Assembly: GCF_024666525.1 (NCBI RefSeq)
Contig: NZ_CP088294.1
Span: 4,154,001-4,218,000 of the forward strand
DNA: 64,000 nucleotides
Direction: 5' to 3'
From: Pseudomonas sp. J452
Lineage (GTDB): Bacteria; Pseudomonadota; Gammaproteobacteria; Pseudomonadales; Pseudomonadaceae
In this document: one piece after another, positions 1-64,000 of the stretch
How positions within the stretch are numbered: position 1 is the stretch's first letter
Layout: every line of letters starts with the position of its first letter
Made by a program: the position numbers and the translations under genes
Notes under the pieces: model-generated
What the model saw: the letters and a program-made list of their open reading frames with translations, nothing else
Told to the model about the DNA's origin: nothing
Databases searched by the model: none

Positions 1-67
1 GAAAACGTCCGGCTGCGCGCTTGTTCACCGCACTGTCAGGGATTTCTGGCTGAATCCCCGAGTGCAT
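1..67 (-). CDS. Possible start of the divergent type II secretion operon (partial)
   Basis: On the minus strand an ATG at 67 opens a frame that stays open to the left edge, giving 22 residues (MHSGIQPEIPDSAVNK...). In Pseudomonas the xcpPQ pair is transcribed divergently from the xcpR-Z operon, so the first codons of an XcpR/GspE-like ATPase would be expected here. I see no good ribosome binding site before this ATG and the short peptide has no diagnostic motif. The call therefore rests on position and on the open frame only. Confidence 0.3.
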   Translation of the reverse strand, partial: MHSGIQPEIPDSAVNKRAAGRF

Positions 68-196
68 GACGGAGCGCGCACAGCCCGAACAGTTGCGGTA
101 TGGTTGGCGCTGCTCCGCGCATGATGGGGCGAGCAGGCGCAGCGCGAATACGCCACCTGACTGCATAGAATAAGAAAATCATTGGGGGATGATGCA
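68..196. promoter_or_regulatory. Intergenic region upstream of the type II secretion pair
   Basis: This stretch precedes the GspC-like gene and probably holds the promoter for it and for a divergent secretion operon. I looked for a LuxR-type palindrome, because xcp genes are quorum-regulated in P. aeruginosa, and found none that is convincing. The segment just before the gene (gaataagaaaatc, about 167-179) is AT-rich compared with its surroundings. Confidence 0.35.
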
Positions 197-865
197 TTGA
201 GCGCAACAGGCACCCGCCTTCCTGGCTGGCTGCAACGCCATGGCGTGAGCGGCCTTTGCCTGCTCGTGGTGGCAGGCATGAGCCTGAGCCTCTCCTGGCA
301 GATTGTCGATCTGCGGCGTCTGCTGCACAGCCCGGCGCCAGCGGCCGACAGCGCCCCCGCTGCCAACCAGAGCCAGCCCCTTGCGGTAGAACCCCTGCAG
401 GGCCTGTTCGGTACGCCCGTACAGCAGAATGGTGATCAACCGGCGCCGCCTACCAACCTGCAGCTGACCCTGCTGGGCAGCTTCGTCAATCCGGACAGCA
501 AACGCTCGACGGCGATTATCCTGGTGGCCGGTGGCAAACCCCGGCGCCTGACCGTCGGCGATGAAATCAATAGCGGCGTGCGCCTGCAGGCTGTGCACCA
601 GGATCATGTGGTGCTGAGCCGCAACGGCCGTGAAGAAAGCCTGCACTTCCCTCGCCTGCGCACGGCGACAGCTGCAGCAGCCACCTACAGCGAACAGTAC
701 GATCCGCAGTATGACGCTGCGGAGCCGACCGCCGAACAGCTTGAGCACCTGCAGAGCGAAGACGTTCAGCAGTTGCAACAGCGCATGGAAGTTCTCCGTC
801 AACAAATGGAAGGCGATGGCACCACGCCGCCGACCGAAGCGCCAGAAGCCGAAATCAGCCAATGA
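197..865 (+). CDS. xcpP: Type II secretion system protein C (XcpP/GspC-like)
   Basis: This is an inner-membrane clamp protein that links the cytoplasmic and inner-membrane platform of the type II secretion machine to the outer-membrane secretin. From the sequence: a short cytoplasmic N-terminus, one signal-anchor helix at about residues 17-33, a Pro/Ala-rich linker, a beta-rich HR domain at about 69-153 (FGTPV..., LTLLGSFVN..., VGDEI), then a Gln/Glu-rich coiled coil at about 178-206 in place of the PDZ domain of enterobacterial GspC, as in Pseudomonas XcpP. Both candidate starts are TTG (182 and 197). I prefer 197 because a GGGGG tract lies nine bases upstream, while 182 has no SD-like sequence. 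The stop overlaps the next start (ATGA), so the two are translationally coupled. Confidence 0.85.
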   Translation: MSATGTRLPGWLQRHGVSGLCLLVVAGMSLSLSWQIVDLRRLLHSPAPAADSAPAANQSQPLAVEPLQGLFGTPVQQNGDQPAPPTNLQLTLLGSFVNPDSKRSTAIILVAGGKPRRLTVGDEINSGVRLQAVHQDHVVLSRNGREESLHFPRLRTATAAAATYSEQYDPQYDAAEPTAEQLEHLQSEDVQQLQQRMEVLRQQMEGDGTTPPTEAPEAEISQ

Positions 866-2814
866 CCCACTTCAGATCCGCATCGCCAAAACACCTACCT
901 CTCGCCCTGCTCCTGGCCATGAGCTGCCTGGGCAATCCGCTGCCTGTCGCCCTGGCCAACCAGCCCGCTGGCATCACCAGCGAACAGGGGGAAACCTGGA
1001 CGATCAACATGAAAGATGCGGACATCCGCGACTTCATCGAACAGGTCTCCAGCATCAGTGGCCAGACCTTCGTCGTCGACCCCCGCGTCAAGGGCCAGGT
1101 TACCGTGGTATCGCAGGCGCCACTGGGCCTCAGCGAGGTCTACCAGCTGTTCCTTTCGGTGATGAGCACCCATGGGTTCTCGGTGGTCGCCCAGGGTGAT
1201 CAGGCGCGTATCGTGCCGAATACCGAAGCCCGCGCCGATGGTTCCCTGGAGGGCAGCGCCGCGAACACCCTGGAAACCCGGGTGATCCAGGTGCAGCAGA
1301 ACGCCGTTAATGAACTGATCCCGCTGATTCGCCCGCTGGTCCCGCAGTATGGCCATCTGGCTGCCGTGGCCTCGGCCAATACGCTGATCATCAGCGACCG
1401 CCCGGCCAACATCACCCGCATCGAGCAGGTGGTGCGCCAGCTGGACCAGGCCAACCAGCAGGATTACACGGTCTACGACATGCGCCACGCCTGGGTCATG
1501 GATGCCGCCGAGGTACTCAACAGCACCCTCAATCGCGGCCAGGCCAAAGGCACCGGCGGCGCCACCCAGGTGGTTGCCGACAGCCGTACCAATCGCCTGA
1601 TCCTGCTCGGCCCGCCGGAGGCCCGAGCGAAGATGCTGGCCCTGGCCAAGTCCATCGACACGCCCTCCTCGCGCTCGGCCAATACCCGCGTGATTCGCCT
1701 GCGCCACAACGACGCGAAAAGCATGGCGGAGACCCTCGGCGAGATCGGTGAAGGCCTAAAGTCGAGCGAAGGTGGCGGCGAAGCCGGCGCCGGCAAGCCC
1801 AAGCAGATGCTGATCCGCGCCGACGAGAGCCTCAACGCCCTGGTGATCCTCGCCGACCCGGACACCGTGAGCATGCTCGAAGACATCGTCCGTCAACTGG
1901 ACGTGCCGCGCGCCCAGGTACTGGTCGAGGCGGCCATCGTCGAAATTTCCGGTGACATCCGTGATGCCCTCGGCGTGCAGTGGGCAGCCAGGGGCGGCGA
2001 TGCCATCGGCGGGGTGAATTTCAACAACACCGGTTTTTCGATCGGCACCTTTCTCGGCGCACTGCAAGACCAGAAGATCCCGTCGCCGCTGCCCAGTGGC
2101 GCGATCATCGGCATCGGTAACAGCGACTTCGGCGCGCTGATCACCGCGCTGTCGTCCAACAGCAAGAGCAACCTGCTGTCCACCCCGACGCTGCTGACCC
2201 TGGACAACCAGGAGGCAGAAATCCTGGTGGGTCAGAACGTGCCGTTCCAGACCGGCTCCTACACCACCTCGACCGACGGGGCGAGCAACCCCTTCACCAC
2301 CATCGAGCGCCAGGACATCGGTGTAACGCTCAAGGTCACGCCGCACATCAATGAAGGCAACACCCTGCGCCTGGAGATCGAACAGGAAATCTCCTCGCTG
2401 GTGCCGGCCCCGGCCAACGTCAACGTGTCCGATGTGATCACCAACAAGCGCTCGATCAAGAGCACCATCCTCGCCAGCGACGGCCAGGTCATCGTGCTCG
2501 GCGGGCTGATCCAGGACGACGTCACCCGTAGCGACTCCAAGGTGCCGATCCTCGGCGATATTCCGCTGCTGGGGCGGCTGTTCCGCTCTACCGAAGACAC
2601 CCACGTCAAACGCAACCTGATGGTCTTCCTACGCCCGGCCGTGGTCCGCGATGCCAACGGCCTGGCCAGTCTGAGCAACAAGAAATACAGCGACATCCGC
2701 GTGCTCAGCCAGCCTATCGGCGACGAGCAGAGCCTGCTGCCAAGCGACCCGCAACGCCTGTTCGATCGCCAGGACAGCTACGAGTCGGCCATTGACCTGC
2801 GCCCGCAACAGTAA
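862..2814 (+). CDS. xcpQ: Type II secretion system secretin D (XcpQ/GspD)
   Basis: This is the 650-residue outer-membrane secretin that forms the exit channel for folded exoproteins. A signal peptide spans about residues 1-32 (hydrophobic core LPLALLLAMSCLG, cleavage after VALA). N0 follows at about 42-115 (WTINMKDADIRDFIEQVS), then three KH-like N1-N3 repeats to about 335, with a Gly/Ser-rich insertion in N3 (EGGGEAGAG). The secretin core runs from about 380 to 600 and contains the signature VPILGDIPLLGRLF near its end. The C-terminal 50 residues resemble an S-domain that would bind a pilotin. The start overlaps the upstream gene by four bases. The length is usual for the family and no damage is visible. 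Confidence 0.95.
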   Translation: MTHFRSASPKHLPLALLLAMSCLGNPLPVALANQPAGITSEQGETWTINMKDADIRDFIEQVSSISGQTFVVDPRVKGQVTVVSQAPLGLSEVYQLFLSVMSTHGFSVVAQGDQARIVPNTEARADGSLEGSAANTLETRVIQVQQNAVNELIPLIRPLVPQYGHLAAVASANTLIISDRPANITRIEQVVRQLDQANQQDYTVYDMRHAWVMDAAEVLNSTLNRGQAKGTGGATQVVADSRTNRLILLGPPEARAKMLALAKSIDTPSSRSANTRVIRLRHNDAKSMAETLGEIGEGLKSSEGGGEAGAGKPKQMLIRADESLNALVILADPDTVSMLEDIVRQLDVPRAQVLVEAAIVEISGDIRDALGVQWAARGGDAIGGVNFNNTGFSIGTFLGALQDQKIPSPLPSGAIIGIGNSDFGALITALSSNSKSNLLSTPTLLTLDNQEAEILVGQNVPFQTGSYTTSTDGASNPFTTIERQDIGVTLKVTPHINEGNTLRLEIEQEISSLVPAPANVNVSDVITNKRSIKSTILASDGQVIVLGGLIQDDVTRSDSKVPILGDIPLLGRLFRSTEDTHVKRNLMVFLRPAVVRDANGLASLSNKKYSDIRVLSQPIGDEQSLLPSDPQRLFDRQDSYESAIDLRPQQ

Positions 2815-2831
2815 GCGCATAGCAACGCCCT

Positions 2832-2857
2832 GCTCTGCCCCTTTAGCCGGGCAGAGC
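2832..2857. terminator. Hairpin between convergent secretin and GlsB-like genes
   Basis: A perfect nine-base inverted repeat (GCTCTGCCC / GGGCAGAGC, eight-base loop) lies between the convergent stops of the secretin gene and the small membrane protein gene. There is no strong T-run on either side, so it is a probable rather than certain bidirectional terminator. Confidence 0.55.
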
Positions 2858-2865
2858 AAGGCTGA

Positions 2866-3111
2866 TCAGGCTTTCTTGATCAGGCCGACGATAAACAGCA
2901 GCACCAGAGCGCCGATCACCGCCGTCACCAGCGAACCGATCAGGCCGCCGCCCGCCGATACACCCAGATAACTGAACAGGTGACCACCGATCACCGCGCC
3001 GACTATGCCGACCACCAGGTTGCCGATCAGGCCGAAACCGCCGCCACGCAACAACTTGCCAGCGATCCAGCCGGCAATGGCGCCGATCAACAGAAAAAGT
3101 ATGAGACTCAT
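2866..3111 (-). CDS. GlsB/YeaQ/YmgE family small membrane protein
   Basis: An 81-residue, Gly-rich, very hydrophobic protein of the transglycosylase-associated (YmgE/GlsB) family, usually stress-induced inner-membrane proteins of unknown mechanism. Three hydrophobic segments can be seen: residues 3-18 (ILFLLIGAIAGWIAGK), about 28-48 (LIGNLVVGIVGAVIGGHLF) and about 55-78 (GLIGSLVTAVIGALVLLFIVGLI). The start has a good SD on the minus strand (AGGAGCCCCC before ATG). It is a single gene, convergent with the secretin gene and unrelated to the secretion locus. Confidence 0.85.
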   Translation of the reverse strand: MSLILFLLIGAIAGWIAGKLLRGGGFGLIGNLVVGIVGAVIGGHLFSYLGVSAGGGLIGSLVTAVIGALVLLFIVGLIKKA

Positions 3112-3169
3112 GGGGGCTCCTAGCCTGGGATTGTCATCCCAAGACTAGACCACCACAGGCAGGAGACAT

Positions 3170-3192
3170 TCCCGGCGGCTTGCCCGCCGGGA
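3170..3192 (-). terminator. Hairpin after metZ
   Basis: A nine-base stem TCCCGGCGG / CCGCCGGGA with a five-base loop lies ten bases beyond the metZ stop on the minus strand. It has no clear T-tract, so it may act as a transcript end with or without Rho. Confidence 0.55.
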
Positions 3193-3202
3193 GCAATGGC
3201 TC

Positions 3203-4414
3203 TTAGAGTGCGGCGAGACCGCGAGCCAGATCGGCTTTGAGGTCGGCAACATCTTCCAGGCCCACAGCCACCCGGATCAGGTTGTCGCGGATACCAGCAT
3301 TGGCCCGCTCCTGCGGCGACAGGCGGCCGTGGGAGGTGGTCGCCGGGTGGGCGATGGTGGTCTTGGTATCGCCGAGGTTGGTGGTGATCGAAATGACTTT
3401 CGTCGCATCGATAAAGCGCCAGGCCGCCTCCTTGCCACCCTTCACTTCGAAACTGACTACCGCACCGAAACCGCTCTGCTGCCGCTTGGCCAGCTCATGT
3501 TGCGGGTGGCTGGGCAGGCCGGAGTAGTAGACATGCTCGATGCCCGACTGCTGCTCCAGCCATTCGGCCAGGTGCTGGGCGCTGGCGCAATGCGCCTGCA
3601 TGCGTACGCGCAGGGTCTCCAGGCCCTTGAGGAACAGCCAGGCATTGAACGGACTGAGGGTCGGCCCGGCGGTGCGCAGGAAACCGACCACGCCTTCCAT
3701 CTGCGCCTTGCGCCCGGCCACTACGCCACCCATGCCGCGACCCTGACCATCGATGAACTTGGTCGCCGAGTGCATGACGATGTCCGCGCCGAGCTTCAGC
3801 GGTTGCTGCAGCGCCGGGGTGCAGAAGCAGTTGTCCACCGCCAGCAGCGCGCCACGGGCATGGGCGATTTCCGCCAACGCGGCGATATCCACCAGCTCGG
3901 CCAGCGGGTTGGACGGTGACTCGACGAACAGCAGCTTGGTATTGGCCTTGAACGCCGCTTCCCAGCCAGCCAGATCGGCCAGCGGCGGGTAATCCACCTG
4001 GATACCGAAGCGCTTCAGGTACTTCTCGAACAGGCTGATGGTCGAGCCGAACACGCTGCGCGACACCAGCACATGGTCGCCGGCACTGCACAGGCTCATG
4101 ACGATGGCCAGGATCGCCGACATGCCGGAGGCGGTCGCCACCGCCTGCTCGGCGCCTTCCAGGGCGGCCATGCGCTCCTCGAAGGCACGCACGGTCGGGT
4201 TGGTGTAGCGCGAGTAGACGTTGCCCGGCACTTCGCCGGCGAAGCGTGCGGCAGCATCGGCGGCGGTGCGGAACACGTAGCTGGAGGTGAGGAACAGCGC
4301 CTCACCATGCTCGCCTTCCGGCGTGCGGTGCTGCCCGGCGCGCACGGCCAGGGTGTCGAAGCCAACGCCCTCGAGGTCGCTGTCCAGCCGTCCTGCATCC
4401 CAATCCTGGCTCAT
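3203..4414 (-). CDS. metZ: O-succinylhomoserine sulfhydrylase
   Basis: A PLP enzyme that makes homocysteine directly from O-succinylhomoserine and sulfide, the direct-sulfhydrylation route to methionine used by Pseudomonas. It is 403 residues, Cys/Met metabolism fold type I. The PLP lysine is in the motif SATKFIDGQGR, preceded by VDNCFCTP, and the N-terminal YSRYTNPT signature is present. The open frame extends 26 codons further upstream. I chose the ATG at 4414 because GAGGAG lies seven bases before it and the protein then starts MSQDWD. It lies 16 bases after purF on the same strand, the conserved Pseudomonas arrangement. No irregularity was seen. Confidence 0.93.
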   Translation of the reverse strand: MSQDWDAGRLDSDLEGVGFDTLAVRAGQHRTPEGEHGEALFLTSSYVFRTAADAAARFAGEVPGNVYSRYTNPTVRAFEERMAALEGAEQAVATASGMSAILAIVMSLCSAGDHVLVSRSVFGSTISLFEKYLKRFGIQVDYPPLADLAGWEAAFKANTKLLFVESPSNPLAELVDIAALAEIAHARGALLAVDNCFCTPALQQPLKLGADIVMHSATKFIDGQGRGMGGVVAGRKAQMEGVVGFLRTAGPTLSPFNAWLFLKGLETLRVRMQAHCASAQHLAEWLEQQSGIEHVYYSGLPSHPQHELAKRQQSGFGAVVSFEVKGGKEAAWRFIDATKVISITTNLGDTKTTIAHPATTSHGRLSPQERANAGIRDNLIRVAVGLEDVADLKADLARGLAAL

Positions 4415-4430
4415 CGGCAGCTCCTCGCTA

Positions 4431-5936
<1,506 letters not shown>

Positions 5937-5971
5937 GTGACGCAACCCCTACGTTGTGAATCAGGCTAGAT

Positions 5972-6535
5972 CTACAGGCTTTCAGGCAGTTTAGGCTGCG
6001 AGAAGGCCTCTTTGAACGGCAGATCGGCCGGCGCGCTGATACCGCTCGCCAACCACTGACTGGACAGACCGAGAATCAGGTTCTTCGACCAGTCCGCCAC
6101 CATCAGAAAATGCGGCAGCAGACTCGACTGCTGCCACCATTTGTCCTGTTGCACCGGCGCCAGGCTGACCAGCCCGACCAGCACCACCACCAGCAAGGCA
6201 CCACGCGCAGCGCCGAAGACCATGCCGAGAAAACGATCGGTGCCCGACAAACCGGTCACCCGGATCAGTTCACCAATAAGGAAATTGACCAGCGCACCGA
6301 CCAGCAAGGTGGCGATGAACAAAATGGCGCAGGCGGCGATGACCCGCATCGACGGGGTTTCGATAAATTCAGTGAGGTGCTGTGACAGGGCGCCGCCGAA
6401 CATCCAGGCCACGACGCCTGCGATGATCCAGGTCAGCAGCGACAGCGCTTCCTTGAAGAAGCCGCGTTTCAGGCTGATCAGACTGGAAATGGCGATGACG
6501 GCGATAATCGCCCAATCGACCCAAGTGAATGCCAC
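5972..6535 (-). CDS. cvpA: CvpA family inner-membrane protein
   Basis: A 187-residue protein named for its need in colicin V production. The biochemical role is not settled; the family is tied to envelope homeostasis. Four membrane segments are visible: residues about 6-24 (WAIIAVIAISSLISL), 33-50 (LLTWIIAGVVAWMFGG), 64-90 (MRVIAACAILFIATLLVGALVNFLIG) and 105-125 (GAARGALLVVVLVGLVSLA). The C-terminal tail is soluble. It lies directly upstream of purF, as in E. coli and Pseudomonas. Confidence 0.9.
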   Translation of the reverse strand: MAFTWVDWAIIAVIAISSLISLKRGFFKEALSLLTWIIAGVVAWMFGGALSQHLTEFIETPSMRVIAACAILFIATLLVGALVNFLIGELIRVTGLSGTDRFLGMVFGAARGALLVVVLVGLVSLAPVQQDKWWQQSSLLPHFLMVADWSKNLILGLSSQWLASGISAPADLPFKEAFSQPKLPESL

Positions 6536-6578
6536 GATGCTGCCTACAGACGGGAAAGGCGGCGGATTTTAACAGAGC

Positions 6579-6604
6579 CAGCCCCGCCGGGTAAGCCGGG
6601 GCTG
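6579..6604 (-). terminator. Hairpin between the SPOR-protein gene and cvpA
   Basis: An eight-base inverted repeat CAGCCCCG / CGGGGCTG with a ten-base loop lies 21 bases past the stop of the SPOR-domain gene. The following bases on the minus strand (GCTCTGTTAAAA) contain only a short T-run. It may be a partial terminator separating folC/dedD transcripts from cvpA-purF. Confidence 0.45.
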
Positions 6605-6624
6605 CTATATGGTCGCGATAGAGA

Positions 6625-7191
6625 TCAGCCGTTTTCCGGCTGGAAGCGCACCACGAAGCCATTGAGCTTCTGCTGGCGGTTCAGCTGGTCACGCAGGCGA
6701 TCAGCCTCGGCGCGCTCGACCAGGGGGCCGACGAACACCCGATTCATGCCTTCGAAGGTGCGCACATAGGCGTTGTAGCCCTGGCTGCGCAGTTTTTTCT
6801 GCAGGTCCTCGGCGCCACTGCGACTGGACAGACTGGCCAGCTGCACCGACCAGCTAACTGGCAGGCTGCTGGCATCCAGACGCTCGGGCTTGCTCGGCTC
6901 GACTGCCGCTGGAGTAGCCGCAGCTGGCTCAGTCGGCGCATCGGCAACTTCCGGAACCTCCAGGGGCTCAACCGGCGGCACCTGCTCCGGCGCAATCGGC
7001 TGGGGCACCTCGACCGGATCCAGGGCAACCTCGGGCATGGCAGGCGCCTGCGGCATGGCAGGCGCATCGACTACCACCTGGCGCAGCTCATCCTCGCGGG
7101 AAAACAGCATCGGCAGAAAGATCACCGCCAGCGCAACCAGCACCAAGGCGCCGACTATCCGCTGCTTCAACCCTTTATCCAGCACTGCCAT
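6625..7191 (-). CDS. SPOR-domain cell-division protein (DedD-like)
   Basis: A 188-residue bitopic inner-membrane protein. The N-terminus is [14 protein letters not shown] followed by one membrane helix at about residues 12-30 (ALVLVALAVIFLPMLF). A Pro/Glu/Ala-rich periplasmic linker (about 45-105) leads to a C-terminal SPOR domain (about 110-185, with WSVQLASLSSRSGAEDLQKK and VFVGPLVERAEADRL). SPOR domains bind denuded glycan strands at division septa. The ATG at 7191 overlaps the end of folC by 17 bases. The longer frame reading 60 codons into folC is not needed. The folC-dedD-cvpA-purF order matches E. coli, which supports DedD orthology. Confidence 0.85.
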   Translation of the reverse strand: MAVLDKGLKQRIVGALVLVALAVIFLPMLFSREDELRQVVVDAPAMPQAPAMPEVALDPVEVPQPIAPEQVPPVEPLEVPEVADAPTEPAAATPAAVEPSKPERLDASSLPVSWSVQLASLSSRSGAEDLQKKLRSQGYNAYVRTFEGMNRVFVGPLVERAEADRLRDQLNRQQKLNGFVVRFQPENG

Positions 7192-8476
7192 TCCCTGCCT
7201 CCGCCTGTTGCCCCAGCCATTCCAGGGCCTCGGCCACACAATAGAAAGAACCGAACACGAGGATTTCATCCTCGGCGGTCGCCTGTCGACATTGTGCCAA
7301 CAATGCCTCGGCAACGCTGTCACAGGCAAGCACGTTGGCGCCGAGATTGCGCAAAGTCGCCTGCAACTCACCGACGGGCCGGCTGCGCGGACTCGGCAAA
7401 GGCGCCACCGCCCAGCCCTGCACTTCGCCCAGCAGAGGCGTCAGCACACCCGCCAGATCCTTGTCCTGCAACAGACCGAAAACCGCCAGGCGCCGCCCCA
7501 CCGGTGGCGTTGCCGCCAAGCGGGTAGCCAGGTAATCGGCGGCATGCGGGTTATGCCCGACATCCAGCAGCAACTGCAGGGTCTTGCCCTGCCACTGCAG
7601 CTGGCGGCGATCCAGGCGCCCGGTCACTCGCGTAGCCAGCAGAGCCGCCTGAATCGCACTCGACTGCCAGGGCAGACCCAGCAAGGCGTAGGCCTGGAGG
7701 GCCAGGGCAGCATTTTCCATGGGCAGGTCGAGCAATGGCAGATCGTGCAATTCCAGCACGCTACCGGCGGCATTCAGCCCCCACCAGTGCCAGTTCTGCT
7801 CGGTAACGGCGAGGTCATAGTCGCGACCACGCAAGAAGAACGGGCAATCGAGCCTGGCCACCTGATCCAGCAGCGGCTGAGGCGGATCGAGATCGCCACA
7901 CAGCGCCGGACGGCTCTGGCGGAAGATACCCGCCTTCTCGAAGGCCACCGACTCGCGCGTGTCGCCCAGCCAGTCGGCGTGGTCGATGCCGATGCTGGTC
8001 ACCAGAGCGATATCCGCATCGATCAGATTGACCGCATCCAGACGCCCGCCCAGGCCGACCTCCAGCACTACCGCATCGAGACCGGCGCGCTCGAACAGCC
8101 AGAAGGCCGCCAGGGTGCCCATCTCGAAGTAGGTCAGGGAAATTTCGCCACGCGCCGCCTCTACTGCGGCAAACGCCATGCACAGGGACGCATCGTCGGC
8201 CTGCGCATCATCGATCAGCACGCGTTCGTTGTAGTGCAGCAGGTGGGGCGAACTGTAGACCCCGACCTTGAGTCCCTGACCACGCAACAGGGAAGCCAGG
8301 AAGGCGCAGGTGGAACCCTTGCCATTGGTGCCGGTGACCGTGACCACCCGCGGCGCGGGCTTACCCAGGCCGAGCCGCTCGGCGACCTGGCGGCTGCGCT
8401 CCAGGCCCATGTCGATGGCACTGGGGTGCAGCTGCTCCAGATAGACGAGCCAGTCGGCGAGGGTACGTTCAGTCAT
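7175..8476 (-). CDS. folC: Bifunctional folylpolyglutamate synthase / dihydrofolate synthase
   Basis: Adds glutamate to dihydropteroate and extends the gamma-glutamyl tail of folates. It has 433 residues, Mur-ligase fold. The P-loop is [16 protein letters not shown] at about residues 45-60, followed by [16 protein letters not shown]. The central ATPase motif [19 protein letters not shown] and the C-terminal [12 protein letters not shown] are as in the family. Its start codon overlaps the accD stop (ATGA), and its 3' end overlaps the SPOR gene. This tight packing indicates one accD-folC-dedD transcript. Confidence 0.95.
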
Positions 8477-9363
8477 GCCGTGGCCGGAACCTGAGCAAGG
8501 GCAGGTGCCGGCAGGTGCTGCAGCTGCGCCAGCAGGCGGGCCAGGCGCGGACGCAGTTCCTGACGATGGATGATCATGTCGATGGCGCCATGCTCGAGCA
8601 GGAACTCGCTGCGCTGGAAGCCTTCCGGCAGTTTCTCGCGCACGGTCTGCTCGATCACCCGCGGGCCGGCGAAGCCGATCAGCGCGCGCGGCTCGGCAAC
8701 AATCACGTCACCGAGCATGGCCAGGCTGGCGGAAACGCCGCCGTAAACCGGGTCAGTCAGTACGGAGATGAAGGGAATGCCCTCTTCGCGCAGGCGCGCC
8801 AGTACGGCGGAAGTCTTAGCCATCTGCATCAGAGAGATCAGCGCCTCCTGCATGCGCGCACCGCCGGAAGCGGCGAAGCACACCAGCGGGCAGCGCTTTT
8901 CCAGGGCCACGTTGGCGGCACGCACGAAGCGCTCACCGACGATGGCACCCATGGAGCCCCCCATGAAGCTGAACTCGAAGGCGCAGGTGACGATCGGCAT
9001 GCCCAACAGGGTACCGCTCATGGAGATCAGCGCATCCTTCTCGCCGGTATCCTTCTGCGCGGCGGCCAGGCGGTCCTTGTACTTCTTGCTGTCACGGAAT
9101 TTCAGGCGATCCACCGGCTCCAGCTCGGCGCCGATTTCCTCGCGCCCGTCCGGGTCGAGGAAGATGTCCAGACGGCTGCGCGCATCGATGCGCATGTGGT
9201 GGTTGCACTTGGGGCAGACATCTTCGGTCTTTTCCAGCTCGGGGCGATACAGCACGGCGTCGCAGGACGGGCACTTGTGCCACAACCCTTCCGGCACCGA
9301 GCTCTTCTTGACCTCGGAACGCATGATCGAAGGGATCAGCTTTTCTCTCAACCAGTTGCTCAT
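8473..9363 (-). CDS. accD: Acetyl-CoA carboxylase carboxyltransferase subunit beta
   Basis: Beta subunit of the carboxyltransferase that moves CO2 from biotin to acetyl-CoA, giving malonyl-CoA. It has 296 residues. The N-terminal zinc ribbon has Cys31, Cys34, Cys50 and Cys53 (CPSC...CPKC). The crotonase-like core contains [14 protein letters not shown] and the oxyanion-hole region ASGGARMQE, then [16 protein letters not shown] chose the ATG at 9363 (MSNWLREKL) rather than the frame start 19 codons upstream, because GGAGAG precedes it and it aligns with the family. Confidence 0.95.
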
Positions 9364-9443
9364 GCTCACTCTCCGTAGCTGACCCGGTGCGACGCTACGC
9401 GCCGGTAAACTCATACTCATGGCCCATGCAGCCCAGCCAAACC

Positions 9444-9490
9444 GGCCTGCCTGGACGACTCAAAGACTGCTTATGGACGGCAGGCAGGCC
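9444..9490 (-). terminator. Long-loop inverted repeat between trpF and accD
   Basis: A perfect ten-base inverted repeat (GGCCTGCCTG / CAGGCAGGCC) with a 27-base loop lies 12 bases after the trpF stop and about 80 bases before accD. There is no T-tract. It could be a transcript-end hairpin or a leader structure of accD. Confidence 0.35.
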
Positions 9491-9502
9491 CCGCCCGTCA
9501 CA

Positions 9503-10123
9503 TCAGGCGCCGCGTGCCGCACGAATAAAAGCCCGAACCTTGCCGGCATCCTTGATGCCCTTCGCCGACTCCACGCCACCACTGATATCCACCGCATAGG
9601 GACGTACCTGGGCGATGGCTGCCGCGACGTTATCCGGGGTCAACCCGCCAGCCAGGATCACCGGCTTGGGCAGCTCGGCCGGCACCAGCGACCAGTCGAA
9701 GGCCAAACCGGTACCACCGGGGACACCCTCGACGAAGGTGTCCAATAGAACGCCGGAAGCACTGGGGTAGCGCGCCATCTGCGCGGCAATATCATCGCCG
9801 GCCTTGACCCGCAGCGCCTTGATGTAAGGGCGACCGTAGCCCTCGCACTGCTCGACCGACTCATCACCATGGAACTGGAGGAGATCCAGTGGCACCTGCG
9901 TCAGGATCTGCTGCAACTCGGCCCGCGGCATATCCACGAACAGGCCAACCGTGGTCACGAACGGCGGCAACGCCGCAATGATCTGCTGCGCCTGCGCCAC
10001 GCTGACCGCACGCGGACTCTTGGCATAGAACACCAAACCTATGGCATCGGCACCCGCAGCAGCGGCTGCAAGTGCATCCTCGACACGGGTAATACCGCAA
10101 ATCTTGCTGCGAACGGCTGACAA
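9503..10123 (-). CDS. trpF: Phosphoribosylanthranilate isomerase
   Basis: Amadori isomerase of tryptophan synthesis (PRA to CdRP). It is a 206-residue TIM barrel. The catalytic Cys is in KICGITR near residues 7-13, and the catalytic Asp lies in GVLLDTF around residue 133. [11 protein letters not shown] and [10 protein letters not shown] form the phosphate-binding end. The start appears to be TTG at 10123, preceded by AAGGTG seven bases upstream; no ATG or GTG lies between it and the catalytic region. It sits between truA and accD, away from other trp genes, as is normal in Pseudomonas. Confidence 0.93.
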
Positions 10124-10189
10124 GTACTGGCACCTTGTAGGAAAAAATCGATGATAGCAAAACTGCCGGAGTCTTTTCGCCGCAGCAGC

Positions 10190-11056
10190 CTAGCGCGCGG
10201 CCATCACATCCGGCAGGCCGGAGAGAAAATGCGGCCCCAGGTAACGCTGCGGCAATTCGAACTCTGCCGGGTATTCGACCTGCACCAGGTACAGGCCATA
10301 GGGGTGCGCAGTGACCCCACCGGTACGCCGCACCCGGCTTTCCAGCACCTCCTCCACCCACTCCACCGGCCGTTCGCCGGCACCGATGGTCATCAGCACC
10401 CCAGCGAAGTTACGCACCATGTGATGCAGGAAGGCATTGGCACGAATATCCAGCACGATGAAACGCCCGTGCTCGAGCAGCTCCAGGTGGTGCACGGTCT
10501 TGATCGGCGACTTGGCCTGACACTGGCGCGCGCGGAAGGCACTGAAGTCATGGGTACCCACCAGATAGCGGGCCGCCGCACGCATGCGCTCGATATCCAG
10601 CGGCCGGTGATTCCAGGTGACTTCCTCAGCCATGTGCGCCGGACGGATCTGATCGTTGTAGATCACGTAGCGATAACGCCGGGCCATGGCACTGAAGCGC
10701 GCATCGAACTCACGCGGCATGGCCTTGGCCCAGGTAACGCTGATATCGGCTGGCAGGTTGAGATTGGCGCCCATCGCCCATGAGTGCATGGTGCGCTCGA
10801 CACTCGTATCGAAGTGCACCACCTGGCCACTGGCATGCACCAGCGCGTCGGTACGCCCGGCACAGCTCAAGATGACCGGCGCACCACCGGCGACCTTGGA
10901 CAGCGCCTTTTCCAGGCTCTCCTGAATAGACGGAACGCCAGCCCGCTGACGCTGGAAGCCACGATAACGCGAACCCCGGTATTCGACGCCCAGGGCAATC
11001 CTGGAAACGCCAACGGCAGCCGAATCGGCTGCCGTTGATGGTATTGCTTCAGACAT
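10190..11056 (-). CDS. truA: tRNA pseudouridine(38-40) synthase
   Basis: Modifies uridines 38-40 in the anticodon arm of many tRNAs. It has 288 residues. The catalytic Asp is in CAGRTDALVHASGQVVHF at about residues 65-82; most family members have Gly where this protein has Leu after TDA. The YRYVIYND and FLHHMVRNFAGVL segments are typical. The start lies three bases after the fimV stop, so the gene is probably read through from fimV. Confidence 0.93.
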   Translation of the reverse strand: MSEAIPSTAADSAAVGVSRIALGVEYRGSRYRGFQRQRAGVPSIQESLEKALSKVAGGAPVILSCAGRTDALVHASGQVVHFDTSVERTMHSWAMGANLNLPADISVTWAKAMPREFDARFSAMARRYRYVIYNDQIRPAHMAEEVTWNHRPLDIERMRAAARYLVGTHDFSAFRARQCQAKSPIKTVHHLELLEHGRFIVLDIRANAFLHHMVRNFAGVLMTIGAGERPVEWVEEVLESRVRRTGGVTAHPYGLYLVQVEYPAEFELPQRYLGPHFLSGLPDVMAAR

Positions 11057-11059
11057 TTA

Positions 11060-13816
11060 TCAAACCAGTTTGCTGATCAGCTCGCGCGCTTCCTGCTGCT
11101 GACCTTCGTTACCTTCGGCGACTACTTCGTCGAGGATGTCGCGAGCGCCTTCGGTGTCGCCCATATCGATGTAAGCACGCGCCAGATCCAGCTTGGTCGC
11201 GGTTTCATCGGTCCCTGAAAGGAAGTCAAAATCGTCGTCCATATCCAATCCTGTAGCAGCCGACTCCGGTGCTGCAGCCATCGGCAGTTCGTCAGCCAGC
11301 AGAGGCTCATCCAGACCGCCACTCAGCTGCTCCAGCTCGGCACTCACTTCATCCAGCTGAGCAGCGAAACTGTCGGCAGCCGGGGCGCTGGCAACTGGCT
11401 CATCGGCCAGCGACAGGTCGAAATCGGCCGACATATCCAGCTCGGCTTCCGCCGGAGCAGAACTCAGCGATACCGCCGGCTCATCTTCCAGGCTGAGCAT
11501 GAAATCATCTTCGGCCAGCTCGGCAGGCTTGCTGTCGGCCTCCAGATCCAGGCTGAAATCCGCCAGATCATCACCCAACTCCAGAGCATCAGCAGTGTTG
11601 TCTGCACCCAGGTCCAGATCGAAATCCAGATCGGCGGCCGCACTGGTTTCAGTGGCTGGCAGATCAAGACTCAACTCATCCAGATCGGACGCGCTCGACG
11701 TGGCGGCTTCCTGCAGATCGCTATCCAGGTCATCCAGGCTCAGATCGAAAGCATCATCCAGGTCGGCGCCCTTGGACGGAGCAGCAGGCTCATCCAGGGT
11801 CAGGTCATCGAGACTGAAAGAGTCCAGATCATCCAACGCAGCCATGCCGGCGGCAGCACCGACCACCATGGCTGGGTATTTGGCCTTGAGCTGATCAACG
11901 GCAGCAGCGCCACCGCCGATTTCGCGCAGCTCCTGCTCCTGACGGGCGAAGCCATCACGATCACCCAGCTCGGCATAGACTTCCATCAGCTTCAGACGCA
12001 GATCACTGCGCTGCGGCTCATCATTGATGGCGTTCTGCAGCAGCTCGGCCGCCTGGCTGAATTTGCCGTAAGCAATATAGATATCCGCCTCACCCAGGGC
12101 ATCGGCAGTCTGCGGAGCAACACGCTCCTGCTCGCGAACTTCGGTGTCCGAGGAAGCACTATCCAGACCGGCAAAGCTGTCTTCCGGCATATCCAGATCA
12201 GCTTCGAAAGGGCTAGCGGAGACATCATCACCGGCCAGGCTCTCTTGCAGCTCGGCCTCTTTCATCGCGTTGCGACGGGAAACCACCATCAGGCCAACCA
12301 GCAAGGCCAGCAGGGCACCGCCACCTAACGCACCTAGCAGCATCGGATTTGCCATCAGATCATCGATGAAGCTGGTCGGCGCAGGCTCCTGCACGACTAC
12401 GGGTTTCTTGACCGGCGGCTTCTCCGGCTTGGCGACTTCTGCCGGCTTGGCCGGGGCCACAGCAACCGGCTTGACCGGCTCTACCTTGGGCGCCGGTTCT
12501 TCGCTGTAGTTGTAATCAGGTGTCGCCGGCTTGGGCGTCTCGACCTTGGGCTCGGTAACCGGAGCCTTGGCCTCAACCGGCTTGCTTGCGACTGGGGTCT
12601 TCGCTTCCACCGGAACCGGCGGCGCCACTGGAGCACTGGCAGCAGGAACGACCTTGCTCTGATTGGCCAGGTCACCCTGCAACTTGGCCAGCTGATTGTC
12701 CTTCAACTCGATCAGTTTCTGCAGCTTGTCCAACTGGCCCTGCAGATCACCCATACGATCCTTCAGCTCTTCGTTCTCACGACGCGTAGAATCCAGGCTC
12801 TCTTTGGTCACGGCCAACTGGTCATTCAGTGCTTTGCTGTCGCCAGCGCCTTTCTCGCTACCGCCAGCAGACTTGCCGCTTTCGGCAGCAACCAGCTTCA
12901 GGCTGTCCTTGCTCTCGGCCTTGGCCGGAGCAGCACCCACTTCGGAGCGTTTGGTCGCATCCAGTTGGCGTGTACCAGTAGCAGCCAGACTGCGACCTTC
13001 ACGCCAGGCAGTGTTCTGCTCGGTAACCTGGGCAATCGCTTGCGCCTGGCTACGGCTCTTGACCTGTTGTTCATCGGGAAGACGCAACACCTGGCCGCTT
13101 TTCAGGCGATTGATATTGCCATCGACGAAGGCGTTCGGATTGAGTTCCTGGATCGCCAGCATGGCTTGATGTACGGAGCCGCTGTGGCGCGAACGCTGGG
13201 CAATTTCCCAGAGCGTGTCGTTGGATGTGGTCTTGTACTGATCACCGGAGATCTGCGCGGCGGTGCTGGCAGCAGGCGTCGGCCGCGGTGCAGCCGGAGC
13301 GGCCGGAGCAACCGGACGCGGCGTCGGCGCGACGCTCTGCGGACGCGGCGCAGGGGCAGAAACGGGCGCAGATACAGGCAGACGTGGCGCTGCGGCAACC
13401 ACAGGCTGCGGCGAATACATGGGCGGATCGAGCAGCAGGGTGTACTCACGCAGCAGGCGCCCGTTGGGCCACAGCACTTCTACCAGGAAGTTCAGGTAGG
13501 GCTCGCGCACCGGCTTGCTGGAGGTGATGCGGATTACGCTCTTGCCGTTGGGCTTGATCACCGGGGTGAACTTGAGGTCGGTCAGGAAGTACTGGCGATC
13601 GACGCCAGCCTTGTTGAACTCCTCGGGGGACGCCAGGGCCGGAACCACTTCGGTAGTGCCGAGATCGCGCACCTCGAGCAATTCGATTTCCGCCACCAAC
13701 GGCTGGCTCAGCGAAGACTTGAGGGTAACTTCCCCCAGCCCAAGCGCATGCGCCGCACCGGAAGTCATCGCCGAAGCAGCCGCGATTGCCAGCACTAGTT
13801 TGCGAACCCGAACCAT
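11060..13816 (-). CDS. fimV: Polar pilus/motility hub protein FimV
   Basis: A 918-residue inner-membrane protein with peptidoglycan-binding and TPR parts. In P. aeruginosa it assembles type IV pili, supports twitching and organises polar signalling. Visible order: signal peptide 1-24; FimV N-terminal domain (LGLGEVTLKSSLSQPLVAEI); Pro/Ala-rich stretch; LysM domain at about 190-245 (TSNDTLWEIAQRSRH, LKSGQVLRLP); coiled coil (ENEELKDRMGDLQGQLDKLQ); Pro/Lys-rich linker; one membrane helix (MLLGALGGGALLALLVGLMV); a TPR segment; a very acidic Asp/Leu/Ser-rich cytoplasmic region; and a C-terminal TPR-like FimV motif (ARAYIDMGDTEGARDILDEV). The start was set at MVRVRK, which begins the signal peptide; the frame runs 22 codons further upstream. 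Confidence 0.92.
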   Translation of the reverse strand: MVRVRKLVLAIAAASAMTSGAAHALGLGEVTLKSSLSQPLVAEIELLEVRDLGTTEVVPALASPEEFNKAGVDRQYFLTDLKFTPVIKPNGKSVIRITSSKPVREPYLNFLVEVLWPNGRLLREYTLLLDPPMYSPQPVVAAAPRLPVSAPVSAPAPRPQSVAPTPRPVAPAAPAAPRPTPAASTAAQISGDQYKTTSNDTLWEIAQRSRHSGSVHQAMLAIQELNPNAFVDGNINRLKSGQVLRLPDEQQVKSRSQAQAIAQVTEQNTAWREGRSLAATGTRQLDATKRSEVGAAPAKAESKDSLKLVAAESGKSAGGSEKGAGDSKALNDQLAVTKESLDSTRRENEELKDRMGDLQGQLDKLQKLIELKDNQLAKLQGDLANQSKVVPAASAPVAPPVPVEAKTPVASKPVEAKAPVTEPKVETPKPATPDYNYSEEPAPKVEPVKPVAVAPAKPAEVAKPEKPPVKKPVVVQEPAPTSFIDDLMANPMLLGALGGGALLALLVGLMVVSRRNAMKEAELQESLAGDDVSASPFEADLDMPEDSFAGLDSASSDTEVREQERVAPQTADALGEADIYIAYGKFSQAAELLQNAINDEPQRSDLRLKLMEVYAELGDRDGFARQEQELREIGGGAAAVDQLKAKYPAMVVGAAAGMAALDDLDSFSLDDLTLDEPAAPSKGADLDDAFDLSLDDLDSDLQEAATSSASDLDELSLDLPATETSAAADLDFDLDLGADNTADALELGDDLADFSLDLEADSKPAELAEDDFMLSLEDEPAVSLSSAPAEAELDMSADFDLSLADEPVASAPAADSFAAQLDEVSAELEQLSGGLDEPLLADELPMAAAPESAATGLDMDDDFDFLSGTDETATKLDLARAYIDMGDTEGARDILDEVVAEGNEGQQQEARELISKLV

Positions 13817-13920
13817 AGCGTAATCCCTTGTTTTATCTTTTTTCTCGATAATCGAGAGGATCTTGAAGGTCACTGCCTGCACCCGCTTAAAGCGGTTCCC
13901 CGTCAGCGATCAGCCAAACC

Positions 13921-13949
13921 AGTATTGCCAAGCTAGAAAGATTCTTCAA
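13921..13949 (-). promoter_or_regulatory. Candidate sigma-70 promoter for fimV
   Basis: Read on the minus strand, TTGAAG (13944-13949) and AATACT (13921-13926) are separated by 17 bases, about 105 bases upstream of the fimV start. The spacing and partial consensus fit a sigma-70 promoter. This is a sequence match only. Confidence 0.4.
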
Positions 13950-13968
13950 ATTTGGGGCTAAGTATCTT

Positions 13969-14979
13969 TTACAGATAGTGTTTTATCAACAACTCGGCAA
14001 TTTGCACAGCATTTAGCGCCGAGCCTTTTCGCACATTATCAGACGCAATCCACAAATTGAGTTCTGCCGGGTCGTCCAGCCCCACGCGCAGACGCCCGAC
14101 ATAGACTTCATCCTGGCCCACCGCATCGCCCACCACGCTGGGGTAATCGCCCGCCTCGACCAGCTCGATACCGGCCTGCGCCTCCAGCCCTTGTGCAGCC
14201 TTGGCCACATCCACCGGTTGCGCGGCCTGCAGCGAGACCGTCAGGCTATCGCCGAAGAAAACCGGCGCCTGCACGCAGGTTGCCGAGACTCGTAACGCCG
14301 GCAGCGCCAGCACCTGCTTCAACTCCTCTGCCACACGCCGTTCGAGAACGGCATGGCCGCCCTCCTCCAGCGTCCCGACTCGAGCCAGCAGATTGAACGC
14401 GATCTGCTGATCGAACACCTTGGGCTCCAGCGGGCGCATATTGAGCAGCTCGGTAGTCTGCTTCGCCAGCTCGGCAATCCCTTCCCTACCCTGACTGGAG
14501 ACCGCCAGCACTGCAGTAAGCGTGACTTTCTGCAGGTCGAGTCGTGCACGCAGCGGTGCCAGCACCAGCGCCAGCGCGGCTACCACCGGCACGGGGCTGG
14601 CCAATAGATAAGGCGCTTTGAGCGTAGCCAACAATTCTGCGTTCGCTTCCGGCACCAGGCGCGGCGCCTGCTGTAGCGACAGCCCGGCGCTCAGATCGAT
14701 TACCGAACAGCCTGCCGCGTGGGCCTTGAGTGCCGACGCCCGACTGATCGCCTCACCCGCACAGAAGAAGGCCAGGCGCACCTGAGTAAAGTCGAAATCC
14801 GCCAGCTCGCGCACGCGCAGGTTCTTGCCGCGAAACGGCACGGACTGCCCAGCCGAAGCGCTGCCGGCCAGTAGATGCAGGGTACCGACAGGAAATTCGC
14901 GTTCTTCAAGCAGTTGCACGATGGCTTCGCCGACCGTACCGGTGGCGCCGACTACCGCGATATCAAAGGATTGGGACAT
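13969..14979 (-). CDS. USG-1-like aspartate-semialdehyde dehydrogenase homologue without catalytic residues
   Basis: A 336-residue protein with the ASADH fold: an NADP-binding start VVGATGTVGEAIVQLLEERE, and the dimerisation core. In active ASADH the nucleophile lies in a GNCT or NPNCST motif. The aligned stretch here reads LLASPVPVVAALALVLAPL and has no Cys. The usual acid/base His (GHS in active family members) aligns to FFGDSLTVS, so it is Asp here. It is therefore predicted to be inactive as a dehydrogenase. Its position next to truA/fimV matches E. coli usg, upstream of truA. A true asd follows immediately upstream on the same strand. The start at 14979 (MSQSFDIAV) is five codons inside the longer frame. 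Confidence 0.85.
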   Translation of the reverse strand: MSQSFDIAVVGATGTVGEAIVQLLEEREFPVGTLHLLAGSASAGQSVPFRGKNLRVRELADFDFTQVRLAFFCAGEAISRASALKAHAAGCSVIDLSAGLSLQQAPRLVPEANAELLATLKAPYLLASPVPVVAALALVLAPLRARLDLQKVTLTAVLAVSSQGREGIAELAKQTTELLNMRPLEPKVFDQQIAFNLLARVGTLEEGGHAVLERRVAEELKQVLALPALRVSATCVQAPVFFGDSLTVSLQAAQPVDVAKAAQGLEAQAGIELVEAGDYPSVVGDAVGQDEVYVGRLRVGLDDPAELNLWIASDNVRKGSALNAVQIAELLIKHYL

Positions 14980-15048
14980 GGGAACCTTGCACAAGAGAGC
15001 CGAATGGGCGGCACTCTACCTGCCGCCCGAAAGGCTGACCACAGAAAC

Positions 15049-15077
15049 AAAAAAGGCCGGTGATCACCGGCCCTTTT
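15049..15077 (-). terminator. Rho-independent terminator of asd
   Basis: A perfect 18-base palindrome GGCCGGTGATCACCGGCC (15055-15072) is followed on the minus strand by six T residues and TTTC. It lies 18 bases after the asd stop, a textbook intrinsic terminator. A run of A on the other side of the stem makes it partly bidirectional. Confidence 0.9.
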
Positions 15078-15095
15078 CTGCTGCCTGCTGACGGA

Positions 15096-16208
15096 TCAGC
15101 GCTCCAGGAGGATCCGCAGCATGCGCCGCAGCGGCTCGGCCGCACCCCACAGCAGTTGGTCGCCAACGGTGAAGGCACCGAGGTACTGCGAGCCCATGTT
15201 GAGCTTGCGCAGACGGCCAATCGGCACGCTCAGGGTACCAGTCACAGCAGTCGGGCCCAGATCGCGGATGCTGGCTTCACGCTGGTTCGGCACCAGCTTG
15301 ACCCAGGGGTTGTGCTGGCTGATCAGGCCTTCGATGTCGGCCAGCGGCACATCCTTGTTCAGCTTGATGGTCAGCGCCTGGCTGTGGCAGCGCATGGCGC
15401 CGATGCGCACGCACAGGCCGTCGACCGGGATCGGGCTCTTGTTGCGACCGAGGATCTTGTTGGTCTCGGCCTGACCCTTCCACTCTTCGCGGCTCTGTCC
15501 GTTCGGCAGTTCCTTGTCGATGTAGGGAATCAGACTGCCGGCCAGCGGCATGCCGAAATTGTCCACCGGGAAGGCTTCACCGCGCATGGCCTCGGCGACC
15601 TTGCGATCGATATCGAGGATGGCGCTGGCCGGGTTGGCCAGATCGTCAGCCACGGCACCATGGATGGCGCCCATCTGCTTGATCAGCTCGCGCATGTTCT
15701 GCGCGCCGGCACCGCTCGCCGCCTGGTAGGTCATGGCGCTCATCCACTCGACCAGACCGGCCTCGTACAGGCCGCCCAGGGCCATCAGCATCAGGCTGAC
15801 GGTGCAGTTGCCGCCGATGTAGTTCTTCACGCCGCCATCCAGCGACTGGTCGATGACCTTGCGGTTGACCGGATCCAGCACGATCACCGAGTCATCGGCC
15901 ATGCGCAGGCTGGAGGCCGCGTCGATCCAGTAGCCGTTCCAGCCGGCTTCGCGCAGCTTGGGGAAGACTTCGCTGGTGTAGTCGCCGCCCTGGCAGGTCA
16001 GGATCACGTCCAGGCCCTTGAGTTCGTCGATGTTGTAGGCATCCTTCAGCGGGGCGACGTCCTTGCCCACGGCCGGGCCCTGGCCGCCGACGTTGGAGGT
16101 GGTGAAGAACACCGGCTCGATCAGGTCGAAGTCACGCTCTTCCAGCATGCGCTGCATGAGCACGGAACCGACCATACCGCGCCAACCGATCAGACCTACA
16201 CGTTTCAT
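15096..16208 (-). CDS. asd: Aspartate-semialdehyde dehydrogenase
   Basis: Reduces aspartyl phosphate to aspartate semialdehyde, the branch point to Lys/diaminopimelate, Met and Thr. It has 370 residues, the length of Gram-negative Asd. The NADP loop is [17 protein letters not shown] and the catalytic Cys is in [16 protein letters not shown] at about residue 135. Further conserved parts are the [14 protein letters not shown] loop and [16 protein letters not shown], which contains the active-site His. The start (MKRVGLIG) is the third codon of the open frame. It is complete, in contrast to the degenerate paralogue downstream. Confidence 0.96.
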
Positions 16209-16234
16209 AACCACTACACCCTAAAGAAGAAGCA

Positions 16235-16256
16235 GGCCGCTGCCGCGCAGCGGGCC
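16235..16256 (-). terminator. Hairpin between leuB and asd
   Basis: GGCCGCTG pairs with CAGCGGGCC (one bulged G) around a five-base loop, just past the leuB stop on the minus strand, followed by a T/C-rich run (TGCTTCTTCTTTAG). It is probably a partial terminator between leuB and asd. Confidence 0.45.
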
Positions 16257-16263
16257 GCAGAGA

Positions 16264-17346
16264 TTACAGATTGCGCAGGGCCTCGACCACTGCATCGCCC
16301 ATGCCGGCCGTACCGACCTTGGTCATGCCAGCGGAGAAGATGTCACCGGTACGCAGCCCCTGATCGAGCACCTTGCTCACCGCCAGCTCGATGGCATCGG
16401 CGGCCACAGCCTGGTTGAAGCTGTAGCGCAGCATCATCGACACCGAGAGGATGGTCGCCAGCGGGTTGGCGATACCCTGGCCGGCAATATCCGGCGCCGA
16501 GCCGTGGCACGGCTCGTACATGCCCTTGTTGTTGGCGTCCAGCGAGGCGGACGGCAGCATGCCGATGGAACCGGTGAGCATGGAAGCCTCATCCGACAGG
16601 ATGTCGCCGAACATGTTGTCGGTGACCATCACGTCGAACTGCTTGGGCGCACGCACCAGCTGCATGGCCGCGTTGTCCACGTACATGTGAGACAGCTCGA
16701 CGTCCGGGTAGCCCTTGGCCACTTCCTCGACCACGGCACGCCACAGCTGGCTGGACGCCAGCACGTTGGCCTTGTCCACCGAGCACAGCTTCTTTCCGCG
16801 CACGCGGGCCATGTCGAAACCGACCTGGGCGATGCGACGGATCTCGCTCTCGCTGTACGGCAGGGTGTCGTAGGCCATGCGCTCGCCGGTTTCCAGCACC
16901 TTGCTTTCGCGCGGCTGGCCGAAGTAGATGCCGCCGGTCAGCTCGCGGACGATGAGGATATCCAGACCCGCCACCACTTCCGGCTTCAGCGACGAGGCGT
17001 CGGCCAGCTGCGGATAGAGGATGGCCGGGCGCAGGTTGGCGAACAGGCCCAGCTGCGAACGGATTTTCAGCAGGCCGCGTTCCGGGCGGATGGCCGGGTC
17101 GATCTTGTCCCACTTCGGCCCACCGACGGCGCCGAGCAGGATGGCATCGGCAGCCCGCGCGCGCGCCAGGGTTTCGTCGGCCAGCGGCACGCCGTATTTG
17201 TCGACTGCAGCACCGCCCAGCTCATCGAAGCTCAGCTCGAAACCCAGGCTGTACTTGTCATTGGCCAGCTGCAGCACCTTGACCGCCTCGGCCATGATTT
17301 CCGGGCCGATGCCATCGCCAGGAAGAACCAGAATCTGCTTGCTCAT
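16264..17346 (-). CDS. leuB: 3-isopropylmalate dehydrogenase
   Basis: NAD-dependent oxidative decarboxylation of 3-isopropylmalate in leucine synthesis. It has 360 residues. The N-terminus is [18 protein letters not shown]. The substrate-binding region is [21 protein letters not shown], Tyr/Lys catalysis is in the [17 protein letters not shown] part, and the metal/NAD motifs [17 protein letters not shown] and [17 protein letters not shown] are intact. The start at 17346 has AAGGA upstream; two codons of the longer frame are discarded. It follows leuD by 14 bases, giving a leuC-leuD-leuB unit. Confidence 0.96.
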
Positions 17347-17360
17347 GCTCAATCCTTAAA

Positions 17361-18008
17361 TCACTTGATCGCGCCGAACAGCCAAGGGCTGCTCTGCTGG
17401 TGTTTGCCTTCGAAAGCCTTGATCGCCTCGGCGTCCTGCAGGGTCAGACCGATATCGTCCAGACCATTGAGCAGGCAATGCTTGCGGAAGGCGTCGACCT
17501 CGAAGCGGTACTGCACGCCATCCGGGCGGGTCACGGTCTGCGCCGCCAGGTCGACGGTCAGCTGGTAGCCCTCGGCGGCCTCAGCCTGCTGGAACAGCGC
17601 GTCGACTTCTTCATCCTTGAGGATGATCGGCAACAGGCCGTTCTTGAAGCTGTTGTTGAAGAAGATGTCGGCGAAGCTCGGCGCGATGATGGTACGGAAA
17701 CCGTACTCTTCCAGCGCCCACGGCGCGTGCTCGCGGCTCGAACCACAACCGAAGTTCTCGCGGGCCAGCAGCACACTGGCGCCTTGATAGCGCGGGAAGT
17801 TCAGCACGAAGTCCTTATTGATCGGGCGACCCGAGCTGTCCTGGTTCGGCTGACCGACATCCAGGTAGCGCCACTCGTCGAACAGGTTGGGGCCGAAGCC
17901 GCTGCGCTTGATCGACTTCAAGAACTGCTTGGGGATGATCTGGTCGGTGTCGACGTTGGCGCGATCGAGCGGCGCGACGAGACCGGTGTGTTGGGTGAAA
18001 GCTTTCAT
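17361..18008 (-). CDS. leuD: 3-isopropylmalate dehydratase small subunit
   Basis: Small swivelling subunit of isopropylmalate isomerase, which works with LeuC. It has 215 residues. Diagnostic segments are [35 protein letters not shown] and [17 protein letters not shown]. The ATG at 18008 follows GAGGAG. A longer frame reaches 64 codons back into leuC and is not real. The gap to leuC is 11 bases. Confidence 0.96.
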
Positions 18009-18019
18009 ATTCGGTCTCC

Positions 18020-19447
18020 TCAGGCCTGCATCAGTTCGCGTACATCGATGAAACGGCCGGTCACCGCGGCTGCTGCGGCCATCGCCGGGCTGACCAGGTG
18101 GGTACGCCCGCCGGCACCCTGACGGCCTTCGAAGTTGCGGTTGGAGGTGGACGCGCAATGCTCGCCGCTGCCGAGCTTGTCCGGGTTCATCGCCAGGCAC
18201 ATGGAGCAGCCCGGTTCACGCCATTCGAAACCGGCCTCGATGAAGATCTTGTCCAGCCCTTCGGCCTCGGCCTGCGCCTTGACCAGGCCGGAACCCGGCA
18301 CCACCAGCGCCTGCTTGACGGTGCTGGCGACCTTGCGCCCCTTGGCCACTTCGGCGGCGGCGCGCAGGTCTTCGATCCGCGAGTTGGTGCAGGAACCGAT
18401 GAACACGCGGTCCAACTGGATATCGGTGATCGCCTGGTTGGCGGTCAGGCCCATGTATTTCAGGGCACGCACAATCGAGTCGCGCTTGACCGGGTCGGCT
18501 TCGGCGGCCGGGTCCGGCACACGCTGATCGACGGCCAGGACCATTTCCGGCGAAGTGCCCCAGCTGACCTGCGGCTTGATCTCGGCGGCGTCCAGTTCGA
18601 CCACGGTGTCAAACACCGCATCAGCATCGGACACCAGGTCGGCCCAGGCGGCCACGGCCTTGTCCCAATCTTCGCCCTTGGGTGAGAACGGACGACCCTC
18701 GACGTAGGCAATGGTCTTCTCGTCCACCGCCACCAGGCCGACGCGGGCGCCAGCCTCGATGGACATATTGCAGATGGTCATGCGCCCTTCCAGCGACAGC
18801 TCGCGAATCGCGCTGCCGGCGAATTCCAGGGCATGGCCGTTGCCGCCGGCGGTGCCGATCTTGCCGATCACCGCGAGGACGATGTCCTTGGCGGTGACGC
18901 CGGCCGGCAGCTGGCCTTCGACGCGCACCTGCATGTTCTTCATCTTCTTGGCCACCAAGCACTGGGTGGCGAGCACGTGCTCGACCTCGGAGGTGCCGAT
19001 GCCGTGGGCCAGGGCACCGAAGGCGCCGTGAGTGGAGGTGTGCGAGTCACCGCAGACCACGGTCATGCCCGGCAGGGTGGCGCCCTGCTCCGGGCCGACC
19101 ACGTGGACGATGCCCTGGCGGCTGTCGTTCATCTTGAATTCGAGGATGCCGAAATCGTCGCAGTTCTCGTCGAGGGTCTGCACCTGGATGCGCGACACTT
19201 CGTCGGCGATCGACTCCAGGCCGCCCTGGCGCTCGGCCTTGGTGGTCGGCACGTTGTGATCCGGGGTGGCGATGTTGGCATCGATGCGCCACGGCTTGCG
19301 CGCAGCCAGACGCAGCCCTTCGAAGGCCTGCGGCGAGGTCACTTCGTGGAGGATCTGCCGGTCGATGTAGATCAGCGACGAACCATCGTCACGGCGCTTC
19401 ACCTCGTGCATTTCCCAGAGCTTGTCGTAGAGCGTTTTGCCGGCCAT
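18020..19447 (-). CDS. leuC: 3-isopropylmalate dehydratase large subunit
   Basis: Catalytic [4Fe-4S] subunit that isomerises 2- to 3-isopropylmalate. It has 475 residues, aconitase family. The cluster cysteines are in [15 protein letters not shown] and [15 protein letters not shown]. The N-terminal [16 protein letters not shown] sets the start at 19447 (SD GAGG nine bases upstream). [16 protein letters not shown] and [22 protein letters not shown] are conserved. It is the first gene of the leuCDB run and is divergent from a LysR gene. Confidence 0.96.
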
Positions 19448-19561
19448 CGGAACAATCCTCATCAGCGGTTTGTGGGGCGCAGGGTCTATGGCCCTTTTAC
19501 CTATGTGGCGATCCTAGGGGCTGGGATCAAATAACTCCAATTCATATTTTTTATTCAAAGC

Positions 19562-19576
19562 ATTCCCAGCCGGAAT
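19562..19576. promoter_or_regulatory. Candidate LysR-type operator between leuC and its divergent regulator
   Basis: ATTCCCAGCCGGAAT contains the inverted repeat ATTCC / GGAAT with a five-base spacer and has the T-N11-A form of LysR-type binding sites. It lies in the intergenic region shared by leuC and the LysR gene, next to an AT-rich stretch (about 19529-19559) that could hold promoter elements. Motif match only. Confidence 0.45.
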
Positions 19577-19657
19577 ACAGCAGCGCTAAGCTGCACGCCT
19601 GACGTTGCTAGCAGATGTTCGCCATCCTTTATATGGCTGCCGCCCGGAGCTATGCCC

Positions 19658-20536
19658 ATGGATCTCGCCAACCTCAACGCCTTTCTCGCCATCGCCGAAT
19701 CCGGCAGCTTCTCCGAAGCCGCAGAGCGCCTGCATTTGACCCAACCGGCCGTGAGCAAGCGCATCGCCGGCCTGGAACAGCAGCTCAACGTGCGTCTGTT
19801 CGACCGCCTGGGCCGCGAGGTCGGGCTAACCGAAGCCGGGCGCGCCCTGCTGCCGCGCGCCTACCAGATCCTCAATGTGCTGGATGACACACGCCGCGCG
19901 CTGACCAACCTGAATGGCGAAGTCACCGGTCGCCTGACCCTGGCCACCAGCCACCATATCGGCCTGCACCGCCTGCCGCCGCTGCTGCGCGCCTTTACCC
20001 GCGCCCACCCGCAGGTGGCCCTGGACATCCAATTCCTCGACTCGGAAGTGGCCTACGAGGAAATCCTGCATGGCCGCGCCGAGCTGGCAGTGATCACCCT
20101 GGCCCCGGAAACCCGCTCGCCGGTGCGTGCCATGCCGGTATGGGACGACCCGCTGGACTTCGTCGCCGCCCCCGAGCATCCGCTGGTGCGCGGCGCCATC
20201 AGCCTGGCCGATGTGGCCCGGCATCCGGCGGTGTTCCCCGGCGACAACACCTTCACCCACCACATCGTACGGCGCCTGTTCGAGGCCGAAGGGCTGACAC
20301 CCAATATCGGCATGAGCACCAACTACCTGGAGACCATCAAGATGATGGTTTCCATCGGCCTGGCCTGGAGCGTACTGCCGCGCACCATGCTCGACGAACA
20401 GGTGGTGCGCCTGCCGCTACCCGGCATCCAGCTGACCCGCCAGCTCGGCTACATCCTGCATACCGATCGCACCCTGTCGAATGCGGCCAAGGCCTTTATG
20501 CGCCTGCTCGACGAACAGCGCACAGGCCTTGCCTAG
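19658..20536 (+). CDS. LysR-family transcriptional regulator divergent from leuCD
   Basis: A 292-residue LysR protein. The winged HTH is at about residues 1-60 (MDLANLNAFLAIAESGSFSE, then LTQPAVSKRIAGLEQQL) and the periplasmic-binding-like effector domain is at about 90-290. An ATG two codons upstream (19652) is only two bases from GGAG. The ATG at 19658 has proper eight-base spacing and is preferred. The conserved divergent position next to leuC in pseudomonads suggests control of leuCD, but no effector can be read from the sequence. Confidence 0.88.
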   Translation: MDLANLNAFLAIAESGSFSEAAERLHLTQPAVSKRIAGLEQQLNVRLFDRLGREVGLTEAGRALLPRAYQILNVLDDTRRALTNLNGEVTGRLTLATSHHIGLHRLPPLLRAFTRAHPQVALDIQFLDSEVAYEEILHGRAELAVITLAPETRSPVRAMPVWDDPLDFVAAPEHPLVRGAISLADVARHPAVFPGDNTFTHHIVRRLFEAEGLTPNIGMSTNYLETIKMMVSIGLAWSVLPRTMLDEQVVRLPLPGIQLTRQLGYILHTDRTLSNAAKAFMRLLDEQRTGLA

Positions 20537-20646
20537 AGGCCTCTCCTGCGGCTAACGTGGGGCCATAACGATAAAAAAGGCCCTGCATGCTCCGGTCCCA
20601 TCCACTTCTGCGGGTGATGACTTGCCGTGCATAGAACGAGCCCGCG

Positions 20647-23600
20647 ATGTCCAAACCGCCCAAACCGCTGCCCCCCCTGCCGTTCATCCCGGCCCTGGAT
20701 CCCGCCGAGTTCGAGAAGACCTGGCATGACGCGCCGCGCCTGCTGGCCGCGCTGAACGGCGCTCACCTCGGCGCCTGGTACTGGGACATCGACAGTGGCA
20801 AGGTCAGCTGGTCGCGCGGCGCCCAAGCCCTGTTCGGTCTTGACCCCAAACACCCCCTGCAGCAGCGCGTCGACTATATCGAGCTGATCCCCGAGGAAGA
20901 CCGCGCCGCCGTCCTGCAACTGTTCCAGCAAGTCCTCAGCGGCATTCCCAACCCCGAACCCCTGCGCCACCGCATCCGCTGGCCCGATGGCAGCCTGCAC
21001 TGGCTGGAAATCAGCGGCCGCCCGCAGGTCGATAGCGACGGCCACAAACGCGTGTTCGGGGTGATCCGCGACATTACCGAACAGCAGGAGCGCGCCACCG
21101 CGCTAAGCCAATCGGAACGGCTCTTCTCCAGCCTGTTCCACATGAGCCCCGACGCCGCCCTGTTGATCCGCCTGGCTGACAGTTCGATCTTCGAAGCCAA
21201 TCAGCACTTCGAAAACCTGTTCGGCTGGAAGCGGGCCGAAATCCAGGGCAAAACCACCCTGGAACTGCAGATCTGGGGCAACCTGCAGCAACGGGACGAA
21301 CTGCGCTGCGCCGCGCAGCCGGATCAGGAACCGATCGTTCAGGAAGTCCAGCTCAATACCCGCGACGGCCGCCAACTGCATGGCGTGCTGCGCAGCCAGT
21401 ACATCGAGATCGAGAACGAACCGTGCCTGTTCAGCACCTTCCTCGACACCACCGAGCGCAAGCAGGCCGAGGCGGCGTTGCGCGCCAGTGAGGAAAAATT
21501 CGCCAAGGCTTTCCGCCAGACCCCCGACGCCGTGGTGATCACCGACAAGAGCAACGGCGCCTTCGTCGAAATCAACCCGGCCTTCGAGCAGCGCTTTGGC
21601 TGGAGCAAGGACGAAGCCATTGGCCGCACCTCCCTGGAGCTGGGCATCTGGAAAAGCCCCGCCGATCGCCAACGGCTACTGGACGCCATGCAGCGTGACG
21701 GCAGCTGCCAGAACCTGCAGGCAGAACTGTTCAGCCGCAATGGCCAGCTCAGCCACAACCTGATCTTTGGTGGCGAAATCGAACTGGCGGGCAAGCCCTG
21801 CCTGGTTCTGACCGTGCGCGACGTCAGCCATGAGCGGGTGCAGGAACAGGCCCTGCGCGACAGCCAGGAACGCCTGAGCCTGGCCCTGGACTCCGCCAGC
21901 CTGGGCAACTGGGACTGGGATATCCCCAGCGACATCCTGTTCGGCTCGGAGCGCGCCGCCCTGCTGCATGGCCTGCCCGCCCAGCAGTACCACGGCAAGT
22001 TCCGCGAGTTCTTCAAGCATGTGCCGCTGGAAGATCGCCACAGCATGCGCGTGACCTATAACGAGCTGGTCGAGGGTCGGCGCGACAGCTATCAGGTGAC
22101 CTACCGCACGCGTTTCAGCAACGGCGCCATCCACTACCTGGAAAGCACCGCCAAGCTCTATCGCGATGACGCTGGCCAGCCCATGCGCATGGCCGGCATT
22201 CTCGTCGACATCAGCGAGCGAGTGCAGCGCGAACAACGCCTGGCCGCCTCCGAAGAGAAATTCGTCACCCTGTTCCAGTCCAGCCCGGAACCGATCTGCG
22301 TGTCGCGTATTCGCGACGGCGAGTTCATCGAGATCAACCCCAGCTTCAGCGAGACCTTCGGCTGGCTACCCGCTGAAATCGTCGGCCAGAGCGCCCCGCA
22401 ACTGGGCTTTTGGGTCGATGAAGAGCAGCGCAACCGGCTGTTCAAACAGCTCACCCGCGACCAGGGCCTGAGCAATGAGGTGGCGCGCTTCCACACCAAG
22501 GCGGGCAACGAGCTGACCTGCGTGGTCTCCAGCCGCTTCATCCGTGTCGAGCGCCAGCTGTGCATCACCACCACCTTCCGCGATATCAGCGAGAAGCAAA
22601 AGGCCGAAGCGGCGCTCAAGGCCAGCCAGGAGAAGTTCGCCAAGGCGTTCCACTCCAGCCCGGACGCCATCACCATCACCGAGCGCGACACGGGGCGCTA
22701 TATCGAGGTCAACGAGGGCTTCACCCGCCTCACCGGCTACACGGCCGAGGAAGTCATCGGCCGCAGCTCGCTGGAGCTGGACGTCTGGGCCGACCCCAGC
22801 GAACGGGTGGCGATGATCGAGACCCTCCAGCGTGACGGACGTGTCTATCACCTGGAAATGCATGGCAAGAACCGCGACGGCAGCATCCGCCTGGTGGAAG
22901 TCTCGGTCGAACCGATCGAGCTGGATGGCATCGCCTGCCTGCTGCTCAACGCCCGCGACGTCAGCGAACTGAAGGATGCCCAGGCGCAGATCCAGCACCT
23001 GGCCTACCACGACCCACTGACCAACCTGCCCAACCGCGCGCTGCTGATGGACCGCCTGGTCCAGCAGATTGCCCTGCTCAAGCGCCATAACCTGCGCGGC
23101 GCCCTGATGTTTCTCGACCTCGACCACTTCAAGCACATCAACGACTCGCTCGGCCACCCGGTCGGCGATGCCGTGCTCAAGCTGGTCACCGCGCGCCTGG
23201 AGGCCAGCGTGCGCATGGAGGACACGGTCGCCCGCCTGGGTGGCGACGAGTTCGTCGTGCTGCTCTCCGGCCTGGAGGGCAGCCGCGCGGAGATCAGCCG
23301 CCAGGTGCGCCAGGTGGCAGAGAAACTGCGCCAGCTGCTGGCCGAGCCGATGCTGCTCGACGGCCACCACCTGCAGGTGACCCCGAGTATCGGCATCGCC
23401 CTGCTGCCCGACCACGGTGACAACCCGACCGACCTGCTCAAGCGTGCCGACATCGCCCTGTACCGGGCCAAGGACTCCGGGCGCAACACCGTGCAGATGT
23501 TCCGCAAGGCCATGCAGGACGAAGCCAGCGAGCGCCTGCGCCTGGAGAACGACCTGCGCCTGGCCCTGGCCCGCGGCGAGTTCGAGCTGCACTTCCAGCC

Positions 23601-24312
23601 CCAGGTGGATGCCCGTAACAACCGCATCATCGGCGCCGAAGCCCTGCTGCGCTGGACTCACCCGACACTCGGCCCGCAGTCGCCCGGGCAGTTCATCCAG
23701 GTCCTCGAAGAAAGCGGGCTGATCCTCGAAGCCGGCACCTGGGTACTCAGCGAAGCCTGCCACGCCTGCGCCAACCAGCTGCGCGAGGGCCTGGTGGATG
23801 CGCACAGCTTCCAGCTGTGCGTGAACATCAGCCCACGGCAGTTCCGCCAGAACGACCTGGTCGAACTGGTCGAACGCAGCCTGAAGGAAAGCGGCCTGCC
23901 GGCGCCTATGCTCAAGCTGGAGATCACCGAAGGCATCGTGATCCAGAACCTCGACGACACCATCGCCAAGATGCACCGTTTGAAGAAGCTTGGCGTCAGT
24001 TTCGCCATGGACGACTTCGGCACCGGCTATAGCTCGCTGACCTACCTCAAGCGCCTGCCGGTGGATGTGCTGAAGATCGACCAGTCGTTCGTACGCGACG
24101 CCACCAGCGACCCCAACGACGCCGAGATCATCCGCGCCATCGTCGCCATGGCCCGCAGCCTGAACCTGGAAATGATTGCCGAAGGTGTCGAGCAGAACGA
24201 ACAGCTGGAGTTCCTGCTGCAGGAAGGCTGCCATCTGTACCAGGGTTATCTGTTCAGCAAGCCGCTGCCGCTCGACGACTTCCGTCAGCTGCTGGTGCTC
24301 AACCAGCACTAG
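20647..24312 (+). CDS. Six-PAS GGDEF/EAL cyclic-di-GMP signalling protein
   Basis: A 1221-residue protein without a signal peptide or membrane helix, so probably cytoplasmic. Six PAS/PAC units follow one another at about 30-145, 155-275, 285-400, 405-530, 535-655 and 660-775; several begin with the repeated phrase SEEKF or SQEKFAKAF, showing internal duplication. The GGDEF domain (about 785-945) has intact GGDEF at about 865 and an inhibitory site RMED five residues before it. The EAL domain (about 955-1205) keeps EALLRW, NISPRQF, LEITEG, DDFGTGYSS, LKIDQSF and AEGVEQ. All catalytic residues I could check are present, so both diguanylate cyclase and phosphodiesterase activity are possible. 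It stands alone, followed by a strong terminator. Confidence 0.92.
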   Translation: MSKPPKPLPPLPFIPALDPAEFEKTWHDAPRLLAALNGAHLGAWYWDIDSGKVSWSRGAQALFGLDPKHPLQQRVDYIELIPEEDRAAVLQLFQQVLSGIPNPEPLRHRIRWPDGSLHWLEISGRPQVDSDGHKRVFGVIRDITEQQERATALSQSERLFSSLFHMSPDAALLIRLADSSIFEANQHFENLFGWKRAEIQGKTTLELQIWGNLQQRDELRCAAQPDQEPIVQEVQLNTRDGRQLHGVLRSQYIEIENEPCLFSTFLDTTERKQAEAALRASEEKFAKAFRQTPDAVVITDKSNGAFVEINPAFEQRFGWSKDEAIGRTSLELGIWKSPADRQRLLDAMQRDGSCQNLQAELFSRNGQLSHNLIFGGEIELAGKPCLVLTVRDVSHERVQEQALRDSQERLSLALDSASLGNWDWDIPSDILFGSERAALLHGLPAQQYHGKFREFFKHVPLEDRHSMRVTYNELVEGRRDSYQVTYRTRFSNGAIHYLESTAKLYRDDAGQPMRMAGILVDISERVQREQRLAASEEKFVTLFQSSPEPICVSRIRDGEFIEINPSFSETFGWLPAEIVGQSAPQLGFWVDEEQRNRLFKQLTRDQGLSNEVARFHTKAGNELTCVVSSRFIRVERQLCITTTFRDISEKQKAEAALKASQEKFAKAFHSSPDAITITERDTGRYIEVNEGFTRLTGYTAEEVIGRSSLELDVWADPSERVAMIETLQRDGRVYHLEMHGKNRDGSIRLVEVSVEPIELDGIACLLLNARDVSELKDAQAQIQHLAYHDPLTNLPNRALLMDRLVQQIALLKRHNLRGALMFLDLDHFKHINDSLGHPVGDAVLKLVTARLEASVRMEDTVARLGGDEFVVLLSGLEGSRAEISRQVRQVAEKLRQLLAEPMLLDGHHLQVTPSIGIALLPDHGDNPTDLLKRADIALYRAKDSGRNTVQMFRKAMQDEASERLRLENDLRLALARGEFELHFQPQVDARNNRIIGAEALLRWTHPTLGPQSPGQFIQVLEESGLILEAGTWVLSEACHACANQLREGLVDAHSFQLCVNISPRQFRQNDLVELVERSLKESGLPAPMLKLEITEGIVIQNLDDTIAKMHRLKKLGVSFAMDDFGTGYSSLTYLKRLPVDVLKIDQSFVRDATSDPNDAEIIRAIVAMARSLNLEMIAEGVEQNEQLEFLLQEGCHLYQGYLFSKPLPLDDFRQLLVLNQH

Positions 24313-24342
24313 CGCTCAAGTCATGACTGAGTAGAACACATG

Positions 24343-24370
24343 AAAAAGGGCGCCCGCAGGCGCCCTTTTT
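24343..24370. terminator. Bidirectional intrinsic terminator
   Basis: AAAAAGGGCGCC / GGCGCCCTTTTT with a four-base loop is a perfect 12-base inverted repeat with A and T tails. It lies between the PAS-GGDEF-EAL gene and the convergent small heat-shock gene and would stop transcripts from both. Confidence 0.92.
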
Positions 24371-24385
24371 CGTTACTGCAGGAAC

Positions 24386-24835
24386 TCAGCTGTTCAGTGC
24401 AGGCTGCCGGCCATTGATCGGGATGCGCTTGGCCTTGGCCTCTTCCGGCACGATACGCACCAGGTCGACATGCAGCAGGCCGTTGATCAGGCTGGCAGCC
24501 TTGACCTCGATATGGTCGGCCAGGCGGAACGACAGCTTGAAGCCGCGCTGGGCGATGCCCTGGTGCAGGTAGGTGACGTTCTCCGCGCTGCGCTCGCGCT
24601 TGCCGCCGACCACCGTCAGCACGCCGCGCTCGACCTGCAGTTCGAGGTCTTCCTCATGGAAACCGGCAGCCGCGATAACGATGCGGTACTGGTCGTCGCC
24701 GTGCTTCTCGACGTTGTACGGTGGGTAGGAGCTGCCGGCCTCATTGCTGCGCAGGGCCGACTCGAACAGGTCATTGAAACGGTCGAAGCCGATGGATTGG
24801 CGAAACAGCGGGGCTATGGAAAATGCAGTACTCAT
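24386..24835 (-). CDS. Small heat-shock protein (Hsp20/IbpA family)
   Basis: A 149-residue holdase chaperone. The N-terminal arm MSTAFSIAPLFRQSIGFDRF is typical of IbpA proteins. An alpha-crystallin domain runs from about residue 33 to 125 (YPPYNVEKHGDDQYRIVIAAAGF, then ERGVLTVVGGKRE and LHQGIAQRGFKLSFRLADHI). A short C-terminal extension has the motif KRIPI, which corresponds to the I-X-I anchor. I chose the ATG at 24835 because AGGAG lies eight bases upstream; the frame runs 18 codons longer. The leader carries heat-control signals described separately. Confidence 0.93.
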   Translation of the reverse strand: MSTAFSIAPLFRQSIGFDRFNDLFESALRSNEAGSSYPPYNVEKHGDDQYRIVIAAAGFHEEDLELQVERGVLTVVGGKRERSAENVTYLHQGIAQRGFKLSFRLADHIEVKAASLINGLLHVDLVRIVPEEAKAKRIPINGRQPALNS

Positions 24836-24895
24836 GGTATGTCTCCTGAATTTCAGCGAGTGGTTGATTCCGGGGCCCGACTTCGGCACCCCGTA
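24836..24895 (-). promoter_or_regulatory. ROSE-like RNA thermometer in the small heat-shock gene leader
   Basis: In the leader, the anti-SD motif UCGCU (24855-24859) lies seven bases before the SD AGGAG (24843-24847), so the two can form the short imperfect hairpin typical of ROSE elements (consensus UYGCU facing the SD). Further upstream, GGGGUGCCGA/UCGGGCCCC offers a second stem. ROSE elements control ibpA-type genes in Pseudomonas. Assigned by motif and context. Confidence 0.6.
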
Positions 24896-24902
24896 CTCAG
24901 CT

Positions 24903-24930
24903 AGATAGGGACAGGCCGAAAAATTTCAAG
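24903..24930 (-). promoter_or_regulatory. Sigma-32-type heat-shock promoter
   Basis: On the minus strand CTTGAAA (24924-24930) and CCCTATCT (24903-24910) are separated by 13 bases. This fits the RpoH consensus CTTGAAA-N(11-16)-CCCCATNT with one clear mismatch. It would start transcription near 24896, giving a leader of about 60 bases that contains the ROSE-like element. Confidence 0.7.
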
Positions 24931-24969
24931 AGCACCCGCTACCGGCTACCCGGCTCTCGTGGGCAGGCC

Positions 24970-25030
24970 GTAGCCCGGATGCAATCCGGGAATTACTGCG
25001 GCCTGTTCACCCGGATTACATCCGGGCTAC
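24970..25030. repeat. GTAGCCCGG-type intergenic inverted repeat, copy 1
   Basis: GTAGCCCGGATGCAATCCGG begins at 24970 and its near inverse ends GTAATCCGGGT / ATCCGGGCTAC at 25030, separated by about 19 bases. The same outer core recurs at 33649-33700. It lies between the small heat-shock gene and the CoA-transferase gene and overlaps no coding sequence. Confidence 0.75.
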
Positions 25031-25044
25031 CCGAGCGCCATGAA

Positions 25045-26226
25045 TCAACCCAGCAGCTTGCTGGCCTTCAACTCGGCGATCTGCGCCTCGCTGTAACCGA
25101 TCTCGCGCAGCACCTCGGCGCTGTGCGCGCCCACCGCCGTGCCGGTATGCCGCGGCGGCTCCAGACCTGCGGAGAACTTGATCGGGCAGGCCAGCTGCGC
25201 CTGCGCCGGCTTGCCCGCGCGCGGCACGGCGGTGACCAGGCCACGCGCCTGCAGCTGCGGGTGTTCGACCGCCTCGGACAGGTTGAGCACCGGTTCGACG
25301 CAGGCATCCACCGCGGCAAAGCGCTGCTGCCACTCGGCCAGATCGTGCTTCTCGATCTCGATCTCGATCTCGCGCTTGAGCGCCTTCTGCTCCTCCGGTT
25401 TGGGCGACAGACCGCGCCCAGCCAGCTCCGGACGCCCGATAACCGCGCAGAACTGCTGCATGAACTGCGGTTCCAGGCTGCCCACCGACAGCCAGCGGCC
25501 ATCGCGGGTGCGGTAGTAGTCGTAGAAGCTGCCGCCATTCAGCGCCTGGTTCTCCATCGCCGGCTCCACCCCGGCGCCGAGGTAGCCGGCGCCGGCCATG
25601 GCATGCAGGCTGAAGGCGCAGTCGGTCATGCTGATGTCCACGTGCTGGCCCTGCCCCGTGCTTTGCCGGGCAATCACCGCGGCGAGCAGGCCGATCACCC
25701 CATGCAGCGAGCCACCGGCGACATCCGCCACCTGCACCCCCAGCGGCAGCGGTCCCGTGTCGCGGCGCCCGGTGTAGCTGGCCAGGCCGCTCAGGGCCAG
25801 GTAGTTGAGGTCATGGCCGGCGCGGTCCTTGTACGGCCCGGTCTGGCCGTAGCCGGTGATGGACACATAGATCAGCCGCGGATTAATCGCCTTCAGCGCC
25901 TCGTAGCCGAGGCCGAGTTTTTCCATCACCCCGGGGCGGAACTGCTCCAGCACGATGTCGTACTCGGCCACCAGCTTGTGCACCACCGCCAGCGCCGCAG
26001 GATTTTTCAGGTCGAGGGCCAGCGAGCGCTTGTTGCGGTTGAGGTAGGCGTGGCTGGTGCTGCTATCGCCATCGAACGGCGGCAGCACACGCACCAGGTC
26101 AACCCGCGTCGGCGACTCGATGCGCAGCACCTCGGCGCCCATGTCAGCCAGCAGCAGCGAGGCGAACGGCCCCGGCAGCAGGGTGGAGAAATCGAGAACC
26201 TTCAGCGCAGCCAGCGGGCCCTTCAT
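25045..26226 (-). CDS. CaiB/BaiF family CoA-transferase or acyl-CoA racemase
   Basis: A 393-residue class III CoA-transferase family protein. The N-terminus KVLDFSTLLPGPFASLLLADMGAEV, the mid-region SITGYGQTGPYKDRAGHD and the VDISMTDC segment (expected catalytic Asp) are diagnostic. Members move CoA between carboxylic acids or epimerise 2-methylacyl-CoA. The length and the LPGPFASLLLADMGAEVLRIE start favour the alpha-methylacyl-CoA racemase-like branch, but the substrate is unknown. The ATG at 26226 overlaps the stop of the upstream ligase gene by one base (TGATG), so the two are coupled. The frame runs 36 codons further into that gene. Confidence 0.85.
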   Translation of the reverse strand: MKGPLAALKVLDFSTLLPGPFASLLLADMGAEVLRIESPTRVDLVRVLPPFDGDSSTSHAYLNRNKRSLALDLKNPAALAVVHKLVAEYDIVLEQFRPGVMEKLGLGYEALKAINPRLIYVSITGYGQTGPYKDRAGHDLNYLALSGLASYTGRRDTGPLPLGVQVADVAGGSLHGVIGLLAAVIARQSTGQGQHVDISMTDCAFSLHAMAGAGYLGAGVEPAMENQALNGGSFYDYYRTRDGRWLSVGSLEPQFMQQFCAVIGRPELAGRGLSPKPEEQKALKREIEIEIEKHDLAEWQQRFAAVDACVEPVLNLSEAVEHPQLQARGLVTAVPRAGKPAQAQLACPIKFSAGLEPPRHTGTAVGAHSAEVLREIGYSEAQIAELKASKLLG

Positions 26227-27866
26227 CAGCAATTTTCCCAATACAGTGGTGGTTTGCCCGGCAAGCTGCTGACCAGCGCGGCGTAGCGCGCCTCCAGCAC
26301 ATTGCGGCGGATTTTCATGGTCGGGGTCATGCAATCGTTGTCCACGGTCCAGGCCTCGCTGACCAGCACCAGATGGCTGAGCCGCTCATGGGGCTGCAAC
26401 GCGGCGTTGAGCTGGCTCAGAGTCGCCTGCAGAGCGGCGCTGACCTGCTCGCGCGGCTGCTGGCGCGCCGCCGGCGACAGCTCGATCAGGGCCAGCGGCT
26501 GGTCGAGGTTGCTGCCCATCAGGCAGACCTGCTCGACCCAGGTGTTCTTGGCGATCTCGCCCTCGATCGGCGCCGGCGCCACGTACTTGCCCTTGCTGGT
26601 CTTGAAGATGTCCTTGACCCGCCCGGTGATGCGCAGGTAGCCGTCGCCATCCACCTCGCCCTTGTCGCCGGTGTGCAGCCAACCACCCTCCAGGGCCTTG
26701 GCGCTGAGTTCGGGCTCGCGGTAATAGCCCTGCATCAGGGTCGGCCCACGGAACAGCACTTCGCCGTTATCGGCGATACGCAGCTCCAGGTTCGGCATCG
26801 GCCGGCCGACGCTGCCGAAGCGCACCTGCCCGGGACGATTGAAGGTGCCATAGGCGAAGTTCTCGGTCATGCCGTAGCCCTCGCAGATCACCAGGCCCAG
26901 GCGCCGGTACCAGTCGAGCAGCCCCGGCGAGATCGCCGCCGCGCCGGAGACCAGGATGCGTGCGCGATCCAGGCCCAGGCCGCGCTTGATCTTGCGCGCC
27001 AGCAGACCGCCAAGCAGCGGAATGCGCAGCAGCAGATCGAGCTTGCGTTGCGCCAGGCGCTCCAGCACGCCTTGCTGGAAACGCGTCCACAGGCGCGGCA
27101 CGGAGAAGAATACGGTCGGGCGGATATAGCGCAGGTCGCTGGCGAAGCTGTCCAGCGACTCGACGAAAGCCACTTGGGCGCCGCTGTACAGGCTGTTCAT
27201 CTCCACCAGAAAGCGCTCCGCGGCGTGCGACAGCGGCAGGAAGGAAAAGAACTGGTCGCGCTCATCGATGCGCAGCTCGGCACAGGAGCTGGCGGCGGCA
27301 CAAGCCATGGCCTGCGCCGAGAGCATCACACCCTTGGGCTGGCCGGTGGTGCCGGAGGTGTAGAGGATGCTCAGCAACTCGTCGGCCTGCTGCACAGGCG
27401 CCGCCTGCAACGGTGCATGGGCCTGCAACTCGTGCCACTGGTAGTCCGCACGCAGGGTTGGATAGGGCATGGCCAGACGCAGCACCTGCGGCCCGATGCC
27501 GCTCTCCAGCTTGTCCGGCTCGTCCAGCTTGCCGAGGATGATCGCCTTGCAGGCCGCATGCTCCAGCACATAGGCGATGCTCTCGGCAGACTGCAGCGGA
27601 TACAGCGGCACGCTGACCAGCCCGGCCAGCTGAATGGCCAGGTCGCTGATAAACCACTCGGCGCAGTTCTTTGCCAGCAACGCCACCCGCTCACCCGGCG
27701 CGCAGCCCAGCGCCTGCAAGGCAGCCGCCAAACGCCGGGCCTGGTCGTCGACCTGGCGCCAGGTGAAATCGTGCCAGACCCCGGCAACCGGCTGGCGCAG
27801 CCAGATCCTGTCGGGACACTGGGCAACCCAGTACTGGAAACGTTGCAGCGGCAGTTGTTCGGTCAT
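26226..27866 (-). CDS. Acyl-CoA synthetase (AMP-forming, long-chain type)
   Basis: A 546-residue ANL-superfamily ligase that activates a carboxylic acid to acyl-AMP and then acyl-CoA. The P-loop-like A3 motif LYTSGTTGQPKGVML is at residues 168-182. VICEGYGMTENFAYG and WLHTGDKGEVDGDGYLRITGR-type motifs follow, then KDIFKTSKGKYVAPAPIEGEI. The C-terminal Lys region is DCMTPTMKIRR. It resembles AMP-dependent long-chain enzymes of the FadD15/Faa type. It is followed by the CoA-transferase gene with overlap and preceded by an amidohydrolase gene, suggesting a small carboxylic-acid catabolic unit. Confidence 0.88.
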   Translation of the reverse strand: MTEQLPLQRFQYWVAQCPDRIWLRQPVAGVWHDFTWRQVDDQARRLAAALQALGCAPGERVALLAKNCAEWFISDLAIQLAGLVSVPLYPLQSAESIAYVLEHAACKAIILGKLDEPDKLESGIGPQVLRLAMPYPTLRADYQWHELQAHAPLQAAPVQQADELLSILYTSGTTGQPKGVMLSAQAMACAAASSCAELRIDERDQFFSFLPLSHAAERFLVEMNSLYSGAQVAFVESLDSFASDLRYIRPTVFFSVPRLWTRFQQGVLERLAQRKLDLLLRIPLLGGLLARKIKRGLGLDRARILVSGAAAISPGLLDWYRRLGLVICEGYGMTENFAYGTFNRPGQVRFGSVGRPMPNLELRIADNGEVLFRGPTLMQGYYREPELSAKALEGGWLHTGDKGEVDGDGYLRITGRVKDIFKTSKGKYVAPAPIEGEIAKNTWVEQVCLMGSNLDQPLALIELSPAARQQPREQVSAALQATLSQLNAALQPHERLSHLVLVSEAWTVDNDCMTPTMKIRRNVLEARYAALVSSLPGKPPLYWENC

Positions 27867-27902
27867 GCGGGGCTCTCTTGTTATTGTTTTGGGAGCAATT
27901 CT

Positions 27903-28721
27903 TTACAGCTTGAAGACGCGTCGGGCGTTACCGCTAAGGAACTTGGCCTCGACCTCCGGGCTCAGCCCCAGCTCCTTGACCTGGGCCATGCAGCGGCTCA
28001 GCGACAATTGCGGGAAGTTGCTGCCGAACAGCACCTTGTCCGCCCCGTAGCTCTGCATGAACTGCAGCAGCTGCGCCGGGTAGTAGCGCGGCAGGTAGGC
28101 CGAGGTATCGATATAGACGTTGTCGTGCTTCCAGGCCACGCCGATCATCTCGTCGGTCCAGGGATGGCCGATATGCCCGGCGACGATGCGCAGCTCGGGG
28201 AAATCCAGCGCCACTTCATCCAGGTAAGGCACCGGGCGCCCGGTTTCCGAAGGCATCAGCGGGCCGGTATGGCCAACCTGGGTGCAGAACGGGATATCCA
28301 GCTCGATGCACTTCACATAGAGCGGATAGTACAGACGATGGTTGGGTGGCAGTTGCCACAACCAGGGCACGATGCGCAGGGCCTTGCAGCCCAACTCCAG
28401 CACCGCCCGCTCCAGCTCGCGCACGGCGGCCACGGGCTTGCGCAGATCCACCGTGGCCACGCCGACGAAACGCTCGGGAAAGGCGCGGGTGAACTCGGCA
28501 ATCTCGTCGTTGCTGAACACCCAGCCTTCGGGGCGGCACCAGGCGGCCAGCAGCAATTTGTCGACGCCCGCCTCGTCCATCTGTGCCACCGTTTCTGCGG
28601 GGCTCAGCGCCTGGTCGAGCAAATGCCCGGAGCCGGACTTCTCGAACAGCCGCGCCACTTCCGGCATGCGCTGGCGCAACAGGCCGTTGGCCGGCTGGGC
28701 CCAGGCATCAATGGCAAACAT
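27903..28721 (-). CDS. Amidohydrolase-2 family protein with altered metal motif
   Basis: A 272-residue TIM-barrel protein related to ACMSD and amidohydrolase-2 enzymes. The usual N-terminal metal motif D-x-H-x-H reads IDAWAQ here (residues 4-9), so both His are replaced. The usual Asp at the end of the barrel (FGSDYP or similar) is Asn235 in FGSNFP. His151 (QVGHTGP) and the AGHIGHPW pair (around 183-186) remain. I infer a non-standard or metal-free site, possibly hydrolase or decarboxylase activity lost or changed. The start at 28721 has GAGGAG seven bases upstream. It lies between a LysR gene and the acyl-CoA synthetase gene on the same strand. Confidence 0.82.
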   Translation of the reverse strand: MFAIDAWAQPANGLLRQRMPEVARLFEKSGSGHLLDQALSPAETVAQMDEAGVDKLLLAAWCRPEGWVFSNDEIAEFTRAFPERFVGVATVDLRKPVAAVRELERAVLELGCKALRIVPWLWQLPPNHRLYYPLYVKCIELDIPFCTQVGHTGPLMPSETGRPVPYLDEVALDFPELRIVAGHIGHPWTDEMIGVAWKHDNVYIDTSAYLPRYYPAQLLQFMQSYGADKVLFGSNFPQLSLSRCMAQVKELGLSPEVEAKFLSGNARRVFKL

Positions 28722-28829
28722 CGGCAAACTCCTCTGGCGAATGCGGTATCTGCCAAAGGTTAGGTGGCCAGCCCGGCCGCCTCAATGACCCCAGCGCTCG
28801 GCGGCATTGACCCAATCGCCCAGAGCGCC

Positions 28830-29747
28830 TCAGGCGATGCCGCGCGAGCCGAGAAACGCCTGCAGGTAATCGATAAAGGCCACCACCTTGCCGGTAGCCC
28901 GGCGGTGGCTCGGGTAGACCGCGAGAATCTGCGGACCGAAGGCATCCGGGTCGATTTCATAGTCTTCCATCAACCGCACCAGACGGCCATCGGCCAGGTA
29001 AGGCGCAGCGCTCCACAGCGGCGTGTGCAGCACACCACAACCGGCCAGGGCAGCGGCCAGCAGCAGGTCGTAGTTGTCGCTTTCCAGGCGTGCCTGGCGC
29101 GGCTGCGGCATACCGATGCGCTGGCCATCGCGCTCCACCCACCAGACACCACGCCCCAGCGCCGGGTGCTGGTACATCAACCAGTCATGTTCCTCGATAC
29201 TGTCCGGCGTCAGCGGTTGCGGCTGACGCGCCAGGTACGCCGGGCTGGCGCAAATAGCGATACGGTTCTGCCCGACCACTCGGGCGATCAGCCCCGGCAG
29301 GTCGCTGCGGCCCTCGCGCAGGGCCAGGTCGTAGCCGCTTTCCACCAGATCGACGAAGGCATCGCACAGATCCACCTGCAGCCTGATTTGCGGGTACTGG
29401 GCGAGAAAGCCGGCACACACCTGATCGAGAAAAGCCCGGCCAAAGGCTAGCGGCGCGGTGATGCGCAGGTTGCCGTGCAGGCCGTGCTGCAGCTGGCCGA
29501 TTTCCTCGCCCACCTCATGCAGACGCTGCAGCACCTGGCGCGCGGTTTCCAGGTAGAGCTTGCCCGCCTCGGTCAGCACCGTACGCCGGGTGCTGCGCTC
29601 GAACAGGCGCGCGCCGAGCTCGGCCTCCAGGTGGCTGACCGCTTTGGTCAGCGCCGAGGGCGTCTTGCCCAGCTGCTCGGCCGCGCGGCTGAAACTGCCG
29701 TGCTCGGCCGTGGCGACAAACATGTTCAGAGCACCGAGCTTGTCCAT
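28830..29747 (-). CDS. LysR-family transcriptional regulator
   Basis: A 305-residue LysR regulator. The HTH is at residues 1-60 (LGALNMFVATAEHGSFSRAAEQLG, TPSALTKAVSHLEAELG) and the effector domain is at about 90-295. The C-terminus ends with DYLQAFLGSRGIA. It resembles the CrgA/YafC-like branch. It is first in a minus-strand series (amidohydrolase, acyl-CoA synthetase, CoA-transferase) and divergent from the exported amidohydrolase at 29855. It may control either side; the sequence does not decide which. Confidence 0.88.
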   Translation of the reverse strand: MDKLGALNMFVATAEHGSFSRAAEQLGKTPSALTKAVSHLEAELGARLFERSTRRTVLTEAGKLYLETARQVLQRLHEVGEEIGQLQHGLHGNLRITAPLAFGRAFLDQVCAGFLAQYPQIRLQVDLCDAFVDLVESGYDLALREGRSDLPGLIARVVGQNRIAICASPAYLARQPQPLTPDSIEEHDWLMYQHPALGRGVWWVERDGQRIGMPQPRQARLESDNYDLLLAAALAGCGVLHTPLWSAAPYLADGRLVRLMEDYEIDPDAFGPQILAVYPSHRRATGKVVAFIDYLQAFLGSRGIA

Positions 29748-29854
29748 CAGACTCTTTCCAATCTGGCAAAAGGGTTTTGCACGATAGAGCCGTTCTGGCC
29801 CCTGGCAGCAATCGCTAGTCTCCGCTGCAACTCAATAAAAACAAGGGGGTTATC

Positions 29855-31621
29855 GTGAAAAGGTTCGTTCCGAGCTTGCTGGCCAGCGCTGTGGCTTTTT
29901 CCTCACTGGAAGCCATGGCGGCCGCCGACCTGGTGCTGTTCAACGCCAAGGTATTCACCGCCGAAGCCGGCCAGCCACGCGCCCAGGCGATTGCCGTGGA
30001 AGACGGCAAGATCCTCCAGGTCGGCTCCGACAGCGCCATCCTGGCCCTGGCCGATGCCGATACCCAGCGCGTCGACCTGGCCGGCAAGGTACTGATGCCC
30101 GGCATGATCGACACCCACAGCCACCCGGTGATGGGCGCCCTGGACAGCCTGCGCGCCAACCTCTACGACGAGGTCAAACCGCTGGCCGAGCTGGAGCAGT
30201 GGATCATCGAGCAGGACCAGGCCGGCACGGCACGCCTGGAAGACATCGTGGTGATCTCCGGGGTCAGCTCGGCCTACTGGCAGCACAGCCGTGAAATGGC
30301 CAAACGCTTCAACCAGGGCCGCTGGGCCAACCAGCCGCTGGTGCTGAGTGGCATCGACGGGCATACCGGCTGGGCCAACCAGGCCATGCTGCAGCGGGTC
30401 GGCATCGACGCCAAGCTGGTCAAGGGCCTGGACGCCAAAGAAGCCAGCTACATCGAGCATGAAAGCGACCTGACCCCCACCGGCTTCCTCAGCGAAACCG
30501 GCTGGGACCGGGTGCGCGGCCAGCTGCCCAAGCCCTCGGCGGAACTCATGCTGAAAGCCGCGCGCGAAGCCGTGCGGGTCAACCTGCAGGTGGGCGTGAC
30601 CGCCTGGATGGATGCCGCGGCCAATGGCGGCGGCGAGCAGTCGCTGTTCGAAATGCGCCCTACCGCCCAGGACCTCGGCGTGCTGCCGCTGTACCGCCAG
30701 CTGGCCGAGAAAGGTGAGCTGAACGTGCACGTCGCCGCCCTGCTGCTCGCCCATCCGCAGAGCAAGCCGGACGACCTCAAGGTGCAGGCCGACGTCATGC
30801 AGCAGTTCGCTGGCGTGCCGAACCTGACCTTCCCTGGAATCAAGGTTTTCGCCGATGGCGTGCTCGAATTTCCAGGGCAGACCGCCGCGGTAATCGACCC
30901 GTACAACAACAGCCACCAGCAGGGTCAGCTACTGATCGACCCACATGGCTTCGGCAAGCTGATCGCCGCCACCGAGCAGCGCGGCTGGATCACCCATATC
31001 CATGCGGTCGGCGACCGCGCCGTGCGCGAGTCGCTAAATGCCGTGCAGTACGCCCGCTCGCTCAAGCCCGCGCCGGTGCCGCACAGCATCAGCCACCTGC
31101 AACTGGTCAACCCCAAGGAGTTCCCGCGCTTCAAGGAGCTCGGCGTGATCGCCTCCATGCAGCTGCTGTGGGCCACCGCGGAAAGCTACACCGAGGAGCT
31201 GGTCAAGCCGTATGTGAGCGCCTTCACCTACCGCTACCAGTACCCAGCCCGTTCGCTGCACAAGGCCGGCGCCACCATCGCCGGCGCCAGCGACTGGCCG
31301 GTGTCCAGCCCCAACCCGTGGAACGCCATCGCCCAGGCCAGCACCCGCAAGGGCCCGCTCGGCGTGCTCAACAGCGCCGAGAGTATCGACCGCGAAACCA
31401 TGTTCCTGGCCTACACCATCAACGCCGCCAAGGCCCTGCGCCTGGAGCAGCAGATCGGCTCGCTGGCCCCCGGCAAGCAGGCCGACCTGATCGTCCTCGA
31501 CCGCGACGTGTTCAAGGTCAGCGACGCCGAGCTGTTTGACACCCAGGTAGTGCAGACCTGGTTCGCCGGCAAGTCGGTGTACCAGGCACCCGCCAGTGCC
31601 GAAGTCGCCAAAGCTCAATAA
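29855..31621 (+). CDS. Exported amidohydrolase (YtcJ-like amidohydrolase-3 family)
   Basis: A 588-residue metal-dependent hydrolase with a signal peptide (MKRFVPSLLASAVAFSSLEAMAA, cleaved about residue 23), so probably periplasmic. The metal motif MIDTHSHP is intact at about residues 85-92. ITHIHAVGDRAVRESL, GASDWPVSSPNPWNAI and the C-terminal LAPGKQADLIVLDRD composite-domain segment are typical of YtcJ-type enzymes. The start is GTG, six bases after a GGGGG SD. The substrate is unknown. It is followed by a porin-like gene, suggesting uptake and periplasmic processing of one compound. Confidence 0.87.
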   Translation: MKRFVPSLLASAVAFSSLEAMAAADLVLFNAKVFTAEAGQPRAQAIAVEDGKILQVGSDSAILALADADTQRVDLAGKVLMPGMIDTHSHPVMGALDSLRANLYDEVKPLAELEQWIIEQDQAGTARLEDIVVISGVSSAYWQHSREMAKRFNQGRWANQPLVLSGIDGHTGWANQAMLQRVGIDAKLVKGLDAKEASYIEHESDLTPTGFLSETGWDRVRGQLPKPSAELMLKAAREAVRVNLQVGVTAWMDAAANGGGEQSLFEMRPTAQDLGVLPLYRQLAEKGELNVHVAALLLAHPQSKPDDLKVQADVMQQFAGVPNLTFPGIKVFADGVLEFPGQTAAVIDPYNNSHQQGQLLIDPHGFGKLIAATEQRGWITHIHAVGDRAVRESLNAVQYARSLKPAPVPHSISHLQLVNPKEFPRFKELGVIASMQLLWATAESYTEELVKPYVSAFTYRYQYPARSLHKAGATIAGASDWPVSSPNPWNAIAQASTRKGPLGVLNSAESIDRETMFLAYTINAAKALRLEQQIGSLAPGKQADLIVLDRDVFKVSDAELFDTQVVQTWFAGKSVYQAPASAEVAKAQ

Positions 31622-31714
31622 CAACAACCCTACCGCCCTGCCCTGCGCCTGAGCGCAGCGGCAGGCTGCGGTCTTGCATCAGCTGCCGAACAACAACCAC
31701 AACAGGGCTCCTCC

Positions 31715-32461
31715 ATGCACGCACGCAAAACCCTCACTCTGGCCATCGCCGCCCTGACCTGCAGCCTGCAGGCCGGCGCCATCGAACTGAACGAGCAGCT
31801 GTCGCTGATCGTCACTCCGGCCGTTTTCAGCGACTACCGTTCCAGCGGTATCTCGCAGACCCTCGGCGACCCGGCCGCCCAGCTCGACATCATGCTCAGC
31901 CATGCCAGCGGCCTGTATGCCGGGGTGTGGACCAGCAATGTCGAGTACGGCTACGACTGGGAGAACGACGATGACTACGGCACCCGCCAGGAAATCGACT
32001 ATTACGCCGGTTACTACTGGCAGATCAGCGACGCCATCAGCCTGGACGGTTACTACAACAAGTACACCTACCCGGGTGAAAGCCAGTTCAACGGCGCCGA
32101 TCTCTACCTGACCCTGGACGCCTACGGCTTCTTCATCGGTGGCAAGCACTCCTTCGACACCGAGGAGAGTTACTTCAACACCTATGTCGGCTACCGCACC
32201 CTGCTACCGCTGGAGATCGGCTTGGAGCTGCGCTACGAGAATGTCGACCAGAAAGACGATGTGTTCTTCAACGCCGACTACAGCAAGGCCGAGCAGGACT
32301 ACAACAACTGGGAGATCAAGCTGACCCGAGACCTGTTCGGCGCCACCTGGGGCCTGAGCTATGTCGACACCGATCTTTCGGATGCCCAGTGCGCCAGCTT
32401 CAGCGGCTACGACGACCTCTGCTCCGCCGGGGCGGTGGCCAGCGTCAGCAAGGCGTTCTAG
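31715..32461 (+). CDS. TorF-family putative outer-membrane porin
   Basis: A 248-residue protein with a signal peptide (MHARKTLTLAIAALTCSLQAGA) and then beta-rich sequence full of alternating aromatic residues: VFSDYRSSGISQTLGDPA near the N-terminus, YYAGYYWQISDAISLDGYY, and a C-terminus ending in Phe (VASVSKAF), as in outer-membrane barrels. The SDYRSSGISQ-type start is characteristic of the TorF putative porin family (TIGR02001). It lies 93 bases after the amidohydrolase gene. A small GC hairpin (CTGCGC-CTGA-GCGCAG, 31643-31658) sits between them. Confidence 0.8.
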   Translation: MHARKTLTLAIAALTCSLQAGAIELNEQLSLIVTPAVFSDYRSSGISQTLGDPAAQLDIMLSHASGLYAGVWTSNVEYGYDWENDDDYGTRQEIDYYAGYYWQISDAISLDGYYNKYTYPGESQFNGADLYLTLDAYGFFIGGKHSFDTEESYFNTYVGYRTLLPLEIGLELRYENVDQKDDVFFNADYSKAEQDYNNWEIKLTRDLFGATWGLSYVDTDLSDAQCASFSGYDDLCSAGAVASVSKAF

Positions 32462-32467
32462 CAGGCT

Positions 32468-32520
32468 GTAGGGCGGGTGCCACCCGCGCAACCGGGCATC
32501 GCGGGTTGCACCCGCCCTAC
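32468..32520. repeat. GTAGGGCGGGTG-type intergenic inverted repeat, copy 1
   Basis: GTAGGGCGGGTGC (32468-32480) is mirrored by GCACCCGCCCTAC (32508-32520) around a GC-rich centre. The copy at 48163-48216 has the same outer core with different inner bases. It lies just after the TorF-like gene and may serve as its transcript end or be a REP-like element. Confidence 0.78.
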
Positions 32521-32617
32521 GCAGTAGCAACTGTATGGCTAATTTGAAAGTCAGCTGCGCATTGCACCAGACGGTGGCTGGCGTACCCTGAGCGGCTCTG
32601 CCCAAGCGTGCCGCCCG

Positions 32618-33523
32618 ATGAAACCCGCCGACCTGTTCCGCCTCATGCTGCTCGCCGCCATCTGGGGCGCCAGCTTTCTGTTTATGCGCGTAGCCGTGCC
32701 GGTACTCGGCAGCATGCCCACCGCCTTCTTCCGCGCCTCTCTCGGCGCCATTGGCCTGCTGGTGTTCCTGCTGCTGGCACGTCCAGCCTGGGCATTTAGC
32801 GGCAAGTTCAAGACCTGTCTGGTGCTTGGGGTGATCAACGCCGGCTTGCCCTCGGCCATGTACTGCCTGGCCGCGCAGATCCTGCCGGCCGGTTACTCGG
32901 CGATCTTCAATGCCACCACGCCGCTGATGGGCGTGCTGATCGGCGCGCTGTTCTTCAGCGAAGCCATGACCCCGAGCAAGGCGGCTGGCGTGGCCCTCGG
33001 CCTGTTCGGCGTGGCGGTGCTGACCCGTACCGGCCCGGTAGCCTTCGACCTGGAGCTGCTGCTCGGCGCCGGCGCCTGCCTGGTGGCGACCACCTGCTAT
33101 GGCTTCGCCGGCTTTCTCACACGCAAATGGATCGGCCAGCAGGGCGGCCTGGACAATCGCCTGACCGCCTTCGCCAGCCTGTGCGGTGCCAGCCTGTTCC
33201 TCCTGCCGCTGTTCGCCGGCAGCCTGGTGCTGCAGCCACCGGCCAGCTGGGGCGGTATCGAGGTGTGGCTGTCGCTGGCGGCGCTGGGTCTGGTCTGCAC
33301 TGCCTTTGCCTACGTTCTGTACTTCCGCCTGCTCAGCGATATCGGCCCGATCAAGGCCAGCACCACCACCTTCCTGATCCCACCCTTTGGTGTGCTGTGG
33401 GGCGCCCTGTTGCTGGACGAGCCGCTAAGCTGGGCCTACCTGCCCGGTTGCCTGCTGATCGGCGTGGCGCTGTGGCTGGTGGTGCGGCCAAGCGCACCCC
33501 GCGCGGCACCCGCCAAGGCCTGA
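32618..33523 (+). CDS. EamA/DMT-superfamily transporter
   Basis: A 301-residue inner-membrane protein with about ten hydrophobic helices in two EamA repeats (roughly residues 5-135 and 148-290). The N-terminal phrase MLLAAIWGASFLFMRVAVP and the second-repeat STTTFLIPPFGVLWGALLLDEPL are typical of RhaT/PecM-like drug and metabolite exporters. The substrate cannot be predicted. It is transcribed alone and ends against a terminator and repeats. Confidence 0.88.
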   Translation: MKPADLFRLMLLAAIWGASFLFMRVAVPVLGSMPTAFFRASLGAIGLLVFLLLARPAWAFSGKFKTCLVLGVINAGLPSAMYCLAAQILPAGYSAIFNATTPLMGVLIGALFFSEAMTPSKAAGVALGLFGVAVLTRTGPVAFDLELLLGAGACLVATTCYGFAGFLTRKWIGQQGGLDNRLTAFASLCGASLFLLPLFAGSLVLQPPASWGGIEVWLSLAALGLVCTAFAYVLYFRLLSDIGPIKASTTTFLIPPFGVLWGALLLDEPLSWAYLPGCLLIGVALWLVVRPSAPRAAPAKA

Positions 33524-33526
33524 TTC

Positions 33527-33612
33527 CCTCTCACGCCAGGAGAGGGTTAGGGTGAGGGGCTTGCGGGCAGTTTCGGTGTTACCTGGAGCCCTCTCCCAGC
33601 AAGGAGAGAGGT
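33527..33612. repeat. CCCTCTCCC-type intergenic repeat, copy 1
   Basis: This interval contains CCCTCTCACGCCAGGAGAGG, a GGGTTAGGGTGAGGGG stretch, and then GCCCTCTCCCAGCAAGGAGA. The same vocabulary recurs as two hairpins at 35764-35869. No coding potential on either strand explains it. Confidence 0.6.
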
Positions 33613-33617
33613 ACAAA

Positions 33618-33639
33618 AAAGCCGCCAGAAGGCGGCTTT
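33618..33639. terminator. Bidirectional intrinsic terminator between EamA and cysK genes
   Basis: AAAGCCGCC-AGAA-GGCGGCTTT is a nine-base stem with a four-base loop and A/T tails between the convergent transporter and cysteine synthase genes. Confidence 0.8.
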
Positions 33640-33648
33640 CGTACATCC

Positions 33649-33700
33649 GTAGCCCGGACTTCAGTCCGGGGGCATCTCCCCGGACTGAAGTCCGGGCTAC
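33649..33700. repeat. GTAGCCCGG-type intergenic inverted repeat, copy 2
   Basis: A 23-base arm starting GTAGCCCGGACTTCAGTCCG is followed after six bases (GCATCT) by its exact reverse complement. Each arm also contains an inner palindrome (CCGGACTTCAGTCCGG is nearly self-complementary). It is the longest perfect stem in the window and shares the core of the element at 24970-25030. Confidence 0.85.
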
Positions 33701-33713
33701 GGCTAAAACCCTT

Positions 33714-34688
33714 CTATTGCTGCAATTCCTGCTCGGTGAATAGATCACTGAACAGCATGCTCGACAGGTAGCGCTCGCCGGAGTCCGGCAGGATCACCAC
33801 GATGGTCTTGCCCTGCATCTCCGCGCGCTCGGCCAGGCGCACCGCCGCCGCCATTGCCGCGCCGCAGGAAATGCCGCAGAGGATGCCCTCCTCCTGCATC
33901 AGGCGCAGGGCCATGGCCTTGGACTCCTCGTCCGTGACCCGCTCGACCCGATCGACAATCGACAGGTCGAGGTTGTTCGGCACGAAACCGGCGCCGATGC
34001 CCTGGATCTTGTGCGGACTGGGCTTGATCTCCTCACCAGCCATGGCCTGAGTAATCACCGGCGAAGCGATCGGCTCAACCGCCACTGTGAGGATCGGTTT
34101 GTGCCGGCTGTGCTTGATGTAGCGCGATACACCGGTGATGGTGCCGCCGGTGCCGACGCCGGCCACCAGCACGTCGATGGCGCCATCGGTGTCGTTCCAG
34201 ATTTCCGGACCGGTGGTCTTCTCGTGAATCGCCGGGTTGGCCGGGTTGTCGAACTGCCCAGGCTGGAAGTACTTGTTCGGGTCGGAGCTGGCGATCTCGT
34301 TGGCCTTCTCGATGGCGCCCTTCATGCCCTTGGCCGGCTCGGTCAGCACCAGCTCGGCGCCCAGGGCCTTGAGCACCTTGCGCCGTTCCAGGCTCATGGA
34401 AGCAGGCATGGTCAGCAGCAGCTTGTAGCCGCGTGCGGCGGCGACGAAGGCCAGGCCAATGCCGGTGTTGCCGGAGGTCGGCTCGACGATGGTCATCCCC
34501 GGCTTGAGCACGCCGCGCGCCTCGGCGTCCCAGATCATGCTGGCGCCGATCCGGCATTTGACCGAATAGCCCGGGTTTCGCCCCTCGATTTTCGCCAGAA
34601 TGGTCACGCCCTTGGGGCCGAGGCGATTGATCTGGATCAGCGGCGTGTTGCCGATGGACTGGGCGTTGTCGGCGTAGATGCGGCTCAT
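33714..34688 (-). CDS. cysK: Cysteine synthase A (O-acetylserine sulfhydrylase)
   Basis: A PLP enzyme making L-cysteine from O-acetylserine and sulfide. It has 324 residues. The PLP lysine is in [14 protein letters not shown] at about residue 43. The substrate loop is [12 protein letters not shown], the phosphate-binding glycine loop is [16 protein letters not shown], and [14 protein letters not shown] is near the end. The family length and motifs are complete. It is divergent from the MoxR-type gene across a 223-base region holding a long palindrome. Confidence 0.95.
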
Positions 34689-34785
34689 GGCAGGATCCTT
34701 GTGCAGGCTGAGGCAGGACTCTCAAGCCTATGCCGCCAGCTTGAGCACGTCCAGCCATGCAAACGTGGCCGCAGATCGGGTGACC

Positions 34786-34808
34786 CGCCATTCAGTGACT
34801 GAATGGCG
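34786..34808. promoter_or_regulatory. Eleven-base palindrome between cysK and the MoxR gene
   Basis: CGCCATTCAGT and ACTGAATGGCG flank a single central G, a perfect inverted repeat of 11 bases per arm. It lies about 100 bases upstream of each divergent start. No T-tract follows, so an operator or leader hairpin is more likely than a terminator. Confidence 0.5.
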
Positions 34809-34911
34809 CGTCTGCGTTCACAGCCTGCCAGGCAGCGCGGTATAGTCGGTTTTTGCGTTTCTACAGCGCCGGACAAGCAGTTCCGGGGCGTTACCGTTCG
34901 AGGATTACACG

Positions 34912-35757
34912 ATGAAGTTCGAAGGCACTCAGTCCTACGTCGCCACCGACGACCTCAAGCTGGCGGTCAACGCCGCCATCACCCTGCAGCGTCCGCTGCT
35001 GGTCAAGGGCGAGCCGGGCACCGGCAAGACCATGCTGGCCGAGCAGCTGGCCGAGTCCTTCGGCGCCAAGCTGATCACCTGGCACATCAAGTCCACCACC
35101 AAGGCCCACCAGGGCCTGTACGAGTACGACGCGGTCAGCCGCCTGCGCGACTCGCAGCTGGACTCGGACAAGGTTCACGATGTGCGCAACTACATCAAGA
35201 AGGGCAAGCTGTGGGAGGCCTTCGAGGCCGAGGAGCGGGTGATCCTGCTGATCGACGAGATCGACAAGGCCGACATCGAGTTCCCCAACGACCTGCTGCA
35301 AGAACTCGACAAGATGGAGTTCTACGTTTACGAGACCAACGAGACGATCAAGGCCAAGCAGCGCCCGATCATCATCATCACCTCGAACAACGAGAAGGAA
35401 CTGCCGGACGCCTTCCTGCGCCGCTGCTTCTTCCACTACATCGCCTTCCCCGATCGCAACACCCTGCAGAAGATCGTCGACGTGCACTACCCGAAGATCA
35501 GCGGTGAGCTGGTGGCCGAGGCGCTCGACGTATTCTTCGACGTGCGCAAGGTGCCGGGCCTGAAGAAGAAGCCGTCCACCAGCGAGCTGGTCGACTGGCT
35601 CAAGCTGCTGATGGCCGACAATATCGGCGAAGCGGTGCTGCGCGAACGCGATCCGACCAAGGCCATCCCGCCGCTGGCCGGCGCCCTGGTGAAGAACGAG
35701 CAGGATGTGCAGCTGCTCGAGCGCCTGGCGTTCATGAGCCGCCGCGCTTCGCGCTGA
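34912..35757 (+). CDS. MoxR-family AAA+ ATPase
   Basis: A 281-residue MoxR-type ATPase, thought to act as a chaperone for maturation of protein complexes together with VWA-domain partners. The Walker A motif is GEPGTGKTMLAEQLA at about residues 36-50. Walker B is VILLIDEIDKADIEF at about 110-124. Sensor 1 is IIITSNNEKELPDAFLRRCF, which also contains the arginine fingers. The VWA protein gene follows 140 bases downstream on the same strand, the usual MoxR-VWA pairing. Confidence 0.9.
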   Translation: MKFEGTQSYVATDDLKLAVNAAITLQRPLLVKGEPGTGKTMLAEQLAESFGAKLITWHIKSTTKAHQGLYEYDAVSRLRDSQLDSDKVHDVRNYIKKGKLWEAFEAEERVILLIDEIDKADIEFPNDLLQELDKMEFYVYETNETIKAKQRPIIIITSNNEKELPDAFLRRCFFHYIAFPDRNTLQKIVDVHYPKISGELVAEALDVFFDVRKVPGLKKKPSTSELVDWLKLLMADNIGEAVLRERDPTKAIPPLAGALVKNEQDVQLLERLAFMSRRASR

Positions 35758-35763
35758 TTGCCT

Positions 35764-35869
35764 CCCCTCTCCCATTCATGGGAGAGGGGCCGGGGGAGAG
35801 GGAACGTAGGCGACGCCGAGTTGCCCGTTCACCCTCTCCCTAGCCCTCTCCCTCAAGGGAGAGGGAATT
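35764..35869. repeat. CCCTCTCCC-type intergenic repeats, copies 2 and 3
   Basis: CCCCTCTCCC-ATTCAT-GGGAGAGGGG (35764-35789) is a perfect ten-base stem. About 65 bases on, CCCTCTCCC-TCAA-GGGAGAGGG forms a second hairpin. Both lie between the MoxR and VWA genes. They could stop or stabilise the transcript, and they match the element at 33527-33612. Confidence 0.75.
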
Positions 35870-35897
35870 GTCCGTACATGCCTAGAGGTCCGCAGCC

Positions 35898-37076
35898 ATG
35901 CTGCTCAACCTGTTCAATGAAATGCGCGCAGCCAAGGTGCCGGTCTCGGTACGCGAGCTGCTCGACCTGATCAACGCGTTGAAACACAACGTGGTGTTCG
36001 CCGACATGGACGAGTTCTACTTCCTGTCGCGCACCATCCTGGTCAAGGACGAACGGCATTTCGACAAGTTCGACCGGGCCTTCGGCGCCTACTTCAAGGG
36101 CCTGGAGAACCTCAACCAGCACATCGAGGCACTGATCCCCGATGAATGGTTGCGCAAGGAATTCGAGAAGCACCTGACCGACGAGGAGAAGGCGCAGATC
36201 CAGACTCTCGGCGGCCTGGACAAGCTGATCGAGGAGTTCAAGAAACGCCTCGAGGAGCAGAAGGAACGTCACGAAGGCGGCAACAAGTGGATCGGCACCG
36301 GCGGCACCAGCCCGTTCGGCTCCGGCGGCTACAACCCGGAAGGCATTCGTGTCGGCGACGCCGGCAAGCGCCAGGGCAAGGCCGCCAAGGTGTGGGACCA
36401 GCGCGAGTACAAGAACCTCGACGACCAGGTCGAACTGGGTACGCGCAACATCAAGGTGGCCCTGCGCCGCCTGCGCAAGTTCGCCCGCGAGGGCGCGGCG
36501 GAAGAGTTCGACCTCGGCGGCACCATCGACCACACGGCGAAAGACGGCGGCCTGCTGAATATCCAGATGCGTCCGGAGCGGCGCAACACGGTGAAGCTGC
36601 TGTTGCTGTTCGACATCGGCGGTTCGATGGATGCCCACGTCAAGGTCTGCGAGGAGCTGTTCTCGGCGTGCAAGACCGAGTTCAAGCACCTCGAGTACTT
36701 CTACTTCCACAACTGCGTGTACGAGTCGGTGTGGAAGAACAACCTGCGCCGCACCTCCGAGCGTTTCTCCACCCTCGATCTGCTGCACAAGTACGGTGCG
36801 GACTACAAGGTGATCTTCGTCGGCGATGCGGCCATGGCGCCCTACGAAATCACCCAGCCCGGCGGCAGCGTCGAGCACTGGAACGAGGAAGCCGGCTACG
36901 TGTGGATCAAGCGCTTCATGGACAAGTACAAGAAGCTCATCTGGATCAACCCCTACCCCAAAGATGCGTGGAACTACACCGCTTCCACCAACATCGTCCG
37001 CGAGCTGATCAACGACCAGATGCACCCGCTGACGCTGCGCGGTCTGGAAGAAGGCATGCGCTTCCTGACCAAGTAG
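35898..37076 (+). CDS. VWA-domain (CoxE-like) protein
   Basis: A 392-residue cytoplasmic protein of the CoxE/YehP-like VWA family, the usual partner of MoxR ATPases. An N-terminal helical part (about 1-120) and a Gly-rich linker (WIGTGGTSPFGSGGYN) precede a C-terminal VWA domain from about residue 230. The metal-ion-dependent adhesion site reads LLLFDIGGSMDAHVK, i.e. D-x-G-x-S rather than the canonical D-x-S-x-S. FVGDAAMAPYE is the later acidic loop. Substrate complex unknown. Confidence 0.85.
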   Translation: MLLNLFNEMRAAKVPVSVRELLDLINALKHNVVFADMDEFYFLSRTILVKDERHFDKFDRAFGAYFKGLENLNQHIEALIPDEWLRKEFEKHLTDEEKAQIQTLGGLDKLIEEFKKRLEEQKERHEGGNKWIGTGGTSPFGSGGYNPEGIRVGDAGKRQGKAAKVWDQREYKNLDDQVELGTRNIKVALRRLRKFAREGAAEEFDLGGTIDHTAKDGGLLNIQMRPERRNTVKLLLLFDIGGSMDAHVKVCEELFSACKTEFKHLEYFYFHNCVYESVWKNNLRRTSERFSTLDLLHKYGADYKVIFVGDAAMAPYEITQPGGSVEHWNEEAGYVWIKRFMDKYKKLIWINPYPKDAWNYTASTNIVRELINDQMHPLTLRGLEEGMRFLTK

Positions 37077-37129
37077 AAGCGCGCCGGCCTGGGCAAATTA
37101 CCCCCGCCCGGATCAACCCGTAACAGCAG

Positions 37130-37164
37130 AACGCCGCTGCCCCGCAAGGGACAGCGGCGTTTTT
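37130..37164 (+). terminator. Intrinsic terminator after the VWA gene
   Basis: AACGCCGCTG (37130-37139) pairs with CAGCGGCGTT (37152-37161) and is followed by TTT, a standard Rho-independent terminator for the MoxR-VWA unit. Confidence 0.85.
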
Positions 37165-37201
37165 GCTAGGGTCGGTGTTTTTACTGCACCGGCAGCTTCT
37201 C

Positions 37202-38110
37202 TCAAGGCGTCGCCAACACCTCGTTCTCGGCCTCCGCCGCCACCTCATGCCAACTGCTGTCCGGATCGAACAGGCGCAGGGCACTCGCCAGCTTGGCGCT
37301 GTCCGGGCCCAGGTCTTTCTCGAACACCTGGCCATCGTGACTAATCATGAAGCTCATCACGCCGCTGTCGGCATAGCGGGCCGGCCAGGCGATCAAGGCG
37401 AAGCCGCGGCTCATGTTGTCGCCAAGCTGGTAGCCGTAGGCACCGCCCGGCGCCGAAGGCCCCTGGGCGTCGAGGATGCGGTAGTGATAGCCATGCCACT
37501 CGCCATCGGGCAGTTCATCGCCGAACAGCGGGCCGAGCGGGCTTTCCTCGATACCCGGTTCCTCGGCCCAGTACAGCCCGTCGTACAGGCCATCGCTGCT
37601 GATGAACTGCTGTGCGTATTCGAGCACCCCGTCGCCATCGCGATCGACCTCGGCGTAATCCATCTGCGCATCGTGGTAGGCCAGCGCCGCCTGCACGGTG
37701 GCCAATTCGTTGCGGCCGATACGACGCACGCGGACCTCTTCGCCGCCAGCCTTGGTATCGAAGGTCCAACCGGCCTTGTTCTCGAGCAACGGCAAGGGGA
37801 AGGTCCAGGGCGTATTACCGACCACCAGGGAAGCCCGCCCTGGCGCAACGGGTTCGATCGCATGTTTCTCGCGGTAGAGGGCGAGAAAGGCCTCGACGTC
37901 TTCGCGCTCGACATCATCGGTTGGGATATAGCTTTGCCAATCAGCCCCCAGCAGGGCCGCCAGGCGCTCGGCATCAGCTTTTTCGCTGCCCAGTGCGACC
38001 ACCAGTGCCTCGGCGGCGGCATCCGCACTGGGATAGGCCTGTTGCGCCTGCGTGACCGGGGCCAGAACGGCCAGCAAGAGGATCGAGAACAAACGGAATC
38101 CAGCAATCAT
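37202..38110 (-). CDS. DUF2950 family exported protein
   Basis: A 302-residue protein with a signal peptide (MIAGFRLFSILLLAVLAPVTQAQQ). The body has typical DUF2950 features: YPSADAAAEALVVAL near the mature N-terminus, GNTPWTFPLPLLENKAGWTFD, ARYADSGVMSFMISHDGQVFEKDLG and an acidic Glu-rich tail. Function unknown; the domain is widespread in proteobacteria. The ATG at 38110 starts the signal peptide; the open frame continues 287 codons upstream in antiphase to the next gene and is not real beyond it. It lies 13 bases after a DUF3300 gene, a pairing I recall as common. Confidence 0.85.
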   Translation of the reverse strand: MIAGFRLFSILLLAVLAPVTQAQQAYPSADAAAEALVVALGSEKADAERLAALLGADWQSYIPTDDVEREDVEAFLALYREKHAIEPVAPGRASLVVGNTPWTFPLPLLENKAGWTFDTKAGGEEVRVRRIGRNELATVQAALAYHDAQMDYAEVDRDGDGVLEYAQQFISSDGLYDGLYWAEEPGIEESPLGPLFGDELPDGEWHGYHYRILDAQGPSAPGGAYGYQLGDNMSRGFALIAWPARYADSGVMSFMISHDGQVFEKDLGPDSAKLASALRLFDPDSSWHEVAAEAENEVLATP

Positions 38111-38123
38111 GGTGATTCTCCTG

Positions 38124-39644
38124 TCAGCGCCGACGGCCGCCGCCGCTGCTGCGGGACGGTGCCCTGGCGGCACGTTGCACGGTCTGCCCGCTGCTGCGTG
38201 CCGTCTGCGGCCGACTGGCGGCGGCCCGGCTGGTTTGTCCGCGACTGGCTTGGGCGCGCGACTGCGAGGGGCTGCGAGCACCGCTGAAGGCGTTGTCGCG
38301 TGCGCGCGGGGTGCTGGCGTGCTGCTGGCGCACCTGCTGGCGGGCCTGCGGATTGCTCGCTGCACGCTGCTGGCGCGCCTGGGCATCACGGTTCGCTGCC
38401 TGGGCGCGCTCGCGGGCCTGATCACGACTGACATCACGGCTCGAACCCTGGAGCCGTTCGCGGGCCTGCGGATCGCGGTCAAGCTCGCGGGTCGCCGCCT
38501 GGGCGCGGTCGCGGGCCTCGCGGTTGCTGCTGGCCGGCGCTTCAATGCCACGCTCCTGCAGGGACTGGCGCGCCCGTTCACGGTCAGCGGCTTGCGCCGT
38601 ATCGCGACCACGGAACGCATCGCGCTGCGCACTCCCCTCCAGGCGCCGGTTGTATTGCTCGCGATTGGCGTTGTCGCGGTAGGGCACGCCATCTCGGTTG
38701 ATCGAGTTGTGCTGCCAGTTGTTCTGGTTGGCATTGATCTGCCGGTTGGAGTTGATGTTGTTGTAGCGATCGACGTCGATATCGATGTCGTCGTTGTCCC
38801 AATCGCAGTCACCCCACAGCGAATCGATGATCGCCACCCCCGCGCCGAAGGCCAGGCCCGTAGCCAGCGCACTGCCGAAGTAGTAGCCCGGTGGTGGCGG
38901 GTAATACGCCGGCGGCGAAGACGGGTAGGCCCAGGTGCCATAGACCTCGTTGCTGTTGTAGCTGGGCACATAAACGACTTGCGGCTGGGCCGGCTCGATG
39001 ATGATGGTCGGCGGGACGGCCTCCTGCTGCACTATCACGGTCGACTCGGCCGAGGCCGGAGCCGGCGCAGGGGCAGGGGCAGCGGGTTGCGTGGTCACGC
39101 GCTGCTGCTCGTTGGACTCCAGGTTGCCGGCCGCTTGTGCCTGCCGCCGCAGACGCTGCACCGAGTCCATCACTGCGTTGGGGTCGGCGAGGAAGGCATC
39201 GCCGACCCGCTGCACCCAGGCCGGATCCTGACCCAGGGTGGCCAACGCCGCCGGGAAGGCCACCAGCGACTGCACGCTCGGGTCCCAGGGCTGCTGCGCG
39301 ACCGCACGTACGGCCACATCGCCGCTGCTGTCCGGGTTGGCCTTGGACCAGGCCACGGCATCGGCGACATCGCCCGGATAGGTGGCGGCCATCAACACCT
39401 GGGCCAGCAGCGCGTCCGGATACAGGGCCAGCGGCGCCAGCATCTGGTCGAGTTGCTCCGGGCTGAAGATGGCATTGGCTGCAGCAACAGGCACTGGCGC
39501 AGGGGCCGGGCTGGGAACCGCCGTCGGGGCGGCGACTGCAGGAGCGGCAGCCGGGGCCTGCGCCTGGGCTGGCGTTTCCTCGTCCGAACAGGCGGACAAG
39601 GCCACCAGGGCAAGCAGAAGGGTGTAGCGATGAGAAACACGCAT
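38124..39644 (-). CDS. DUF3300 family lipoprotein
   Basis: A 506-residue protein with a lipoprotein signal (LLLALVALSACSDEE, lipidated Cys about residue 18). A Pro/Ala-rich linker is followed by the DUF3300 domain at about residues 60-300 (FSPEQLDQMLAPLALYPDALLAQVLMAATYPGDV is its start). The C-terminal 170 residues are low-complexity, Arg/Gln/Ala-rich (repeated RDQARERAQAANRDAQAR-like units), strongly basic and probably disordered. It is encoded upstream of the DUF2950 gene. The start at 39644 has GGAGAAG upstream; the frame runs 38 codons further. Confidence 0.85.
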   Translation of the reverse strand: MRVSHRYTLLLALVALSACSDEETPAQAQAPAAAPAVAAPTAVPSPAPAPVPVAAANAIFSPEQLDQMLAPLALYPDALLAQVLMAATYPGDVADAVAWSKANPDSSGDVAVRAVAQQPWDPSVQSLVAFPAALATLGQDPAWVQRVGDAFLADPNAVMDSVQRLRRQAQAAGNLESNEQQRVTTQPAAPAPAPAPASAESTVIVQQEAVPPTIIIEPAQPQVVYVPSYNSNEVYGTWAYPSSPPAYYPPPPGYYFGSALATGLAFGAGVAIIDSLWGDCDWDNDDIDIDVDRYNNINSNRQINANQNNWQHNSINRDGVPYRDNANREQYNRRLEGSAQRDAFRGRDTAQAADRERARQSLQERGIEAPASSNREARDRAQAATRELDRDPQARERLQGSSRDVSRDQARERAQAANRDAQARQQRAASNPQARQQVRQQHASTPRARDNAFSGARSPSQSRAQASRGQTSRAAASRPQTARSSGQTVQRAARAPSRSSGGGRRR

Positions 39645-39863
39645 GACGCTTCTCCACAGGAAGAAAGCGGGTCTAGACACCGGGCCACGATGATCTCCAT
39701 CAGCGTGGCCAGATCCGCGAGTCGCGCGCCGAACGGCATGAGGGCACAGCGATCTCACTCAGCCTAGTCAATCAGCACCACTTTGCTGCTTCTGCCTGTG
39801 GTTTGTGCCGATAGACCTGCAACAGCCTGGAAGAAGGCAGGGGCGTTCTGACCCAGTAGAAAC

Positions 39864-39886
39864 AACGGGCCCACAGGGGGCCCGTT
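39864..39886 (-). terminator. Terminator after the MORN-repeat gene
   Basis: AACGGGCCC / GGGCCCGTT with a five-base loop, followed on the minus strand by TTGTTTCT, lies 20 bases after the stop of the MORN-repeat gene. The rest of 39645-39905 holds no gene that I can support. Confidence 0.7.
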
Positions 39887-39905
39887 CTGTTTCATTGACT
39901 GCGCA

Positions 39906-41729
39906 TTACTGGAAGTAAATGGTTCTGCTCGGCACTTCCGGCGGCGGGCAGCCCTCGGGACCGGGGCTGGTCTGTTTGCCATTCTCATCGAAGGATTTAC
40001 GACAGCTGCGCTGCCCGTTCTCGGTGAGCATTTCCCACTGCAATTGGCCGCTCGGGTAATAACAGCGCGAGTCACCCACCTCATCGCTGGTGATGTTGTA
40101 GTAAGCAAGGCGCTTGTTATCCACGTCCTCAAACCCGGCAGGCTCAAGCTGCTTGCTGCAGTTCAACTGGCCATTGGGGTGATACGTCTGCACCTCTAGT
40201 GCACCGTTAACCTCCTTGCGCTGCTCCTTGAGCGTGCCGTCTTCGTAGTAATAGACGCCCACTTGAGCATCGCCATTTACATAGAAGACCTTGGAGCGCA
40301 CCGTCCCATCTGCCCGGTACTGCGTCCACTCGCCGCAGTGATAGCGCGTGGCATAAGTACCCTGCAGCCGCTGACAGTAATTACTGTCTGAATACATGAA
40401 ACCTTCAGCGACATATTGCTGCAGTCGTCCGAATAGCTCGTTGTGACGATAATTACCGATGTTCTCTGGCAAACTAGCCGAGTAATTGCTGCGGAAAGGG
40501 CCATGCTTGAGGCCTTCGCGATAGGAAATATCCTTCCTGATGAAGCTGCCATCGTCCGCATAGGTCAGCTGGCGACCATGCAAACGATTAGCCTTGTACT
40601 CTTCTTGCAACACCAGCTTGCCGGCATCGTTGTAGCGTTTGAGCAAGCCTTCCTTCATCCCTGCTGCATAGTGTTCCTCAAGCTGTAACTGCCCCTCGCG
40701 GTTGAAAACACGCGCCGGGCCCTCCAGCAGATTGAGCTTGTAGCTGCCTTCCCAGCGCGTACCGTCCGGCATGGACTTGTGCCAGGCCCCTTCCCTGAGT
40801 CCATTCTGGTACTGCCCTTCGGCGCCTTGGACGTTCCAGAGCCCCTCCGGCCGACCTTCCACATACTCACCACGCGACCTGAAGCGGCCATCTGTCTCGG
40901 CGTGCATCCACTGGCCTACCCGCTTACCTAGACGGTACTCGCCGCGCTCATGGATCAGGCCCCGGCTGCCTGAAATCACGAACTTCACCGAATCACCATC
41001 GAGCAGCCCTTCAAGCGTCTTAGGCTCTCGCTCCCAGGCGATCTGCTGCAGTACAAAGCGATAATCCTGTTCGTCCGCTCGAACATAGCGCGCAGTCAAC
41101 CAGCGACCATCGCGCTGCAGAAAAGTCTTCTTGATCAGATGCCGGTCTGACGCATTGGCCTCAAGCGCCCGCCCCTGTTTGTCGAATACCGCTACCACTT
41201 CGCCCGCGCTGTGATTCAGCTGGTCGAACGCGGCAATCTCGGTAGAGGCGTAGGTCAGCGAATAGTCGAAAGGCAGCAGCTCGTAAATTGCATTCTTGAT
41301 CTCCAGCGCCGTGCGCATGCCCCGCCCCAGCGTCAGGGAGTCCAGCAGCCGTTGCGCCGCCGGCATATAGCGCAAGCTGTCGCTAGTGGGGTCCCACAGA
41401 TAAGCCCGCACACGGGTTTGGCCACGCTCACTGAACATCACCAGGGTGCCGTCGTGTTTGCCCGTCAGGTCGGCATAGAACACCGCATCAATGCGGGCAT
41501 TGTCGAAACTGTCCAGGTCTTTTAGCAGGCGCTCGCCGGAGTCGTACTGGACTTCATAGCGGCCAACTACCTCGCCACTCTCGCTGAAGAACGCCAGTTT
41601 GCCCTCGGCATGTGGACTGGCCTTAACCAGTGGATGGAGTAGCGTCTTGCCGCTGTAGAAGGGGCTATCGGCCTGCGCCTGAGTCGCCGCCAAAATCATG
41701 AGGGCACAGCAGATCACCAATCGTTTCAC
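39906..41729 (-). CDS. Exported MORN-repeat protein
   Basis: A 607-residue protein with a signal peptide (MKRLVICCALMILAATQAQA). After an N-terminal part of unknown fold (about 21-250), residues about 255-590 are built from MORN/YwqK-like repeats of about 20-25 residues, e.g. RGLIHERGEYRLGKRVGQW, RSRGEYVEGRPEGLW, YQNGLREGAWHKSM, YADDGSFIRKDISYREGLKHG. Such repeats form extended beta sheets used for scaffolding. It carries a Cys-containing C-terminus. It lies alone on the minus strand and function cannot be assigned. Codon use looks less GC-biased than in neighbouring genes. Confidence 0.8.
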   Translation of the reverse strand: MKRLVICCALMILAATQAQADSPFYSGKTLLHPLVKASPHAEGKLAFFSESGEVVGRYEVQYDSGERLLKDLDSFDNARIDAVFYADLTGKHDGTLVMFSERGQTRVRAYLWDPTSDSLRYMPAAQRLLDSLTLGRGMRTALEIKNAIYELLPFDYSLTYASTEIAAFDQLNHSAGEVVAVFDKQGRALEANASDRHLIKKTFLQRDGRWLTARYVRADEQDYRFVLQQIAWEREPKTLEGLLDGDSVKFVISGSRGLIHERGEYRLGKRVGQWMHAETDGRFRSRGEYVEGRPEGLWNVQGAEGQYQNGLREGAWHKSMPDGTRWEGSYKLNLLEGPARVFNREGQLQLEEHYAAGMKEGLLKRYNDAGKLVLQEEYKANRLHGRQLTYADDGSFIRKDISYREGLKHGPFRSNYSASLPENIGNYRHNELFGRLQQYVAEGFMYSDSNYCQRLQGTYATRYHCGEWTQYRADGTVRSKVFYVNGDAQVGVYYYEDGTLKEQRKEVNGALEVQTYHPNGQLNCSKQLEPAGFEDVDNKRLAYYNITSDEVGDSRCYYPSGQLQWEMLTENGQRSCRKSFDENGKQTSPGPEGCPPPEVPSRTIYFQ

Positions 41730-41922
41730 GCAACGTCATCCTTGAAGTCATAAGCAAAAACGCCAAGAGCCGTTTCCGGCCCTTGTCGTACAACCTGGGT
41801 GATTAAAAATCTTGGGGGCACCAGCCGTCCTGTACAGATCCAGCGCGCTACTCGCGGTCGGCTGCACGGCCTCGGCAGCCACCGGCTCGGTTACATGCAA
41901 TAACCTCGCGGAATGCGCTAAC

Positions 41923-42456
41923 TCAGCGCCAGTGGCGTTTTTCCTGAGCGATGACCTTGTGCTTGCGCCCGACGCCGAGGGTCCAGCCGGCGCCCAGTAC
42001 GAGCAGCTCCACCAGCCAGGCCAGCAGCAGCCCGCATGCCAGCGCCCAGGCAATCGCCTGCGGCGCCAGCAGCACCTGGTAGCTGTAGGCCGCGATGGTT
42101 TCGTCGAGCAGCTCGCGGTCCGCCGCACTGAGCAGATGTAAGGCCTGGGCATACCAGGGGCCCTGCATGGCCAGCCACTCGCTTTCCAGCAGTTCGGAGC
42201 GGCGCACCAGATGTTCGACACTCTGCGCGTCGCTGCGCATCACCTCATCGCTGCTGGCTCGATAGTGGGCGACCAGGGCGTTGAGGTCACCCTTGAAGAA
42301 GCGCGCGGCGGTCTCGCGGAAACCGGTCAGGCTCTCCTCGGATTCGGCGCGGTGCGCAGCCACACGCTTGCCGTAATCGTCGATAAAACCCGGCACCTGA
42401 ACCCCGATCAGCAGACCCAGGCCGAACAGCACCAGACGCAGATAACCTCGAAACAT
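41923..42456 (-). CDS. DUF2937 family membrane protein
   Basis: A 177-residue inner-membrane protein. The N-terminal helix is at about residues 5-24 (YLRLVLFGLGLLIGVQVPGF), then a largely helical periplasmic region, and a C-terminal hydrophobic pair at about 130-162 (LLAPQAIAWALACGLLLAWLVELLVLG). The GFIDDYGKRVAAHRAESEESL motif is typical of DUF2937. It is followed at 41730-41922 by a stretch with no visible gene. Its start lies four bases after the stop of the amidotransferase gene. Confidence 0.8.
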   Translation of the reverse strand: MFRGYLRLVLFGLGLLIGVQVPGFIDDYGKRVAAHRAESEESLTGFRETAARFFKGDLNALVAHYRASSDEVMRSDAQSVEHLVRRSELLESEWLAMQGPWYAQALHLLSAADRELLDETIAAYSYQVLLAPQAIAWALACGLLLAWLVELLVLGAGWTLGVGRKHKVIAQEKRHWR

Positions 42457-42460
42457 TGCC

Positions 42461-43240
42461 CTACTCCCCCATCTGCCCGTGGGCCAGGCGCTCGCCGCGC
42501 CGCCACAGGCTCCATTCGCCTGGCTGGAACAGGTTCCAGCGCTCGTTATCGGTCAGCGGCTCGGTGGCAATCACCGTCACCACATCGTTGGGCGTGGTTT
42601 CCGCCTGGAAATCCACCAGCACTTCGGCATCCTTCAACCGCGCCGGGCCGAACGGTGCGCGGCGGGTGATCTGCGCCAGCTTGGTCGAGCAGAAGGCGAA
42701 CAGCCAGTCGCCATTGCTCAGCAGGCAGTTGAACACGCCATGCCGGCGGTAATGCTGGGCCGCCTGGATCAGCACCGGCAGCAAGGCTTCGACCGGCACC
42801 GGCTCGGGACAGGCGCCGCGCACACGGTTGAGCAGGTCGCAGAAGGCCGCCTCGCTGTCGGTGTCACCCACCGGCCGGTAGAAGCTGGTCGAGGGGGCGA
42901 AGTCGGCCAGCTGGCCGTTATGCGCGAAGCACCAGTTGCGCCCCCACAGCTCGCGCACGAAGGGATGGGTGTTGGCCAGCGAAACCTGGCCGACGTTGGC
43001 CTGGCGGATATGGCCGATTACCGTTTCGCTCTTGATCGGGTAGCGCTGCACCAGCCGCGCCACCTCCGACTCGACGCTGGCCGCCGGGTCCTGGAACAGA
43101 CGCAGGCCACGACCCTCATAGAAAGCGATGCCCCAGCCGTCGCGGTGCGGACCGGTGCCGCCGCCACGCTGCATCAGCCCGGTGAAGCTGAAGACGATAT
43201 CGGTGGGGACGTTGGCACTCATGCCGAGCAGTTCACACAT
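42461..43240 (-). CDS. Class II glutamine amidotransferase (YafJ-like)
   Basis: A 259-residue Ntn hydrolase. Cys2 (MCELLGMSANVPTD) would be the N-terminal nucleophile after Met removal. The RDGWGIAFYEGRGLRLF and FAHNGQL segments complete the glutaminase site. YafJ-type proteins are stand-alone glutaminase domains of unknown partner; one branch (EgtC/DUG3) hydrolyses gamma-glutamyl peptides. It is 12 bases after the HIT gene on the same strand. Confidence 0.88.
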   Translation of the reverse strand: MCELLGMSANVPTDIVFSFTGLMQRGGGTGPHRDGWGIAFYEGRGLRLFQDPAASVESEVARLVQRYPIKSETVIGHIRQANVGQVSLANTHPFVRELWGRNWCFAHNGQLADFAPSTSFYRPVGDTDSEAAFCDLLNRVRGACPEPVPVEALLPVLIQAAQHYRRHGVFNCLLSNGDWLFAFCSTKLAQITRRAPFGPARLKDAEVLVDFQAETTPNDVVTVIATEPLTDNERWNLFQPGEWSLWRRGERLAHGQMGE

Positions 43241-43252
43241 GCTTGCTAGCTC

Positions 43253-43690
43253 TCATTGCAGGGCGCTGCGCAGCAACTGTGCCTCACGCTGCAGACGCGC
43301 CTCGATGCGCTTGCGGCCCAGCGGCAGGAAGCGGGTAAGGATGCGCCAGCATAGCGCCGCCAGGTCGCCTGTGCGGCGCGGAATCAGGTGCAGATGCAGG
43401 TGCGGTACGTGCTGATTGGCGACCGGGCCGTCGTTGATCAGGAAGTTGATCCCCAACACGCTAGGATCGCTGCGATAGAGCGCTTGCCCCACTCGGTCGG
43501 CCAAGGCCAGCAGTGCCTCGCGGGCAACCATCGGCAGGTCGGCGAGGAGCGGTGCATGACCCTTGGCGACGATCAGCAGATGGGCCGGGCGCAACGGAAA
43601 GATATCCAACAGCACCAGAAAGTGTTCGTCCTCATGGACGATGTGAGCCGGCAGCTGGCCGTCGGCGATGGCGCAGAACACGCAGTTCAT
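43253..43690 (-). CDS. HIT-family nucleotide-binding protein
   Basis: A 145-residue histidine-triad protein. The triad HVPHLHLHLIPR is present near residue 105, preceded by GINFLINDGPVANQHV, and the N-terminal CVFCAIADGQLPAHIVHEDEH has the CxxC zinc-binding type start. It is likely a nucleoside phosphoramidate or dinucleotide hydrolase. The ATG at 43690 has AAGGAG five bases upstream and is preferred to the in-frame GTG two codons earlier. Confidence 0.88.
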   Translation of the reverse strand: MNCVFCAIADGQLPAHIVHEDEHFLVLLDIFPLRPAHLLIVAKGHAPLLADLPMVAREALLALADRVGQALYRSDPSVLGINFLINDGPVANQHVPHLHLHLIPRRTGDLAALCWRILTRFLPLGRKRIEARLQREAQLLRSALQ

Positions 43691-43748
43691 GGGCACTCCT
43701 TGTCTCTACCTGGCGTAGGTCGCGCAACAAGCCGCGTTACAAGCCGCG

Positions 43749-44228
43749 TTACAGACGCGGCTCGATGCGCAGGCGGCGGTCGCCGTTGGCATCCATGCGG
43801 GTATCGGCCGAGAAGCTGTCGTCGCGGGCCATCATTTCACGCAGGGTCGGCTCGTCTTCAGCCGCCGTGGTGGGCGCCGGCGCACGCCGCGCTTGCCACC
43901 AGCGTTCGAGCGGCCAGCGCAGGCCGGCGAAGGCCAGCCACACGGCGAAAGCGATCAGCCCGTACATGGCCAGATCGGCGACCGCACGCCAGGCGTTGTT
44001 GCCCACTTTGAGCAGCAGGTCCATGGCGGTGATGGCGATGGCCGGGGCGAACAGCTCTCGGGCCGGATCGACCGGAGTCGGGGTCAGCAACAGCACGGCC
44101 ACCAGCAGGCGCAGCGGCTCGCGCAGCCAGCGCCAGATCCAGCCGGTCAGCTGGAACCAGACCAGCAGGCAACCGAGTGCGGAAATGGCGTAAATGGCCC
44201 AGGCAAGCAGATAGTCTTGTTCAGTCAT
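43749..44228 (-). CDS. Conserved hypothetical membrane protein
   Basis: A 159-residue protein with three hydrophobic segments: residues about 6-25 (YLLAWAIYAISALGCLLVWF), 38-60 (RLLVAVLLLTPTPVDPARELFAPAIAI) and 85-103 (AVADLAMYGLIAFAVWLAF). The C-terminus is soluble, acidic and Arg-rich, ending DANGDRRLRIEPRL. The start at 44228 (MTEQDYLL) lies 104 bases from the divergent ptrB start; the longer frame adds 28 codons without support. I do not recognise a named family, but the ptrB-HIT-amidotransferase neighbourhood is conserved in Pseudomonas. Confidence 0.75.
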   Translation of the reverse strand: MTEQDYLLAWAIYAISALGCLLVWFQLTGWIWRWLREPLRLLVAVLLLTPTPVDPARELFAPAIAITAMDLLLKVGNNAWRAVADLAMYGLIAFAVWLAFAGLRWPLERWWQARRAPAPTTAAEDEPTLREMMARDDSFSADTRMDANGDRRLRIEPRL

Positions 44229-44332
44229 GCGGGTTGATGGCTTGGCCGGCAAAGGGGCGCTTATGATAACGGCTTTTAAGCGCCCCGGCGCCCCTGCCGT
44301 CGCAGACACCACTCAGCCACTCTGGAACCCCC

Positions 44333-46399
44333 ATGCCCAACGCCCCGATTGCCCGCCGCGCAGCCGCTACCGATCCTTACCATTGGTTGGAGCAGCGTGA
44401 TGCCGCCGAGGTGCTCGACTACCTCAAGGCGGAGAACGCCTATTTGGAAGCCGAGCTGGCCGAACAGGCGCCGCTGCGCGAAGCGCTGTTCGAAGAAATC
44501 AAGGGCCGTATCCGCGAGACCGACCTGTCGCTGCCGACGCCCTGGGGCCCCTGGTTGTACTACCAGCGCACCACCGCTGGCGACGAATACCCGCGCCACT
44601 ACCGCTGCCCATTGCCGGCCGATGGCAGCCTGAGGGTGGACGAGAGCGCCGAACAGCTGCTGCTCGACCCCAATGAACTGGCCGGCGACGGCTACCTGTC
44701 GCTGGGCGCCTTCACCACCAGCCCGGACCACCATCTGCTCGGCTACAGCCTGGATACCGCAGGCGACGAAATCTACCAACTATTCGTCAAAGACTTGCGC
44801 AGCGGCGCCATCACCGCCCTGCCCTTCGACGACTGCGATGGCAGCCTGACCTGGGCCAACGACAGCCAGACGCTGTTCTTCACTACCCTCGACGACACCC
44901 ATCGCCCGCACCAGCTGCACCGTCACCGCCTGGGTGAAGCCAGCGCCGAGTTGGTGTTCGAGGAAAGCGACGGGCGCTTCTTCCTCAGCTGCTACCGCAC
45001 CAGCTCCGAACGCCAGCTGGTGCTATTGCTCGGCAGCAAGACCACCAGCGAGAGCTGGGTGCTGGATGCCGACACGCCACAGGGCCAATTCGCTTGCCTG
45101 GCGCCGCGCGAGGAAGGCCACGAGTACTATGTTGATCACGGCAAGGTGGATCACGGCCAGCTGGACGGTGCCTGGGTCTGGCTGATCCGCAGCAACCAGA
45201 GCGGCATCAACTTCGCCCTGTACTTCGTCAAAGAGCGCGAAGCAGGCGAGCAACAGCCAACCCGCGTGCAGTGGCAGGAGCTGATTGGCCACGACCCGCA
45301 GCGCATGCTCGAAGGCGTCAGCCTGAATGCCGGCGCCTTTATTCTCAGCCTGCGCGAGGGCGGCCTGCCGATCATCGAAGTGCACCCTCAGGGCGCCGCG
45401 CCCTACCCGGTGCAACTACCGGACGCCGCCTACAGCCTGCATGTGCAGGACAGCCTGGAATTCGCCAGTCCGGTGATCCGCCTGCGTTACGAGGCGCTCA
45501 ACCGCCCGGCACAGATCCGCCAGCTGGACCTGCGCAGCGCCGCACAGCAAGTCCTCAAGCAGACCCCGGTGGAAGGCCCGTTCGATGCCGACGCCTACGA
45601 GAGCCGCCGCCTGTGGGCCAGAGCTACCGATGGCACGCAGATACCGATCAGCCTGGTGGCGCGCCGCGAGGTGCTCGCTGCTGGCAAGCCCGCGCCGCTC
45701 TATCTGTATGGCTACGGCGCCTACGGCGAATGCCTCGACCCCTGGTTCTCCCACGCGCGCCTGTCCCTGCTGGAGCGCGGCTTCGTCTTCGCCATCGCCC
45801 ATGTGCGCGGCGGCGGCGAGCTGGGCGAGGCCTGGTACCGCGCCGGCAAGCTGGAGCACAAGGAAAATACCTTCGGCGACTTTATCGCCTGCGCCGAGCA
45901 CCTGATCGCTGCCGGCCTGACCTCGCCCGCGCAACTGGCCATCAGCGGCGGCAGTGCCGGCGGCCTGCTGATCGGCGCGGTGCTCAACCAGCGCCCCGAG
46001 CTGTTCGCCGCGGCCATCGCCGAAGTGCCCTTCGTCGACGTGCTCAACACCATGCAGAACCCCGACCTGCCGCTGACCGTCACCGAGTACGACGAATGGG
46101 GCGACCCCAACCAGGCCGAAGTCTACGAGCGCATCAAGGGCTACGCGCCCTACGAGAACGTGCGCGCCCAGGCCTACCCGGCGCTGCTTGCCGTGGCCGG
46201 CTACAACGACAGCCGCGTGCAGTACTGGGAAGCTGCCAAATGGGTGGCCAAGCTGCGCGCCACCCGTACCGACAACCACCTGTTACTGCTCAAGACCGAC
46301 CTCGGCGCCGGCCACGGCGGCATGAGCGGGCGCTACCAGGGCTTGAAGGATGTGGCGCTGGAATATGCCTTTCTATTGAAAGTACTGGGGCTGATCTGA
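44333..46399 (+). CDS. ptrB: Oligopeptidase B (prolyl oligopeptidase family S9A)
   Basis: A 688-residue cytoplasmic serine peptidase cleaving short peptides after basic residues. An N-terminal beta-propeller (about 75-400) covers a C-terminal alpha/beta-hydrolase domain. The nucleophile is Ser541 in ISGGSAGGLLIGAVLNQRP. RGFVFAIAHVRGGGELGEAWYRAG is the oxyanion region. The Asp is in GYNDSRVQYWEAAKW and the His in GAGHGGMSGRYQ. Complete and of normal length. Confidence 0.94.
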   Translation: MPNAPIARRAAATDPYHWLEQRDAAEVLDYLKAENAYLEAELAEQAPLREALFEEIKGRIRETDLSLPTPWGPWLYYQRTTAGDEYPRHYRCPLPADGSLRVDESAEQLLLDPNELAGDGYLSLGAFTTSPDHHLLGYSLDTAGDEIYQLFVKDLRSGAITALPFDDCDGSLTWANDSQTLFFTTLDDTHRPHQLHRHRLGEASAELVFEESDGRFFLSCYRTSSERQLVLLLGSKTTSESWVLDADTPQGQFACLAPREEGHEYYVDHGKVDHGQLDGAWVWLIRSNQSGINFALYFVKEREAGEQQPTRVQWQELIGHDPQRMLEGVSLNAGAFILSLREGGLPIIEVHPQGAAPYPVQLPDAAYSLHVQDSLEFASPVIRLRYEALNRPAQIRQLDLRSAAQQVLKQTPVEGPFDADAYESRRLWARATDGTQIPISLVARREVLAAGKPAPLYLYGYGAYGECLDPWFSHARLSLLERGFVFAIAHVRGGGELGEAWYRAGKLEHKENTFGDFIACAEHLIAAGLTSPAQLAISGGSAGGLLIGAVLNQRPELFAAAIAEVPFVDVLNTMQNPDLPLTVTEYDEWGDPNQAEVYERIKGYAPYENVRAQAYPALLAVAGYNDSRVQYWEAAKWVAKLRATRTDNHLLLLKTDLGAGHGGMSGRYQGLKDVALEYAFLLKVLGLI

Positions 46400-46445
46400 G
46401 CCCCTGCTCTGAGGACTTTCACGCACTGATCGCGAGGGATCGCCC

Positions 46446-46880
46446 ATGCAAAATCTGCTCTATCGCTGGCTGCTCGCGGTTGGCCTCGGCCATGTGCTGC
46501 TTGGCGTCGTCCTGGCCTTCACCGCGCAGCTGCCCATCGCCGCGCCGTACTTCCACTATCTGTATGCCACCGCCGCTGCCAGCCAGGCACCGCCCGAGGA
46601 ATACCACAACCTGCTGACCACCATGGTGCGCCTGTTCGGCCCCACGGTGGCCAGTTGGGGCTTGCTGTTCAGCCTGCTGGTGTACCTTTACCGCCAGCAC
46701 GGCCACGCGCTGATCAAACCCGCACTGTTCACCGCCCTGCTGCTCTGGTGTGTACTGGACAGCGCGATTTCCGCCTATTACGGCATCCTTGCCCACACTT
46801 ATCTGAACACCCTGGCGGCGCTGTCGATTGCCTTGCCATTGCTGCTACTGCGCCCGCTAAACAGGCCACAGCCAGGCTAG
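46446..46880 (+). CDS. Hypothetical four-helix membrane protein
   Basis: A 144-residue protein with four hydrophobic segments: about 6-30 (YRWLLAVGLGHVLLGVVLAFTAQLP), 62-85 (LFGPTVASWGLLFSLLVYLY), 95-112 (ALFTALLLWCVLDSAIS) and 118-138 (LAHTYLNTLAALSIALPLLLL). No motif identifies a function. It follows ptrB by 46 bases on the same strand. Its stop TAG overlaps the stop of the convergent gene (shared CTAG). Confidence 0.78.
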   Translation: MQNLLYRWLLAVGLGHVLLGVVLAFTAQLPIAAPYFHYLYATAAASQAPPEEYHNLLTTMVRLFGPTVASWGLLFSLLVYLYRQHGHALIKPALFTALLLWCVLDSAISAYYGILAHTYLNTLAALSIALPLLLLRPLNRPQPG

Positions 46881-47176
46881 TCCAGCTGCTCCGCCGGATG
46901 CCGCGGATTGCTATTGCGCTGCGGTTCCAGCTGCGGCAATGGCCGATCCTTGGGCAAGGGTTGTGGCGGCGCCATTTGGCGGTGCTGCGCCGGGCTGTTG
47001 AGCAGCGGCGGATTGCGGTTGCTGTTACCCAGCGGGCGAACCTGCGGCTGGCTGTACGGCTGCGGTGTGGCCGTACCGGGTGACCCGGCAGCCGGACGGC
47101 CCAACAGATCTGCGGCCGACAGCGGCGCGATCTGCAGCAGCCCGACGCACAAGGCGAATACCAGAAAAAGACGCAT
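46877..47176 (-). CDS. Hypothetical small exported Pro/Gln/Asn-rich protein
   Basis: A 99-residue protein with a signal peptide (MRLFLVFALCVGLLQIAPLSAA) and a low-complexity mature part of about 77 residues rich in Pro, Gln, Asn and Arg (e.g. QPYSQPQVRPLGNSNRNPP). It is likely disordered in the periplasm. Codon bias agrees with a real gene, but no family is recognised. It is convergent with the membrane-protein gene and shares its stop region. Confidence 0.65.
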   Translation of the reverse strand: MRLFLVFALCVGLLQIAPLSAADLLGRPAAGSPGTATPQPYSQPQVRPLGNSNRNPPLLNSPAQHRQMAPPQPLPKDRPLPQLEPQRNSNPRHPAEQLD

Positions 47177-47260
47177 GCGGGGACTCCAGCTTCGCGGACT
47201 TTGGCTTTATTCTGGCAGCATCGGAACGCCCGCGTTCGCCACCCGACCACAGGTCCTGTC

Positions 47261-47599
47261 ATGAGCAGCAATCCCAGCTACACCCTATCGGCCAAAGCCG
47301 AAGCAGACTACCGGCAGAAAGCCCTGAAGATGTACCCGCACGTGTGCGGCCGTTGCGCCCGCGAGTTCAGCGGCAAGCGCCTGAGCGAACTGACCGTGCA
47401 CCACCGTGACCACAACCACGACAACAACCCGGCGGATGGCTCCAACTGGGAGCTGCTGTGCCTGTTCTGCCATGACAACGAGCACTCGCGCTACACCGAT
47501 CAGCAGTACTTCGCCGAAGGCTCCACCGCCAGCCCGCAAGCGGCGAAAACCACCTACAAGGCCTTCGGTGACCTGGCCAGCCTGCTGAAAAAGGACTAG
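47261..47599 (+). CDS. HNH nuclease family protein (YajD-like)
   Basis: A 112-residue protein. An HNH zinc-finger nuclease fold is visible: CGRCAREFSGKRLSELTVHHRDHNHDNNP followed by NWELLCLFCHDNEHSRY, giving two CxxC pairs and the His-rich catalytic centre. It matches the YajD family, whose cellular role is unknown. The ATG at 47261 (MSSNPSY) is preferred; the frame extends 20 codons upstream over the intergenic region. Confidence 0.85.
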   Translation: MSSNPSYTLSAKAEADYRQKALKMYPHVCGRCAREFSGKRLSELTVHHRDHNHDNNPADGSNWELLCLFCHDNEHSRYTDQQYFAEGSTASPQAAKTTYKAFGDLASLLKKD

Positions 47600-47626
47600 C
47601 GGCCAGCACAACACTAGGCGCAGCCG

Positions 47627-47632
47627 TATAAT
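47627..47632 (+). promoter_or_regulatory. Perfect TATAAT hexamer before the tRNA methyltransferase gene
   Basis: An exact TATAAT lies 27 bases upstream of the GTG start at 47659. I do not see a good -35 hexamer at the usual distance, so this is only a candidate -10 element. Confidence 0.35.
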
Positions 47633-47658
47633 CGCGTCTTTTTTGCGCGAGCCTCACC

Positions 47659-48129
47659 GTGGCCAACAAACGATACAGCTGCATCGGCCTGTTCAATCCC
47701 AAGTCACCGGAGAACGTCGGCTCGATCATGCGCGCCGCCGGCTGCTATGGCGTCAGCTCGGTGTTCTACACCGGCACCCGCTATGACCGCGCCAAGGACT
47801 TCGTCACCGACACCAAGAAGGTCCACCAGGACATTCCGCTGATCAACATCGACGACCTGCGCCGCATCGTGCCGCTCGGCTGCACGCCGGTGGCGGTGGA
47901 ACTGGTGGAAGGCGCCCGCGCCCTGCCCGACTACACCCACCCGGACCGGGCGCTGTACATCTTCGGCCCGGAAGACGGCTCGCTGGACAAGGAAATCCGC
48001 GACTGGTGTGGCGACGAAGTGGTGTACATCCCCACCAATGGCTGCATGAACCTGGCAGCCACGGTCAACGTGGTGCTCTACGACCGCCTGGCCAAGGGCA
48101 ATAACACCCGCTCGGGGCCGCTGTTCTAG
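47659..48129 (+). CDS. TrmH/SpoU-family RNA 2'-O-methyltransferase (TrmL-like)
   Basis: A 156-residue SPOUT methyltransferase of the minimal TrmL type. The knot motifs are NPKSPENVGSIMRAAGCYGV at about residues 14-33, LYIFGPEDGSLDKE and CMNLAATVNVVLYDRL. TrmL methylates the wobble ribose of tRNA-Leu; related single-domain proteins have other targets. The start is GTG (gtggccaacaaacg), immediately after the transcript-start region. Confidence 0.85.
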   Translation: MANKRYSCIGLFNPKSPENVGSIMRAAGCYGVSSVFYTGTRYDRAKDFVTDTKKVHQDIPLINIDDLRRIVPLGCTPVAVELVEGARALPDYTHPDRALYIFGPEDGSLDKEIRDWCGDEVVYIPTNGCMNLAATVNVVLYDRLAKGNNTRSGPLF

Positions 48130-48162
48130 AAGCGTGTTTACGATCTTTTGCGCCGCGCCTCC

Positions 48163-48216
48163 GGTAGGGCGGGTGAAACCCGCGCGGCCAGCGATGCGGG
48201 TTTCACCCGCCCTACC
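48163..48216. repeat. GTAGGGCGGGTG-type intergenic inverted repeat, copy 2
   Basis: A 21-base arm starting GGTAGGGCGGGTGAAACCCG (48163-48183) is exactly complementary to the arm at 48196-48216, with a 12-base loop. It lies between two convergent genes and shares its outer core with 32468-32520. Confidence 0.85.
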
Positions 48217-48306
48217 CCTGTTCACAATCTCGCCGGTGACCGTTAGCTGCCGGTGTGCGGTGCGCAGAAGCGCCCACCGCCGGACTAGGACCGGCCCGCG
48301 AAACGC

Positions 48307-49533
48307 CTATTTGCGCAACAGGTCGCTATCCAGCACCTCCGACGCGCGGCCCATGACGTTCTCGCTGATCTCGATCAGGTCCTTGGTGCTGGCCTTATCC
48401 AGACGCATCAAACCGCGGGTGACGTCGTCCAGCGAGCGCTGGTTGTTGGTGTTCTTGCGGATTTCCCGGTCCAGCTCCTGCAGCAGCAACACCGCGCGGG
48501 CGGTGATCGGCCCGCTGGACTCCTCGGTGCGCAAGGTATCGACCGGCTTGCTCCAGCCAATCAGCTTCTTGCGGATGGCCTGGTAGCGGTCTTCGCTCAT
48601 GCCGCCGGCACGGCGCATCAGTTCGATGGCGTAGTACTCGGCGATGCCTTCGCTGATCCAGTCGCTCTTGTTGGTATCACGAATACGACTGAACACATGC
48701 ACCAGCTCGTGCACCAGGGAGCTGGTGCCGTTCTCGCTGACCAGTGGGCGGTCGCTGTGCATGAACAGCGAGTTGGGTGCCGACAGGCCGCCGCGCCACA
48801 TCGGGTCGCCGGCGCCGACGATCAGCAGCTTGGCCGGATCACGCGGAAATACCGCCTGGGCTTCCGGCCAGACAAAGGTCAGCAGGGTGATGATGTCCAT
48901 CCGCCGCAGCCCTTCGCCTACTGGGGCGGCCACGGTCACGTCGGTATCGCCGAGCTGGGCGCGGCGGCTGCCGATCTTGCCGGCGAGGATCCAGCCGGTC
49001 GGGCGGTCCAACTTGCGCGCGGGGTTGTCGATGCGGAAACGGTTCTCGCCGATGCGCGGCCAGCCGGTCTCGACGCCCTTCCAGCCTTTCGGCAGTTCGA
49101 ACTGCAGGCGCGCGACCAGCTCGATGCTGTCGTCCTTGATCAGGTGCGCGCTGGGCACCAGATTGTCGCCGCGCAGCAGCGCCCAGTCCTCGGTCATCCG
49201 CGCATCGAAACTGCCGGATTTGCGCGGATGGCTGATGCGCACCTTGTAGCTGAGTTTGCTCTGGCCCTTGCCCGGCTGCCAGACACCTTTCTCGGCGCCG
49301 TCCAGCTGCCAGCTGCCATCGGCCTGGAAGTCGCTGTAGTAGTCCTTGTCGCCCAGATCGAAGGTCAGGCTGCGCACCAGATCGGCCTGTTCCAGCGTCA
49401 GGCTGACTTCAGCCTGGTCGCTTTCCGGAAGAAAGCGCACGTGGTAGTCGAGGTCGACTTTCTTCGCCGCCCAGAGCGGTGCGCTCAGGCTCAGCAGGAG
49501 GGCGGCGGACAGCAGTTTGAGACGGGCGGGCAT
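48307..49533 (-). CDS. Exported gluzincin-like metallopeptidase homologue
   Basis: A 408-residue protein with a signal peptide (MPARLKLLSAALLLSLSAPLWA). Residues about 24-200 are beta-rich, like the N-terminal domain of M1 enzymes. The zinc motif is SSLVHELVHVFSR with His275, Glu276, His279, followed by SDWISEGIAEYYA, where Glu295 or Glu299 is the third ligand. This is the M1/M61 gluzincin arrangement. The C-terminal part is helical. Substrate unknown. It is next to ycgN. Confidence 0.78.
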   Translation of the reverse strand: MPARLKLLSAALLLSLSAPLWAAKKVDLDYHVRFLPESDQAEVSLTLEQADLVRSLTFDLGDKDYYSDFQADGSWQLDGAEKGVWQPGKGQSKLSYKVRISHPRKSGSFDARMTEDWALLRGDNLVPSAHLIKDDSIELVARLQFELPKGWKGVETGWPRIGENRFRIDNPARKLDRPTGWILAGKIGSRRAQLGDTDVTVAAPVGEGLRRMDIITLLTFVWPEAQAVFPRDPAKLLIVGAGDPMWRGGLSAPNSLFMHSDRPLVSENGTSSLVHELVHVFSRIRDTNKSDWISEGIAEYYAIELMRRAGGMSEDRYQAIRKKLIGWSKPVDTLRTEESSGPITARAVLLLQELDREIRKNTNNQRSLDDVTRGLMRLDKASTKDLIEISENVMGRASEVLDSDLLRK

Positions 49534-49585
49534 TGTGCAAGCTCCATGCGTGAGCAGGTATAGACCTATCGCCAGCGCGAAAGGC

Positions 49586-50035
49586 TCAACCGGCGCGGAA
49601 AATCAGATGATCTTCCCAGTCATCCTCGGCCACGCTGTTTTCGCTGAGCATGCGTCCGGACTGGGAAATGCGTTCGTGGTGCACCGCATCGCGGTCGCCG
49701 CAGACCAGATGGTGCCAGAGCGGCAGGTCCTTGCCCTCGCTGACCAGGCGGTAGCCACAGGTCGGCGGCAGCCACTGGAACTGATCGGCCTGCGCCGGCG
49801 TGAGCTGGATGCAGTCCGGCACCTGGGCGCGGCGATTGGCGTAGTCGCTGCAGCGGCAGGTCTGCATATCCAGCAGTTTGCAGGCGATACGCGTGTAGTA
49901 GACGCTGCCGTCATCCTCGTCTTCGAGTTTCTGCAGGCAGCACAGGCCGCAACCGTCGCACAGCGACTCCCACTCGTCCTGGTCGAGCTGAGCGAGAGTC
50001 TTGCGTTTCCAGAAGGGTTCGACTTTGGCGGCCAT
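49586..50035 (-). CDS. ycgN: YcgN family cysteine-cluster protein
   Basis: A 149-residue protein of the YkgJ/YcgN (UPF0260) family. Cysteines are clustered as [14 protein letters not shown], later [17 protein letters not shown], then DCIQL and CGYRL, plausibly a metal or Fe-S site. The role is unknown. In pseudomonads and enterobacteria it lies close to ycgL; here ycgL is about 10 kb away (59839-60132), separated by the chemoreceptor and the accessory operon. Confidence 0.88.
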
Positions 50036-50273
50036 GACAGACTACGAGGGTGAAAAGGCCGGCAGTCTAGCCCGTGTGCGGGAACGGGCCAAGCGCGGGC
50101 GACTGATGGTTGAAAGATCATCCAGGCAAATCCGCAGCGGTTTTTATTCAGTTATTTTACTGACCGCGATTACAGCTTTTTACTGATATCAGGCAGATCT
50201 GGTCTAGGCTGAACCCAGCACTGGCCCTTCGCCACGTCTTTACGAAGACTGCCTTTCGTCAAGGAAGATAACC

Positions 50274-51896
50274 ATGAAAAGCTGGAAGATCAGAACCCAT
50301 CTGTTACTGCTGGTCGTAGCCCTGTTAGCGGGTCTGCTGCTGGTCGGCCTGCTCGGCATGCAGGGTCTCAAAACCACCGTACGCGGCCTGGAAACCGTCT
50401 ATCTCGACCGCGTGGTGCCATTGCGCGATCTCAAGCTGATCGCCGACCTATATGCGGTAAACATCGTCGACGCCACCCACAAGGCACGCAGCGGCACCCT
50501 CACCCCGGCAGCGGCACAAGCGTTGATCGAGCAGGCCGAACAACGCATCGAAGACACCTGGCAGGCCTACCTGGCGACCCAACTGATCACCGAAGAGACG
50601 CGCCTGATCGACGAGATCAAACCGCTGATGGCCAACGCCGAGCAGCCGCTAGGCGAGCTGCAGCGCATGCTGCGGCAAAACGATCTCGTGGCTGTAGGGC
50701 AATTCGCCGACAGCCGCCTCTACCCGCTGATCGACCCGCTCTCGGCGAAATTCTCCGAACTGATCGAGGTGCAATTGCTGGAAGCCAAACACCAGTTCGA
50801 GCTGGGCCAGCGCACCTATAGCAACGACCTGCAGCTGAGCAGTGGCGTACTGCTGCTCGCTCTGCTTTTCGGTGCAGGCCAGGCGCTGTACTTTGCCCGC
50901 CTGCTGAAACGCCAGCTGGGTGCCGAGCCGGGCGAGCTGGAGGCCATCAGCGCACGCATCGCCCTGGGCCAACTGGCCACCCAGGCAGGCCTGGAACAGG
51001 CCAGCACCGGGGTGATGAAGTCGGTGCAAAGCATGCACCACGGCCTGCGCGACATGATCGGCAATATCGGCGAGGCTTCCGAGCAGATCGAATGCGCCTC
51101 GCTGCAACTGGCCGCCTCCTCCGAGCAGGTGCTCAACAGCGCCAATATCCAGAGCGATACCGCCTCGGCCATCGCCGCCACCATGGAAGAGATGGCGGTG
51201 AGCATCAGCCAGATCGCCGAGAACGCCCAGCAAACCCGCGACATGGCGCAGAAAGCCGGCAGCCTGAGTGACGATGGCCTGCAGGTGACCGCAGCGGCCA
51301 TCGCGGAAATGCGTGGCATCGCCGAACTGGTGACGCAGAGCGCGGCGGATATCGAACACCTGGCCGACCAGTCGGCCAACATCAGCGCCATCGTCGACGT
51401 GATCAAGGGCATCGCCGAACAGACCAACCTACTGGCCCTGAATGCCGCCATCGAGGCCGCGCGGGCCGGCGAGCAGGGTCGTGGCTTCGCCGTGGTGGCC
51501 GATGAAGTGCGCGGCCTGGCCAGCCGTACGGCGCAGTCGACCACGGAGATCGTCGGCCTGGTCGACTCGATCCAGAGCGGCATGCACAAGGCCAAGAGCA
51601 GTATGAGCGCCGGACGCGAGCGCCTCAGCAGCGGCACGCAGCTGGTGGAACAGGCCGGCACGGCGATGCAGGACATCCGCACGGCGCTGAGCGAGTCGCT
51701 GCAGGCGGTCAACGTCATCTCCATGTCCCTGCAGGAGCAGCGCGCCGCCAGTGAACAGGTAGCGATGAACGTGGAGCGGGTGGCGCAGATAGTCGAGGAG
51801 AACTCGGCAGCCCAGGGCGGCATCGTTCAGGCCATCCAGGGCCTGCAGGCCATGTCCGGACGCTTGCAGGGCATGTTGCAGCGCTTCAGTTTCTGA
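50274..51896 (+). CDS. Methyl-accepting chemotaxis protein
   Basis: A 540-residue transmembrane receptor. TM1 is at about residues 8-30 ([23 protein letters not shown]). A four-helix-bundle periplasmic domain runs over about 31-185. TM2 is at about 188-210 ([19 protein letters not shown]), then a divergent HAMP segment ([22 protein letters not shown]). The cytoplasmic hairpin tip is [20 protein letters not shown]. The periplasmic part resembles 4HB_MCP sensors; the ligand is unknown. It is transcribed alone just before the accessory operon. There is no methylesterase or CheW gene nearby. Confidence 0.92.
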
Positions 51897-51922
51897 AGTT
51901 ACGGTACGTACCGCGCAGGCCC

Positions 51923-52408
51923 TCAGGCCTCCTGAGGGCGCTTGACCGGAAAAGACACGAAAGGCTTGATCTCCTTGAGCACGAACATGCTCTGCATCTC
52001 CTTGATGCCGGGCAATTGCCGGACCACCGACATGGCAAAGTCAGCAAACGAATCGAGGTCGCGCGCCACCACCTGTAACAGGAAGTCGGCGTCGCCACCG
52101 ATGCTGTAGCACGCCACCACATCCTCCAGCTGCATCACTTCCTGCTCGAACTTCTTCGCTTCGGCTTCACTGTGGCGGTCAATGTTGATGCGGATGAACA
52201 CCATGACCCCCAGCCCGATCTTGCGCCGGTCGAGCACCGCCCTATAACCCTGGATATAGCGATGCTCCTCGAGCTGGCGCACCCTCCGCCAGCAGGGCGA
52301 GGCAGACATGCCGATGTGGTCGGCCAAGGTCTGATTGGTGATCCTGCCGTCCTGTTGCAGGGCTGTAAGGATTTTGACATCTGTCAGATTTAGCGCCTGC
52401 TCGGTCAT
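51923..52408 (-). CDS. Lrp/AsnC-family transcriptional regulator
   Basis: A 161-residue Lrp/AsnC regulator. The HTH is at about residues 8-55 (LTDVKILTALQQDGRITNQ, then SPCWRRVRQLEE), joined to the RAM ligand-binding beta sheet (VVACYSIGGDADFLLQVVARDL). These proteins usually sense amino acids. The ATG at 52408 (MTEQALNL) has GGTGG upstream, whereas the ATG four codons earlier has none. It is divergent from the eight-gene operon that begins at 52768, so I infer that it controls that operon and senses an amino-acid-like product or precursor. Confidence 0.9.
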   Translation of the reverse strand: MTEQALNLTDVKILTALQQDGRITNQTLADHIGMSASPCWRRVRQLEEHRYIQGYRAVLDRRKIGLGVMVFIRINIDRHSEAEAKKFEQEVMQLEDVVACYSIGGDADFLLQVVARDLDSFADFAMSVVRQLPGIKEMQSMFVLKEIKPFVSFPVKRPQEA

Positions 52409-52767
52409 AAATTCCACCATCCATTGCGAAGTAGGTAGATTTTACCTATTTCGCTTTTACTGGCAATTGAAATAGAAATTTTTTTCCCGGCCAAAAAGCG
52501 TAGCATTTTTCCAACTTCAGAACTTATGAAGTTCATAACTTCGGACAGCCATAACTTCTTCAACCGGGATTACCGCGCCTTACTCTCCTGGGAAACCCTG
52601 AACAATATAGCTCCGTGAAATCGCCAGCCTGTACCCGCACGGCTACTCTGGCGCACTCTTCTCTGCGCTTATTTTTCAGATTATTTCCAGGCAAATCGAT
52701 GCAGGACGCATCGCTAAATAAATAAACCAAAGTTGGTCGCAACCTTTTTGCGACCCCAGGGTGATCA
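52409..52767. promoter_or_regulatory. Control region between the Lrp/AsnC gene and the accessory operon
   Basis: This 359-base region without a gene is clearly AT-richer than its flanks (AT-rich 52437-52490). It holds GAACTTATGAAGTTC (52520-52534, a 6-3-6 palindrome), two direct copies of ATAACTTC (52535-52542 and 52551-52558), and two perfect hairpins just before the first gene: CGATGC-AGGAC-GCATCG (52697-52713) and GGTCGCAA-CCTTT-TTGCGACC (52735-52755). The palindrome and repeats fit an Lrp-type operator array; the hairpins could be leader structures. No known riboswitch was recognised. Confidence 0.6.
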
Positions 52768-53145
52768 ATGATTCTTCATCTGGTTTTTTTCAAGTTCGAT
52801 GAACCCTATCAATGGTGCGACGACGAAGTCATCGACGCCGAGACAGCAACACGCCAGCACCCAGTGCATATTAACGAGATAGCGGGCTGGGCTTGTGGAA
52901 GAAATATCAGCTTGCGCAAACAGGCCATGGACTTCGTGGTGATGGGCTTGTTCGAAAACCAGCAGGCGTTATCTGCGTTCCTCATTCACCCCAACCATCA
53001 GCTAGGGGTACAGAAGTGGCAAAAGATTGCCAGCTGGCAGGTGGTGGATATTGACATCGGCAGTGACACTACAAAATTTTTCGGGCTGTTCAATAGCTGG
53101 TCTGATTTCAGCCTGACAACGCTCGAAGAATTAAAGGCTTCTTGA
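52768..53145 (+). CDS. Dabb-domain (stress-responsive A/B barrel) protein
   Basis: A 125-residue protein beginning MILHLVFFKFDEP and containing MDFVVMGLFENQQALSAFLIHPNHQLGVQKW. This has the form of the dimeric alpha/beta-barrel (Dabb) family, which includes some enzymes such as olivetolic acid cyclase and many of unknown role. It is the first gene of the accessory operon, with a weak AGGGTG SD five bases before ATG. GC is near 50 percent, clearly below the flanking genes, which suggests transfer. Function in the pathway is not known. Confidence 0.75.
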   Translation: MILHLVFFKFDEPYQWCDDEVIDAETATRQHPVHINEIAGWACGRNISLRKQAMDFVVMGLFENQQALSAFLIHPNHQLGVQKWQKIASWQVVDIDIGSDTTKFFGLFNSWSDFSLTTLEELKAS

Positions 53146-53162
53146 TAGTCGTGGAGGACTCA

Positions 53163-53585
53163 ATGAATTTCGATGCTGCTGTTCACAAGTGCGTAATCGT
53201 AGTCGACAGCGCCCTGGGTCTAGGACATGCCGCCAATGCGGTCAGCGTCATTGGTGTCAGCCTGGGACGTTCGGTCTACGGCCTGGTCGGGCCTGACCTG
53301 CAGAGCCATGACAAGGTTAACTACCCCGGCGTTATCTACGCACCGCTGCCCATTCTGCTTGCCAGCAATGAACAGCTGCAGGCACTGCAAGAGAAAGCAC
53401 TGGCAGACGAGGAAATCCATAGCATGCCATTCAGTGCCCTGGCGCAATCCTGCAAGACCTATCAGGAATATGAGGTGCGCATCTCCGAGGCCGACAGCTC
53501 GGCCATCGAATTGGTTGCGATTGGTTTGATTGGGCCACAGAAAAAAATCAGCAAGTTGACCGGTAATCTTCCACTGTTCAAATAG
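53163..53585 (+). CDS. DUF2000-domain protein
   Basis: A 140-residue protein with the DUF2000 pattern: HKCVIVVDSALGLGHAANAV near the start, SLGRSVYGLVGPDLQSHD, PLPILLASNEQLQALQEKA, SCKTYQEYE and the end GPQKKISKLTGNLPLF. DUF2000 proteins are thought to adopt a PTH2-like (peptidyl-tRNA hydrolase II) fold, but no activity is established. The ATG at 53163 follows GGAGG at seven-base spacing; an upstream in-frame start (53142) overlaps the previous gene. Lower GC than the flanks. Confidence 0.75.
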   Translation: MNFDAAVHKCVIVVDSALGLGHAANAVSVIGVSLGRSVYGLVGPDLQSHDKVNYPGVIYAPLPILLASNEQLQALQEKALADEEIHSMPFSALAQSCKTYQEYEVRISEADSSAIELVAIGLIGPQKKISKLTGNLPLFK

Positions 53586-53598
53586 CAAGGAGGTTGTA

Positions 53599-54999
53599 GT
53601 GTACGCTTTATTCAAGCCGGAACTTCTGGAGTTGGCCCGTACGACTTACCAGCAACATGCACTGTTTGAGCGCGGCGGCATTTCTGCCGGGGAGTTGGTG
53701 CATATTCAACTTGAGCGCCTTAGACAGATAATCCGCCATGTAAAAACAGAGTCGCCGTTCTACCGAGACAGACTATCTTTTCTGTCCAAAAACGCCATCG
53801 ACACATTGGACTGGCAGACGTTTCGCAAGTTGCCCTTCACCACCAAGAACGATTTACGCGACGCGGGCCACAACATGGCAGCCGCGTCATTGAAAAAAGC
53901 CTGGATCTATTACGAGACCACCGGCACCACGGGTGCAGCGACACCGTGCCCACGCAACGAACAGGATTCGATATTCAATAATACGCCGCTGATATTGCGT
54001 TACCGTGAGTTGTTTCGCGCCCACGCTCAGCAACATATTGTCGGCGTAATGGGCCCTACGGAATTGCACTCTACCGGCGACACTTTTGAAGATGTTTGTC
54101 GCAGCCTGGGCCACACCGTAGTGAAAATGTGGCCACGCTCACCCGTGGTTGGGCTGGATCGTGCGGTCACCTTGATCCGGGAGCTGAAGATCACCGCCCT
54201 GGTCTGTACACCGGCAGTCGCCATCAATCTGGCCAAGCATCTGCTCAAAAAGGGCCAGAAGCCCTCCGCGCTGGGGGTAAAACTGATTTTCACCCTGGGT
54301 GAGCTGACTACACCGGCGTTGCTGCGCAATATCGGCGATGTCTGGGGCAGTGCCGTGTACAACTGCATGTATGCCTCGCAAGAGTCGTCGATCCTGGCCG
54401 CCAGCGACAAGGACGGCAACCTCTGCACGGTTCCCTTGAACGTGGTCTATGAGGTGATCAACCCACTGACCGGCCAAGTGCTGGAGCCGGTGAACGCCAG
54501 AATGACCGGCGAACTGGTGATCACCCACCTTTACCCAGGGCAAAAACCGCTGATCCGCTATCGCACCGGGGATATGGTCAGGGCGCAGGTAATGGATAAG
54601 GGCAAGTGGCAGATCATTCCCATCGGGCGGGTCAGGGACACCTTGGTCATCAACGGCCACAACCACTGCGCCTACGACATCGAAGCCGCCCTGTTCGAAC
54701 ACCTTAAAGGCTGCCTGGATTACCACATTCAGGTGGAAACCGTGGCGGGTGTCGATCAGTTGAGCGTCACCTTGGAGCTGGAGCAGAACAGCACAGCCCA
54801 CAACGACCTGGAGGCCGTTGCCCGCTCCATGCAAGCCAGGCTCGGTGCCCGTACCCAGATCACCCTAGGCTCCACCGATGCCGTAACCGGCACTGCGGCG
54901 ATGGTCAGCTGGAAGGCTGCCAGGCTCCACGACAAGCGCAGCGGTAGTGACAACCGCGAGCGCGAAACCGCTTTGCAGATTGCGGCGCGGAGGGCCTGA
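53599..54999 (+). CDS. PaaK-like adenylate-forming enzyme
   Basis: A 466-residue ANL-superfamily protein nearest to phenylacetate-CoA ligase. Visible motifs: YYETTGTTGAATPCPR (residues 104-119, the A3 loop), YRTGDM (321-326), and GRVRDTLVINGHNHCAYDIE (343-362). The GHNHxxxDIE phrase also recalls fatty acyl-AMP ligases. The C-terminal Lys motif is not the canonical PxxGKxxR; the nearest Lys is in AMVSWKAARLH. Start GTG at 53599 with AAGGAGG upstream. It is expected to adenylate a carboxylate such as an amino acid or aromatic-like acid, but there is no carrier-protein gene in the operon to receive the product. Confidence 0.8.
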   Translation: MYALFKPELLELARTTYQQHALFERGGISAGELVHIQLERLRQIIRHVKTESPFYRDRLSFLSKNAIDTLDWQTFRKLPFTTKNDLRDAGHNMAAASLKKAWIYYETTGTTGAATPCPRNEQDSIFNNTPLILRYRELFRAHAQQHIVGVMGPTELHSTGDTFEDVCRSLGHTVVKMWPRSPVVGLDRAVTLIRELKITALVCTPAVAINLAKHLLKKGQKPSALGVKLIFTLGELTTPALLRNIGDVWGSAVYNCMYASQESSILAASDKDGNLCTVPLNVVYEVINPLTGQVLEPVNARMTGELVITHLYPGQKPLIRYRTGDMVRAQVMDKGKWQIIPIGRVRDTLVINGHNHCAYDIEAALFEHLKGCLDYHIQVETVAGVDQLSVTLELEQNSTAHNDLEAVARSMQARLGARTQITLGSTDAVTGTAAMVSWKAARLHDKRSGSDNRERETALQIAARRA

Positions 55000-55001
55000 G
55001 C

Positions 55002-55982
55002 ATGGCAGACGAGCTCGGCAATAGCACAACGCCTCCGCGCGGCCCTCATCCCTGGGTGTACTTCGAGGGTCAGGTGGTAGCAGCTGCAGAAGCCCTGATA
55101 CCCGTCACGACCCAAGCCTTCAATTACGGCACAGCGGTTTTCGAGGGCATCCGCGCCTATGTCGCGGACTGTGGAGAGCTGAATGTCTTCCGCTTGGATG
55201 ACCACCTGAAACGGCTGGAGAATTCGGCCCGGCTGCTGCAACTGGAAAACCTGCCGCGACGCGCCGAGATGAGAGCAATCATCCTCGACTTGCTGCGACG
55301 CAACGAGGCGACCTCCGATAGCTATGTCAGGCCCCTGGCCTACAAGAAGGCACTGCTACCAGGCGTTGGTTTTGGCGTGAAGCTCACCGGCGTCAGCACC
55401 GGCCTGGTGATCAACACCCTGCCGATGGGCGCCTACATGCCCGCAGGCGGTATTCGCTGCACCATTTCGAGTTGGCGGCGCATACCCGATGTTTCGCTGC
55501 CGGCGCGAGCCAAGATCACCGGCAGTTATGCCAATTCGGCGCTGGCCATGGAGTCGGCGCAACGCAATGGATTCGACGATGCCTTGATGCTGAATGTGCA
55601 CGGCAATCTCGCCGAGTCGACAACCTCCAATGTCTTCGTTGTAAAAGACGGCTGCCTTATCACCCCGCCTCTGAGCGCCCACATTCTTGAGGGCATTACC
55701 CGCGACACGGTGATGACCCTGGCTCGAGAAGAACTGGGCTTGAAAGTCATCGAGCGAGACATCTCCTTTTCCGAGCTGTTTTCAGTCGATGAATGTTTTC
55801 TGGCCGGTACTGGCGTCGAGATCGTACCCGTGACGCAAATCGACCACTACGTGTTGCAAGAGAGCGGAGTGGGCGAGATCAGCGCTGCGATCAGGAGCCT
55901 CTACCTGGAGACGGTAAAAGGCCTGAACAGTAAATACGCCCATTGGTTGAGCCCGGTATCCGATGATTGCTCTGGAGATTGA
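55002..55982 (+). CDS. Branched-chain-type aminotransferase (fold type IV)
   Basis: A 326-residue PLP enzyme of the BCAT/IlvE family. Motifs: NYGTAVFEGIRAYVADCG at about 41-58, SYVRPLAYKK at 107-116, and the PLP Lys171 in SLPARAKITGSYANSALAME. NLAESTTSNVFVVKDG and LEGITRDTVMTLAREELG are also typical. It starts two bases after the ligase stop, so is probably translationally coupled. In this setting a likely substrate is a 2-oxo acid derived from prephenate, made into an amino acid, but BCAT-type enzymes are broad and this cannot be read from the sequence. Confidence 0.88.
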   Translation: MADELGNSTTPPRGPHPWVYFEGQVVAAAEALIPVTTQAFNYGTAVFEGIRAYVADCGELNVFRLDDHLKRLENSARLLQLENLPRRAEMRAIILDLLRRNEATSDSYVRPLAYKKALLPGVGFGVKLTGVSTGLVINTLPMGAYMPAGGIRCTISSWRRIPDVSLPARAKITGSYANSALAMESAQRNGFDDALMLNVHGNLAESTTSNVFVVKDGCLITPPLSAHILEGITRDTVMTLAREELGLKVIERDISFSELFSVDECFLAGTGVEIVPVTQIDHYVLQESGVGEISAAIRSLYLETVKGLNSKYAHWLSPVSDDCSGD

Positions 55983-56608
55983 TGACTATGGACAGCAAAT
56001 TCTTGGATTTGGGTTTGGCCGATTGGCGCGAAGTGGTGATCCACACCTTGGGGCCCAACGGGACCAGCAGTGAAGCGGCCGCTGGCTTCTTCAGTGAATG
56101 GTTCGGGCATCGATATCCAGGTTCACGCTTACAGCTCAACCTCAGCGATTCCTACGAGCATGCCCGTACCAGCATGGACGAACACGCCCCAGTGGTGTTG
56201 ATCGTGGCCAATGCCTATCCGCAGATTCATAACTTCTATATGGACCCGCGGTTAAGCCTGGTGGCGACATTCGTGTTCGACACGCCGTTGTACGGGTTGG
56301 CGAGCAAGGGCCCCTTGACCACCAGCAAGCTGACGGTGGCCACCCACCCTGCGCCGCTGCTCCTGATTGAGGAGCTATTGCCTCAGGGCCTGGAGATCAA
56401 CTCCGTAATCCTCGCCCTGTCCACCAGCGCCGCTGCGGCGGCAGCGGCCAGGGGCGAGGTCGATGTGGCGCTGACCACGGAAGTGGCGGCGAACATCCAC
56501 GGCCTGCATTTCATCTCGAGCACCCGCCCGATCCGCATGCTCTGGTCTGTCTTCGCGCTTACCCGCTGGAGCGCGCAGTCGGCCGAGGCCAGCTTGCGCT
56601 GCAGCTGA
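55982..56608 (+). CDS. BacA-like protein (prephenate decarboxylase family)
   Basis: A 208-residue protein resembling B. subtilis BacA of bacilysin synthesis, a prephenate decarboxylase that does not aromatise its product. Shared phrases include TLGPNGTSSEAAAGFF (BacA has TLGPEGTSSE), NAYPQIHNFYMDPRLSL with DTPLYGLA, ATHPAPLLLIEELL, STSAAAAAAARGEVDVALTTE, and the end RPIRMLWSVF (BacA: PMSWSLF). Its 208 residues are close to BacA's 204. The ATG overlaps the aminotransferase stop (TGATG), and another in-frame ATG lies two codons on. The C-terminal tail has a frame alternative but the annotated frame has better GC3. Family comparison is from memory of BacA, not from a search. Confidence 0.8.
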   Translation: MTMDSKFLDLGLADWREVVIHTLGPNGTSSEAAAGFFSEWFGHRYPGSRLQLNLSDSYEHARTSMDEHAPVVLIVANAYPQIHNFYMDPRLSLVATFVFDTPLYGLASKGPLTTSKLTVATHPAPLLLIEELLPQGLEINSVILALSTSAAAAAAARGEVDVALTTEVAANIHGLHFISSTRPIRMLWSVFALTRWSAQSAEASLRCS

Positions 56609-56675
56609 TCGCTGTGCCCTGCCTGGTCCCGACCGAGGTTGGGCGACCACCTGACTACCACTGATTGAGGTCATG

Positions 56676-57245
56676 ATGCCTGTCTTGAAGCTGCACACAC
56701 TCGACTCGACCCCGGAAAAAAGCAAAGCGCTCCTGCAGAGCTCCATCGACAACTTTGGCTGGATCCCCAACCAGAGTGCCTACATGTCGGAATCCCCTTC
56801 GCTACTGGGCGCCTACCAGCGCGCACATGATCTGTTTATCGACAGCTCGTTGACCGAAGAAGAAAAAGCGGTGGTGTGGATGACCACCGGCGTGGCCAAC
56901 CACTGCGCGTACACGATCCAGGCCCACGCTTTCATTGCTCTGGGCAAAGGCGTGGATGAGCGCGTGGTCGACGCCCTTGCCCATGCGCCCTCCCGCCTCG
57001 ATGCGCGCCTGTTGGCGTTGCACGGTTTTACCCTGGAAGTGATTGATTGCCGCGGCAGCCTGAGCAAGCCGGCCATTGATGCATTCCTGCGCGCAGGCTT
57101 CAGCAAACAGAACATGCTGGATGTGATTCTCGGCGTGTCGCAGAAGAACATGTCGACCATTTTGAACAGCATTGCCGGCACCGAAATCGACGAGCGCTTC
57201 AAATGGCAGGCCTTTCAAGGGCTCAAGAAGACGGCCGAGGCTTGA
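56676..57245 (+). CDS. AhpD/carboxymuconolactone-decarboxylase-like protein
   Basis: A 189-residue helical protein of the CMD/AhpD fold. It begins MPVLKLHTLDSTPEKSKALL and has EEKAVVWMTTGVANHCAYTIQAHAF, where the family usually has a CxxC pair and a His (C-A-Y-C-x-x-A-H). Here Cys77 and His84 remain but the second Cys is Thr80, so a disulfide-type peroxidase mechanism is unlikely. The ATG at 56676 has GAGG at five-base spacing; an adjacent ATG at 56673 is the alternative. The gap of 67 bases from the BacA-like gene is one of the two largest in the operon. Confidence 0.82.
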   Translation: MPVLKLHTLDSTPEKSKALLQSSIDNFGWIPNQSAYMSESPSLLGAYQRAHDLFIDSSLTEEEKAVVWMTTGVANHCAYTIQAHAFIALGKGVDERVVDALAHAPSRLDARLLALHGFTLEVIDCRGSLSKPAIDAFLRAGFSKQNMLDVILGVSQKNMSTILNSIAGTEIDERFKWQAFQGLKKTAEA

Positions 57246-57248
57246 ACG

Positions 57249-58202
57249 ATGCTTCATCTGGACGGCGACTCGGTCAAAAAACTGCTGAATTTCAAGCTCG
57301 GCCTGCGTCTCAGCGAGGAAGCTTTCAGGCTGCACTCCTCAGGCCAGGTAGAGCAGCCATTGCGCACCATCGTCCGCGGGCGCGCGAACGAGCTGATGGG
57401 GGTAATGCCTGCATACATCAAGTCGGGTCCCTATCAGGGGTTCGGCTTGAAGTCGGTGGTGGTCAGGCTCGACGCCGACGTCCGTGGCCCGTCCCATATG
57501 GGCAGCGTATTGATTTACGACGAGGTCGGCGTATCCCCGGTCGTCGCGGTAGACGCCGGGGCGATCACCGAGATCCGCACGGCCGCTGCCTCGGCACACG
57601 CGACCCGTATTCTTGCGGCACCCGATGCTCACCGCGTGGCGATTCTGGGCACCGGTTTGCAAGCTCGGGCCCACCTGCTGGCAATGCGGGCAGTGCGGCC
57701 CATCCGGCAAGTCTCCGTATGGGGGCGTAGCGAAGCCGCATGCCAGGAGTTTGCCGCCTGGAGCAAACGCACAGGTGATTTGCCGGTCTCGATTTGCGCC
57801 ACGGCGGCCGAGGCCGTGCACGCCAGCGACATCATCTGTACCACCACGGCCACTCGCGCGCCGATTCTGTCCCGTGCCGATCTGCCGCAGCGTTGCCATG
57901 TCAACGCAATCGGCTCTTCGGCTCTCGGTTTCCAGGAACTGCATGAGGACATTTTCCAGGGCAGCGCCTTGTTCACTGACAGCAACCCAGCGGTGCTTGC
58001 CGCAGCCGAATGCGTGATCAAGGCCGTGGACAAAGGCCTGTTGCCCGGCCAGGAGCCGGGGATGGAGATCGGCACACTTTCGGCCGATGAGGTACGCGCC
58101 CAGGGACAGGGCGTGACGATCTTCAAATCGGTCGGATTGGCGGTGCAGGACCTGGTTTTTTCCCGTGAAGTCATCCGGCAGTGGCTCGCCGCGCCCCGTT
58201 GA
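57249..58202 (+). CDS. Ornithine cyclodeaminase/mu-crystallin family protein
   Basis: A 317-residue NAD(P)-binding protein of the OCD/mu-crystallin family. Lys68 (GFGLKSVVV) and Arg110 (EIRTAAASAHA) match conserved catalytic and substrate residues, and the Rossmann loop is AILGTGLQARAHLL (131-144). The catalytic Asp expected after NAIG in true ornithine cyclodeaminase is Ser (NAIGSSALGFQEL, residues 219-231). It is therefore probably not a cyclodeaminase, and more like an imine reductase, alanine-dehydrogenase-type or SbnB-like enzyme. It starts three bases after the AhpD-like stop. Confidence 0.85.
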   Translation: MLHLDGDSVKKLLNFKLGLRLSEEAFRLHSSGQVEQPLRTIVRGRANELMGVMPAYIKSGPYQGFGLKSVVVRLDADVRGPSHMGSVLIYDEVGVSPVVAVDAGAITEIRTAAASAHATRILAAPDAHRVAILGTGLQARAHLLAMRAVRPIRQVSVWGRSEAACQEFAAWSKRTGDLPVSICATAAEAVHASDIICTTTATRAPILSRADLPQRCHVNAIGSSALGFQELHEDIFQGSALFTDSNPAVLAAAECVIKAVDKGLLPGQEPGMEIGTLSADEVRAQGQGVTIFKSVGLAVQDLVFSREVIRQWLAAPR

Positions 58203-58276
58203 AACTGCTGACAGTCTTACGTGCGCAGGCGTGAACCTTCGTACAAAACAATAAGAAATAACCTGAGGAGTACCCC

Positions 58277-58897
58277 ATGCTCGACCTGACACAAGTACTT
58301 ACCTACTCGCTAGCGCTGGGCATTGCTGCCGCCATTCCCGGCCCTGGCATGGCGGCGCTGGTCGCAAGAAGCGTCAGCGGTGGGGCATTATCGGGCTTTT
58401 GCCTGCTGTTCGGATTGATCCTTGGCGATCTGACCTACCTGTCCTTTGCCGTTTTTGGCCTGGCGATGATTGCCGAGCACTTCAATGCGTTGTTCCAGCT
58501 GGTGCGCTGGGGAGCGGCGCTGTACCTGTGCTACCTGGCCTGGCAATTCTGGTTCGCCAATCATCAGGCTATCGAAGTGGGCAAGCCGGCCAAGAAGAAG
58601 GAGCTGCTGTCGGCGGCGGTATCCGGGTTGACCATTACCCTGGGCAACCCAAAGACCATTGCCTTCTATCTGGCGCTTTTACCGCTGGTGATCAACCTGG
58701 AAATGGTCTCGCTACAGACCTGGGGGCTGATGCTGGTGCCACTGACCATCGTGGTGCTGCTGGGCGTCGGTGCGCTATTCATTATCGCCGCCGTGCGCAT
58801 CCGGCACCTGCTGTCTAGCCAACGCGCGCAACAGCAGTTGTTCCGTGGCGCGGCGGCCATCATGGTAGCTGCTGCCGCGTCGATGCTGATTCGCTGA
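58277..58897 (+). CDS. LysE-family amino acid exporter
   Basis: A 206-residue inner-membrane protein with about six hydrophobic helices. The RhtB/LysE signature AAIPGPGMAALVARSVSGG is at about 16-34, with LVRWGAALYLCYLAWQFW and GLTITLGNPKTIAFYLALLPL. The family exports amino acids and derivatives. As the last gene of the operon, 74 bases after the OCD-like gene, it is the likely exporter of the pathway product or protects against it. Confidence 0.9.
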   Translation: MLDLTQVLTYSLALGIAAAIPGPGMAALVARSVSGGALSGFCLLFGLILGDLTYLSFAVFGLAMIAEHFNALFQLVRWGAALYLCYLAWQFWFANHQAIEVGKPAKKKELLSAAVSGLTITLGNPKTIAFYLALLPLVINLEMVSLQTWGLMLVPLTIVVLLGVGALFIIAAVRIRHLLSSQRAQQQLFRGAAAIMVAAAASMLIR

Positions 58898-58909
58898 GAC
58901 GCCGTAGAC

Positions 58910-59839
58910 CTAGTAACCGCGGGAAAAATCCACCAAGCCCCGCAGCGCCTGGCCGGTCTGGAAGCGCTGCAGATTGTCGAGGAACAGGCTGATCATCGCC
59001 GCCGGCTCGGTCGGCGCCGAGCTGTGTCCGCTGAGCAGCAGACGCGGCGCGTTCCAGAACGGATGGCCTTGCGGCAAAGGCTCCTGACGGCAGACATCGA
59101 GTAACGCGCCTGCCAGCAGGCCGGCATTCAGGGCGGCCAGCAGATCCTCATCGACCACCGCTACGCCGCGCCCGGCATTGATGAACAGGGCCTGCGGCGC
59201 CATCCGCGCAAACAGTGCGGCATCATAGATATCACGGGTAGCCGGGGTGTCCGGCAGCAGGTTGATCAGCACCTCGGCCCAGCCGGCCAGCTCGGTCAAT
59301 CCGTCCATGCCGCGTATCTCGGTGAACGGTTCGATGGCGCGTGGAATACGCGCAATGCCGCGCAGCTCGACGCCGAACGGTGCGAGGAAGCGTGCCACCG
59401 CGCAGCCAATATCGCCGGCACCGACGATCAGCACGCGCATGCCGCGCAGGCTGGGCGGCGGCAGAGGATCCCAGCGCTGCTCCACCTGACTGGCCAGGCG
59501 TGGCAGCAGACGGCGGCGATGGGCCAGCAGATAGGTCAGCACGTATTCGGCCATGACCTGGCCAAAGATGCCGACTGCCCGGCTCAGCCGGTAGTCGCGC
59601 GGCAGGTCGGGCGCCAGCAGTGGCGTGATACCGGCCCAGGTCGACTGCAGCCATTGCGGCCTGTGGCCCTGGCGCAGCAGGGGCACCAGCAGATCCGGCT
59701 GTCCCAGCCAGACCGGGCAACTGGCGGCCTGGCGGGCCAGCTCCTGCGCATCGCCACAGACCAGTTGCAGCTGCGGCGCGGCGGCCGTGAGCAGCTCGGC
59801 ATAGTGCGCCTGGGCCTGTTCGGCGAGCAGGACGCGCAT
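58910..59839 (-). CDS. D-isomer-specific 2-hydroxyacid dehydrogenase (GhrA-like)
   Basis: A 309-residue NAD(P)-dependent dehydrogenase, probably reducing glyoxylate/hydroxypyruvate-like acids. The Rossmann motif is VLIVGAGDIGCAVARFLAPFG (about 135-155). The catalytic Arg is in INAGRGVAVVDEDLL, and the His lies near SGHSSAPTEPAAM at the C-terminus. The start overlaps the stop of ycgL by one base (TGATG). It is convergent with the accessory operon, 12 bases from the LysE stop, and is a conserved neighbour of ycgL in pseudomonads. Confidence 0.9.
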   Translation of the reverse strand: MRVLLAEQAQAHYAELLTAAAPQLQLVCGDAQELARQAASCPVWLGQPDLLVPLLRQGHRPQWLQSTWAGITPLLAPDLPRDYRLSRAVGIFGQVMAEYVLTYLLAHRRRLLPRLASQVEQRWDPLPPPSLRGMRVLIVGAGDIGCAVARFLAPFGVELRGIARIPRAIEPFTEIRGMDGLTELAGWAEVLINLLPDTPATRDIYDAALFARMAPQALFINAGRGVAVVDEDLLAALNAGLLAGALLDVCRQEPLPQGHPFWNAPRLLLSGHSSAPTEPAAMISLFLDNLQRFQTGQALRGLVDFSRGY

Positions 59840-60132
59840 CAGACCGGGTCGTTGCGGCGCAGCAGCTCTTCCGGCAGGTGCTCGATGTAGTCGTCTTCCG
59901 GCGGCGGCATCTGCAGGTGATAGCCCTGGGTTTCGAGGTTCTCCAGAACTTTGTGGATATCCTCGCGGGCCAGCGGTTTCTCCGGCGTGAGGATCAGGCT
60001 GAAGGCCAGCTGTGGCGTACCGAAAGCGGCCAGCAGGCCTTCCGGCACGCGCTTCAGCGCATCGGCCTTGAGCACGTAGAGGTACATCTCGTTCTTGCGT
60101 GGGCTGCGGTAGATCGAACAGATTTTCTTCAT
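59839..60132 (-). CDS. ycgL: YcgL family protein
   Basis: A 97-residue protein of the YcgL/DUF709 family, function unknown. It has [20 protein letters not shown] at the start, [35 protein letters not shown] in the middle and a Glu/Pro-rich end. It lies between rnd and the dehydrogenase gene, the conserved order. The start is two bases from the rnd stop. Confidence 0.9.
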
Positions 60133-60133
60133 T

Positions 60134-61252
60134 TCAGGCTTCCAGGGCGGCCAATAATGCGGCGCCCATCAATTCACGGCGCCAGCCACGCAGGTTGTCC
60201 GGCAGCTGGTAAGGGCCATTCGGGTAACCGCTTTTCAGCAGGGCTTCGAGGGATTTCTTGCGCAGCATCAGTTCCGGGGCGATCTGCAAGCGCTCGGCCT
60301 CGCGCTGGCCGACCGCACGCAGCTGCTTCAGCAGCGCGGTGGACTCCAGCGGCAGCGGCTGCGGCAAAGCCTCAGGCCACTGCTCGGGCGGCAACGCACC
60401 GGCTTCCTGGATCAGCTGTAGCAGGGTTTCGCCATCCCGGCGCACGGTTTTCGGGTGCATCTCTTCGATGCGCGCCAGGGCCACCAGGTTGTCCGGCTGG
60501 GTCTTGGCCAGCGGCCACAGCGAGTGCTCGCGGATGATGTGGTTGCGCGGCTGGTTGCGCACCCGCGCCTGGCGTTCGCGCCAGGCGCACAGGGCACGCA
60601 TCACCGCCAGCTGCTGGCGCGACAGTTTCCAGGCCAGCTTGGCTTCGCGGTAGAGCTGGTCCGGGTCGACTTCGCGGCGCAGGTTGCTGACCAGCTCGGC
60701 GCCATCTTCCAGCACCCAGGCGTGTTTGTCGGCGGACAGTTTGGGCTGCAACACCAGGTACAACTCGGCCAGGTGCTGGGCATCCTCGGCGGCGTAGCTG
60801 ATCTGGGTCGGCGACAGCGGACGCTGCAGCCAGTCGGAACGGGTTTCGCCCTTGGGCAGCTCGATGGCGAGCACCTCCTGCACCAGGCGCGAATAGCCCA
60901 TGGAGAAGCCCAGATTGAGGTAGCCGGAGGCCAGCTGGGTATCGAACAGCGGGCTCGGCAGGCTGCCGGTCAGGCGCAGGAACACTTCCAGGTCTTCGCT
61001 GCAGGCATGCAGCACCTTGACCACGGCCTGATCTTCCAGCAATTCGGCGAAGGGCGACCAGTCGCTGATGCACAGCGGGTCGACAAGAAAGGCGTGCTGG
61101 CCATCGCCCACCTGCAGCAGGCCGGCGATCGGGTAGAAGGTGTCGACCCGCATGAACTCGGTGTCGAGGGCAACGAACGGCAAACGCCGCCAGTCGGCGC
61201 AGTGACGGGCCAGGCTGGCGTCGTCGAGGATCCACTGAATATCGATAGCCAC
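60134..61252 (-). CDS. rnd: Ribonuclease D
   Basis: A 3'-5' exonuclease of the DEDD family that trims tRNA and other small RNA 3' ends. It has 372 residues. DEDD motifs: [16 protein letters not shown] at about 27-42, [15 protein letters not shown] at about 79-93, and [19 protein letters not shown] at about 157-175. Two HRDC-like domains fill the C-terminal half. The start is GTG at 61252 with AAGGAG upstream; an extended frame of 47 codons beyond it is not supported. Confidence 0.94.
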
Positions 61253-61415
61253 GCGGCACTCCTTGGGCAATGCCGCGCAGTATATATGCCTGGCGCCTAG
61301 GCCGGGCATTTGCCACCGCAGAACGTCTGGCTTATACCCAGATATCTCAGTAACCCGCAGCGGCCCGCTACTCGGGTTACACTGCCGCCCCACCTCAGTA
61401 CAGGGAAGAATAACG

Positions 61416-62477
61416 ATGAAAAAACTCCTCGGCCTGCTGGCCCTACTGATCGCTGGCGCGGCGGGCTACCTGGCGCTCACCCCGAACACCATCGACCCGC
61501 TGGCCTGGCAACCACCAGTGGCACCGTTGATGACCGGTGCGCTGGAGCCCAACGACACCCTGATGAAGGCCGAGCTGCTGGCCAAGGGCGAGATCCATGG
61601 CCCGGAAGACACCGCCGTGGATGCTCAGGGCCGCGTCTATGCCGGCCTGCATGACGGACGCATCGTGCGCATTGCCGAAGATGGCAGCCTCGACGTGCTC
61701 ACCGCCACCGGCGGCCGCCCGCTGGGCATGGACTTCGATGCCAAAGGCAACCTGATCGTCGCCGACGCTTACAAGGGCCTGCTGCGCATCAGCCCGGCCG
61801 GGCAGCTCGAAGTACTCAGCACCGAGGCCGACGGCGTGCCGTTCGTCTTCACCGACGATGTCGACATTGCCAGCGACGGGCGCATCTATTTCAGCGATGC
61901 CTCGAGCAAGTTCCAACAGCCGGATTACCTGCTCGACCTGCTCGAAGGCCGCCCCTACGGTCGCCTGTTGCGCTACGACCCAGCCACCGGCAAGACCGAG
62001 ACCTTGCTCAAGGACCTTTACTTTGCCAACGGCGTAGCGCTGTCGCAGAACGAGGACTTCGTGCTGGTCAACGAAACCTACCGCTACCGCATCACCCGCT
62101 ACTGGCTGAAGGGCGACAAGGCCGGCAGCCACGATGTATTCATCGACAACCTGCCGGGCATGCCGGACAACCTGCAGGGCGATCGCGCCGGCACCTTCTG
62201 GGTGGCCCTGCCCACGCCGCGCAAAGCCGACGCCGACTTCCTGCAGAACCAGCCCTGGCTCAAGGCCCAGCTGGCCAAGTTGCCGCGCTCGATGTGGCCC
62301 AAGCCGAAGGATTACGGCCTGGCCATCTCGCTCAACGAGAAAGGTGAGATCGTGCAGAGCCTGCACGACACCAGCGGCACCCACCTGCGTATGGTCACCT
62401 CGGTCAAGCCGGTAGGCGACTTCCTCTACTTCGGCAGCCTGGACAACGATCGCATCGGCAAACTGCAATATCGCTGA
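61416..62477 (+). CDS. Exported SMP-30/strictosidine-synthase-like beta-propeller
   Basis: A 353-residue protein with an N-terminal membrane-anchor or signal helix (MKKLLGLLALLIAGAAGYLAL). It has propeller-type repeats such as EDTAVDAQGRVYAGLHDGRIVR, GMDFDAKGNLIVADAYKGLLR, IASDGRIYFSDASSKF and NGVALSQNEDFVLVNETYRYR. The strictosidine synthase family signature around FTDDVDIASDGRIYFSDA points to a lactonase or hydrolase-like role. The ATG at 61416 starts the signal helix; the 51-codon upstream extension runs through the intergenic region. Confidence 0.83.
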   Translation: MKKLLGLLALLIAGAAGYLALTPNTIDPLAWQPPVAPLMTGALEPNDTLMKAELLAKGEIHGPEDTAVDAQGRVYAGLHDGRIVRIAEDGSLDVLTATGGRPLGMDFDAKGNLIVADAYKGLLRISPAGQLEVLSTEADGVPFVFTDDVDIASDGRIYFSDASSKFQQPDYLLDLLEGRPYGRLLRYDPATGKTETLLKDLYFANGVALSQNEDFVLVNETYRYRITRYWLKGDKAGSHDVFIDNLPGMPDNLQGDRAGTFWVALPTPRKADADFLQNQPWLKAQLAKLPRSMWPKPKDYGLAISLNEKGEIVQSLHDTSGTHLRMVTSVKPVGDFLYFGSLDNDRIGKLQYR

Positions 62478-62545
62478 ACTTAGCGAACGGGGCGACAGCA
62501 GGTCGCCCCGTGATAAATAGCCTCAAGCCCGCCAACGGAGTCCCC

Positions 62546-63400
62546 ATGCCGCTCGCGCAACTGCTTAGCCCCAGCCAACTACAGGCCCGCCTGAACCAGT
62601 CGAGACTGGTGATCCTCGATTGCCGCTTCGCCCTCGACAACCCCGGTTATGGCGCACGCAGTTACGGCGAGGGGCATATCCCCGGCGCGCAGTTCGCCGA
62701 TCTGGAACGCGATCTCTCCGGTCCGATACTCAAGGGCGTGACCGGGCGCCACCCGCTGCCGGAAGCGTCACAGCTGCTTGAACGCCTGCGTGCCTGGGGC
62801 ATCAGTCAGGACAATGACGTGGTGCTGTACGACGACGGCCCCGGCGCCTTTGCCGCACGCGCCTGGTGGCTACTGGCCTGGCTGGGCAAGCGCGACGGCG
62901 TGTACCTCCTCGATGGCGGGCTGAAAGCCTGGAAAAACGCCGGCCTGCCCCTCGACAGCAACGTATCGAGCCTGCCGCGTGGCGACTTCAGCGGCCAACC
63001 GGACAATCGCCTGCTGCTGGATGCCCGGCAACTGCAGCAGCGTCTCGGCAACAGCGAACTGACCCTGCTCGACGCTCGCGCCCTGCCGCGTTTTCGTGGC
63101 GAGGTGGAGCCGTTGGACCCGGTCGCCGGGCATATCCCCGGCGCGCAGTGCGCGGTGTTCACCGACAACCTCGGCAGTGACGGGCGCTTCCTGCCGGCCG
63201 CCCAGCTGCAGCAGCGCTTCGCCGCCCTGCTCGGCGACAAGCCGGTGGAGGCACTGGTGGCCTACTGCGGTTCGGGGGTGACGGCCTGCCACAACCTGTT
63301 CGCCCTGAGCCTGGCCGGCTACCCGCTGGCGCCGCTGTATGCCGGTTCCTGGAGCGAGTGGATCACTGATCCGACGCGTCCGGTGGCCACCGGCGATTAA
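62546..63400 (+). CDS. 3-mercaptopyruvate/thiosulfate sulfurtransferase (two-rhodanese)
   Basis: A 284-residue protein with two rhodanese domains (about 1-135 and 150-280). The active-site loop in the second domain is VAYCGSGVTACHN with Cys241. A CGSGVT loop is typical of mercaptopyruvate sulfurtransferase (SseA-like) rather than thiosulfate-specific rhodanese. The ATG at 62546 has GGAG at five-base spacing; an upstream start 12 codons earlier is less supported. Confidence 0.9.
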   Translation: MPLAQLLSPSQLQARLNQSRLVILDCRFALDNPGYGARSYGEGHIPGAQFADLERDLSGPILKGVTGRHPLPEASQLLERLRAWGISQDNDVVLYDDGPGAFAARAWWLLAWLGKRDGVYLLDGGLKAWKNAGLPLDSNVSSLPRGDFSGQPDNRLLLDARQLQQRLGNSELTLLDARALPRFRGEVEPLDPVAGHIPGAQCAVFTDNLGSDGRFLPAAQLQQRFAALLGDKPVEALVAYCGSGVTACHNLFALSLAGYPLAPLYAGSWSEWITDPTRPVATGD

Positions 63401-63426
63401 AGAGTCGGCTATGTAGGAGCGAGCAC

Positions 63427-64000
63427 TTACTGGTTGCGCAGGCGCTTGGGCGTTAGGCCCAGGTAGCGGCGCATGGCCGTGGTCAGCGCGCTCTGGCTGG
63501 AGAACCCGCACTCCTCGGCAATCCGTACCAGCGGCAGCGGGCTCTCGCGCAGCAGGCGGGCAGCGCGGTCGAGGCGGGTCTTGAGCAGGTACTGGTGCGG
63601 CGTCAGACCAAGGCTGTCCTTGAACTGCGCATGGAAATGGCTCGGGCTGAGGCAGGCCACCTGGGCCAGCTCGATCACCGTGATGCGCCGCGCCAGGTGT
63701 TCGGCGATGTAGCGGTCGAGCCGCTCGACATCCAAGGCGCCTGCCGGCGCAGCGGCCTGCTTGCCGAACAGACGCAGGTGCAGGGCGCGTAGCAGTACGC
63801 CGCCGAGGGCACGGGCCAGATGCGGGTCGCTGCCATAACGGGCCAGCTCGGCACCGGCATAGCTCAGCAGGTTCTGGAAGTCGGCATCCAGCGCCGGGTA
63901 GCGCGGGCTTTCGAACAGTTGGGCCAGCAGCTGCAGGTCTTCCGCCGGGGTGTCCCGCTCATCGAGGTCGAGGATCAGCATGCGGTTCTCGCCCATGCCA
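63427..64000 (-). CDS. AraC-family transcriptional regulator (partial)
   Basis: The minus-strand frame has its stop at 63427 and stays open to the right edge, so the gene continues outside the window. The 191 visible residues include the tandem AraC HTH domain at about the last 100 residues: RRITVIELAQVACLSPSHFHAQFKD, then LLRESPLPLVRIAEECGFSSQSALT and RRYLGLTPKRLRNQ. An ATG at 63996 could be an internal Met; the preceding codon (Gly) is open, and a cupin-like effector domain is probably missing on the right. Effector unknown. Confidence 0.85.
   Translation of the reverse strand, partial: GMGENRMLILDLDERDTPAEDLQLLAQLFESPRYPALDADFQNLLSYAGAELARYGSDPHLARALGGVLLRALHLRLFGKQAAAPAGALDVERLDRYIAEHLARRITVIELAQVACLSPSHFHAQFKDSLGLTPHQYLLKTRLDRAARLLRESPLPLVRIAEECGFSSQSALTTAMRRYLGLTPKRLRNQ

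Follow-up and report, generated by a model that had tools for sequence, protein, structure and literature searches.

A horizontally acquired operon in Pseudomonas sp. J452 probably serves to synthesise L-2,5-dihydrophenylalanine, or a non-aromatic compound very like it, and to export it. Its nine reading frames, a divergent Lrp gene and eight packed genes, occupy positions 51923–58897 of the window, i.e., the whole stretch of 64,000 nucleotides that was analysed (Table 1). The most likely product, something like dihydrophenylalanine, follows from the comparison with Photorhabdus: each of the eight genomes of this genus that were searched (a count that leaves out loci L029 and L071) has a single BacA homologue, which lies in this operon, and according to a review dihydrophenylalanine is formed in Photorhabdus by means of such a decarboxylase together with a transaminase. 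In Photorhabdus the locus carries the eight genes in identical order (9 loci; in a tenth, L071, a contig end interrupts it). Given that the first five genes are only 40–51% identical to those of Pseudomonas, as against 63–73% for the last three (five Photorhabdus loci), the product could nevertheless differ from the Photorhabdus one.

Table 1. Features of the operon and the adjoining segment (window positions).
Feature	Position	Strand	Remarks
Methyl-accepting chemotaxis protein	50274..51896	+	named by eye; within the extra segment but not the operon itself
Lrp/AsnC-family regulator	51923..52420	-	divergent from the operon; PF01037 2.1e-19, HTH_24 1.5e-16 (Pfam/NCBIfam)
Imperfect inverted repeat, Lrp/Dabb gap	52426..52454	.	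possible Lrp operator; scored as terminator-like hairpin too
Dabb (dimeric alpha/beta barrel) protein	52768..53145	+	PF07876 3.3e-13
DUF2000 protein, peptidyl-tRNA hydrolase 2-like fold	53163..53585	+	DUF2000 6.5e-34
PaaK-like adenylate-forming ligase	53599..54999	+	GTG start; AMP-binding 1.6e-9, AMP-binding_C_2 6.8e-6
BCAT-type (class IV) aminotransferase	55002..55982	+	Aminotran_4 9e-55
BacA-type, probable non-aromatising prephenate decarboxylase	55982..56608	+	start perhaps 55988
AhpD/CMD-like protein	56673..57245	+	CMD 4.4e-6
Ornithine cyclodeaminase/mu-crystallin-type NAD(P)H enzyme (OCD)	57249..58202	+	PF02423 OCD_Mu_crystall 9e-54
LysE-type amino-acid exporter	58277..58897	+	PF01810 1.9e-23

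Pfam and NCBIfam matches agree with the nine genes and families named in an earlier, sequence-only reading of this DNA, and the three tight junctions described there are present: the PaaK end (54999) and BCAT start (55002), the TGATG at 55980–55984, and the AhpD-like end (57245) and OCD start (57249). The BacA-like protein may begin at ATG 55988 rather than at 55982, given that nearly all aligned homologues begin at the equivalent position, and for DUF2000, ATG 53163 is a more probable start than the Dabb-overlapping TTG 53142. Scans returned one promoter-like site, compared with a mean of 2.6 in shuffles, and 13 terminator-like sites, compared with 6.5 (sd 2.7).

The operon is an accessory insertion. 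The genes that flank the segment, encoding YcgN (49586–50035) and a hydroxyacid dehydrogenase (58910–59839), lie 87–93 bp apart, as measured by match ends, in three of six relatives, and the chemotaxis protein has no match between the flanking genes in these six genomes. At E <= 1e-40, OCD matched only this genome among 149 genomes of the genus and three of 229 genomes of the class (this one and two at 33–35% identity); these searches showed no stand-alone AhpD-OCD-LysE module without BacA. A related copy of the operon resides on a P. aeruginosa plasmid. Phage cargo was considered and rejected after a search of 50,697 phage records found no match. We further add that the history of the operon is, judging from trees with outgroups, mosaic: PaaK, BCAT and BacA of Photorhabdus group with the actinobacterial proteins, not with those of Pseudomonas. 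Outgroups were needed because unrooted trees of three groups cannot conflict.

By sequence, the BacA-like protein belongs with the non-aromatising prephenate decarboxylases (BacA/AerD/SalX/Photorhabdus type), not with the dehydratases. This placement follows from its 47% identity to Photorhabdus proteins annotated as ‘prephenate decarboxylase’ and from its architecture, a stand-alone catalytic domain that lacks the chorismate-mutase and ACT regions of the PheA encoded in the same genome as well as its TRF motif, the dehydratase signature. Outside its own clade (74–95% identity), relatives annotated as BacA or prephenate decarboxylase are 45–58% identical among the matches listed. An ordinary prephenate dehydratase, with the operon supplying phenylalanine, would fit the shared fold and the weak match to the Pfam PDT family, but that match is below the cut-off (18.2 of 25.2 bits) and the genome already has a full-length PheA; together with the missing TRF, ACT and chorismate-mutase features, this led us to reject the dehydratase assignment, to which we attach almost no probability. 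A match to ordinary dehydratases alone would have counted against the sequence-only reading; the sequence comparison went in its favour. The predicted fold is prephenate dehydratase-like, with other periplasmic-binding-type folds close behind in score. A single-sequence search at E 10 found no solved structure for the BacA family, and two profile matches to solved structures (E 0.42–0.43) were taken as chance.

The spread of the operon is newly added here. Of the 24 gammaproteobacterial loci examined, 22 contain the complete set of eight genes, so that the gene set is more than a chance assembly, and the co-occurrence in other genomes looked for by the sequence-only reading is indeed observed. 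Besides Pseudomonas, the operon is found in Photorhabdus, Vibrio and Pantoea, with a shortened form in Streptomyces. Among 79 loci sampled, all 55 that bear PaaK have both BCAT and BacA close to it; Dabb is near BacA in 53 of these 55, OCD is absent near BacA in 4, and AhpD and LysE are detected near BacA almost only in gammaproteobacterial loci. Actinobacteria also have the PaaK-BCAT-BacA core, in some cases next to NRPS/PKS genes, and it is retained in the 19 of 60 PaaK-bearing loci in which NRPS/PKS matches share the stretch. No paper on this gene set was found among the literature matches listed (titles and the starts of abstracts), which is not proof of absence, and the set is unmentioned in those parts of Erwinia and Photorhabdus papers that term searches covered. 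Of the sequence-only reading, the notion of a BacA-type enzyme, an aminotransferase and an exporter within an accessory operon stands. That reading recognised no described cluster with this combination, which nonetheless has a precedent, given that the whole set surrounds the sole BacA-family gene of the searched Photorhabdus genomes, and its suggestion that the finished product is what the adenylating enzyme activates has lost ground, since beside NRPS/PKS genes the ligase would more likely help to make the monomer.

In the pathway that we propose, BacA would decarboxylate prephenate without aromatisation, as expected from its family membership, and BCAT would transaminate the BacA product, by analogy with Photorhabdus and given the adjacency of the genes. 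Two NCBIfam models for branched-chain transaminases match the aminotransferase above their cut-offs; the genome encodes one other full-length BCAT match, 34% identical. On the way to dihydrophenylalanine, the hydroxyl left by BacA would have to be removed, with a two-electron reduction, and no obvious dehydroxylase is present among the operon genes. OCD is the candidate reductant, since no other gene of the operon clearly encodes an NAD(P)H enzyme; transamination and reduction could occur in either order. Enzymes of the OCD family catalyze C=N reduction or deamination, and we know of none assigned to the reductive step towards dihydrophenylalanine. The nearest solved structures are those of thiomorpholine-carboxylate dehydrogenase (4bv8, 7.4e-36) and a mu-crystallin homologue (2i99, 2.7e-33), matches that place imine reductases within the family. 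Dabb might act as a double-bond isomerase, and LysE would export the product.

PaaK, retained as it is beside NRPS/PKS genes, seems to help build the amino acid rather than conjugate it, and to our knowledge no dihydrophenylalanine scheme requires such a ligase. PaaK-type models are among its best NCBIfam matches, every one below its cut-off, and it has no other match within this genome at E <= 0.001. Alternatively, the operon could yield a different prephenate-derived product, for example the dihydro-amino acid linked by PaaK into an amide, ester or dipeptide, or a conjugate formed by OCD, which is close to the sequence-only reading. Such a product would be compatible with the invariable presence of BCAT and BacA near PaaK, the imine reductases of the OCD family and the match of the ligase to the BagE/FevW synthetase model, itself well below the cut-off (74 of 800 bits). 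However, a separate conjugating ligase seems needless in the NRPS/PKS loci where PaaK stays with BCAT and BacA, and the operon shows no gene that would supply a second building block, so we consider this alternative unlikely. Breakdown or detoxification of an aromatic compound appears far less probable still: the PaaK, CMD/AhpD and Dabb folds are indeed found in aromatic catabolism, but the nine proteins include no ring-opening or ring-hydroxylating enzyme, and a BacA-type enzyme with an exporter indicates synthesis.

Synthesis of a dihydrophenylalanine-like amino acid can be compared with three other systems. The bacilysin operon of Bacillus likewise starts from prephenate via a BacA-type enzyme; an exporter and an aminotransferase are also common to both, as is a ligase, in bacilysin of the ATP-grasp type. 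Its make-up further comprises a cupin isomerase and SDR reductases. In contrast, no cupin, SDR, ATP-grasp or MFS family is present among the nine proteins here, and membership in the bacilysin operon was rejected on account of the first three of these absences. Two B. pumilus loci have BacA matches of 37–40% identity. Two actinobacterial NRPS/PKS clusters (L090 and L091) share the core as a Dabb-PaaK-BCAT-BacA-OCD cassette, the product of which is presumably a peptide building block; they have no DUF2000, AhpD or LysE match nearby, and DUF1330 and PhzF-like genes follow. In the third type, BacA-DUF2000-FGE-molybdopterin oxidoreductase gene groups, BacA is paired with DUF2000, here side by side, and a transporter is present, as in Pseudomonas, but the other partner enzymes differ, with no PaaK, BCAT or OCD near BacA.

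DUF2000 accompanies BacA-type genes in several phyla, in otherwise differing gene sets, a companionship that is new here and gives this little-studied family, named by no paper in the searched literature, a testable metabolic context. Both this recurrence and the PTH2-like fold would suit a role in self-protection, with DUF2000 targeting tRNA that wrongly carries the phenylalanine look-alike and so providing operon-borne immunity, which is compatible with dihydrophenylalanine as the product. We nonetheless regard this role as rather improbable. The N-terminal motif of PTH2 is not evident in the DUF2000 alignment, which contained no PTH2 sequence, and 29 other DUF2000 loci from a Pseudomonadota sample have no PaaK or BacA match in their ~1.5-kb flanks. 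Moreover, DUF2000 is rarer beside NRPS/PKS genes across all 60 PaaK-bearing loci (5/37 vs 14/23, p 0.0002); the trend is unclear within Actinobacteria (5/14 vs 14/23, p 0.18), so that phylogeny alone may account for it. When eight genomes carrying the operon or a relative of it were searched for true PTH2, a single weak match resulted.

More tentatively, PaaK, Dabb and the mu-crystallin-type reductase might replace the cupin isomerase and SDR reductases for a new reductive dehydroxylation in a widespread, mobile prephenate-diverting pathway, with DUF2000, which repeatedly accompanies prephenate decarboxylases across several phyla, contributing as a dihydro-ring enzyme or through tRNA-level protection against the phenylalanine mimic. 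With the co-travelling genes identified, the missing steps from prephenate to dihydrophenylalanine become assignable gene by gene. If our assignment is correct, a pathway for an antibiotic-type amino acid reported from an insect symbiont is now seen on accessory DNA of Pseudomonas, Halomonas-group bacteria, Vibrio and Pantoea.

The Lrp protein could sense an amino acid and control the operon. An Lrp homologue lies near BacA in all 13 PaaK-holding gammaproteobacterial loci outside Photorhabdus; unlike in Pseudomonas, none was detected beside the operon in any of 9 PaaK-containing Photorhabdus loci. Of 12 intergenic regions, the present one and two others have an inverted repeat above the scoring threshold, and the repeats differ. 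A GGTAgAT-yCTACC-like core was seen by eye in several relatives in the intergenic alignment.

The sequence-only reading had proposed an accessory operon of eight tightly packed genes, encoding Dabb, DUF2000, PaaK-like (adenylate-forming ligase), BCAT-like (aminotransferase), BacA-like (predicted non-aromatising prephenate decarboxylase), AhpD-like, OCD (ornithine cyclodeaminase/mu-crystallin type) and LysE (exporter) proteins, preceded by a divergent Lrp gene. This gene set was borne out in full, with all nine genes present and the three tight junctions located as claimed. The host genome is a single contig of 4.86 Mb, in which no second PaaK match was found and BCAT has one further full-length match, at 34% identity. 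A protein of Aquipseudomonas campi is 95% identical to the BacA-like protein of the window.

A scan with one genome per species yielded 139 stretches with the pattern, 122 of which are relatives, and the best 80 of these 122 (79 loci) were analysed; they are a best-scoring subset, unevenly distributed over taxa. When a gene is scored as present by a tblastn match no more than 6 kb from BacA, PaaK occurs in 55 of these 79 best-scoring loci and is accompanied by BCAT in all 55, by Dabb in 53, by OCD in 51 and by DUF2000 in 34. By the same measure, the complete eight-gene set is found in 22 of the 24 gammaproteobacterial loci (21 from the 79 and three plasmid loci), the carriers being Pseudomonas, Vreelandella, Thiopseudomonas, Acerihabitans, Pantoea, Photobacterium, Vibrio and Photorhabdus. 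The two loci with an incomplete set are a degraded copy (L012) and one at a contig end (L071). PaaK homologues number 389 at E <= 1e-80, and the 120 that were listed include the names of many of these genera.

The degraded copy retains Lrp, DUF2000 and LysE and has shortened BacA and OCD genes; no match to PaaK, BCAT or AhpD was found in it. In another gammaproteobacterial genome (L157), the Lrp gene (77% identity) lies together with a DUF2000 gene (63%) that has a different end, and the 1.4 kb that follow DUF2000 gave no PaaK match; this pair may be a further operon remnant.

With regard to the product, each of the eight Photorhabdus genomes searched contains exactly one BacA-family match (E <= 0.001), which sits in the same operon with BCAT directly upstream. 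Dihydrophenylalanine has been reported from Photorhabdus, by way of such a decarboxylase and a transaminase; one BacA relative (P0056) carries the name Erwinia amylovora, and Erwinia is linked to dihydrophenylalanine synthesis by the title of a cited work (PMC8310351). It is chiefly on these observations that we propose 2,5-dihydrophenylalanine or a close relative as the probable product.

The predicted BacA product, C9H10O4, would become C9H10O3, the formula of the keto acid of dihydrophenylalanine, by gaining two hydrogens and losing water, and judging from the structures, delivery of a hydride, departure of the hydroxyl and the shift of a single double bond would together lead directly to the 2,5-diene. 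Among the operon's enzymes, OCD alone is clearly of an NAD(P)H type, and it is nearest to the mu-crystallin-type reductases. Dabb is a small barrel protein from a superfamily that includes isomerases. Of 60 loci with PaaK, 19 also contain NRPS/PKS matches, as judged within the available stretch of each locus, and in these 19 PaaK, BCAT and BacA are kept together. Given this retention of PaaK with BCAT and BacA beside NRPS/PKS matches, we infer from gene content that PaaK probably takes part in building the monomer rather than in conjugating the product.

The identity values suggest a mosaic history of the operon: in Photorhabdus, they are 40–51% from Dabb to BacA and 63–73% for AhpD-OCD-LysE, and in the Vibrio/Pantoea/Photobacterium/Acerihabitans type, 50–65% and 46–67%, respectively. 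Since AhpD and LysE are without an outgroup in the trees, OCD alone tests the second module. In the OCD tree, Photorhabdus groups with the Pseudomonas type (local support 0.997), whereas in the tree of PaaK-BCAT-BacA it groups with Actinobacteria (0.97), so that the two trees, both with outgroups included, conflict over its placement. When DUF2000 is added to PaaK-BCAT-BacA, with fewer outgroups, support for the grouping with Actinobacteria is 0.99.

Within the genus, BacA matches were found in 6 of 398 genomes, the close ones being those of the host and of the degraded copy and the other four showing 30–32% identity; among 369 genomes of the class there were three matches, two of them weak. 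The G+C content of the operon is 58.5%, versus 63.9% before it and 66.1% after it. In the host, the genes on either side, for a hydroxyacid dehydrogenase and YcgN, are separated by 8.9 kb, a distance that accommodates the operon and a chemotaxis receptor gene. In six regions of relatives, taken from 40 genomes, the spacing between match ends is 87–93 bp in three and 0.84–0.86 kb in two, and YcgN was not found in the remaining one. A plasmid of P. aeruginosa carries a copy with 83.9% DNA identity across 85% of the query; the same stretch also contains a replication gene and one for an IS21-like helper.

Coordinates of the operon, its copies and related gene groups
Locus	Coordinates	Source	Content
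Window	51923-58897	Pseudomonas sp. J452	Eight-gene operon with divergent Lrp
L087	3283-10102 (NZ_CP096823.1)	P. aeruginosa, blood isolate, 335-kb plasmid	Whole operon with Lrp
L012	8417-11503	Pseudomonas sp. sp1636	Degraded operon copy
L157	842-1917	Gammaproteobacterial genome	Lrp, DUF2000
L090	11145-16795	Streptomyces plasmid NRPS/PKS cluster	Dabb-PaaK-BCAT-BacA-OCD-DUF1330-PhzF cassette
L091	11191-16735	Streptomyces plasmid NRPS/PKS cluster	Dabb-PaaK-BCAT-BacA-OCD-DUF1330-PhzF cassette
L034	5502-6784	Streptomyces mexicanus	Chorismate mutase and VitK2_biosynth (MqnA-like), immediately upstream of Dabb
L068	9947-13800		BacA-DUF2000-FGE-molybdopterin oxidoreductase group (Pfam-confirmed)
L067	9713-12593		BacA-DUF2000-FGE-molybdopterin oxidoreductase group (Pfam-confirmed)
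L082	9962-13024		BacA-DUF2000-FGE-molybdopterin oxidoreductase group (Pfam-confirmed)

The cassette shared by the two Streptomyces plasmid clusters is suggestive of a non-aromatic amino-acid building block. A second gene group, which we do not recognise, consists of BacA, DUF2000, an FGE-sulfatase-like protein, a molybdopterin oxidoreductase and a transporter; the FGE-sulfatase-like protein and the oxidoreductase are fused in L082, and a similar arrangement is seen by eye, from ORF starts, in L069, L072, L073 and L075. In several loci of alphaproteobacterial type and others (L133–L136, L154 and L155), DUF2000 adjoins, again by eye, an apparent AraC-family regulator.
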